A stretch of DNA of 42,617 nt from Candidatus Dojkabacteria bacterium (GCA_016927655.1 JAFGMG010000012.1:1-42617); one strand, 5' to 3'; numbered from the stretch's first letter, positions 1-42,617 are shown. Notes: generated by a model from the letters alone, not told the origin. Translations and numbers: made by a program.

Positions 1-132
1 CAGTCCTTCTACTCCATTCTGACTGCTGTATATTTCATAGTCTTCCTCCACCTTTCTGTCCCACGACGCTATCAGGGTCTTGATCCCTTCTCTGATTGCA
101 TAATCATCGTCTATTAGGACTATTCTTTTCAT
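1..132 (-). CDS. Response regulator receiver domain, N-terminal part (truncated by window edge)
   Basis: Manual reverse-strand translation from ATG at 132: MKRIVLIDDDYAIREGIKTLIASWDRKVEEDYEIYSSQNGVEGL; typical receiver N-terminus with acidic DDD cluster. Confidence 0.75.
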   Translation of the reverse strand, partial: MKRIVLIDDDYAIREGIKTLIASWDRKVEEDYEIYSSQNGVEGL

Positions 133-206
133 TTTCACACTTTAAAATATGGATATAGACAAGATAACAGAACCATTTCCTGCCGTAAAGGGATTTATCG
201 ATTTTT

Positions 207-3200
207 TTAACCGCATTTTGAAAATCCGCATCCCCTGCATAGAATACATCCCTCAGCATATTCGAGATCACCTCCGCATTCCGGGCATTCCATTAGATCC
301 CCAGTCATATTTTTTGTTGTGTATTTAGAGGAAGCCTCGATTACAGGCTTTGTGGGCGCAATCGTTTCAGCAATCACAGCATCATCTGCTGCCATTTCTT
401 CGATTTCTTCAGTCTTTTCATCTTTGCTTTTTTCAAACATTTTCAATTGCTCCTTCCGTTCATTCATATGTCTTTTTATAATTTTTGCAACTGCATCTGG
501 TACAGAATATACAAATACCCCTCCCTTATTCATCGTGGGCTGACCTGATCTTATTCCTAGCAGCTGTTTTATTATCTCATCAGTTTCGATTCCAGACCTG
601 AGCCCTAATGATACCAGTCTCCCAACTGCCTCCATAAATCCAGATGTAAAACTCCCGCTTTTGCCAACTCCCTGTAAAAATATTTCAAATGGTCCTACTT
701 CATCCTCATTAATCGTTACAAAAAGTCTTCCCTGATTTGTTTCAATCTTATATGTAAATCCCTTTACGACATCAGGTCTTTCTTTTGGTGTTCTTATCTG
801 GCGTGATTCTTCTTTGACCTGTACAATTTCTTTTTTCTTTTCAGCAGTCCCAACCTGAAGTGCAGCATCTTTACTTCCGTCTCTAAACACTGTGATCCCT
901 TTGCATCCAAGATCAAATGCCAATTCATAGACTTTTGCAATATCTCGCCAGGTTGCAGAAGCTGGCAGATTAATGGTCTTTGAAACAGCACTATCAACAT
1001 ACTTCTGAAACGCTGCCTGGATTTTCACATGCTGAGCAGGCTCAATTTCATGAGTTGTCACAAATATGTCAATCACATCATCTGGAATATTGTACTTATC
1101 TTTTATTTCAGATAAATGCTTTCCGTTTGCAATGTCTTTGATTAATTCCTCGCTGTGAAACCCTCGCTCTTTTGCAATTGATTCGAATAGATGTTCAATC
1201 ACTTCCTGATCAGCGCCGCCCATAGAATTTTTCCTCCTATAACCTAGTGCAAAAATCGGCTCTATTCCAGGATTACAATTTGCGATAATACTTACACTTC
1301 CAGTTGGAGCTATCGTTGTTGTTCTTGTATTGCGCATAAATTTAATTTTTGGATTTTGAGCCCATATTGAATTTTCAAATTCAGGGAAATTCCCTTTTTC
1401 TTCGCCTAGTTCTTCGCTAGCTTCATGTGCTTTTTGCTGTATAAATTTCATGATTTTCTCAGCTGCAATTTCAGCCTCATTTGACTTGTATGAAATGCCA
1501 AGCTTTATCAGAAAGTCCGCGTAACCCATCACTCCAAGTCCTACATTCCTTGTTCGAGTAGTCATTTCTTCAATTTCTCTTATTGGATAGTTATTAATAT
1601 CTATTATATTATCCAAAAACCGCACTCCAAGCTTTGTCACTTGTTCAAGCCTTTCCCAGTCAATTGTTTTTAATTTCTCTGGTAAATCCATATCCCTTAT
1701 CTTTGGATTTTCAAGATATGGGAATCCTTTTATAAATTTCGATACGTCGATATTTCCAAGATTGCATGTCTCGTATGGTATTAGAGGCTGCTCTCCGCAT
1801 GGATTTGTACTATCCATTTTGCCAAGTTCCGGCGTTGTATTCCCTTTCTCCGCAGTATCAATAAAGAACATTCCCGGATCTCCGCTAAGCCAGGCATGTT
1901 CAGCAATTTTTTGAAATAGTTCGCGCGCTTTTATTGTTTTGCATACTTCTCTGCTGTGGGGATCAATCAACTCCCATTCCTGATCCTCTTTGACAGCCTT
2001 CATGTATTTATTCGTAATACCAACTGAGATATTGTAATGAGAAAGCCCTTCCAAATCGTCTTTAACTCGTATAAAGTGCTCAATGTTTGGATGATCTACA
2101 TTTAAAATTGCCATTGAACCTAATCCTCTTCCTCCTCGGCCCTTTATAGTATCTTGGGCACGGTTAAACATCTTCAAATATTCAATTGGACCCGCAGCTT
2201 TCTCTCCTGTTGTTTTGACAATTGCATAGGTACTGCGAATTTTTGAGAAATTAAACCCAGTACCAACCCCGCGTCTTAGCATTTGAATGTTTTGATTCAA
2301 TGCCCCAAATATAGAATCAATTGAATCGTCTATTGGCAGGACGAGGCATTTTGACATTACAGAATCAGTCCCAAGTCCAGCATATATTAAAGTCCCTCCG
2401 CTCAAAAATTCGCCTGAATTCATTATTTCAAAAAATTCTTTCTCATATCTCCTGGCTTTTCTTCCATCATATTTTGTTTCCGCCCCTGCCACATACCTTG
2501 CAATTCTTTTCCAAAGCTCATCTGGTGTTTCAATCACATTTCCATTATCGTCTTTTTTGAGTGCCCGTTTTTCTAGTACCTGATATGCATTTGGCGTTAA
2601 TTCATATGTATCTGTGTATTTAAATTCGCTTTCTTCCTTTTTCACAGATTCCACTTGTTTTTTGTCGGTACTATTTTCAAGTACCTGCATCTGCTTGCTT
2701 CCATCGCGGTAAATCGTAATTCCCTTGCAGCCGGTTTCCCAGGCTTGTATATATGATTTCCTCACATCCTCAACAGTTGCATCATTTGGAAGATTTATTG
2801 TTTTTGAAACCGCTGCATCAACAAATTTCTGTGCTGCTGATTGAATTTTTACGTGCCATTCAGGGCTTACATCATGAGTGGTGACAAATATTTTCTTTGC
2901 TTCATCTGGGACCTCATCAAGCCCTGCAAGTGAGCCGTTATTTTCAGCAATTTTCTCCATCAATTCCTTCGAGTAGAATTTGTGTTTTTTTGCATAGGCT
3001 TCGAATTGCTCGTTAACGTAGAGTAACTGCTTATGATCTTCTTTGCCGTCATCCTGGTAGAATCCCCTGTATTTATACACTAATGAAAATACCGGCTCGA
3101 TCCCGCTTGATGTGTTTGCAATCAGGCTGAGTGTGCCTGTTGGAGCAATTGAGCTCATAGTGGCATTGCGCACTTTTTTCCCTTCTTTTTCCCATTTACT

Positions 3201-4463
3201 ATTTTTAAACCCCGGAAAAGTCCCTCTATTTTTAGCAAGTGTGATTGATGCTTTTTCAGCTTCTTCCTGGACAAATTTCATTATTTTTGTTGTCAAATCA
3301 ATTGCCTCGTCGCTGTTGTATGGTATTTTCATCTCGAAAAACAATGTAGCAAGACCTACCAAACCAAGACCAAGCTTTCTTGTCTTTTCAACCTCACGCT
3401 TTATCTTTTCAAGAGGATATACGCTTAAATCGATCATATTGTCTAGAATATTTATCGCTTTGTGAGTTGAATCTTTTAGCTTGTCCCAGTCAATTTGTCC
3501 TTTTGAATCCAAATGCGATGGCAGTACAATAGATCCAAGATTGCATGATTCATAAGCTCTTAATGGCTCCTCACCGCAAGGGTTCGTCGCTTCTATCACC
3601 CCAATCTCAGGTGTCGGATTAGCTCTCTGCGCTGTATCAAGAAAAAATAATCCTGGATCCGCACATTCCCATGCGCTCTGGCATATTTTATCAAATACAT
3701 CTCTAGCTCTTAATTTATCTACCACTTCGTCATTTCTTGGGTTTATCAATTCATATTCTTCATCGTTTTTTACCGCGTTCATAAATATATCGGTAATTCC
3801 TACCGATAGATTGAAATTTCTGATTACAGATTCCCCAGACTTCAAATCAATAAAATCTAAAATATCTGGATGATTTACGTTCAAAATACCCATATTCCCA
3901 CCTCCGCGCTTTTTCCCCTGCAATATATGATCAAAAGATTGAGAATAACTTCTTATAAAATGAATCGGGCCTGCAGCTACATTTGGAGTTCCCCCGACAC
4001 TGTCACCCTTTGGACGAATATGCGAAAAATTAAATCCCGTACCTCCGTTATTTTTCTGAACTATAGCGGCTTCTTTCATTGTCTGAAAAATACTATCAAG
4101 ACCATCCTCAACGGGTAATACAAAGCATGACGCAAGCTGTCCTGTGCCATCTATATAATTTCCTGCTTCGTAAAGAACCCTAGCTCCCGGAAGAAACTTA
4201 TTTCTGCTCATCAGATCATAAAACTCTTTTGCTTTTTTGTTTATTTCAAGCATAGAAAATCCGTTTTTTCTTTCTTCAAGTGCGAAAGAAGCCGCTACTC
4301 TCCAAAACATTTCCTTTGGACCTTCAAGAAAATCGCCCTTTTCGTTTTTTAGGAAGCTGCGTTTCTTCATGATTTCAAGTGTGTTTTTGGATATATTTGG
4401 CTTCTCCAGCTCCTTTGGCGGATTTTTTATAAATTCAAGCTCGTCTTTCGTATATTTTTTCAT
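207..4463 (-). CDS. nrdJ: Tandem-duplicated class II (adenosylcobalamin-dependent) ribonucleoside-diphosphate reductase, two catalytic domains in one chain plus C-terminal Cys-rich tail
   Basis: Two copies of RNR motifs: SCFVLP...GGTGFNFS...NPCGEEPLRAYESCNLGS...APTGTLSLIAN...GITIYRDGSK and KCLVLP...GVGTGFNFS...NPCGEQPLIPYETCNLGN...APTGSVSIIAN...GITVFRDGSK; C-terminal CPECGGDLEYAEGCILCRGCGFSKCG; RBS-like AAAGGAAC upstream of ATG. Confidence 0.95.
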   Translation of the reverse strand: MKKYTKDELEFIKNPPKELEKPNISKNTLEIMKKRSFLKNEKGDFLEGPKEMFWRVAASFALEERKNGFSMLEINKKAKEFYDLMSRNKFLPGARVLYEAGNYIDGTGQLASCFVLPVEDGLDSIFQTMKEAAIVQKNNGGTGFNFSHIRPKGDSVGGTPNVAAGPIHFIRSYSQSFDHILQGKKRGGGNMGILNVNHPDILDFIDLKSGESVIRNFNLSVGITDIFMNAVKNDEEYELINPRNDEVVDKLRARDVFDKICQSAWECADPGLFFLDTAQRANPTPEIGVIEATNPCGEEPLRAYESCNLGSIVLPSHLDSKGQIDWDKLKDSTHKAINILDNMIDLSVYPLEKIKREVEKTRKLGLGLVGLATLFFEMKIPYNSDEAIDLTTKIMKFVQEEAEKASITLAKNRGTFPGFKNSKWEKEGKKVRNATMSSIAPTGTLSLIANTSSGIEPVFSLVYKYRGFYQDDGKEDHKQLLYVNEQFEAYAKKHKFYSKELMEKIAENNGSLAGLDEVPDEAKKIFVTTHDVSPEWHVKIQSAAQKFVDAAVSKTINLPNDATVEDVRKSYIQAWETGCKGITIYRDGSKQMQVLENSTDKKQVESVKKEESEFKYTDTYELTPNAYQVLEKRALKKDDNGNVIETPDELWKRIARYVAGAETKYDGRKARRYEKEFFEIMNSGEFLSGGTLIYAGLGTDSVMSKCLVLPIDDSIDSIFGALNQNIQMLRRGVGTGFNFSKIRSTYAIVKTTGEKAAGPIEYLKMFNRAQDTIKGRGGRGLGSMAILNVDHPNIEHFIRVKDDLEGLSHYNISVGITNKYMKAVKEDQEWELIDPHSREVCKTIKARELFQKIAEHAWLSGDPGMFFIDTAEKGNTTPELGKMDSTNPCGEQPLIPYETCNLGNIDVSKFIKGFPYLENPKIRDMDLPEKLKTIDWERLEQVTKLGVRFLDNIIDINNYPIREIEEMTTRTRNVGLGVMGYADFLIKLGISYKSNEAEIAAEKIMKFIQQKAHEASEELGEEKGNFPEFENSIWAQNPKIKFMRNTRTTTIAPTGSVSIIANCNPGIEPIFALGYRRKNSMGGADQEVIEHLFESIAKERGFHSEELIKDIANGKHLSEIKDKYNIPDDVIDIFVTTHEIEPAQHVKIQAAFQKYVDSAVSKTINLPASATWRDIAKVYELAFDLGCKGITVFRDGSKDAALQVGTAEKKKEIVQVKEESRQIRTPKERPDVVKGFTYKIETNQGRLFVTINEDEVGPFEIFLQGVGKSGSFTSGFMEAVGRLVSLGLRSGIETDEIIKQLLGIRSGQPTMNKGGVFVYSVPDAVAKIIKRHMNERKEQLKMFEKSKDEKTEEIEEMAADDAVIAETIAPTKPVIEASSKYTTKNMTGDLMECPECGGDLEYAEGCILCRGCGFSKCG

Positions 4464-4486
4464 AAGTGTTCCTTTTGATAGATTAG

Positions 4487-4897
4487 TTATTTCCTAAATG
4501 CGGCCTTTAGAATTTCATCTGTGCCCCTGAGCAGCGGGACATTTTTCAAATTTGAGATCGGGAACCATCCGACATCAAGAATGTCATCATGATCATCCAG
4601 GTTCATCAATTTCTCGCTTTTTGTCTGGGCAATGTAGTGAATAAGTGTCAATTGTTTATCCTTCTCATATAAATAACTTTGAATTACAGGCAGCAATTTC
4701 AAATCAACAATTTTTATTCCAATTTCTTCTTTGCATCTTCTAACTAATGTTTCCTCAGGATGCTCTCCAAACTGTATAATTCCTCCCGGCAGCGCCCACT
4801 TTTTGTGAAATTTCGGGTTCGGATCATTTCTCTGCTGCAAGATCACATTATTGTTTTTTACGATAACTCCAAAGCTGCCCCATAACTGCTGTTGCAC
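4487..4897 (-). CDS. Nudix hydrolase family protein
   Basis: Nudix-like motif GGIIQFGEHPEETLVRRCKEEIGI; GTG start. Confidence 0.85.
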   Translation of the reverse strand: MQQQLWGSFGVIVKNNNVILQQRNDPNPKFHKKWALPGGIIQFGEHPEETLVRRCKEEIGIKIVDLKLLPVIQSYLYEKDKQLTLIHYIAQTKSEKLMNLDDHDDILDVGWFPISNLKNVPLLRGTDEILKAAFRK

Positions 4898-4994
4898 TTT
4901 GATCTGGATAAGAATTTATATTTTTCCGTTCAGTCACAACTAGTGACCCATCAGGCTTAATCGTTATTATTGTTACTTGTTTTTCGCCATTCAT
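4848..4994 (-). CDS. Candidate small protein (48 aa) between RNR and Nudix genes
   Basis: Manual translation MNGEKQVTIITIKPDGSLVVTERKNINSYPDQSATAVMGQLWSYRKKQ*, ATG at 4994, stop TAA at 4848-4850; below the ORF-track cutoff; overlaps the Nudix 5' end in another frame. Confidence 0.4.
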   Translation of the reverse strand: MNGEKQVTIITIKPDGSLVVTERKNINSYPDQSATAVMGQLWSYRKKQ

Positions 4995-5003
4995 TTTTAT
5001 GAT

Positions 5004-6764
5004 CTATTTTTTTAGATTTAAAACCTGTTTGTCACGACTTTTATCTCTATAAATTGTCAAACCTTTCAGGTGTTGATCAATCGCAAGATAAAATGCTTTT
5101 TCAATATCTTCGACTGTTGATTTCTCAGGTAAATTAATTGTTTTTGAAACAGCATTATCTGTATATTTCTGAAATGCTCCCTGCATCTTTATGTGCCACT
5201 CTGGAGCAATATCATAAGAAACTACAAATATTTTTTTAATTTCTTCCGGCATTTCATCTATATTTTGCAATGTGCCTTCTTTTGCAATTTTTTCCATGAT
5301 TTCCTGCGAATACATCCAGTCCTTTTTCAGTCTTTTTTCTAATATTGCATTTGTCATTATCATTTCTGTTTCTGCTCCAACTGTTTCCATATTTTTGCGT
5401 ACATAGGCAAGTGCAAAAACCGGCTCAATTCCTCCATTTACATCTGCAACAAGTGATGTTGTGCCATTTGGTGCAATAGTTGTTACCGTTGCATTTCTCA
5501 TATGCTTGTAGCCTTTTTTGTCCCACCTGGAGCCTTTGAAATTCCCAAAATCTCCCTTTTGTTCTCCAAGCTCCTGTGATGCTTCGTGTGATTTTTCCTG
5601 GATGAATTTCATAACTTTTCTGGCAAGAACCAATGCTTCTTCGCTGTCATATGGAATTTCAAGTAAATAAAGTAAATCAGCCCAGCCCATAACTCCAATT
5701 CCCACTTTTCTGTTTCCATATTTGACCATTTGCTCAATCTCAGGTAATAAATGCTTTGAGACTGTGATTGTATTGTCTAGAAACCTAACGCCTGTTTTGA
5801 CAACGTATTCAAGTCTATCCCAGTCAATCCTGCCACCATTGTAGAATTTAGAAAGGACAACTGAACCTAAATTGCATGCCTCATATGGAAGCAGAGGCTG
5901 CTCACCGCATTGGTTTGTCGCAGTCATTTTCCCGACGTTTGGTGTTGGATTTGTACGATTTACCTCATCGATAAATATAAATCCCGGCTCTCCGCTTCTA
6001 TATATCGAATCTGTTATCTCACGAAGCAGCTTTTTTGGATCAATTTCGCGATATATTTTCCCGCCAAATTCCAGTTCAAAAGTTTTTCTTTCTTTGAGGG
6101 CCTCTACAAATTTATCTGTAATTGCAATGGAAATATTGAAATTTGTCAGCTGCGAATAATCCTGCTTTGCACTTATAAACTTCTCAATATCAGGATGATC
6201 TATCCGCAAAATTCCCATATGACCTGCATGCCTTTGAGACCCGCGGTTCATGATTGTTTCAGATGAAAAGTCGTACAACCTCATAAATGAAATTGGTCCG
6301 CTTGCTTCTCTGCCAGTTGAATGTACTTTTTCACCCTCCGGCCTGACTTCTGACCAGTCGTAGCCGATACCGGCTCCACGCCTGTGAAGAGTAGTTGTAT
6401 TTGCCAAAGTTGTATAAATTGACTCAACTGAATCATGGATAGGCATTACATAGCATGCTGCAACCAGCTCTTCGCGCCCACGATCCAGCAGACTCATACC
6501 GGATAGAAATTCAAGATTTGCCTGAATTTCATAAAAATCATCTTCAATTTTCTCTAATTCATTTTTATTTGGTGCTTTGTAGCCTTTTTTCTTGTCACTC
6601 AGATCTTTTTCTCCCGATGCAATAAATTCTGATACTCTTTTGAATAAATCCGATATACTTTCCTTTGGATTACCAGATTCGTCAACTTTTAAATATCTCT
6701 TAGCGGCAATAAATCTTGCATTCTGGCTCAAATTTGGTTTTAGTGAAAATCTACTGTTTTTCAA
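5004..6764 (-). CDS. nrdJ: Class II ribonucleotide reductase, single catalytic core without C-terminal Cys-rich tail
   Basis: 586 aa; AACYVMP, GAGIGYDWSEVRPEG, NQCGEQPLLPYEACNLGS, APNGTTSLVADVNGGIEPVF, KGLTIYRDKSRDKQV; ends directly after the core. Confidence 0.93.
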   Translation of the reverse strand: MKNSRFSLKPNLSQNARFIAAKRYLKVDESGNPKESISDLFKRVSEFIASGEKDLSDKKKGYKAPNKNELEKIEDDFYEIQANLEFLSGMSLLDRGREELVAACYVMPIHDSVESIYTTLANTTTLHRRGAGIGYDWSEVRPEGEKVHSTGREASGPISFMRLYDFSSETIMNRGSQRHAGHMGILRIDHPDIEKFISAKQDYSQLTNFNISIAITDKFVEALKERKTFELEFGGKIYREIDPKKLLREITDSIYRSGEPGFIFIDEVNRTNPTPNVGKMTATNQCGEQPLLPYEACNLGSVVLSKFYNGGRIDWDRLEYVVKTGVRFLDNTITVSKHLLPEIEQMVKYGNRKVGIGVMGWADLLYLLEIPYDSEEALVLARKVMKFIQEKSHEASQELGEQKGDFGNFKGSRWDKKGYKHMRNATVTTIAPNGTTSLVADVNGGIEPVFALAYVRKNMETVGAETEMIMTNAILEKRLKKDWMYSQEIMEKIAKEGTLQNIDEMPEEIKKIFVVSYDIAPEWHIKMQGAFQKYTDNAVSKTINLPEKSTVEDIEKAFYLAIDQHLKGLTIYRDKSRDKQVLNLKK

Positions 6765-7203
6765 GTTCGGCTATTTCTTTTTTAAAATCGTTAATTGAAT
6801 TGAAATCGCGGTAAACAGATGCGAATAGTAAATATCCAACTGAATCCAGCTTTCTAAGTCTGGTCAGCACCATCTTTCCTATATCGGTTGATTTAACCTG
6901 GGTCGTTCTTCTGTTTAACAATCTAAGCTCTATATCATCTATCAGCTCTTCAATTTGTTCGTCATTTATGGGTCTCTTTTTGACTGCCTTTAAAACACCT
7001 TTTTTTAACTTCTCTCTGTCAAATTCCTGCAATCTCCCTGATCTTTTCTCAACCATCAAAGATATATTTTGAATTCGCTCATAAGTTGTAAACCTTTTAC
7101 CACAATCCAGGCACTCCCGCCTTCTCCTTGTTGCGCTGGTTTCATCGTTATCCCTTTTATCAACTACTTTATTCTCTTTTGATTTGCAATATGGGCAAAG
7201 CAA
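6751..7203 (-). CDS. nrdR: Transcriptional repressor NrdR
   Basis: MLCPYCKSKENKVVDKRDNDETSATRRRRECLDCGKRFTTYERI zinc ribbon plus ATP-cone; overlaps the downstream RNR start by 14 bp. Confidence 0.97.
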   Translation of the reverse strand: MLCPYCKSKENKVVDKRDNDETSATRRRRECLDCGKRFTTYERIQNISLMVEKRSGRLQEFDREKLKKGVLKAVKKRPINDEQIEELIDDIELRLLNRRTTQVKSTDIGKMVLTRLRKLDSVGYLLFASVYRDFNSINDFKKEIAELEKQ

Positions 7204-7234
7204 TGCAGCGCTTTAACATTTAATTATTAACACG

Positions 7235-7243
7235 TTATCCACA
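7235..7243 (+). promoter_or_regulatory. Perfect DnaA box TTATCCACA, with near-match TTATCTACC at 7267-7275
   Basis: Direct string match 5'-TTATCCACA-3' just upstream of nrdR; second related site 32 bp away. Confidence 0.45.
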
Positions 7244-7290
7244 CTACATACACAAATATACACCGGTTATCTACCTACTAAACACAGCAT

Positions 7291-7309
7291 TGTGCTATTT
7301 ATTAGCACA
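7291..7309. promoter_or_regulatory. Inverted repeat TGTGCTA-TTTAT-TAGCACA in nrdR / Mur ligase intergenic region
   Basis: Perfect 7-bp arms, 5-nt spacer. Confidence 0.4.
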
Positions 7310-7586
7310 GTATACACATTTTCCTGGTGGGAACAGACAGTAATGAAAGAAAGCAATAAAAGTGCAATTCTTTTATCAATTTTGTATGTCTGCCCCTTGC
7401 ATACAAACCACAATTTCTTGTGTGTGGAAACAGACTACATAACAACTCCTTGTATGTCAAGAATATTCCCAAATTAGATTTCAGGGCATTCAATTGCATG
7501 TTTCATGCATCTTGTTTTAGAAAGTTGCTCAATATTTGATATTTTTTTTCTATCTTGTAGAATAAAGATACTTTTAGAAAAGGACG

Positions 7587-8939
7587 TTGCAAAAAGATTT
7601 AAACTGGATCCATTTCACTGGTATTGCAGGTGTAGCACTTGCTCCGCTTGCAATTGAGTTTCATAAGCTTGGCTATAAGGTCACAGGCAGTGATTTTGAA
7701 ATTTATGAGCCCATAAAAACACTTCTTGCTAATTCTAAAATTCCTGTTTTCGATGATTATTCTTACAAAAATATCCTAGAAGGTGATATTATCCCTGAAT
7801 TGATTGTTGCTGGAGCTGGAGTGAGCCCAAAAAATAAGGAACTGCTTTTTGCAAAGAAACACGATATCCAAATCAGACATTATGCCGAAATACTTGAAGA
7901 ACTTTTAATTGAAAAAGAGTCTATTGTTGTTGCAGGTACATATGCGAAGACAACAATAACTGCAATGATTGTTGGAATATTCAAAAATTTCAGCAAAGAA
8001 ATCAGCTTTATGTTTGGAGGGATACCTGTTGATGGATCGAATTCCGTTCATCTAAAGACTAGCAAGACGCTTCTGTCTGTTGTAGAAGGGGACGAATATA
8101 TTGCATCAAGATGGGATAAACGTTCTAAATTTTTCTTTTATCATCCAAAGTATCTTATTCTAACGGCTATAAACTGGGATCATACTGACGTTTTTACCTC
8201 AGAAAAAGATTACGTCGAGAATTTTAGAAGATTTATTGAGGAAATGCCGGAGGATGCCGTCATTTTTGCAAATTTTGCAGACAAAAATGTAGTTTCTGCC
8301 GTAAAAGATGCAAAATGTAAAGTAATCGAATTTAGACCTGAAGATTTATTAGAATGGGCGAAAAAATTTAAAATTGAAATATCAATACTTGGTTCTTTTA
8401 ATTTACTAAATGCCGCAATTGCTGCAAAATTTGCCAGCGAAGTGCTTGGAATTGATATTGAATGGGTGAAAATAGCTCTTAAGAATTTTCTTGGCATCAA
8501 AAGGCGTCTTGAAATCCGCTATTCAAGCGAAAATATTCGTATTATTGATGATTTCGCCAGTTCTCCTTCAAAGATCAAAGGCTCAATTGGCGCAATCAAA
8601 GACTCATTTCCAGATTGGAAATTTATTATTGTCTATGAGCCAAACACTGGCAATAGAACTAAAGCAGCCCTTAGTGAATTTAATAATGTTTTTGATTGCG
8701 CTGATATGGTTTTACTACCAAAATTCAAAAAGCTTATTAGCTCTCGTACTACCAAATTTCTTGATGAGAATGAATTTGCAAAGGGCCTAAAAAGCAAAAC
8801 GGAGGTTATTGTCCGCAATGATGATGAGGATCTTGTAAATACGATTTTTCAAGCCGCTAGAAATGAAAAGTCAGTTGTTGCTTTTTTATCCAGTCAGGCG
8901 ATGGAGGATAGAATTCAATTACTTATCTCTAAATACTGA
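7587..8939 (+). CDS. Mur ligase family protein, Mpl-like (divergent)
   Basis: IHFTGIAGVALAPLA; GTYAKTTITA P-loop; EGDEY...DKRSKFFFYHPKYLILTAINWDHTDVF; FLGIKRRLEIR...IDDFASSPSKI; TTG start preceded by AGAAAAGGAC. Confidence 0.85.
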   Translation: MQKDLNWIHFTGIAGVALAPLAIEFHKLGYKVTGSDFEIYEPIKTLLANSKIPVFDDYSYKNILEGDIIPELIVAGAGVSPKNKELLFAKKHDIQIRHYAEILEELLIEKESIVVAGTYAKTTITAMIVGIFKNFSKEISFMFGGIPVDGSNSVHLKTSKTLLSVVEGDEYIASRWDKRSKFFFYHPKYLILTAINWDHTDVFTSEKDYVENFRRFIEEMPEDAVIFANFADKNVVSAVKDAKCKVIEFRPEDLLEWAKKFKIEISILGSFNLLNAAIAAKFASEVLGIDIEWVKIALKNFLGIKRRLEIRYSSENIRIIDDFASSPSKIKGSIGAIKDSFPDWKFIIVYEPNTGNRTKAALSEFNNVFDCADMVLLPKFKKLISSRTTKFLDENEFAKGLKSKTEVIVRNDDEDLVNTIFQAARNEKSVVAFLSSQAMEDRIQLLISKY

Positions 8940-8940
8940 T

Positions 8941-9267
8941 ATGACTAAGCCTAAAAGAGAGCCAAAAAGCCTTAAGGATTTATTTATGCAGAACGATATC
9001 ATTGCAGATCGAATGAACGCTGCTAAATATGTTACTCATGAATTCCAGGATTACGGCTACCGCCTTGCTGTAAAATTAGACGATTTAGAGCATAAAGCGC
9101 TTTATATAAGGCTTGCAAAAAATGAGAAACGGCCATATCTTGATCAGGCATTAAGCTACACTCTGGACTATCCAAAAGCACGTAATAAAGCTAAAATATT
9201 TATGTGGAAATTAGGAGATCTAAAACGAAAATTAAAAACTGACAATCAGGATGGAAAAAATAAATAG
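8941..9267 (+). CDS. Conserved hypothetical protein (108 aa)
   Basis: ATG at 8941, 1 nt after the upstream stop: MTKPKREPKSLKDLFMQNDIIADRMNAAKYVTHEFQDYGYRL...; the longer ORF-track start overlaps the Mur ligase. Confidence 0.7.
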   Translation: MTKPKREPKSLKDLFMQNDIIADRMNAAKYVTHEFQDYGYRLAVKLDDLEHKALYIRLAKNEKRPYLDQALSYTLDYPKARNKAKIFMWKLGDLKRKLKTDNQDGKNK

Positions 9268-9664
9268 GAAGTGGTTTATCATACCGCAGAAAAACAAAAC
9301 TATTCGTTTACCAAGAAATCCATTACTGACTGTTTTTGCAGCAATTGCTATATATTCAATGATAATTCCGACTGTTTTTGTTGATATAACTGCGCAGATT
9401 TATCAGGTAGTCTATTTTTCTATCATGCATATTCCCAAAATTAAAAGATCTGATTATTTAGTTTTTGATAGACAAAGAATTTCTACTCTCAACCCGATGC
9501 AGAAGCTTGGCTGTATTTATTGCAGTTATGTAAATGGAATTCTTGCCTGGGCTAAGGCGTTAGCTAATCAGACTGAAATATACAGTTGCGCAATTAAGCA
9601 TAGTACAAAGAGAGAAGGACAAGAACATCAGGAGGAATATTATGAAATAAATAATATAAGTTAG
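9251..9664 (+). CDS. Conserved membrane protein of unknown function
   Basis: One hydrophobic segment (LLTVFAAIAIYSMIIPTVFVDITAQIYQVVYF) and PKIKRSDYLVFDRQRISTLNPMQKLGCIYCSYVNGILAWAKALANQTEIYSCAIKH. Confidence 0.75.
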   Translation: MEKINRKWFIIPQKNKTIRLPRNPLLTVFAAIAIYSMIIPTVFVDITAQIYQVVYFSIMHIPKIKRSDYLVFDRQRISTLNPMQKLGCIYCSYVNGILAWAKALANQTEIYSCAIKHSTKREGQEHQEEYYEINNIS

Positions 9665-10639
9665 TTGGATTTAATCATGATAACAGTAATTTTGACATCC
9701 TACAAAGAGCCAAACACGATCGGAAAGGCTGCACAGTCGATTGCTGATTCAAAATATTCAGGCTATTCGGGTGAAATGCAGCTTATTCAAATCAGCCCTG
9801 ATAAAGAAACACTTGAAGAAGGGGCAAAAATACTTACACATTTAAAAAATGAAAATTCGAAATTGCAATTCGAGCAAATTACTGATCCCGGGAAAGGCAA
9901 GCCTGTTGCCTTAAATCTTGGACTAAGAGCAGCTAAAGGCGAGATAATTATTTTTACGGATGGCGATGTTTATTTTGAAAAAAATGCAGTAAAAGCTTTG
10001 ATTGATAAATTTAGTGAGGACAGTAGTATTGGAGGTGTCTCGGGAAGACCAGTTTCAAAAGATTCAAAGTCAACTATGATGGGATACTACGGTCATCTTT
10101 TTGCTGATGCAAATCACTACCGAAGAGAGATTGATTTAGCGAAAGCTCATCAAGAAACAAGTAGGATCTTTGTTAGAAGGCATAGATTTTTCCCGATGAG
10201 CGGATATATTATGGCTGTTAAACGCGAATTCCTGGCCGAATCACTCCCGGAAGATGTCTTAGTTGATGACGCTTACATTAGTTATTATGTTTTTAATCAA
10301 GGCAAAAAAATTGCTTATGAACCGGAAGCTATCGCCTTTATTAAATACCCTGCTAATCTTAATGATTATTTTAGGCAGAAAAAAAGATCAACTGGGGGAT
10401 ATATTCAGTTATGGAAATATCCAAATATTGTGAAGGAAGAAACAAAATCAAGAAGTCCCTGGCATGAGCTTGAAATGTTCTGGTTTCCGTTTAAATATGC
10501 GAAAAATGTCCGTGAATTTTTTTGGTCAGGCTTAATAATTCCAATTAGAGCCTGGCTCTGGATGCAAATTATATTTGAACAAAGAATTCTCAAAAAAGAC
10601 TTTGAGAAAACCTGGGTCAGAGTTGAGAGCACTAAATAA
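9665..10639 (+). CDS. Glycosyltransferase family 2
   Basis: MITVILTSYKEPNTIGKAAQSI...DPGKGKPVALNLGLRAAKGEIIIFTDGDVYF; real start may be the internal ATG near 9677. Confidence 0.88.
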   Translation: MDLIMITVILTSYKEPNTIGKAAQSIADSKYSGYSGEMQLIQISPDKETLEEGAKILTHLKNENSKLQFEQITDPGKGKPVALNLGLRAAKGEIIIFTDGDVYFEKNAVKALIDKFSEDSSIGGVSGRPVSKDSKSTMMGYYGHLFADANHYRREIDLAKAHQETSRIFVRRHRFFPMSGYIMAVKREFLAESLPEDVLVDDAYISYYVFNQGKKIAYEPEAIAFIKYPANLNDYFRQKKRSTGGYIQLWKYPNIVKEETKSRSPWHELEMFWFPFKYAKNVREFFWSGLIIPIRAWLWMQIIFEQRILKKDFEKTWVRVESTK

Positions 10640-10933
10640 TTATCTAGCTCTCTGCATTCTCTCCATTATCATTCTTAGACCATCGTTTCCGTATTTTAGC
10701 GATTCGCTGATTCTGGCGATTGTTGCTGAGCTTGCCCCGGTTTCCCTCTCTATTTCTACATAGGGGATTCCTTTGTGCAGCATTGTAGCAATTCTGAAGC
10801 GTAAGACCATCGTCTTTAGCTCTGTCTTGGAAAACAAGTCTTTTATATAACTTTTTGCTTCGTCTGAATTTCTTATTTTTAAGAATGATTTGGAGAGCTT
10901 TTCGAGATCTTTTTCAAATTGATCTTCTTTCAT
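10640..10933 (-). CDS. YerC/YecD family TrpR-related regulator
   Basis: LFSKTELKTMVLRFRIATMLHKGIPYVEIERETGASSATIARISESLKYGNDG helix-turn-helix. Confidence 0.88.
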   Translation of the reverse strand: MKEDQFEKDLEKLSKSFLKIRNSDEAKSYIKDLFSKTELKTMVLRFRIATMLHKGIPYVEIERETGASSATIARISESLKYGNDGLRMIMERMQRAR

Positions 10934-11018
10934 AGCTGCTTATTTAATAATTATTCTCTTTTACAGAGTAAAGCAGGAAGGATGAGATGTCAAATCATGA
11001 AGCAATATTGAAGGAAAG

Positions 11019-11102
11019 TGCCGCAAGGGGGAGTCGAACCCCCAAGCCCTTACGGGCACTGGTTCCTAAGACCAGCGTGTCTACCAATTTCACCATCGCG
11101 GC
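11019..11102 (-). tRNA. tRNA-Leu (anticodon UAG)
   Basis: GCCGCGATGGTGAAATTGGTAGACACGCTGGTCTTAGGAACCAGTGCCCGTAAGGGCTTGGGGGTTCGACTCCCCCTTGCGGCA; anticodon loop CTTAGGA; variable arm; CCA not encoded. Confidence 0.97.
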
Positions 11103-11113
11103 GTTTCGTGTCA

Positions 11114-11119
11114 ATTATA
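11114..11119 (-). promoter_or_regulatory. -10 element TATAAT upstream of tRNA-Leu
   Basis: Reverse strand TTGTTG-N18-TATAAT ahead of the tRNA 5' end. Confidence 0.5.
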
Positions 11120-11344
11120 CCATTGAGACAATCTTAGCAACAAGGTGATGTAATTCATTTATTGACTGACGTCGTATGTGTCCTGCTTTTTCCAAGTCTT
11201 AGAATCAGTTTCTGGAAAGTACTATCTACAAGTGGATTTGAATTACAATTTTTGTATTTAATTAAAGTCAGACACTTAGTACGTCACATTCATAGTGATA
11301 TATGCATCCCCATCTTGGACAGCAAACAGAAATTAATGTAAATT

Positions 11345-12586
11345 GTGGGCGTTTCTTACCATCGTTTGGTGAAATCACAACTTACAAGATTTGAAAAATT
11401 GTTTCTTACGAGCAACAACCTCATGTGGGCAGGAGGTTATGTTTTTGATGTTATTCTTGCTTTTTTTATCTGGGGAGAAAGCGACAACCTAAATAATCTT
11501 CTTGTATTCAAACTCTTCTGGACAATTGGAATAGTTGTAGGGGCATTTGCTGCAGTTTTTTTGCTTGTTCGTATAAACCCAATTTTTGTTAGGGTGTTAT
11601 CATTTCTGATTGCGGTCGGATTCGCTATATCGCTTCTATTCTTGAATATCACAGGCACAAAGGTTTTAATAATTCTTGGAACTTTATATGGCTTCAAAGT
11701 CGGGCTAGGATCTCAGCCATACAATTTTATGTATCAGGTTATGATTAGGCCACAAAACAGAATTTACTTTTCAAGCTTGCAAAATGGAGTTTATGAAGTG
11801 GTTATGATTTTTTTCCCCTTTCTAGTAACACAAATAGTAGATATTACTGAAAATTACGATATAGTTTTTATTCTTGCTGTAATTCTTACCATACTGTCAA
11901 CATTTCCTTTATTCGTAGGGCTAGGCAAGAACAAAAAGCAGGAGATCAAAAAGACGGATTTTAAAGGTACGATTCAAGAGATAAAAAATAGTAACAATTT
12001 GAAAAATTTGCTTAAACTTAAATTTATCGATGGTATTCAAAATGGCTTTGAGATCGCTGTTTTCCCCGTACTGGGACTTTTTATTGTATCGGATGTCGGA
12101 ACCTGGGGAATTGTAAACACAATCTTTGCCATAATTGGAGTGATTTTGTACTTTACTGTGGCTAAGAAATTGAGATTTAAAGAAGCTGCACCAATATTTA
12201 ATATTGTTTCTGTACTCTATTCAATAATTGCCTTGTTTTTCGGTATCTATCTTTCTCTAGAATTATATATCGCATTTTTATTTGCTCTTGTGCTTGATAG
12301 AACCTTGATAAACACAGTTTACAACTCAGTTAATTCAAAGGTTGTAGATAGACGTATTGAGGAAACCGAACACCTAGATGAATATTTGACTTTGAGCGAG
12401 ATACCGTTATTTTTAGGCAGGATTATTCCACTGCTTGCTTTGCTTCTGACGGGTGGGAATATTGAAGGAGTCAGCATGAGCCTGATTCTTCTTCTAGTTG
12501 CGTTTATCCCTATGGCGATGACTTATATTTTAGGCAAGATTGAAATCGTAAAAGAGGCAAAGGATCCTTTCATTGCTTCAGATTAG
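11345..12586 (+). CDS. MFS-like multi-pass transporter
   Basis: About 12 hydrophobic segments; central charged loop GLGKNKKQEIKKTDFKGTIQEIKNS between two halves; GTG start. Confidence 0.75.
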   Translation: MGVSYHRLVKSQLTRFEKLFLTSNNLMWAGGYVFDVILAFFIWGESDNLNNLLVFKLFWTIGIVVGAFAAVFLLVRINPIFVRVLSFLIAVGFAISLLFLNITGTKVLIILGTLYGFKVGLGSQPYNFMYQVMIRPQNRIYFSSLQNGVYEVVMIFFPFLVTQIVDITENYDIVFILAVILTILSTFPLFVGLGKNKKQEIKKTDFKGTIQEIKNSNNLKNLLKLKFIDGIQNGFEIAVFPVLGLFIVSDVGTWGIVNTIFAIIGVILYFTVAKKLRFKEAAPIFNIVSVLYSIIALFFGIYLSLELYIAFLFALVLDRTLINTVYNSVNSKVVDRRIEETEHLDEYLTLSEIPLFLGRIIPLLALLLTGGNIEGVSMSLILLLVAFIPMAMTYILGKIEIVKEAKDPFIASD

Positions 12587-13182
12587 AATTTGTAAATACT
12601 ATCTTCTGTGATGCAATAATCAAGTCCAACGTCATTTTTATGAGCTGGTATTCCTTTCTGTACTAATTGTATTTCATAAGCAAATCCGACTTTAATTGAT
12701 CTTGAAGACTGTCTTTTCAGGAACCTATCGTAGCTGCCATTTCCATGTCCAAGCCTGTTGCCGTTTAGATCGAAACCTAAAAGAGGGATCACTATATAAT
12801 CTAATTCTATCCCAAGCCTTGTACTTTCATCTGGTTGATCTATACCCTCTGGGGCTGGTATGCCAAACCGTCCTTTGTAGAACGTTGTTTCATCGTTAAT
12901 TTTCCTAGGGGTTATTGTGTTTGTTTCAGCATCAAAAACTGGGATAAATAATTCAACATTATCCTGCTTCAAAAGTTCATCCATCAAAAACCAAGTGTCT
13001 ACCTCATTTGAGTTCTCCTGTGGGAGGTATATTAGAATTTGTTTATTTTTTAGGTCAAATTCTTCTAAAAATGCAAAAACTATCTGCTCAGATATAATTC
13101 TGACTTCCTCAGTCTTCATGTTCGCGCGCTTTTGTTTTTTCTTATCGCGAAGTTGTGACTTTTGTTTAGCTTTCAGCGACAT
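12583..13182 (-). CDS. 5-formyltetrahydrofolate cyclo-ligase
   Basis: IVIPLLGFDLNGNRLGHGNGSYDRFL motif and LPQENSNEVDTWFLMDELL. Confidence 0.9.
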   Translation of the reverse strand: MSLKAKQKSQLRDKKKQKRANMKTEEVRIISEQIVFAFLEEFDLKNKQILIYLPQENSNEVDTWFLMDELLKQDNVELFIPVFDAETNTITPRKINDETTFYKGRFGIPAPEGIDQPDESTRLGIELDYIVIPLLGFDLNGNRLGHGNGSYDRFLKRQSSRSIKVGFAYEIQLVQKGIPAHKNDVGLDYCITEDSIYKF

Positions 13183-15807
13183 CTATTTCCAAAGACTATA
13201 CTTACTTGTCAGTTCATCGATTTTATCCCGATCTCCCCAAATTCCAATCCCATAGTACTCCAATTCGTCAGAATTTTTGTCTCTTAGAACCTTATCGATA
13301 TCCTCGTCTTTCTTAACTTCAAGATGCTCAGCTAAAAATGGATACTTTATTAGGTTAGTATTTATCAACTCAGAGTTCAATTTTTTAAGAGCCTTCCCAC
13401 CAGTTTTCAAAACAACAATTGGGTACTGACCACTTCTGTCAAAGCTTTCTCCAGTTTTGGTCTTATATGGCCTTCCAGAGTGAAAATTTTCTTTATCTAT
13501 TTGGTTACCAAGATATGCAGAAATATGCCCAACAGTATTCAAGACCTTCCAGTTTTCCAGGTCTTCATTGACTACTATGACTATTTTCTTGCTCATGTCC
13601 TGATTCCCACTTTTTGCGGTAACTGCAGGTTCTTTATTACCAACGTTTTCTTGTGTGTAATCCTTCTCCCCGCTAAACTCTTTCATATTGCTAAATGTCT
13701 TTATCAGACTTTCTGCTAGCTCACCAAAGTCTATTCCAAGACCATCTATCCCCAACTGCACGTCTTCTCTGTCAATCTTTCTTGCGAAGCCTTTGTCTTT
13801 GAATTTCTTCCTGATTGATTTGACCTTCATGTCATCAAATCTTCCATCTTTCATTTTCGAATATGCATAGAGGAGCCCTGCGAACTCGTCCACTGCTAAG
13901 ATTGCATTGGCCAAAACAGTCTTCGGCATCACATCTGTGAGTTTGTATGCATGCGCAGCAACTGCATGTATCATTGCCTCCGGATATCCCCATTCCTTGA
14001 ACCACTCTAACTCTGTATTAGGATGCTCGTCTGGGTGCTTGTCAAAATCAAGATCGTGAAATAGACCAGTTATATACCACAAATTTTTATCTTCATTATA
14101 CTTTTCTGCTAGATCCTCAAGCGCAGCTCCTACCATCTTTGCATGAAGGAATTGGTATTCATCCTTGACGTATTTTTCCAGTATCTTCAAAGCGTCTCCT
14201 TTGTTTGGTAGCCCCTTTGTATCCTGACTAATTTTTGGATCATTAGTCTCTTTTTTCCCTTGAACATTTAACCCAACATACTCTTCTCCATATATCTCTT
14301 TTTGTATTTTTGTCACTGGCGAGCGTCTCATCATCGGAAAGAAAATTACGTCATCTATATATTCCGACTCAGTAAACATCATCGCCAATCTTTCAATTCC
14401 AGGGCCCAGACCAGTGGTTGGAGGCATCCCATACTCCATTGCCTCTATAAACTCTATGTCCATTGGATGTGCTTCTTCATCACCACCAAGTTTTCTGTTA
14501 TGTTGCTCTTTGAATCTCTCAAAAAGCTCGACTGGATCGTTTAATTCAGTCCAATTGTCTCCTGCTTCCATTCCCCCCATAAAAACTTCAAATCTTTCTA
14601 CAAATCTTTTGTCGCCTTCCATTCGTTTTGCAAGCGGAGAAATCTCAACAGGATGACCGTAAATAAAAACTGGCTCAATAAGATGCTCTTCAACCTTGGC
14701 TTCAAAAACTTTAAACATAGACTCTCCAATTGATTTTGGTTTTTCTTCCTGGTAGCCTATTTCGTCTAGGATTTTGTGTGCTTCATCTAAACTCTTTACC
14801 TGGTCAAAGTCATAATTCGCATATTTTTTGACTGCATCAAGCATGGTGATTTTTGCCCATGGCTTTTGCAGGTCAACTTCCTGACCCTTTATTTTGAAAT
14901 TGTATTTATCAAAAACATTTTTCGCAATATATTTATACATTTCCTCAGTCAGGTCCATATTAAACTCATAGTTCTCATATGCTGACATTGTCTCAAGAAT
15001 ATTAAATTCAGGATTATGTGTTCTATCAATCCCTTCATTTCTAAAATAGCCAACTATATTAAATACATTTTCAAAACCGGCAACTATTAATCTTTTCAGA
15101 TACAATTCGTGTGCAATCGCTAAGTAAAAATCTTCCCCAAGTGCATTCACAGTTGTCATAAAAGGTTTAGCAGAACTTCCGCCATATACAGGCTGTATGA
15201 TTGGGGTCTTTATTTCCAAAAATCCTTTTGAGTCCATAAAGGCACGAATATTAAAGAGAATTTTTGCAGCAATTTCAAACTTCTTCATTTTCTCTGGATG
15301 CATTATCATATCCAGATATCTCTGTCTAAAGAGTGTTTCTTTGTCCTTTATTCCTTGATGTTTATCCGGAAGAGGTCGAATTGCCTTTGTTAGGATTTTG
15401 AACTCCTTTACTAATAAAGATACTTCCCCGCTATTTGTCTTTGTGACTACACCTGTAGCTTGGACTATGTCGCCAACATCTATTAAATTTAGATCCGAAA
15501 ATCCAATTGTCTGCTTTTCTTTTGAAGTTTCTAACAGTTCTTCGCCTTTGATATAAAGTTGTAATTGCCCAGTTTGATCCTGAATATGACCAAAAAATAG
15601 TGCCCCATGTTCCCGCTTTGATACCAATCTGCCAGCTACAGTCAACGTTTTTCCGTCATAGCTATCATAGTCACTGACTATATCTTTGAGGTGCACATCC
15701 CTCTTTGCTTTCGAAGGATATGAGTTGATTCCAAGTTGCTTCAATTTCTCAACTTTGTCTAGTCTTTCCTGTCTGATTTGTGCGAGAGTTGAGCGCGGAT
15801 TATCCAT
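13183..15807 (-). CDS. lysS: Lysyl-tRNA synthetase fused to an HD phosphohydrolase domain and a C-terminal DUF2000 (PTH2-like) domain
   Basis: LysRS class II motifs FRNEGIDRTHNPEFNILETMSAYENY and GLGPGIERLAMMF; HD part FLHAKMVGAALEDLAEKY...GLFHDLDFDKHPDEH...VKSIRKKFKDKGFARKIDRE; C-terminal KKIVIVVNEDLENWKVLNTVGHISAYLG...YYGIGIWGDRDKIDELT. Confidence 0.92.
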   Translation of the reverse strand: MDNPRSTLAQIRQERLDKVEKLKQLGINSYPSKAKRDVHLKDIVSDYDSYDGKTLTVAGRLVSKREHGALFFGHIQDQTGQLQLYIKGEELLETSKEKQTIGFSDLNLIDVGDIVQATGVVTKTNSGEVSLLVKEFKILTKAIRPLPDKHQGIKDKETLFRQRYLDMIMHPEKMKKFEIAAKILFNIRAFMDSKGFLEIKTPIIQPVYGGSSAKPFMTTVNALGEDFYLAIAHELYLKRLIVAGFENVFNIVGYFRNEGIDRTHNPEFNILETMSAYENYEFNMDLTEEMYKYIAKNVFDKYNFKIKGQEVDLQKPWAKITMLDAVKKYANYDFDQVKSLDEAHKILDEIGYQEEKPKSIGESMFKVFEAKVEEHLIEPVFIYGHPVEISPLAKRMEGDKRFVERFEVFMGGMEAGDNWTELNDPVELFERFKEQHNRKLGGDEEAHPMDIEFIEAMEYGMPPTTGLGPGIERLAMMFTESEYIDDVIFFPMMRRSPVTKIQKEIYGEEYVGLNVQGKKETNDPKISQDTKGLPNKGDALKILEKYVKDEYQFLHAKMVGAALEDLAEKYNEDKNLWYITGLFHDLDFDKHPDEHPNTELEWFKEWGYPEAMIHAVAAHAYKLTDVMPKTVLANAILAVDEFAGLLYAYSKMKDGRFDDMKVKSIRKKFKDKGFARKIDREDVQLGIDGLGIDFGELAESLIKTFSNMKEFSGEKDYTQENVGNKEPAVTAKSGNQDMSKKIVIVVNEDLENWKVLNTVGHISAYLGNQIDKENFHSGRPYKTKTGESFDRSGQYPIVVLKTGGKALKKLNSELINTNLIKYPFLAEHLEVKKDEDIDKVLRDKNSDELEYYGIGIWGDRDKIDELTSKYSLWK

Positions 15808-15863
15808 CTATACTAAAATAACGGCTAAAACGCGAATATTATAACAAAAGTGGATCGAAGTAG

Positions 15864-15896
15864 CACATGATGTGTTAGAATAACAATTATTGTTAT
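15864..15896. promoter_or_regulatory. Two adjacent palindromes upstream of M29 aminopeptidase: CACATGATGTG (15864-15874) and ATAACAATTATTGTTAT (15880-15896)
   Basis: Both perfect palindromes around a single central base. Confidence 0.4.
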
Positions 15897-15906
15897 AAAG
15901 CCTGCT

Positions 15907-17109
15907 ATGAAATACAAGCCAGATTCAAAAATTCTCACAAAATACGCTGATGTTTTGATCAAATTCGCACTTAATTCCGGGGATGGAATCAAAAAAGACG
16001 AGGTTGTAATTCTGCTGGTTCCTGATATTGCAAAGGGTTTGTTAAAAGAGCTCCAGCGTGCAGTTCTTGAAGAAGGGGCTCATCCAATTGTGAGGCTTCT
16101 GCCGACTGGTCTTAATAGACAATATTATGAGCTTGCAAGTGATGAGCAGATTAAGTTTTTCCCTAGAAGATATAAAAAGGCTTTAGCTGATCTAATTGAT
16201 CATCAAGTTGCAATTATTGCAGATACAAATTTAAAAGAACTAGACGGTATTGAGCCTGAAAAAATAGTTTTATCACAGGAATCCAGAAAGCTAACTCGCG
16301 AATGGCTCGAAGATAAGGAATACAAAGGCAAATTTACTTGGACAGCTGCACTGTATCCAACTACTGCTTATTCAAATGAGTCCGGAATGAGCCTTAAGGA
16401 ATACTGGGCTGAGGTTATTCGTGCCTGCTATCTTGATAAGAAAGACCCTGTTCGCGAGTGGAGGAAGATTTTGAAAGCTCAAGAAATTACTAAAGCCAAA
16501 TTGGACAAACTTAATATTAAAAGTCTGCAAATAAAAGGCGATGATATTGATCTAACGGTAAAAATTGGAGAAAAAAGACGCTGGCTCGGCGGCAGCGGGA
16601 GAAATATTCCAAGCTACGAGTTATTTATCAGTCCGGATTGGAGAGGGACCGAGGGCTATATCAAATTTAACCAGCCTCTTTTTATGTATGGAAATAAAAT
16701 CAAAGATATAGAACTGTGGTTTAAAAAGGGTAAAGTCATCAAAGCTGATGCAAGCTACAACAAGCCTCTTCTTTTGAAAATGATTGAGCGCAAAAATGCC
16801 GATAAAGTTGGTGAATTTTCACTTACTGATAGGAAATTCTCCAGAATTCACAAATTTATGGCGAATACACTTTATGATGAAAATATCGGCGGCAGGTACG
16901 GCAATATGCACATTGCTCTTGGGCTTGCATACAAAGAAAGCTACACAGGAGATATTCAATCTATGAAAAAACCTGACTGGACAAAAGCAGGATTTAACCA
17001 GTCAGCCGAACACAAGGACATCATAAATACTCAGAAAAAGACCGTGACTGCTATATTGCCTGGAGGGAAGAAAAAAATTATTTACAAGAATGGGGAATTT
17101 CTTGTTTAA
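15907..17109 (+). CDS. M29 family aminopeptidase (thermophilic aminopeptidase T/AmpS type)
   Basis: WLGGSGRNIPSYELFISPDWRGTEGYIKFN, GEFSLTDRKFSRIHKFMANTLYDENIGGRYGNMHIALGLAY, EHKDII putative metal ligands. Confidence 0.9.
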   Translation: MKYKPDSKILTKYADVLIKFALNSGDGIKKDEVVILLVPDIAKGLLKELQRAVLEEGAHPIVRLLPTGLNRQYYELASDEQIKFFPRRYKKALADLIDHQVAIIADTNLKELDGIEPEKIVLSQESRKLTREWLEDKEYKGKFTWTAALYPTTAYSNESGMSLKEYWAEVIRACYLDKKDPVREWRKILKAQEITKAKLDKLNIKSLQIKGDDIDLTVKIGEKRRWLGGSGRNIPSYELFISPDWRGTEGYIKFNQPLFMYGNKIKDIELWFKKGKVIKADASYNKPLLLKMIERKNADKVGEFSLTDRKFSRIHKFMANTLYDENIGGRYGNMHIALGLAYKESYTGDIQSMKKPDWTKAGFNQSAEHKDIINTQKKTVTAILPGGKKKIIYKNGEFLV

Positions 17110-17113
17110 AATT

Positions 17114-17563
17114 CTAGTTTGAGTAACCGAATGATCCGCTTGTGCTATAGGTTAGATAAGTATTGTTTTTTAGCAGCTCAGTTGTATTTTTTGTCATATC
17201 ATAGCTTCTGATTTCTCCGCCAATTTCTCCGTATTTAACTTTCACATTAGAATAGTCCGTATACTCCTTTAACCACGAAATAGTTTTTACTTCCATTTCA
17301 TCGACTGTTTTGTATCCAGGGTATGTAACGACAAATAAATCTTCGGCTTGTGAATATGATAGCCTGTATTCTTCCTCTACGTATGGCAGCGCTGATTTAA
17401 TATCTTCAATTTGGGCTGGATCCTGCTCTTTATAAACAGTATCTTCATTTGACTCTCTTTTTGTACCGTCGGAAATGAGCGCACTTAGTATGACCAAAAG
17501 AAACACGATCACACCCAGAACAATGATTAGACTTCTATATTTCTTTATATCACTTAAATCCAT
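17114..17563 (-). CDS. Hypothetical protein with N-terminal transmembrane anchor
   Basis: SLIIVLGVIVFLLVILSALI then a soluble acidic domain; abuts the upstream exported protein. Confidence 0.7.
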   Translation of the reverse strand: MDLSDIKKYRSLIIVLGVIVFLLVILSALISDGTKRESNEDTVYKEQDPAQIEDIKSALPYVEEEYRLSYSQAEDLFVVTYPGYKTVDEMEVKTISWLKEYTDYSNVKVKYGEIGGEIRSYDMTKNTTELLKNNTYLTYSTSGSFGYSN

Positions 17564-17565
17564 GA

Positions 17566-20500
17566 TTACGTGTTATTAACTAAATCAACTACCCACTCTA
17601 GATCAATTGGAACAGGGTCATATAAATCCATTATACACTGTCCATTGTCAGTTCTATAGCTTGAAACACCTTGTATTTGAGCAAGCCTATCTAGTACAAG
17701 CAAAACTTCAAATGAAAATCCTGGATTTGTTTCAATTGGACCGTATTTTTGCAGATATTCTCCAGGTCGTTCTGGATTAAATTCATAAAGCATACTACAT
17801 CCATCTAACTTTCTTGTAACGCATGCCAGCTCCTCATCAAAATTCTGCGGAGGAGTACCACAATAAACCCCGCATCCGAACACATCACTTTTGAAGCCCT
17901 TGTTTTTGAATGTTGGGTTCATTCCATTTTCTGATAGCCATATAGATACTAAAAGCTGGAATTTGATGTCATCGTGCGCTTCTTTATACATCTCGTCCAT
18001 GAACTGATTTATCTCTGGTATTGAGTAATAATCTATTTCGTTGTATGAGGCACCTAAATAATCTATATTTTTATTCGCCAGTTTCACTACCCAATTCTTT
18101 ATCTTGTTTTTGCAGCTCTCATCGCATGTGCTGATTTGAATTGGACATGTGTTTATTAATTTTTGCTGCATTTCTCCTACATTACCGTATTCAAAAATCC
18201 CTTCTGTACTTACAGCTTCCTGCGCAATTTCTAATATACGAGCACTTTGATACCCTTCTTCGCCCTCTAATGTCTCACAAACCTCAAGCCCCATGAATCT
18301 ATCCCCAGATCCTGTATATTCATTTTCATCCAAGTACGCCAAAGGATCAACTGTGCAATCAAGGCCATCATAGTCATAGCAGCCTTCGTAGCGAAGTTCG
18401 AAATGCAGATGCGGACCAGTTGAATTCCCGCTGTTTCCTGTGTATCCAATTTGATCGCCTTGTAAGACTGTATCACTAATCGCCACCGAAACAGAATTTA
18501 GATGAGCATAAACGCTGTGAAAATCACCATGATCAATTACAATCAAGCCGCCGTAGCTGCTGTCTTGATACAAACCATTCCCTATTGTCACAGTTTCTCC
18601 CGGATTTCTTGCATAAATTACTTTCCCATCTGCAACTGCAAGAAGTACAGAATTTACAGGCGTTCCTATATCAATACCCGGATGAATCGCTGCATTTGCA
18701 GACAGATAAGGTGTTACTCCATAATATTGAGTGATATTTCTACTTGTAACCGGCCATATTAAATTTACGTTACCAAGTTCTCTATCAGATACTGGAATAT
18801 CTTCCATCGGTATACATTCATTTATGCAGTATTTCGCAGTAAGAAGATCATTCTGGCAAAGCCACTGATTGAGAGGATCAACCTGATACTTCGTGCCTAG
18901 ACAGTCTGTTGTATTGATAAGTCTTATTAAAAGTTCCCTCTTCTGCTCTGACATATTTGAATTATTTTCTATACTGTCTGCTAGATCGCCTAAGTCGCTG
19001 CATGTGAAAATATTGCTAGGATTACCAAGCGTGTCCTGGACTTTTGTAATTATCTGAGATTCAGAAGAAAGATTTAGAAATGTCGTCATTAATTTCAACT
19101 CATCCTTCCTACTATTTAAATAGTCATCTTCAATAGTGTCAGTAAATATCAAACTGCTCCTTTTTGACATATTTACTATCTGGCCAAGCCACGGGATATA
19201 ATGATCTGCAGCTCCAATTGATTTGCCGGTTATCCCTCTCAAATTTTCGGTCACCGGCGCTAGTGACAGGCTTCCGTCAATCAGCTCATATTGAGTACAG
19301 CTCGCATCAGTGGAAAGTGGCTGTTTGTAATCACCTTTAAAGTTTGTTCCGTCGTATAGCTTCTTTTCAGTTTTAACTATTATTCCAGATTGATCTTTGT
19401 GAATAATTTGATATCTCCCATACCACGGATTATCCAGCAATTCTTCTTTGTACATCTGGGCAAGTGCCTGCCCTGCACCCGGTATTTCAATTTTTTCAGT
19501 TGCTACGGTTTGAGCTACTGTATTGCCGTCAATTTTTAAATACGAAGAACTGGCTCCACCGCTGGCATCTATTCTTCCTTCAGATACTGCGTCTAGATAG
19601 CCCTGTCGATCAAATTCGATCATATCATCATAAATTATGATTTCGGGCCCGATTAGATTGTCAGTATTATTTACATGGTTTATGACTCCGCCGCATCTAT
19701 ATTCATCGCCAGTTAATTCAGAGATTGTCAATTTGCTTCCACCTTCTGGGATAGGACCTGTAATTTCTTGTGTAAATGCTGAAGAGTTTGTAGCGTCAAT
19801 GCTATTATATGGCGGGAATCTTGAGTCCAATTCTCTAAGACTCATTGATTCTTCAGAATTTAGGGCCCAATAAATCATACAAGCAAGGGAATTCCCAAGT
19901 GCCGGCATTTGATAATCTGATACTTCTCCATTTTCATGTGTAATTTTTACAAGTCCAGAAAATTGCGCAGCAAGATTAAACTGGCTTGACATTTGTTTAT
20001 CGAACGCACAAGGAGGAAGAAATGGATTTTCATTTGTGCCTGGATAATCCGCTGTGTCATAAAGATTGCTGCTACCCATCCAGTTTAGAAGAGAGAAACC
20101 CGTAATTTGCTGCGTAATGACTGCTCTTGCACTATAACCGCCTAGATCATTTGACTTCATACTTACTCCAGCAAATACATCATCGTATTTGCCCCTGGCT
20201 TGTCCTGATGGGGTAGTGTTTACTCTCTCGCATGATTCAAGGGAAGGATAGTCCGAAACAGCGGAAAGCTTGCACGAATAATCAGACGTTGTCTCGGCTG
20301 TTCGAGCAGAGCATTGTTCAAATAAATACGCCCAGACCTCAGAGCTTATGCTTAAATTTTCGTTTCCAGAGTTGCTTCCTCGCCAGCCCCAGGGAGAAAA
20401 AATATAAACACCATCAATCTTATCCAAATTTGCATTTACAAAACCCAGCAAATTTTCTGCATAGCCATCAATATCTGGTGCTTGATTAATCTGATTAGCT

Positions 20501-21387
20501 CCAAATATTGTGTATTTAACATCTGTTATTCCTTTATCAGCTAAAATCTGTTCATACTTCGCAAACATTGTTGCAAAATTGTCGGCATGACCTGCGCTTT
20601 CTGTATCATATTGAATACTTAAGCCGAAATTAGCAAAATCACTTGCACTTCCTGCCAACTGACCATTCCCATCTCCAAAGTAATTACCTGTGAATTCTGA
20701 AATATAGTTTGCGTTGTTTGGATTGTGATAATTAAATGCTGGGAACACCAAATAATCAACTGTGTTGCTTATCTCTGGGTTATCGTTTGCCTTGAGGCCG
20801 TCTACGACTTCTTTTAGCCATTTCGAACCATCAATCGGAGCATTATCTCCATATTTCCATGCAAGTTCTGTTCTTGGTTCATTTACCGGCATTACTTGAA
20901 TATCTACACCAAGATTGCTTGTCACTTCTATGATAGTTGATATCTTTCTAATCGCATCGGCAGCTTCAAATACATTTGGCTCCTCACCATACCCAAGCCT
21001 AAATAGATGGACTGATTTACCTGATGGAAGTTTTGCAGCCTCGATTATCTGCGATTCTGATGTCCCTGGCAATACAGCTGTACCTACAACTGCTAATCTC
21101 GTTTCATTGTAATAGGCTGCATATGAGTCCCCCGCAGGGACAGATGTCTCAACCCCAGTCTCCAACCCCAAAACGTCGCATGCGCTTGTCTTGTTTTCGA
21201 TTCCGCGGACTTCTCCTGCATATTTCCTTGTGACTTCCTGATCTTCTGCTCTTTGCTTTGCAATAAATATGCTCGCTAGAGCGATGGTTGTTACTCCAAT
21301 AAGCAGGAAAAACGCGAGACGATTATTTTCCTTCGAGGGACTGTTTTTCATTATTCTCATTCTAGAGAAGTTTGACTCAATTGACAA
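17566..21387 (-). CDS. Large exported multidomain envelope protein: glycoside hydrolase-like N-terminus, M23 peptidase, lysozyme-like C-terminus
   Basis: N-terminal TM LAFFLLIGVTTIALASIFIA; VMPVNEPRTELAWKYG; HPGIDIGTPVNSVLLAVADGKVIYA...HGDFHSVYAHL...GPHLHFELRYEG (M23); LLVSIWLSENGMNPTF...DVFGCG; start may be an internal Met (MRIMKNSPSK). Confidence 0.85.
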   Translation of the reverse strand: MSIESNFSRMRIMKNSPSKENNRLAFFLLIGVTTIALASIFIAKQRAEDQEVTRKYAGEVRGIENKTSACDVLGLETGVETSVPAGDSYAAYYNETRLAVVGTAVLPGTSESQIIEAAKLPSGKSVHLFRLGYGEEPNVFEAADAIRKISTIIEVTSNLGVDIQVMPVNEPRTELAWKYGDNAPIDGSKWLKEVVDGLKANDNPEISNTVDYLVFPAFNYHNPNNANYISEFTGNYFGDGNGQLAGSASDFANFGLSIQYDTESAGHADNFATMFAKYEQILADKGITDVKYTIFGANQINQAPDIDGYAENLLGFVNANLDKIDGVYIFSPWGWRGSNSGNENLSISSEVWAYLFEQCSARTAETTSDYSCKLSAVSDYPSLESCERVNTTPSGQARGKYDDVFAGVSMKSNDLGGYSARAVITQQITGFSLLNWMGSSNLYDTADYPGTNENPFLPPCAFDKQMSSQFNLAAQFSGLVKITHENGEVSDYQMPALGNSLACMIYWALNSEESMSLRELDSRFPPYNSIDATNSSAFTQEITGPIPEGGSKLTISELTGDEYRCGGVINHVNNTDNLIGPEIIIYDDMIEFDRQGYLDAVSEGRIDASGGASSSYLKIDGNTVAQTVATEKIEIPGAGQALAQMYKEELLDNPWYGRYQIIHKDQSGIIVKTEKKLYDGTNFKGDYKQPLSTDASCTQYELIDGSLSLAPVTENLRGITGKSIGAADHYIPWLGQIVNMSKRSSLIFTDTIEDDYLNSRKDELKLMTTFLNLSSESQIITKVQDTLGNPSNIFTCSDLGDLADSIENNSNMSEQKRELLIRLINTTDCLGTKYQVDPLNQWLCQNDLLTAKYCINECIPMEDIPVSDRELGNVNLIWPVTSRNITQYYGVTPYLSANAAIHPGIDIGTPVNSVLLAVADGKVIYARNPGETVTIGNGLYQDSSYGGLIVIDHGDFHSVYAHLNSVSVAISDTVLQGDQIGYTGNSGNSTGPHLHFELRYEGCYDYDGLDCTVDPLAYLDENEYTGSGDRFMGLEVCETLEGEEGYQSARILEIAQEAVSTEGIFEYGNVGEMQQKLINTCPIQISTCDESCKNKIKNWVVKLANKNIDYLGASYNEIDYYSIPEINQFMDEMYKEAHDDIKFQLLVSIWLSENGMNPTFKNKGFKSDVFGCGVYCGTPPQNFDEELACVTRKLDGCSMLYEFNPERPGEYLQKYGPIETNPGFSFEVLLVLDRLAQIQGVSSYRTDNGQCIMDLYDPVPIDLEWVVDLVNNT

Positions 21388-21409
21388 CTCGGAAGGGTTT
21401 TATCATAAT
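21381..21409 (+). promoter_or_regulatory. Sigma70-like promoter TTGACA-N17-CATAAT for pcm
   Basis: TTGACA 21381-21386, 17-bp spacer, CATAAT 21404-21409, ATG at 21416. Confidence 0.65.
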
Positions 21410-21415
21410 AATTCT

Positions 21416-22087
21416 ATGCAGGATCAATTCGGCTCACACAAACTTTATACCTGGACACATGCACATCTTGTAAATGTTCTTTGTGGCGGAGCAGACCCGA
21501 TTTTAAAGGACCCGTTCCTTATAAACGCTTTTAAAAACATAGACCGCGCAGATTTTGTCCCTGAAAATCTAAAAGGAGAAGCTTATTCTGATAAACCACT
21601 CGAAATTGGCTATGGACAGACTATTTCGCAGCCGACAACAGTTGCAAAAATGCTTTCCCTTTTACGCCCAAGAGAAGGGAAAAAATATCTCGATATTGGT
21701 GCGGGCTCAGGGTATGCTGCCGCACTACTTGCCTATATAGCAGGTGATGCGGGAAAAGTCTTTGCAATTGAGCGCAATCAGTACCTTGCGGATATGGCCA
21801 GATTAAACATTTCCAAATATCCAAATTTAAGTCCAAGAGTTGAGGTAATTTTCAAAGATGGCTCCAAAGGACTCGTAGAAAAAGCCCCATATGATTTTAT
21901 CCACGCTGCAGCTGCGTTCGATTCTATTCCACTAGAAATCAGAAATCAGCTTGCAATTGGCGGCAGAATGATTGCTCCTACTTCAAAAGACGACATAAGA
22001 CTTATTGAGAGAGTTTCTCCAACTGAATTTGACGAGAGGATTATTCCTGGTTATCTTTTTGTACCAATTATTGAGGGTATTGAATAG
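21416..22087 (+). CDS. pcm: Protein-L-isoaspartate O-methyltransferase family protein
   Basis: GYGQTISQPTTVAKMLSLLRPREGKKYLDIGAGSGYAAALLA; start placed at ATG 21416 downstream of the promoter. Confidence 0.9.
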   Translation: MQDQFGSHKLYTWTHAHLVNVLCGGADPILKDPFLINAFKNIDRADFVPENLKGEAYSDKPLEIGYGQTISQPTTVAKMLSLLRPREGKKYLDIGAGSGYAAALLAYIAGDAGKVFAIERNQYLADMARLNISKYPNLSPRVEVIFKDGSKGLVEKAPYDFIHAAAAFDSIPLEIRNQLAIGGRMIAPTSKDDIRLIERVSPTEFDERIIPGYLFVPIIEGIE

Positions 22088-22093
22088 CTGATT

Positions 22094-22459
22094 CTATTCC
22101 TCGCTTTTTCTGAAGTAATATCCAACTACAAATCCAAGAGGACCAGATAAAATTCCAGAAATAGTTAAAAGCACTTCCTGAGTATTATTCAATTGATCTC
22201 CTTCCATGAAAAATCCAAGAATCATTCCAAGACACATCAGAATAATAAATCCAATAAGAAAAATTAGAGCGAAAGTGCTCCTGGTCACTTCACGTTTTTC
22301 TTTGACTTTGAGAAAAGTTTGATTTTCAATCTCGGGAATCTTTTCAATCTTTTCAACACCTTCTTTTTCAAGACCTTCAACAGGAACAGAAGTCACTTCG
22401 AAATCTGGCTCAAAATCTATCTCTGGTGCATTTTCATAATCAGTATTTTTTTGCGCCAT
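22094..22459 (-). CDS. Hypothetical membrane protein (two TM segments)
   Basis: TFALIFLIGFIILMCLGMILGFFM and VLLTISGILSGPLGFVVGYYF. Confidence 0.65.
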   Translation of the reverse strand: MAQKNTDYENAPEIDFEPDFEVTSVPVEGLEKEGVEKIEKIPEIENQTFLKVKEKREVTRSTFALIFLIGFIILMCLGMILGFFMEGDQLNNTQEVLLTISGILSGPLGFVVGYYFRKSEE

Positions 22460-22473
22460 TATTTATACTTCTA

Positions 22474-22713
22474 TTATTTAATCTCAACACGTCTTTTGTA
22501 TTCCTCAAATTCATCCACCTCCCATTTTTGTTCGCTGTTTTTATCTTTAAGCTCGACTTTTCTTCCGATAGATAATTCCAGCAGCGAGATAGCTTTTACA
22601 AGCACTTCACTGGCAGATTTTACCTTCATGTCATTTTGCAGTGCTTTTATTCTTCTGCTTAGACCTTCTGGAAATACAAACGCTAAGTTTTTTTCTTCAG
22701 TTTTTTTCGCCAT
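22474..22713 (-). CDS. Small protein, possible ribbon-helix-helix-like fold
   Basis: LAFVFPEGLSRRIKALQNDMKVKSASEVLVKAISLLELSIGRKVEL resembles RHH strand-helix-helix pattern. Confidence 0.6.
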   Translation of the reverse strand: MAKKTEEKNLAFVFPEGLSRRIKALQNDMKVKSASEVLVKAISLLELSIGRKVELKDKNSEQKWEVDEFEEYKRRVEIK

Positions 22714-23224
22714 TATTTTTTAATTTTACTGTTATCTGCGCAATACCTGCCGCACTTCCTAAAATTTCAATTAACCTTGCATATATTTCATTATCGAACG
22801 ATTTTACTTCAATTTCAAGCTCGTTTAGAAGCAACTGATTCATTTGGTCAATTATGACATATGCAAAATTATCAAAAATGCATTCAATTGCCGATGCTGC
22901 CAGATCGTTTATATAGTTTATCCGAAGCTCTTTTTTGAGCACATTGCCTAAATTCCTGTCAACCTTGAATCCTTCTAAATAGCTATCTAGCAGCTCAAAT
23001 GAAAATGATTCGTCTATATCGTACATTCTTTCAAATTCAAAAATTGCTCCATCCCCTTTTCTGGCCTCCCTACACATAGAAAGAGCATTTTCAAATTCGA
23101 GTGTTTCGGCAGTTTTTTGTAGCACTGATTCAATTTCCTTATCTTCAATCAGTATCTTTCGTTTTTCATTAGATTCAATTTCTAAAACTAGAGCCTTATT
23201 TTTTTGAGATAATATTCCTTTCAT
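22697..23224 (-). CDS. Hypothetical protein (175 aa)
   Basis: ORF in the clpC-downstream gene chain; overlaps the next start by 17 bp. Confidence 0.65.
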   Translation of the reverse strand: MKGILSQKNKALVLEIESNEKRKILIEDKEIESVLQKTAETLEFENALSMCREARKGDGAIFEFERMYDIDESFSFELLDSYLEGFKVDRNLGNVLKKELRINYINDLAASAIECIFDNFAYVIIDQMNQLLLNELEIEVKSFDNEIYARLIEILGSAAGIAQITVKLKNNGEKN

Positions 23225-23230
23225 ATGTGT

Positions 23231-23467
23231 TTATATCACACCAGCAAGCACAAGGACAATAAGCACAACAAAAAGGACCGTTATGATGAAAAATCCCAGT
23301 CCAATAAATGGCCTTGCAAAATTCTGCCAGCCGGTTTGATCAGTCAAATCTTTACTGGATAATCGAAGCGACAAAAAGGATATTGTAGATAGTATCAAAA
23401 TGACTCCTGCCCCGATTCCCACCCATTGTAATATTGTCTCTAAATCGCTGCTTATTTCTGGAATCAT
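23231..23467 (-). CDS. Small membrane protein (two TM segments)
   Basis: WVGIGAGVILILSTISFLSL and FIGLGFFIITVLFVVLIVLVLAGVI; start immediately follows the clpC stop. Confidence 0.65.
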   Translation of the reverse strand: MIPEISSDLETILQWVGIGAGVILILSTISFLSLRLSSKDLTDQTGWQNFARPFIGLGFFIITVLFVVLIVLVLAGVI

Positions 23468-25975
23468 TTATTTTTTTTCAAAAGTAAAATTATCTTTTGT
23501 AAAATCTATTAGAATTTTATCTTTTTTCTTGAATTTACCCTCAAGGATCATTTTCGATAAAGTGCTGTCTATCTCTCGCTGAATTGTCCTTCGAAGCGGT
23601 CTTGCTCCAAATTGCGGATCATATCCAAGTCTTGCAAGTTCAGCTACTGCTTTTTCGCTCACCTCCAATTTCATGCCCTGTGCTGATAACAGTTTTTCTG
23701 TTTTTCCAAGCATCAGCCTGATTATATTTTCAAGCTGCTTTTCGTCTAGCGATTTAAAAACAATTATTTCATCTACTCTATTTATAAATTCGGGTCTAAA
23801 TGTCTTTTTCAGCTCCTCCATCATTTCTTCCTTCAGCTCGATCCAGTCTTTTTCAAATACTTCACCTGTAGCCTTTTTAATTTCCTGCGATTTGATTTTT
23901 TCTAATATTATTTCAGATCCGATATTTGATGTAGCAATAATAATTGTGTTTTTGAAATCGACTGTTCTGCCCTTGCTATCTGTCAGTCTTCCATCTTCAA
24001 GAATTTGAAGCAGAATATTAAACACATCTGGATGTGCTTTTTCAATCTCATCAAGAAGGATCACACTATATGGCCTTCTTCGTATCTGTTCTGTAAGCTG
24101 GCCGCCCTCTTCATATCCTACGTATCCTGGCGGTGAGCCGATCAATCTGGAAACAGCGAAGCGCTCCATATATTCACTCATATCCAGCCTGATAATTGAT
24201 TCCTCATCGCCAAATATGTACTCAGCAAGTGCTTTTGCCAGTTCAGTTTTGCCAACACCAGTTGGCCCCAGGAAAATAAACGAAGCAATCGGCCTATTAG
24301 GATCCTGAAGACCTGCCCTGCTCCTTCTAATTGCATCTGAAACAAGTCTAACAGCGTCTTCCTGCCCGACAATTCTTCCATGCAGTTTTTCTTCTAATTT
24401 GATGAGCGACTCCTTCTCCTCCTGTTTTAATTCACTTACTGGGATACCTGTCATTCTTGAAAGGATTTCTGCAACATCTTCAACTTTTACTTCTGAGCTG
24501 CCAGTCCCTCGTTTTTTCATCCATTCCTCTTCAATAGGAGCTAGTCTTTCACTTTGTTTTTCAATTTGCTGCTTTAGTTCTGCTGCCTCCTTATGTTTAC
24601 CGGCTCTTGTGAGGGATTCGCGCTCTCTTTCCAGTTTTGCAATCTGAGATTTATACTCACGAAGTTCTTCTGGCTCTGAAGTTGAGGTCAGTCTAACTTT
24701 ACTTGCGGCTTCATCAATTATATCTATTGCTTTATCTGGTAGAAATCTGTCTTTTATATATCTATCAGAAAGATTTGCCGCAGCAACGAGTGCTTCATCG
24801 CTAATTTTTATCCTGTGATGCGCCTCATATTGATCTCTGATGCCTCTTAGTATTTCAATTGTCTGTTCCACATTTGGCTCGTCCACAAGCACAGGCTGAA
24901 ACCTTCTTTCAAGTGCAGCGTCTTTCTCAATGTATTTTTTGTATTCACTAAGAGTTGTTGCGCCTACAACCTGCAGCTCGCCTCTTGCCAGCGCCGGCTT
25001 TAGCATATTTGAAAGATCCAGACCACCCTCCTGCGCTCCGGAGCCGACTATTGTATGAAGCTCATCTATGAATAATATCGTTTCTCTTTCATTTTTTTCT
25101 AGTTCTTCTATCAGCTTTTTAGCGCGTTCCTCAAACTCTCCGCGGTATTTCGAACCTGCAACAAGCATTCCAAGATCCAATGCCTTTACTTTCTTCCCTT
25201 TCAGACTTTCAGGAACGTTTTCTGTGACTATTCTATGTGCCAAGCCCTCTGCGATGGCAGTTTTTCCTACACCCGGCTCACCAATCAATACCGGGTTATT
25301 TTTTCTGCGCCTTGCAAGTATTTCTATCACTCTTGTTATCTCGTCACTTCTGCCTATTACAGGATCAATCTTGCCCTGGGCTGCGAGCACTGTCAGGTCT
25401 CTCGAATACTTGTCTAATTCAGGCGTACCACTTTTCTCAGCTGTAATATTCCCCTCCTTGTCACCCTCTCCGACAAGTTTTATAACAGCCTGTCTGACTT
25501 TTGGATGAGTTAGGGTGTGTTTCTTTAGAATCTGCGCTGCGAGTCCTTCATCTTCTCTAATTAATGCTAATAGAATGTGTTCTGTACCAATATAATTGTG
25601 GTTTAATTCCTGCGCCTCTTGATAGGATAATTGTAAAACTCTTTTGGCTCTTGGGGTAAGCCCGGGAGATTCACCTTCATAATTACCACTGGAAGTTTGT
25701 GAGTCGACATAATCCAATAACTCTTTTTGATCTATTCCGAGAGATTTAAATAGTCTCCTCATCAATTCTCCATCATTTAGGATTCCGTATAGAAGATGCT
25801 CTGTATCGATATTTGCTTGTTTTTTCTCCAGTGTATAAATTGCAGCTTTTTGGATTGCATCCTTTGTCCTTTCAGCGAATAGTTCTGTCAGATCGATTCT
25901 TTCCTGCGGCTGCTGCTGCATTTTTTTTAATCTTTCAAATGGGTCTTCATCGAAAAACGGATCATCTGAAAACAT
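23468..25975 (-). CDS. clpC: ClpC-type double AAA+ ATPase
   Basis: Clp N-domain, Walker [18 protein letters not shown] and [17 protein letters not shown], short middle domain, [13 protein letters not shown]. Confidence 0.93.
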
Positions 25976-26042
25976 TTTCTTTGAGAATTAACAACTACTG
26001 AAACATTCTAGCAAAGAATAGAAGCATGTGCCAAAATTATTC

Positions 26043-27029
26043 TTAAATAATTCCTGCCTTTTGCCTTATACGTCTATCACTTCTTATACCATGGATAATA
26101 TCTCTAAGTGCTATTGCTCCAACTACGATCATTCCAGCAACCGTACCTCCAAGGCCGATTTTTAAAATATCTTTCTCCGTTAAATTATTTACCCCAAGTT
26201 TTTCTGCAATTGTTTCGTTTGCAACTACGATACTAAATTCCTTCGCGACTACTATATCAGAAGCATTTTGCACGGCCGTATCTTCATTATCAATCAGTGT
26301 CATGTTTGCATCTACACGAACGGCAATAGCAGTATTGTTAAAGCCGCAGGGATTTGTTTTAGCGTCATCTTCACTAACAATTGAAACGACTAATCCAACA
26401 AGGTTGTTTGTTCCTTCTTCATATATTGGACTCCCGCTGTCACCAAAACAAATCCCCGAATCCCCAGTACCTCTAAGCCTAAACGTCTTTGAATTTATAT
26501 CTGATATGCAAAGCTGTGCACTTTTTCTAAGCATTGGAGGATCTTCCGGCAGCTCAGTTCTTCCATATGCGATAACCCGGTAATTGCAGCCTACAGCGGG
26601 CTCTTTAATATCAGCAAATGAAGTAAAAAACCCATCATTTGAAAACCTTAATAGTGCAAAATCATCTGTGCGCGATTCCTCCCTCACCCAGCCTTCTTTT
26701 TGAATTGCCTTCGTCACCTGCTGATCATCTGATCTAGTCGAGGTATATATTCCTTTCCCAAGATACATACCTGTAGCATCATCTACGCAATGTGCTGCAG
26801 TTACAGCTTTCGTTCCATCTATCACAGAATATCCACAGGTTTTTATACCAGTTGATGTTTCAGTTATCACGTATCCAGCAGAGGGATAGCCAAATTCGCT
26901 GACTCCCCCATAAAGCGCTGAAGAATCATCCGGGGCGACATCCTCATCCTTCTGCAGCACATAGACTAGGTATGCACCCAGTGCAAGAAGTACTAACATA
27001 ATTACTGCCGGGATGATTTTTTTTATCAC
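26043..27029 (-). CDS. Membrane-anchored trypsin-like (S1) serine protease
   Basis: AVTAAHC, DDFALLRF, GDSGICFGDSGSPIYEE triad; N-terminal TM and C-terminal hydrophobic segment; GTG start. Confidence 0.85.
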   Translation of the reverse strand: MIKKIIPAVIMLVLLALGAYLVYVLQKDEDVAPDDSSALYGGVSEFGYPSAGYVITETSTGIKTCGYSVIDGTKAVTAAHCVDDATGMYLGKGIYTSTRSDDQQVTKAIQKEGWVREESRTDDFALLRFSNDGFFTSFADIKEPAVGCNYRVIAYGRTELPEDPPMLRKSAQLCISDINSKTFRLRGTGDSGICFGDSGSPIYEEGTNNLVGLVVSIVSEDDAKTNPCGFNNTAIAVRVDANMTLIDNEDTAVQNASDIVVAKEFSIVVANETIAEKLGVNNLTEKDILKIGLGGTVAGMIVVGAIALRDIIHGIRSDRRIRQKAGII

Positions 27030-27053
27030 TATGGTTTTTTAATTTAGCCTATT

Positions 27054-27812
27054 TTACTCTAAAAATCTCAGTGCGTACATAATGATAAGACCGACAGCCA
27101 GCATTCCAAATAGTATTATGTCGTACAATTTCCTTTTTGATTCTTTAATTTCTACAAATAAATCTGATAATGAAATCTGCAGAAATACTCCCGCAACAAA
27201 TGCGATAATCAAAGGCTCTACTGGCTCAAGTTGTTCCGCAAATGCGATATAAATTATAGCTCCAGCTATGCTTGTCAGACCGCTTATAAAATTAAAAAAC
27301 AGTGCTCTCGATTTGCTAAATCCAGCGTGCATTAGAATTCCAAAGTCTGCTATTTCCTGAGGTATCTCGTGTAAAGCGACTGCAAGTGTAACGGACAGAC
27401 CAATTACAGGTGACACTCCGAATGCTGCTGCAATTGCGATTCCGTCCAGGAAATTGTGTAGACCATCTCCAAATAAATTCGTCATATAGAGGACCTTGTT
27501 ATGTCTTGAATGCCCGCATTCTTCACACTCAATCTTGCCATGATGATGCCAGTGCAGATATTTTTCGAAAATGAACAATACCAAAATTCCCATAAGTACT
27601 GCAAACAAGATCTCATCTACATTAGAGCTTTCTTCTAGCGCCTCTGGTAATAGGTGGAAGAATGTATCTCCAAGTAATGTGCCTGCAGCAAGTGCGACTA
27701 GGAAATATGAGATATCTTTCACTTTTTTAGATTTCCAGCCAATAGTGAAAAGCCCCACAAGAGCAATACAAGATATTCCGGCTGAAGATAATATCGCATA
27801 CATAAATGACAT
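27054..27812 (-). CDS. ZIP family metal transporter
   Basis: FGDGLHNFLDGIAIAAAFGVSPVIGLSVTLAVALHEIPQEIADFGILMHAG. Confidence 0.93.
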   Translation of the reverse strand: MSFMYAILSSAGISCIALVGLFTIGWKSKKVKDISYFLVALAAGTLLGDTFFHLLPEALEESSNVDEILFAVLMGILVLFIFEKYLHWHHHGKIECEECGHSRHNKVLYMTNLFGDGLHNFLDGIAIAAAFGVSPVIGLSVTLAVALHEIPQEIADFGILMHAGFSKSRALFFNFISGLTSIAGAIIYIAFAEQLEPVEPLIIAFVAGVFLQISLSDLFVEIKESKRKLYDIILFGMLAVGLIIMYALRFLE

Positions 27813-28024
27813 TACTAAAATTTTATGCTTTTATTGTAACAAGTTTGTCAAATGCAATATTTTGACATAACATCCGACGCCTTACTTAGAAAACCAGATT
27901 AGGAATAGAATTAAGATGATATGACCCACGGGTTCAAATGTCGAGCCGGATTATTCAAGCTCCCACAAACTTAACACCAATATCTTACTACTGTAATATA
28001 GAAGTGCTTTTATTATAAACTGAA

Positions 28025-28606
28025 ATGACAGATCTAACCAAAATCTTTCTAGCAATCTTCATAATATACCAGCCAATCACTTTGTTTATACTTATCCAGT
28101 TAGAAAGACGTTTTCAAGGCTACACGATCAGACGTGATGTGGTAAGCCTGCTTGGCACTCAAGAATTTCCATACGGTTTTATATTTAATTTGAATGCTGT
28201 TGTCTATGGATTATCAGCACTATCTTTAGCATTGGCACAATATCAACTACTAGAAAGAACTTTATTAAATCAAATAGGATTTATTTCGCTCTTAGTTTGC
28301 TGTCTTGCTACTGCATCAGCAGGTATATTCCCAATGCACACTCGAAAAATCCCACACATTATCTCAAGCTATTTCGTTTTTGGAGGTATATTTATGGTTG
28401 CAGTATCACATATCCCGATCTTTTATCAGCAAATATTTTCCTACTCTTCTTTGATTTTGTATTCGGGAATAGTTGCAATTACCATAGTTATCCTTCTCTC
28501 CTCTTACCTAAACAAAAAACTACAACATTCCTTGCCTGAATGGATGGCAATATTTTTTGCAATTCTCTGGAACACTTCAGTCTCGATACTAATGATTACC
28601 AACTAA
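28025..28606 (+). CDS. Multi-pass membrane protein, possibly DUF998-like
   Basis: About 6 hydrophobic segments; ATASAGIFPMHTRKIPHIISSYFVFGGIFMV. Confidence 0.6.
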   Translation: MTDLTKIFLAIFIIYQPITLFILIQLERRFQGYTIRRDVVSLLGTQEFPYGFIFNLNAVVYGLSALSLALAQYQLLERTLLNQIGFISLLVCCLATASAGIFPMHTRKIPHIISSYFVFGGIFMVAVSHIPIFYQQIFSYSSLILYSGIVAITIVILLSSYLNKKLQHSLPEWMAIFFAILWNTSVSILMITN

Positions 28607-28654
28607 GAGAAGAGGTTTATTTGTGAAGCTCTAAAAGCACTACCTGGAGAAAGA

Positions 28655-28673
28655 TATGACCCCACGGGGAATC
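28655..28673. repeat. Direct repeat copy of the tRNA-Glu 3' end: TATGACCCCACGGGGAATC (second copy 28800-28818)
   Basis: 19-bp exact match, copies 145 bp apart. Confidence 0.85.
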
Positions 28674-28765
28674 CCCACGCCAAGAACAGATAAATCTGTT
28701 CTATGGCTCTGGACAAGCGTACTTTCGCTTCGCTCAGTTACAGTTCACCAGGAGAGTGATAAGCA

Positions 28766-28790
28766 AACAAAAACCACCTTGCGGTGGATT
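28766..28790 (-). terminator. Rho-independent terminator downstream of tRNA-Glu
   Basis: Reverse strand CCACC-GCAA-GGTGG-TTTTTGTTTG. Confidence 0.6.
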
Positions 28791-28801
28791 TTATTTTCTT
28801 A

Positions 28802-28873
28802 TGACCCCACGGGGAATCGAACCCCGATCGTCGGGATGAAAACCCGGTGTACTAACCGTTATACTATGGGGCC
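28802..28873 (-). tRNA. tRNA-Glu (anticodon UUC)
   Basis: GGCCCCATAGTATAACGGTTAGTACACCGGGTTTTCATCCCGACGATCGGGGTTCGATTCCCCGTGGGGTCA; loop TTTTCAT; CCA not encoded. Confidence 0.95.
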
Positions 28874-28945
28874 AGTTTTGAAGCTGGCATGTATTGCCAA
28901 AGAGCTCTGCAATTTTAGCATATTGGTGATTCTTTAGTAAATGAT

Positions 28946-28971
28946 AAAAAGCGCTCTTTCGAGCGCTTTTT
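28946..28971. terminator. Bidirectional rho-independent terminator
   Basis: AAAAAGCGCTC-TTTC-GAGCGCTTTTT perfect 11-bp arms. Confidence 0.8.
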
Positions 28972-28990
28972 CAAAGCAATTTAAAAGCTT

Positions 28991-29554
28991 CTAATCCTTG
29001 CTTCCGGATAATGCGCTCTCAATCAAGTCTCTTGGAAGTTCAGCAGCCGATAGAAGAGCATCTCTTACACTCTTTGTCGCCTCGTCACCAATATTGTCAG
29101 CTCCTTTGATAAGTCCGGAAACAGTAGCACTTACAGCATCCGCTGTATTTACACCTACTTGTTCGCTCGCTTTTATAACCCCGGACACACTACCTACTGC
29201 AACTGCGCCAAGATCAGCACCAGTGCCGCTTGCTTCTGAGATTGTTGTTTGAGCAAATCCTCCAAGCGATTCTATCACTCCAGCGCCGCTTTTACTCACT
29301 GCAGTCACCAGTCCCATAAATAATCCAGCCGTAGCATCAATCCCTTCATTTCCACTCTCATTGATTCCTTTTAGAACCCCTCTAATTACACTGCTTGTTG
29401 TCTCCACACCCGTTGTTGTGAGACTTCCAATATCTTCCACCCCGCCCTCAATTTGAGAAACAACGAGTTCTCTTACTGCAGTTGCAACATCCCCTACGCC
29501 GTTGATAGCAGCAACTACTGCACCCACCACTTCATTTACAATCTTTTCTAACAT
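28991..29554 (-). CDS. Gly/Ala/Val-rich protein with about 22-residue degenerate repeats
   Basis: GVETTSSVIRGVLKGINESGNE / GIDATAGLFMGLVTAVSKSGAG / DLGAVAVGSVSGVIKASEQV / GVNTADAVSATVSGLIKGADNIG. Confidence 0.75.
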   Translation of the reverse strand: MLEKIVNEVVGAVVAAINGVGDVATAVRELVVSQIEGGVEDIGSLTTTGVETTSSVIRGVLKGINESGNEGIDATAGLFMGLVTAVSKSGAGVIESLGGFAQTTISEASGTGADLGAVAVGSVSGVIKASEQVGVNTADAVSATVSGLIKGADNIGDEATKSVRDALLSAAELPRDLIESALSGSKD

Positions 29555-29607
29555 TATTAACTAATGTAATAAATAAAATAAATTTAACTTCTTATAGACT
29601 ACATAAA

Positions 29608-30705
29608 TTAGCCCCGCTTGACAAGCAATTGCCCGGCACCTACATTTACTTTGATCTTCAGCGTTTCAAATGCATTCTCCAGATCTTGAGTAAACTGACC
29701 GTCACCGCTGTATTTTTTACCATCTATTTCCATCTGTCCTGCACCAATATCATATTCAACGTCCAACTCGACATCTTCTGGCAATACCAGAGTCGCCTCG
29801 CCAGCCCCAATATCTATATTGATCTCATTTGGGATAGCACCACTCCCCAGATCGATTGTTATCTCGCCTGCTCCAATGTCCAAATCAAGTTTGTCGATAT
29901 CCAATCTTTCAAAGTCCATCTCCCCTTCTCCCGCACCCAGATTTACGTCTAAATCTGTCAAAATGTCACTCCTGCCGAAATTGAAATTATATTCGTTTTC
30001 GTAATTTGCCAAAAATGCTATCCATTTTTGCCTTGTTTCAAAACCTATACTCAAATTCCCTTTATTTTCTTCTACACTCCATTCTGGGTTTTCAAATTTT
30101 TCGGCATATTTTAGACCTGCCTCCAAAAAATTCAGCGAATTTTCATCAGTAAGTGTATATTTACCTGCTCCAAGATCCAGAGCGACCGCTCTGCTTTCAA
30201 TTCCCTCGTAATCACTATCCTTGATCGTAAATTCCTCTTCAGTATATTCCGCCTTTTTTATAAGTGAAATCTCAGATAAATTTATTCCGATATTATTATC
30301 TACCCAATTTTTAAATGAGTCATCCGTTGCTGCTGCAACAAGGCCGACAAAAAACAAAAATATAAATGCGGTGAAGCATCCAAATAAGCAGTTCAATACT
30401 CTGTTCTTCCCAATTATCATCTCGATTCCCCAGATTACAAATACAAGCGGCCACAATTGCCAGATATTTGACCATAGATCCCAGGAAATCACTCCAGTCG
30501 TATTTAGCAGAAGAAGAACTCCTGCGCCTATTAATATAAAAGCGCACGAGAATCCGTGATGATCAAATTCCTGTTCTTTTTGGGGTTTATTTTCACTAGT
30601 TTCTGACTTTTGCAAGTCTTGAGGCCTTTCCTTCGCTTCAACTTTTTCTTTCTCCTTGATTATCTCTGGATTATCATTCGCTTTGTCTTTCCTGGATGTC
30701 GCCAT
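29608..30705 (-). CDS. Membrane protein with DUF5668-like TM region and toastrack/LiaF-C-like beta domain
   Basis: CAFILIGAGVLLLLNTTGVISWDLWSNIWQLWPLVFVIWGIEMIIGK then repeated LGAGKYTL, LGAGEGEMD, IGAGEITID, IGAGEATLVLP, IGAGQMEID, VGAGQLLVKRG. Confidence 0.8.
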   Translation of the reverse strand: MATSRKDKANDNPEIIKEKEKVEAKERPQDLQKSETSENKPQKEQEFDHHGFSCAFILIGAGVLLLLNTTGVISWDLWSNIWQLWPLVFVIWGIEMIIGKNRVLNCLFGCFTAFIFLFFVGLVAAATDDSFKNWVDNNIGINLSEISLIKKAEYTEEEFTIKDSDYEGIESRAVALDLGAGKYTLTDENSLNFLEAGLKYAEKFENPEWSVEENKGNLSIGFETRQKWIAFLANYENEYNFNFGRSDILTDLDVNLGAGEGEMDFERLDIDKLDLDIGAGEITIDLGSGAIPNEINIDIGAGEATLVLPEDVELDVEYDIGAGQMEIDGKKYSGDGQFTQDLENAFETLKIKVNVGAGQLLVKRG

Positions 30706-30797
30706 ATTGAATTTCCGCTAATATCTAACATAACCAGCTTAGGCGAAATTCAAAATAATGTCTAGAGTCTTTTTAAAATCAACAGTGAATCGTTTTC

Positions 30798-31079
30798 CTA
30801 TCTTAGTAGCTCCGTAACAGTAAGCTGTTCTTGCAGGGCCTCTGGCTGATTACAGCCTCCATCATTAGCAATAGCAAGAATTCTTTCAAGTAAACTTTTC
30901 AATCTTTCAGGTTCCAATGGTACGGTGGTTGACCTACCATCTATAATACGATTTGCACCGTTTCCTTTTTGATGTTCATACTCATGCAATAGCAGGCAAG
31001 TAGGAGTATTACCTTCTGGGTCTTCTGCATTGAAATGGTATCTGCAACCAAAACAAAGTTCTGTGTTAATTTCGCTCAC
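30798..31079 (-). CDS. Small hypothetical protein with Cys/His cluster
   Basis: LCFGCRYHFNAEDPEGNTPTCLLLHEYEH; GTG start. Confidence 0.6.
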   Translation of the reverse strand: MSEINTELCFGCRYHFNAEDPEGNTPTCLLLHEYEHQKGNGANRIIDGRSTTVPLEPERLKSLLERILAIANDGGCNQPEALQEQLTVTELLR

Positions 31080-31123
31080 AATTGGATACTAAAGAGGAGG
31101 TATTATATCATACATATATACCC

Positions 31124-31813
31124 TTATCCAATAATTTTCCCACTTTCCATCTCAATAATTCTCTCCGTTTTATTTGCGATTTCCTCATCATGAGTGACTA
31201 TTACCATTGTCTGGTCAAGCTCTTTATTTAGCCTCAAAATCATATCAAATACTTCAAATGCCGTTTTTCTATCCAGATTCCCAGTTGGTTCGTCTGCCCA
31301 GATAACTGCAGGATTATGAACAAGTGCCCTTGCGATTGTAACTCTCTGCCTCTGACCGCCCGAAAGCTCGCTAGGCTTGTGGTTTGCGCGGTCCTTTAGC
31401 CCGACGACATCTAGCATCTCTAGAGCTTTTTCTTTTGCCTCTTTCGCACTATCTCCTGCTATTAAAAGAGGCATCTGCACGTTTTCTAGAGCAGTTAACA
31501 CTGGTATCAGATTGAACGTCTGAAAGATAAAACCCATTTTTCTCGCTCTGTATTTTGTCTTTTTCCTATCACCCATTTTCTGCAAATCCTGCCCGTCTAT
31601 CAATATTTCACCTGAAGTTGCCTCATCAATCCCGGAAATTACGTTCAGAAGTGTTGTCTTTCCCGATCCACTTGGCCCCATGATAGCAACAACCTCACCT
31701 CTCTTGACTTCTATATCTACGTCATCAACCGCACGTACCTCATTTTCCTTTCCAATATTGTATATTTTTTTGATATTTTTTGCTTTTATTATTGAATTTT
31801 TATTACTGGCCAT
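31124..31813 (-). CDS. ABC transporter ATP-binding protein (MacB/LolD type)
   Basis: GPSGSGKTTLLNVISGID, LSGGQRQRVTIARALVHNPAVIWADEPTGNLD. Confidence 0.95.
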   Translation of the reverse strand: MASNKNSIIKAKNIKKIYNIGKENEVRAVDDVDIEVKRGEVVAIMGPSGSGKTTLLNVISGIDEATSGEILIDGQDLQKMGDRKKTKYRARKMGFIFQTFNLIPVLTALENVQMPLLIAGDSAKEAKEKALEMLDVVGLKDRANHKPSELSGGQRQRVTIARALVHNPAVIWADEPTGNLDRKTAFEVFDMILRLNKELDQTMVIVTHDEEIANKTERIIEMESGKIIG

Positions 31814-31846
31814 TTTTGTCTTTTAATATTTTAAAATTTTACAAAT

Positions 31847-34800
31847 TTATTCCGGATAATTAGTCGCTTCTACCGGGCTCAATCTTGAGGCCTGAATACT
31901 TGGCCACAATGAGAATAAAAGCGAAGCTAAATAAACTATAAGAGAAATTGCTATCACTTCGCCAAATGCAAATACCGGCTTTGCATCAGGCTGATCGTGG
32001 AATTCAATATAGAATTCATTCAGCGCTCCTAGCGTTCCCATTGAAATCCCGATAATAATTCCAAGAAATGTGATAAATGTCGCTTCCAAAAAGAAGCTTA
32101 GCAATATCATTCTTTTATGAAACCCGAGACTTCGAAGCATACCTATCTGCTGTCTTCTTTCCTGCACAGATCTTGCAACGATTATTGCCAGGCCTGAGGC
32201 TCCAACTACAAGACTAAATCCAAGGAATCCCTGGAACATTAAAATCATCATTTCCATAAAGCTTTGCGCAGTAGCAGTAAGCTGTTCAAGTTCCATTATC
32301 TGCATGATATTGTAGCTTATCAGATTTCTTTTTAAGGTTTTCGTGCTTTCAACGACATTTGACCCATTTTCAAATTTCACCAGAATTTCTGAATTTGAGA
32401 GATTTTTGATGTATTGAGCGCTAAAGTTCGTTGAGAGATTTTCCTGTGAAGTAATCACAAAACTATAAAAGCTTCCTTCTCCGAACATTCCGCCATTTCC
32501 TGGATCTACAAAACCTACAATCTCAAATTCTTTACTTGATTGATTCATAATGTCTCCAATTTGGACTTTATCTCCAAGCTCAAGAGCTGGACGCTTACCA
32601 TATCCCATTTCTGTAAATCCTGCACCAAGTATCACTTTCGAGTCATCATTTATTACATCCTTCCAGGCCTCCTCATCATTTTCATATACATCCAGTTTTT
32701 CTGCCAGTTTTATATCTTTGTCCAAAATGAAATCCTCCGGCAATGCGTCAAATTGCGTAATAAAAAAGCTATCCTCGTCGAAACTGCTTTCCAATGGATT
32801 ACCATAATATGCAACATCATCCAGATCTTTGTATTTGTACTCAGGCATTATCACTCTCGTATGAGTAATTTTTGTTGCTTTTTGAACGTTTTGGGATTCC
32901 TCGCTCTTTTGAGCTATTTCATCTACAGTATCTACATCTACATCATAGGAAGGCATAATGATAACTTCATAGCCCCCCAAAGTTTCATTTAGTGAGTCTT
33001 GATTCATTTTCCGCATAGTCACCTTCATCATACTTGTGTATACAATCAGGAAAATAACGATTGAAAACATTATCAGAGTCAAGCCCGTCTTTACTTTGTC
33101 CACTGATGGATATCTGAAGGCAATTTTTGTAACTGCCTTCATTTTCCTGGACCTGCTAAAAAGAAAGGTCGTTATAGCTGTAATTATACTCAAATTGTAT
33201 GTAACGATCAGCGACATAGCAATCACTAGAACCACTCCTGCTAGGAAAAATATCGCAATTGACATCATTGATTCAGATGATTCTATAAATGTGTCAAATC
33301 TTGATAATTGCGATGAAAATGTAATAGCAGCAAGACTCGAAATTGTAACAGTCACTCTAGAGATATCTTTTTTAGTGATCATCTTAAACAGCCTATTAAA
33401 GAGAAATGTCCCGAAAATTAAAGAGAATACAATTCCCATATAAAGACTATAAGACTGGATGACTGCGACATTTTCGTTGAACTGAGTCTCGGACATATCA
33501 GCAAGCGCATTACCGCCTTGATCCCTTATATTCTGCATATAATCTCTAGCTGTAAAGAAAAATGCGAGGTTGGCTAGACTTGATAATGTCAAAACTGCCA
33601 GAATGATAGTCGTTATAAACCATCGAATATTGAATCTGCTGACTTTTTCTTCTTCACTGTTTCTTATTGCTGAGACAATATTGAGCCTGCTTATCCTGTA
33701 GCTTGAGAAAATCGCTGTACATACCGTTATTAAAAACCCGAAAGCAAAAGCAATTATCAGACTGTCAATTTGTACATCAAAAGCAAATCTGAGCAGATCC
33801 TCTTTCCCGATCAATGTCATTATTTTTAGAAACATCCTGTCGAGGGCATAAACAAGGGCATATCCAATTCCAACTCCGAAAATAGTTCCCACAATTGATG
33901 AAAGTATTGAATATGCGAAGCCTTCGTATATAAATGTCCTCATCAGCTGACTTCTTGTAAGAGCAATTGCACGAAGTATTCCCATCTCGTATTTTCTCTC
34001 CGCAGCAAGCATCATATACAGATTTATTATCAGCAGAATTCCCGCAAATATCCCAAAGGAACTCATAACTAGAAAGAAGTCAGCAAAAACCTTCATTCCA
34101 TATCCATTTAGAGCCTGCTCTTTCAGCTCAACAACTGAAAAAGATACATTATTTGATTCTACTGTGGAAAGTCTGTCCTCAAGTTCAGTTTTAAACTCAG
34201 GCCCATTGTATCCTTCCGGCTTGAGGCCGCCAGCTTTTGAAATATAAACATAATTATAACCTTCAGCTGGAAGTCCTAATCTGGGATTAAAAGTATTTAT
34301 ATCTACTGTTACTGAAAGGTCGCCCAATAAAACACCATCATCAAATATCTGCGCAACGTTAAAGTCAAAATATGTATCGGCAAGCGGAACACGAATGGTA
34401 TCACCCTTTTCTAGTTCCAGTTTCTTTGCTAATCCTTGATTGATGTACACATCATTTGGCTCCCTTGGGGCTTCGATAATCGTTGGTTCCATACCGAAAT
34501 GCGAATATTTATCAAAATCCATGGCTACAAGATCCACCATAAAAATATTTAGATCAGGATCACCATTTATATCAAGAGACTGTGGAGAGATTGACTGCTG
34601 CATAACAGGAAGAATCCCATCAATATCGTCTTTGACAATTGCATCTTCAATTTCACCGTATTCTTCCCCATCTAAATAGACAATTTTGCTCTCAAAAACT
34701 TTTTTCGGCTGAATTGTTATCAATGCGTCGACCTCCCCGGAATATTTTTCTACCAGATTTGTAAATGTCCTGTCCAAGGAATCTGACAAAACCAGCGAGC

Positions 34801-34978
34801 CGGAAATAAGAGCTGCCCCGACCATCGAGCCAAGAATCACCATGACAGTATTATCTATTCTTCTTGTAATGTTCCTAAAGCCGATTTTCCTTGCTATTGG
34901 GCTAAGGCCTGCTGAAATAACAATCAATGCAGCTACTGTAGCTGAGACTCCTAGAATAATAGTTGAAAGAGGACTCAT
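31847..34978 (-). CDS. FtsX-like/MacB-like ABC transporter permease
   Basis: Two FtsX-type permease halves (MLAAERKYEMGILRAIALTRSQLM; VQERRQQIGMLRSLGFHKRMILLSFFLEA) with large extracytoplasmic regions; adjacent ATPase. Confidence 0.92.
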   Translation of the reverse strand: MSPLSTIILGVSATVAALIVISAGLSPIARKIGFRNITRRIDNTVMVILGSMVGAALISGSLVLSDSLDRTFTNLVEKYSGEVDALITIQPKKVFESKIVYLDGEEYGEIEDAIVKDDIDGILPVMQQSISPQSLDINGDPDLNIFMVDLVAMDFDKYSHFGMEPTIIEAPREPNDVYINQGLAKKLELEKGDTIRVPLADTYFDFNVAQIFDDGVLLGDLSVTVDINTFNPRLGLPAEGYNYVYISKAGGLKPEGYNGPEFKTELEDRLSTVESNNVSFSVVELKEQALNGYGMKVFADFFLVMSSFGIFAGILLIINLYMMLAAERKYEMGILRAIALTRSQLMRTFIYEGFAYSILSSIVGTIFGVGIGYALVYALDRMFLKIMTLIGKEDLLRFAFDVQIDSLIIAFAFGFLITVCTAIFSSYRISRLNIVSAIRNSEEEKVSRFNIRWFITTIILAVLTLSSLANLAFFFTARDYMQNIRDQGGNALADMSETQFNENVAVIQSYSLYMGIVFSLIFGTFLFNRLFKMITKKDISRVTVTISSLAAITFSSQLSRFDTFIESSESMMSIAIFFLAGVVLVIAMSLIVTYNLSIITAITTFLFSRSRKMKAVTKIAFRYPSVDKVKTGLTLIMFSIVIFLIVYTSMMKVTMRKMNQDSLNETLGGYEVIIMPSYDVDVDTVDEIAQKSEESQNVQKATKITHTRVIMPEYKYKDLDDVAYYGNPLESSFDEDSFFITQFDALPEDFILDKDIKLAEKLDVYENDEEAWKDVINDDSKVILGAGFTEMGYGKRPALELGDKVQIGDIMNQSSKEFEIVGFVDPGNGGMFGEGSFYSFVITSQENLSTNFSAQYIKNLSNSEILVKFENGSNVVESTKTLKRNLISYNIMQIMELEQLTATAQSFMEMMILMFQGFLGFSLVVGASGLAIIVARSVQERRQQIGMLRSLGFHKRMILLSFFLEATFITFLGIIIGISMGTLGALNEFYIEFHDQPDAKPVFAFGEVIAISLIVYLASLLFSLWPSIQASRLSPVEATNYPE

Positions 34979-35052
34979 TTTTTACGTTTAATAAGTGTAT
35001 AAAACAAACACATCAGTCTAACACGAAGATTATACCAGTCTCAAGAAGATGT

Positions 35053-35058
35053 TATAAT
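35053..35058 (+). promoter_or_regulatory. -10 element TATAAT 6 nt before ATG of small membrane protein gene
   Basis: TATAAT 35053-35058, ATG 35065. Confidence 0.5.
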
Positions 35059-35064
35059 TGATTT

Positions 35065-35259
35065 ATGGAAAAAACACGAGAACAATCAACAAATGAAGAT
35101 AAAAAGGACAAAATCCCAAAGATTATTGACCGTGCCTTAAATGTAAATCGCAGGATTGATAATTATTGGAGAAAAGGGGTTATGTGGTTTTGGGGAGTTT
35201 TGCTTCTTTTTATCGTTCTTTATATCTTCAATATTTTATTTACCGCAATTGGTCTCTAA
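35065..35259 (+). CDS. Small single-TM protein (64 aa)
   Basis: Charged N-terminus then VMWFWGVLLLFIVLYIFNILFTAIGL; promoter-like -10 immediately upstream. Confidence 0.65.
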   Translation: MEKTREQSTNEDKKDKIPKIIDRALNVNRRIDNYWRKGVMWFWGVLLLFIVLYIFNILFTAIGL

Positions 35260-36340
35260 AGCTTCGAAGCAAAAAATATTTGTCGCTATGTCTGGCGGTG
35301 TTGACTCCTCAGTCTCGGCTGCGATTTTGAAGAGTGAAGGTTATGATGTGACTGGCGTTTATATGAAGAATTGGTCAGGCGATGATTTTGGCATACAAGG
35401 AGATTGTCCATGGGAAAAGGATCAAGAAGATGTACTAGAAGTTTGCAAGAAAATCGATATTCCTTTTAGATCTTTTAATTTTGAGAAGGAGTATAGAGAG
35501 AAAGTAGTTGAATACTTTTTTGCAGAATACAAAGCCGGCAGGACTCCAAATCCAGATGTGATGTGCAACAAGGAAATTAAATTCCACTTATTTTTGAAAA
35601 AATCGCTCGAAGAAGGCGCTGATTTGATTGCAACCGGACATTACGTTCAAAGACAAGAGGCCAATGGCAAATTCAAGCTCCTTAGAGGCGTTGATAAAAA
35701 TAAAGACCAGAGTTATTTTCTCTACAGTATCACCCAGGAACAGCTAAGCAAATCGCTTTTCCCGATTGGTCACTTGAAAAAATCAGAAGTTAGGGAATTA
35801 GCTGATAAGTTTAATCTGCCAGTTGCGAATAAACCTGACAGCCAGGGAATTTGCTTTATTGGTGAAATCGATGTACAGGAATTTCTGCGCTCAAGAATTC
35901 AGCCACATCAAGGAGATATCATTGACGTTGATACCGGGAAGAAAGTCGGGGAGCATGATGGGGTCGAATTTTTCACTCTTGGACAAAGGGAAGGAATTGG
36001 AGTTGGAGGGGCAAAGGAGCCTTATTTTGTAGTTGATAAAGATTGGGAAAAGAATGTTTTGTATGTTGGTATGGGATCAGATCATCCGAAATTGTATAAA
36101 GACCTGGTTGAGATTGAAAATCTGTATTTAATTGATCCAAAGTCAGCAGTAAATGATCTGCACGAATTTCATTTGACCGCTTCAGTTCGCTACAGGCATA
36201 CTCCAGAGCCTTGCAAATTGATAAATACTGGCGGTCCAATCACAATCAAATTTAATGACCCCCAACGCGCAGTAACTCCGGGACAAAGCATTGTGCTTTA
36301 CAACGGCGAAGAGTGTCTTGGCGGCGGGATAATTAATTAG
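35249..36340 (+). CDS. mnmA: tRNA-specific 2-thiouridylase MnmA
   Basis: KIFVAMSGGVDSSVSAAILKSEGYDVTGVYMKNW, GRTPNPDVMCNKEIKF, KPDSQGICFIG; likely TTG start at 35249 rather than the ORF-track start 35156. Confidence 0.93.
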   Translation: MVSKASKQKIFVAMSGGVDSSVSAAILKSEGYDVTGVYMKNWSGDDFGIQGDCPWEKDQEDVLEVCKKIDIPFRSFNFEKEYREKVVEYFFAEYKAGRTPNPDVMCNKEIKFHLFLKKSLEEGADLIATGHYVQRQEANGKFKLLRGVDKNKDQSYFLYSITQEQLSKSLFPIGHLKKSEVRELADKFNLPVANKPDSQGICFIGEIDVQEFLRSRIQPHQGDIIDVDTGKKVGEHDGVEFFTLGQREGIGVGGAKEPYFVVDKDWEKNVLYVGMGSDHPKLYKDLVEIENLYLIDPKSAVNDLHEFHLTASVRYRHTPEPCKLINTGGPITIKFNDPQRAVTPGQSIVLYNGEECLGGGIIN

Positions 36341-36353
36341 AATCTTTCTAATA

Positions 36354-36893
36354 ATGACTGAAACCCCGGGTAAATTTGAAGAACAGCTTAGGGACTTGAA
36401 AATGGGAGATCTATTCCCTGCACAAGTATCAAGGCGTTTTGATCCACCCAGTATATCTATACCAGATGATTATCCCATTCCATATTGTACTCATGCAGAA
36501 GAGCTTTGGCTTCGTATGGCAGAGAAAAAACGAATAGATGCAAACACGATTCCATTTTGGCTCAATGTAGATCCGGGGATACTGCCTGTTCCAGAGAGTT
36601 TTGATCCAGAAACTTATTATCCTGTCCTGCAGAAAAAAGGAAGAGGATACGGCGAAAAAACTTCTATCACACTAATAGATGGTACCTTGTATATAGCTAC
36701 GCCTCCTCTGTATACATTCATTGATCGAATAAATAATCCAGTAACTGTCTATGATCCAAGAGCGAAGATAGGCAAAAAAGAGAAATATTATCCGACTGGC
36801 ATTAAATTAGTCAGGGAGTTTAAACTCGAGGATTCGATAATAATTCCTAACTCAGATGAATTGATTGCAGAATTAAAAGCCAAACTTGCCTGA
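36354..36893 (+). CDS. Hypothetical protein (179 aa)
   Basis: ORF in a clean intergenic slot, 13 bp after mnmA. Confidence 0.6.
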   Translation: MTETPGKFEEQLRDLKMGDLFPAQVSRRFDPPSISIPDDYPIPYCTHAEELWLRMAEKKRIDANTIPFWLNVDPGILPVPESFDPETYYPVLQKKGRGYGEKTSITLIDGTLYIATPPLYTFIDRINNPVTVYDPRAKIGKKEKYYPTGIKLVREFKLEDSIIIPNSDELIAELKAKLA

Positions 36894-36902
36894 TTTATTC
36901 TG

Positions 36903-37520
36903 CTATTTACAATCACAATCCCCACAGCAGCAATCCTTAGCCAGCTTTGGCGCATAATCTGTTTTGTATCTTTTGATACACTCATCAAGGATTTTCTTTC
37001 CTTCTTCTACAGTCAAAAATCCCTCAACTTTACAGGTTCCTGGCTTTTTAAGATCTTTATAGTGCTCCCAATAGTATTGTGTTTCCTTTTTAAAGTGTTC
37101 CCCCAGGTCTTCAATTGTCTTTATGTGATCCATTCTTTTGTCATCACTCAAAACTGCAATTACTTTGTCATCTACTTCGCCGCCATCATTGAATCTCATA
37201 TACCCAATCATTCTTGCCTCTGCAACTGATCCGGGAACTAATGGTTCTGTCACATTTACAATTTCGACATCAAGCGGGTCGCCGTCTTCGTCCCATGTCA
37301 TCGGAATCGCTCCGTATGCAAATGGATATGCAAGTGATGAGTATCCCACCCTATCTAGTTTCAAGTGCCCAGTTTCAGTGATCAACTCATATTTGTTCAC
37401 TGTCATCGAGTTTATCTCAATGATTACATTCAATATTCTTTCTTCCTCATTTGCATAAGGATCAAGGACATGTATTAAATTTGGCATGCACTTTGATGGT
37501 TTTAGATTGACATTGGCCAT
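36903..37520 (-). CDS. ppa: Inorganic pyrophosphatase (family I) with Cys-rich C-terminal tail
   Basis: YGAIPMTWDEDGDPLDVEIV, DDKVIAVLSDD; tail KDCCCGDCDCK. Confidence 0.93.
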   Translation of the reverse strand: MANVNLKPSKCMPNLIHVLDPYANEEERILNVIIEINSMTVNKYELITETGHLKLDRVGYSSLAYPFAYGAIPMTWDEDGDPLDVEIVNVTEPLVPGSVAEARMIGYMRFNDGGEVDDKVIAVLSDDKRMDHIKTIEDLGEHFKKETQYYWEHYKDLKKPGTCKVEGFLTVEEGKKILDECIKRYKTDYAPKLAKDCCCGDCDCK

Positions 37521-37605
37521 TTTGAGATGCTTAATAGATAATTATAAAAAACGTACAAATTACTAGGCAGATTATGACAAAGAGCCAACCTTTTGGCAAA
37601 TTAGA

Positions 37606-38115
37606 TTATCCTTCGCCGTAGGCGAATCCATCAAAAGTGATATTTTGATCAAAATTCCGGGGCATTCTTATTTCCGCTACCTGTCTATATTTCCTTTCCC
37701 GAAAAGGAGCATACCCTGGTTTAAACATTTCCATCTCAATTTCTAAAAGTTGAATTTTATTTCCAGCACTACTATCTTCTTTCTCTACTTCCTCTTCAAC
37801 GATTTGATCTATCGTAAAACCTGATTTTCCTATAAATGCAATTTCCATGGATTCTTTAAATGTTGACGCAATTTCAAATGCCACAATCGGATTGTGAATA
37901 TCTTCGGGATTTAGCGGGAATATTCTTGTCTTAATTTTTATACCACTTTTGTCATGTCCTTCTTCGACAATTAAGTTTGTCATAGCAAAACCTCCATGCT
38001 CTGCAACCAATCTTTTGTTAAACAAATCTGCCGCAAATGCAATTGAATCTGCCCATTTCTCAGGCTTTCTAAATGGATCTATGATTTGGGGTTCCCATTC
38101 TTGATATATATACAT
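37606..38115 (-). CDS. Hypothetical protein (169 aa)
   Basis: ORF with no antisense competitor. Confidence 0.6.
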   Translation of the reverse strand: MYIYQEWEPQIIDPFRKPEKWADSIAFAADLFNKRLVAEHGGFAMTNLIVEEGHDKSGIKIKTRIFPLNPEDIHNPIVAFEIASTFKESMEIAFIGKSGFTIDQIVEEEVEKEDSSAGNKIQLLEIEMEMFKPGYAPFRERKYRQVAEIRMPRNFDQNITFDGFAYGEG

Positions 38116-38288
38116 ATCTTTACTTAAACATTATTTATACGAATATTATCAGATTATAAGTAATACATGTATTATATACTACGACTAGTTTATATTACAG
38201 GCTATTTTATGCCACCTGAACCATCACCTCCAAGATGGGATAACGAATGGAGTGGAATGGGAAATAAGTCAGCAAAACAGTTCTTTAC

Positions 38289-39545
38289 TTACTCCAATTC
38301 CCTTACACTTGGGCTGCTCCCGGCCTTTATTTCATTCTCACCTAAGACATATACCTTTTTAAATCCTTTTTTGTCTGCAAATTCGAATTGCTTCTTGAGC
38401 TTTTTACTAGAATCTGGATAAAGGAATATTTTTTTGCATTCTTTCCTGAGTTTGTCTGCCAATTGAAATGCTTCTTTTTCATATCCTGGCATTACGGCCA
38501 CCATTTCCACTTCATTACTTAACTGCTCTTTACATAAATCATCTTTTTCAACACTGCCTCGGTCCATCATAACTTCAATAATCCGCTCGAGTCCAAAAGA
38601 AATTCCACTAGCAGGAATATCTCTGCTTGTCATAGTGCCGATCATTTCATCATATCTACCGCCGCCAGCTACTGATCCAACTCCACCATCAGCTACAGTG
38701 ACCTCATAAATCGGGCCTGTGTAGTATGCAAGACCTCTGGCAATAGATCCGTCATAGACAAGTCTTTTATCATCTACCAATTTCAAAATTTCACGAACCT
38801 CTTTGATTCCCACCAGTCCATCTTTTGTATCCTTCAGCAGTTCTTCTAGTTTATCCAATGAACCTTCCGAATCATTTGTTGATAATTCAACTATTTTGAC
38901 TGCCTTTTCCGCATCTTCGGGTCTAAGACCTTTTTCTATCAATGCCTTGAGAGTATCATCCTTGCTCCTCTTGTCCCATTTATCAATTGCATAAATGATT
39001 TCAAAGAATTTATCCTCATTATTTGCGTATTCTGCAATTGCGTTGAGAATTTTTCTATTATTCATTCGAATTTTAAAATCCTTGAAGCCAAGCTGCTCTA
39101 GTATCTCAAGTGTAATAATGATAAATTCCGCATCAACAATTAGAGAATTTGTTCCGAAAGTATCCACATCACACTGGTAAAATTCTCTAAATCTACCCTT
39201 CTGGGTGTTGTCTGCACGAAATACTGGCTGAATTTGATATCTTTTCCAGGGAAGCTTGATCTCATTTTGATATTGCGCAAGAACCCTTGCTGTTGGAACT
39301 GTCAAATCATAAATAAGTGCTACTCTCCTTCCGCCAAAGTCCTCAAAATTATAAACAAGTTTTTCTTCTTCACCATATTTATCCATTAGAATGTCAAAAT
39401 ACTCCAAAGCAGGAGTTTCAAGCGGTTCGAAACCATATTTTTCAAACGTCTGCTCAAAGACTTTAAAAACTGCCTTTCTAAAACGCAATTTATCAGGGAG
39501 AAAATCCCTGAAGCCCTTGAGTGTCCGCGGTTCTATTTTTGCCAT
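38289..39545 (-). CDS. hisS: Histidyl-tRNA synthetase
   Basis: LKGFRDFLPDKLRFRKAVF, YDLTVPTARVLAQY, RYQIQPVFRADNTQKGRFREFYQCDVDTFG, GGGRYDEMIG, SFGLERI. Confidence 0.95.
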   Translation of the reverse strand: MAKIEPRTLKGFRDFLPDKLRFRKAVFKVFEQTFEKYGFEPLETPALEYFDILMDKYGEEEKLVYNFEDFGGRRVALIYDLTVPTARVLAQYQNEIKLPWKRYQIQPVFRADNTQKGRFREFYQCDVDTFGTNSLIVDAEFIIITLEILEQLGFKDFKIRMNNRKILNAIAEYANNEDKFFEIIYAIDKWDKRSKDDTLKALIEKGLRPEDAEKAVKIVELSTNDSEGSLDKLEELLKDTKDGLVGIKEVREILKLVDDKRLVYDGSIARGLAYYTGPIYEVTVADGGVGSVAGGGRYDEMIGTMTSRDIPASGISFGLERIIEVMMDRGSVEKDDLCKEQLSNEVEMVAVMPGYEKEAFQLADKLRKECKKIFLYPDSSKKLKKQFEFADKKGFKKVYVLGENEIKAGSSPSVRELE

Positions 39546-39631
39546 AAGTTATAATTAATTCATCAAGATTATATCCTTTTGCAATTTAAGTCTCAAATAG
39601 ATAGAATTTGCTCGTCTATCAAACAATTCTC

Positions 39632-42181
39632 ATGGCAGATACTCCAATGATGCGGCAATACAAGGCATTAAAGACAAAGCACTCAGATGCCATACTGCTC
39701 TTTCGTCTTGGAGATTTCTATGAAGCTTTCAATAATGATGCAAAGGAAATTTCCAGGGTTTTAAACATAACTCTGACTGGCCGCGGCAAAGGAGAGAACC
39801 GTGTTCCTATGGCCGGAATTCCACATCATGCAATGAAAAAATACTTGAGGCAGCTTGTGAATTCCGGCCGAAAAGTAGCGATTGCAGACCAGCTTGAGGA
39901 AGCCCAGGCAGGAAAACTTGTAGACCGACAGGTTACAAAAATTATAACAGCCGGCACAATCAGCGATCTGGAGTTTCTTGATGAAGCATCGAACAATTAT
40001 CTTGCTGCTCTTTTCCAACAAACTGATAAAAAATCAAAATCACAGAAGTTTTACCTTGCCTATTGCGATCTAACTACAGGTGAGTTTAGAACATCAGCAA
40101 TAAGCACTCAAAAGGAATTAAACGATGAGCTTTATAGAATCTATCCAAATGAAATTCTGGTTTCTAATGAGCAATTGGAGATTTTTCAAACAATAATCAG
40201 CCCGCAGCTGCAGAAATTCCAGACATGCAATGCGGAGCTTTGGGAATTTGAAATTAACGAGAAGCAATTACGCAAACACTTCAATATCAAAGATCTAAAG
40301 AGCTTTGGCTACAATATCAAAGACTTTGAAATTATTCCAGCTGGGGTAATTCTTGACTATTTGCAGCAGACCCAGAAGACAGATCTGCAGCATATTAAAT
40401 CTCTAAAGAAACTCAATCGCAGCGACTTTATGCAGCTCGATCCTTCAACAATCATTAATCTTGAACTGATTTGGCCGATTCGCGCAGAAAATCAGAAAGC
40501 AACTTTATTTTCAGTTTTCAACAGCTGCCAAACAGCCATAGGCCAAAGAAAACTGAAAAACTGGATACTTCACCCGCTTATCAAAGCACTACATATCCAA
40601 GAAAGACTTGACTCTGTGGAAGAACTTATTGATGATCCTGTAAATACATCACAAATTGCAGAGACACTTGACAATTATTGCGATCTCGAAAGAATTGTCT
40701 CCAAACTTGGCACAGGACTGATAAATGCACGTGATCTTGTATTTCTTAAAAATTCTCTTGAAAAAACACTAGCTATCATTGAAGCAACTTCTGATTATAA
40801 AAACAAGCTGATAAACATTGCCGGCCAATTCTCATCTAGTGATACCCAAATCATCAAAGATACCATCAATCTTATTGAAAACGCCTTCATCGAAGATCCT
40901 CCTGTTACAATTACTGAAGGCGGTTTTATCAAAGAGGGATACAATCTCGAACTGGATGAAATAAAATCTGTTCAAAAAGACGGCAAGAACTGGCTGAGAA
41001 AACTCCAGGAGGAAGAAATGGCCAAAACCGGCATCAGTTCACTCAAGGTCAAATTCAATAACGTTTTTGGATATTACATTGAGATCAGTAAATCAAATCT
41101 CTCGAAAGTTCCAGAAAATTATATCCGCAAACAGACCCTTGTAAATGCTGAGAGATTTATTACGGACGAACTGAAAGACTGGGAGACAAAAATTCTAAAT
41201 TCCGAAGGGAAAGCAAATGAATTAGAGTATCAGATTTTTCAAAATATCAAAGAAAAAATTGCTAAAAACATTGAACTTCTATTAACTCTAGCAGATCACA
41301 TTTCTTCCCTTGATGTTCTTGTAAATTTTGCTCAAATTTCACGAGCAAATAATTATACCAAGCCGGAAATTTCAGCCATTAGAGTTTTAGACATCAAATC
41401 AGGCAGACATCCTGTTGTGGAAAAATTCAGCCGGGAGCAGTTTATTTCTAATGATACAGAATTAAGCGATTCTAAATCGCAGGAATTTATTATTTTAACT
41501 GGGCCGAATATGTCCGGGAAATCTACCTATATCAGACAAATTGCGATAATAGCACTGATAGCACAAATGGGCTGCTTTGTTCCGGCCAAAAAGGCAGAAT
41601 TACCAGTTTTTGACCGGATTTTCACCCGCGTCGGAGCTTCCGACAGCCTGTCTACCGGAGAGTCTACTTTTATGGTTGAAATGAATGAAGCAGCAAATAT
41701 ATTAAATAATGCTACTAAAGATTCTCTTATCATACTTGATGAGGTTGGAAGAGGAACCAGTACTTATGACGGTGTTGCTATCGCCTGGTCAATCGTTGAA
41801 TATATACACAACGAGATTGGAGCAAAAGCATTATTTGCAACGCATTATCACGAATTGATAGACCTTGAGGATAAACTTGAAGGAGTTGTGAATTTCAATG
41901 TCGATGTTATAGAAGAAGGTGATGAAGTAACTTTTACAAGAAAAGTTAAAAAAGGCTCGACTGATCAAAGCTATGGAGTGTATGTAGCGCAAATGGCCGG
42001 GGTACCAGATCAGATAATCAAGCGCTCAAAAGAAATACTAATGACACTAGAACAGGAAAGTATGCTTGATGTGAAAAGTATTGAGACTGAGTTGATAAAG
42101 AGAGAGTCTAACATCACGAAACCCAAGAAACCCAAAAAGACGCCTGCCAAAATTTCACCAAGGCAGATCGAGCTGCTTTAA
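39632..42181 (+). CDS. mutS: DNA mismatch repair protein MutS
   Basis: MADTPMMRQYKALKTKHSDAILLFRLGDFYEAF; TGPNMSGKSTYIRQIAIIALIAQMG; DEVGRGTSTYDG; ATG at 39632 preferred over TTG 39608. Confidence 0.95.
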   Translation: MADTPMMRQYKALKTKHSDAILLFRLGDFYEAFNNDAKEISRVLNITLTGRGKGENRVPMAGIPHHAMKKYLRQLVNSGRKVAIADQLEEAQAGKLVDRQVTKIITAGTISDLEFLDEASNNYLAALFQQTDKKSKSQKFYLAYCDLTTGEFRTSAISTQKELNDELYRIYPNEILVSNEQLEIFQTIISPQLQKFQTCNAELWEFEINEKQLRKHFNIKDLKSFGYNIKDFEIIPAGVILDYLQQTQKTDLQHIKSLKKLNRSDFMQLDPSTIINLELIWPIRAENQKATLFSVFNSCQTAIGQRKLKNWILHPLIKALHIQERLDSVEELIDDPVNTSQIAETLDNYCDLERIVSKLGTGLINARDLVFLKNSLEKTLAIIEATSDYKNKLINIAGQFSSSDTQIIKDTINLIENAFIEDPPVTITEGGFIKEGYNLELDEIKSVQKDGKNWLRKLQEEEMAKTGISSLKVKFNNVFGYYIEISKSNLSKVPENYIRKQTLVNAERFITDELKDWETKILNSEGKANELEYQIFQNIKEKIAKNIELLLTLADHISSLDVLVNFAQISRANNYTKPEISAIRVLDIKSGRHPVVEKFSREQFISNDTELSDSKSQEFIILTGPNMSGKSTYIRQIAIIALIAQMGCFVPAKKAELPVFDRIFTRVGASDSLSTGESTFMVEMNEAANILNNATKDSLIILDEVGRGTSTYDGVAIAWSIVEYIHNEIGAKALFATHYHELIDLEDKLEGVVNFNVDVIEEGDEVTFTRKVKKGSTDQSYGVYVAQMAGVPDQIIKRSKEILMTLEQESMLDVKSIETELIKRESNITKPKKPKKTPAKISPRQIELL

Positions 42182-42185
42182 ATCT

Positions 42186-42617
42186 TCATTCGGGATTATT
42201 TAGCCGCAGTCTTTCAATTTCTTCAGCAAGCATCTGCATATAAAGAGCTAGACCGATTTTGCTTATATTGCCATGCTGCTCTTTACCAAGCAGATTTCCA
42301 GCACCTCGAATCTCCAGATCACTGCTTGCAATTTTAAATCCTGCTCCAAGCTCCTGATTTTCCATGATTGCTTTCAATCGCTTTGTATATTTCTTTTCTT
42401 CTTTCGACTCCCCATCATGAAAAAGGTATGCAAATGCTTGTTTTCTGCTTCTTCCTACACGGCCTCTTAGCTGGTAGAGCTGCCCAAGGCCAAAATTCTG
42501 CGCTTTGTCTATTACAATGGTATTCACATTAGGCATATCTATTCCATTTTCAATAATTGTTGTACAAATAAGCACGTTATACTTATTTTCATAAAAATCT
42601 GTAATATTTTTCTCTAA
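42186..42617 (-). CDS. Mfd-like transcription-repair coupling helicase, 3' end (partial; continues beyond window)
   Basis: LEKNITDFYENKYNVLICTTIIENGIDMPNVNTIVIDKAQNFGLGQLYQLRGRVGRSRKQAFAYLF...SDLEIRGAGNLLGKEQHGNISKIG; open to the window edge. Confidence 0.85.
   Translation of the reverse strand, partial: LEKNITDFYENKYNVLICTTIIENGIDMPNVNTIVIDKAQNFGLGQLYQLRGRVGRSRKQAFAYLFHDGESKEEKKYTKRLKAIMENQELGAGFKIASSDLEIRGAGNLLGKEQHGNISKIGLALYMQMLAEEIERLRLNNPE

Follow-up and report, generated by a model that had tools for sequence, protein, structure and literature searches.

A single open reading frame on the minus strand of a 42,617-nt stretch of Candidatus Dojkabacteria DNA (GCA_016927655.1 JAFGMG010000012.1:1-42617; the window, by which we mean that whole stretch) encodes two complete class II ribonucleotide reductase (RNR) catalytic domains, D1 and D2, followed by a single TSCPD domain and a single Cys-rich tail. 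This tandem NrdJ (207..4463; 1418 aa) begins with ATG, contains zero internal stops, and lies in a conserved operon that also encodes a further catalytic module, D3, so the unit to be explained is a three-module system. We consider it slightly better than an even bet (a probability of roughly 0.55) that the operon specifies a heteromeric, sub-functionalised, adenosylcobalamin-dependent class II RNR of which the tandem protein is the fused D1-D2 part; such a system is a variant of class II RNR and not a new class. Candidatus Dojkabacteria are ultra-small uncultured bacteria, and RNR, without which DNA precursors cannot be made de novo, is the standard example of a single active site that an allosteric site switches among four substrates. 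The modules described here suggest, as far as their sequences can tell, a division of labour between diverged class II modules, something we did not find described for RNR.

Within the tandem protein, D1 (aa 21 to 602; 2658..4403, minus strand, as are all features below) is joined by a short linker (aa 603 to 615; 2619..2657) to D2 (aa 616 to 1212; 828..2618), after which come the TSCPD domain (aa 1237 to 1333; 465..755; PF12637, E = 2e-19) and the tail (210..314). Pfam analysis of the 1418-aa protein returned Ribonuc_red_lgC (PF02867; protein E = 3e-252) and Ribonuc_red_lgN (PF00317) twice each and TSCPD once. Scored alone against TIGR02504 (NrdJ; cutoff of 400 bits), D1 and D2 reached 651 and 595 bits, and D3 reached 588 bits; alignment to T. 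maritima NrdJ placed equivalents of C134, N320, C322, E324, and C333 (T. maritima numbering) in all three modules. All of the sequences compared retain the full set of these five catalytic residues (18/18 for D1, 12/12 for D2, and 18/18 for D3). The tail, CPEC...CILCRGCGFSKCG, is of the class II RNR type; its pattern, CxxC...CxxCxxC....C, is kept in orthologues, and it is the sole tail of the operon, occurring after D2 only and missing from D1 and D3. The sequence-only reading of this DNA had proposed two complete catalytic domains, neither of them a decayed copy, served by a single Cys-rich tail, and the analysis bears it out on each of these points. An intein or intein remnant was rejected as the source of the extra length, because the excess is a full RNR domain; the long NrdJ of the PRK08332 (P. 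furiosus) type is likewise far longer than usual, but its added length is an intein, whereas in the tandem protein a further catalytic domain accounts for it. An internal start for independent translation of D2 was also rejected, as the linker has no ATG and no recognisable Shine-Dalgarno sequence, only GTG codons.

The operon runs in the order nrdR-D3-NUDIX-(D1-D2-TSCPD-tail). Its first gene, nrdR (6751..7203), encodes a Zn ribbon and an ATP cone (TIGR00244, 165.5 bits; cutoff, 124.7); D3 (5004..6764; 586 aa; PF02867, E = 4e-118) has neither a TSCPD domain nor a Cys tail; and a NUDIX hydrolase gene (4487..4897; PF00293, E = 2e-19) lies between D3 and D1-D2, a position that it also occupies in two related genomes, G003 and G005. 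Upstream of nrdR are two candidate NrdR boxes, box 1 (ATACAAGGAGTTGTTA; 7440..7455) and box 2 (ACACAAGAAATTGTGG; 7408..7423), separated by 32 bp from start to start. Box 2 is the best match to ACACAA-N4-TTGTGT, which we take to be the NrdR-box consensus, and 0.3% of shuffles gave a match as good. A palindrome pair resembling NrdR boxes, again 32 bp apart, also precedes nrdR in G003 and G005, and a strong match was found at this place in G001 and G126 (single); the region upstream of nrdR in G006 and G007 contained no NrdR-box match.

The sequence-only reading had taken the two-domain protein as the unit of interest. The fused pair is real, but D3 upstream and a fourth, divergent NrdJ, which is encoded on another contig and carries a tail of its own and an ATP cone at the N terminus, had been overlooked. 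No match to a class I beta subunit (PF00268) or a class III RNR (NRDD) was obtained in this 97%-complete genome; its known RNR thus consists of D1, D2, D3, and the fourth NrdJ. The genome also encodes a cobalamin adenosyltransferase, which, with no beta subunit found, is the indirect basis on which we predict that D1, D2, and D3 depend on adenosylcobalamin. A corrinoid adenosyltransferase gene, a further indirect pointer to this cofactor, adjoins related NrdJ clusters at three loci (L184, L185, and L186), and the genes near NrdJ clusters further include those for NUDIX, MazG, and dCTP deaminase/dUTPase, a set that, as expected, fits dNTP supply.

A continuous D1-D2 fusion was found in at least seven other genomes of the same order (MAGs G001, G003, G005, G006, G007, G008, and G010) and in at least three further genomes of the same class (Ca. 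Dojkabacteria/WS6; G012, G019, and G025). Every fusion genome also encodes D3, in G010 on a separate contig, and the tail is in frame with D1-D2 in 9 of those 10 other genomes. A missed frameshift or an assembly error fusing two genes had been named in advance as what would overturn the tandem-domain proposal, and blemishes of this kind do occur in relatives (a frame break after TSCPD in G008 and a run of N in a Doudnabacteria copy), with nothing of the sort in the window itself; since the fusion recurs in at least 10 other genomes, we regard an assembly artefact as ruled out. In family f6 (G012, G019, and G025), a HAM1 (ITPase-like) domain of ~200 aa lies between D1 and D2; it was identified by PF01725 in L038 (E = 1e-13) and L037 (E = 3e-5) and by alignment in L039.

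Other Patescibacteria carry two to four adjoining NrdJ genes. Our tree puts these clustered NrdJs with D3, D1, and D2 (or a D5 group), and the gene order D3-D1-D2 recurs among them, also as separate genes; D1 is a separate gene in G154 and G121. In Doudnabacteria G126 (L187/L108), the reading frame downstream of a run of N within D1 extends unbroken into D2, so the fusion is probably present there too, and further fusions may exist beyond Dojkabacteria and Doudnabacteria. The Dojkabacteria D2 and D3 sequences form single clades (support, 100/99); D1 of families f1 and f4 and D1 of families f2 and f6 were not grouped in the tree, although an AU test did not reject one D1 clade (P = 0.10), and the fusion may accordingly have had one or two origins. 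The paralogues are old (~40% identity), and strong purifying selection acts on each module, with dN/dS values of 0.038 for D1, 0.025 for D2, and 0.024 for D3 in G005-G010, the sole pair with clearly unsaturated dS. A viral origin was rejected, as the 80 best viral contigs contained neither a two-domain frame nor a second NrdJ ORF, and the phage and plasmid matches listed all had <60% identity and lay in places of 1.7 to 2.9 kb, too short for two domains.

The modules differ from one another, and from ordinary NrdJs, in the phosphate-binding apical loop and in loop 2, the allosteric specificity loop. In the window, the apical loop is PGAR in D1, SGG in D2, and SGM in D3, none of them P-N-S-P, and loop 2 is QGKKRGGGNM in D1 and GRGGRGLGSM in D2. 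The apical loop PN[ST]P is present in 80/81 ordinary NrdJs, with PNSP in 7/61 clustered paralogues, and a canonical loop 2 (QGGxRRGANM type) is present in 79/81 ordinary NrdJs versus 1/61 clustered paralogues, counts which are drawn from related sequences and represent few evolutionary events, not 60 independent ones. Across Dojkabacteria the apical loop is [SC]GG in D2 and mostly SG[MTF] in D3, each one residue shorter. PNSP (diphosphate) or P-[ASG]-G-R (triphosphate) accounts for >97% of NrdJs (PMC8365446), and the D2 and D3 loops thus fall outside that survey's classes. D1 has PG[AS]R in families f1 and f4 and PNSP in families f2 and f6; its phosphate motif is therefore non-uniform, which counts against the heteromeric, sub-functionalised reading.

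In a scan of 561 windows for positions conserved within and different between the D1, D2, and D3 groups, the top window was T. maritima 195-206, which takes in the beginning of loop 2; the next separate window (rank 2) was 150-161, and the catalytic motifs scored low. Q203 is kept in D1 (18/18), D4 (7/7), and nearly all reference NrdJs (79/82) and is lost from D2 (0/12; G is fixed in Dojkabacteria) and D3 (0/18; R is fixed in Dojkabacteria). Since loop 2 of T. maritima NrdJ projects Q203 to the pyrimidine substrates CDP and UDP (PMC3267527), the distribution of Q203 points to D1 as the module able to take pyrimidines. Judged by sequence, the radical chemistry is the same across the modules and the specificity elements have diverged; of the domain specialisation raised by the sequence-only reading, what we have are signs, namely, the top-ranked 195-206 window and apical loops that differ by module.

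Two other accounts of the diverged modules were weighed against these data. Genomes commonly carry several RNR copies, for which redundancy was put forward as a null hypothesis (PMC3019208), and D1 and D2 could be redundant copies kept for dosage after an ordinary duplication with no specialisation; given paralogues as distant as these, with module-specific specificity elements and a gene order kept over several Patescibacteria lineages, we consider this very improbable. Alternatively, one module could be a catalytically dead regulatory subunit. The phosphate and loop-2 motifs do deviate from those of characterised NrdJs, and in a model enzyme mutants with unusual apical loops were often inactive (PMC8365446), but no D1, D2, or D3 sequence departs from the catalytic residues, and every module is under strong selection, making a dead module unlikely.

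For the module activities, substrate specialisation, tail sharing, and quaternary structure of a heteromeric, sub-functionalised RNR, we infer the following scheme. D1, D2, and D3 would each retain thiyl-radical and redox-cysteine chemistry, and each would rely on a distinct apical loop and a distinct allosteric specificity loop 2; with these elements being module specific, substrate preference (phosphate level and/or base) and effector response probably differ between modules. The single tail of D2 would re-reduce the D2 active-site disulfide in cis and would serve D1, and probably D3 as well, by lying next to them in the complex, and the D1-D2 fusion would fix the ratio of the two domains and hold D1 near the tail. 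Tail sharing is plausible in light of S. nassauensis NrdJ, in which active sites are reduced by tails belonging to other subunits, a mutant mixture reaching 30% of wild-type Vmax with dATP (PMC5704485). That transfer was efficient only with dATP, the condition under which higher oligomers form (PMC5704485), and by analogy this dependence would count against tail sharing here. At L165, L188, and L109, each clustered NrdJ has its own tail, so that sharing is not obligatory in all relatives, and D3 might be reduced by another route, e.g., by the tail of the fourth NrdJ.

A stricter form of this scheme would have the division of labour hard-wired: three or four unlike B12-dependent sites, two of them in one chain, would each act on a fixed subset of substrates, with D1 (Q203) taking pyrimidines and D2 and D3 taking other bases or another phosphate level, and the dNTP pool would be set by stoichiometry, with one shared tail. 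We put this forward as a speculation that is rather unlikely to hold in full. For the heteromeric, sub-functionalised reading as a whole, the co-conservation of unlike modules raises the directly testable question of whether fixed, paralogue-encoded specificity can replace or supplement allosteric switching, and D1-D2, as two class II active sites that nature has linked covalently, would allow tail sharing and inter-site communication to be measured.

Among known systems, the dimeric NrdJs (NrdJ_Z, TIGR02504; T. maritima 1XJE and S. nassauensis NrdJd) are alike in fold, catalytic five, APTG loop, and Cys-rich tail; in contrast to them, this system has two catalytic domains per chain, another encoded elsewhere in the operon, a single tail against three sites, and a non-canonical apical loop and loop 2. 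The split NrdJa-NrdJb of P. aeruginosa (PMC4520616) is likewise heteromeric and of class II, with a reducing function that acts on a catalytic site carried by a different polypeptide, but there one enzyme with one kind of active site has been halved, whereas here complete catalytic domains have been multiplied; D1, D2, and D3 are each complete, unlike the NrdJab arrangement of one catalytic unit over two chains. The monomeric NrdJm of L. leichmannii (RTPR, TIGR02505) is similar in that one chain could in principle hold its own dimer-like specificity site, but it has one barrel with an inserted mimic of the interface, and each half of the tandem protein scored only 51 to 54 bits for RTPR, far under the cutoff of 340; the P-[ASG]-G-R loop of NrdJm is likewise missing from the modules of the window. 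Different phosphate specificities among the nrdJ genes of one organism were reported for 760/1108 multi-NrdJ organisms (PMC8365446), and these resemble our genome in the co-occurrence of NrdJs with unlike apical loops; that survey dealt with whole enzymes bearing PNSP or PAGR, whereas the loops here (SGG, SGM, and PG[AS]R) belong to modules encoded together in an operon, a fused pair among them, and lie outside its four motif classes. The sequence-only reading knew of no described tandem-domain NrdJ. Neither a tandem-domain NrdJ nor a three-NrdJ operon was found in the open-access full texts searched, and term searches of two large RNR surveys (PMC9669993 and PMC9531940) likewise gave none.

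AlphaFold2, run with an 11-sequence alignment, folded both halves of the protein with the same succession of secondary structure (pTM, 0.58), and it predicted the linker to be disordered (pLDDT, <30). The best PDB match of the model was T. maritima NrdJ (1XJE/1XJJ) over one barrel (Foldseek TM, ~0.82 of the target), and this fold match, together with the paired PF00317 and PF02867 domains, shows an all-alpha N domain and a 10-stranded barrel. When a deeper alignment (A3) was built, all of its single-domain rows fell on D2.

The model bears on the covalent pseudo-dimer that had been suggested for the tandem protein, in which D1 and D2 would pair at the canonical NrdJ dimer interface, giving two unlike specificity sites per chain, and D3 would form a homodimer. 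The second-ranked paralogue-specific window, T. maritima 150-161, sits in a helix that is presumably part of this interface, and the T. maritima NrdJ fit over one barrel also speaks for such a pairing. RNR catalytic subunits are generally active as dimers whose specificity sites lie where the subunits meet, an interface that monomeric NrdJ copies within one chain (PMC3267527). Both barrels fold as the suggestion assumed; however, at a pTM of 0.58 and with a disordered linker, the 11-sequence model leaves the orientation of D1 relative to D2 unfixed, so their arrangement is not predicted, and D1 and D2 are separated by the HAM1 domain in family f6 and encoded apart in G154 and G121. We therefore regard the covalent pseudo-dimer as possible, at somewhat less than even odds, and as compatible with the heteromeric, sub-functionalised reading.

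The Doudnabacteria copy (L187, genome G126) carries a run of N within D1, at approximately 6870-6970 of the locus; since D1 and D2 share a single reading frame 3' of this run, the sequence suggests that this copy, too, is a fused D1-D2 gene. In the fused proteins of three Dojkabacteria genomes (G012, G019, and G025; loci L037, L038, and L039), a HAM1/ITPase-like domain lies between both NrdJ domains. Elsewhere in Patescibacteria, three or four NrdJ genes are clustered at L184, L185, L186, L188, L165, and L109, and several of these clusters are adjoined by corrinoid adenosyltransferase, NUDIX, or MazG genes.

The organism's own genome encodes a fourth NrdJ of 733 aa on contig 10 (L047:4010-6211), with an N-terminal ATP cone, PGTR as its apical loop, and PPSSG replacing the APTG phosphate loop; orthologues are present in several Patescibacteria. 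A relative in the same class, G013, has two class III NrdD domains side by side (C4:34966-38794), possibly a parallel multiplication of an RNR class other than class II.

The window also encodes, at 13183-15807 on the minus strand, a class II (D/K/N-type) aminoacyl-tRNA synthetase that carries HD and DUF2000 domains as C-terminal fusion partners.
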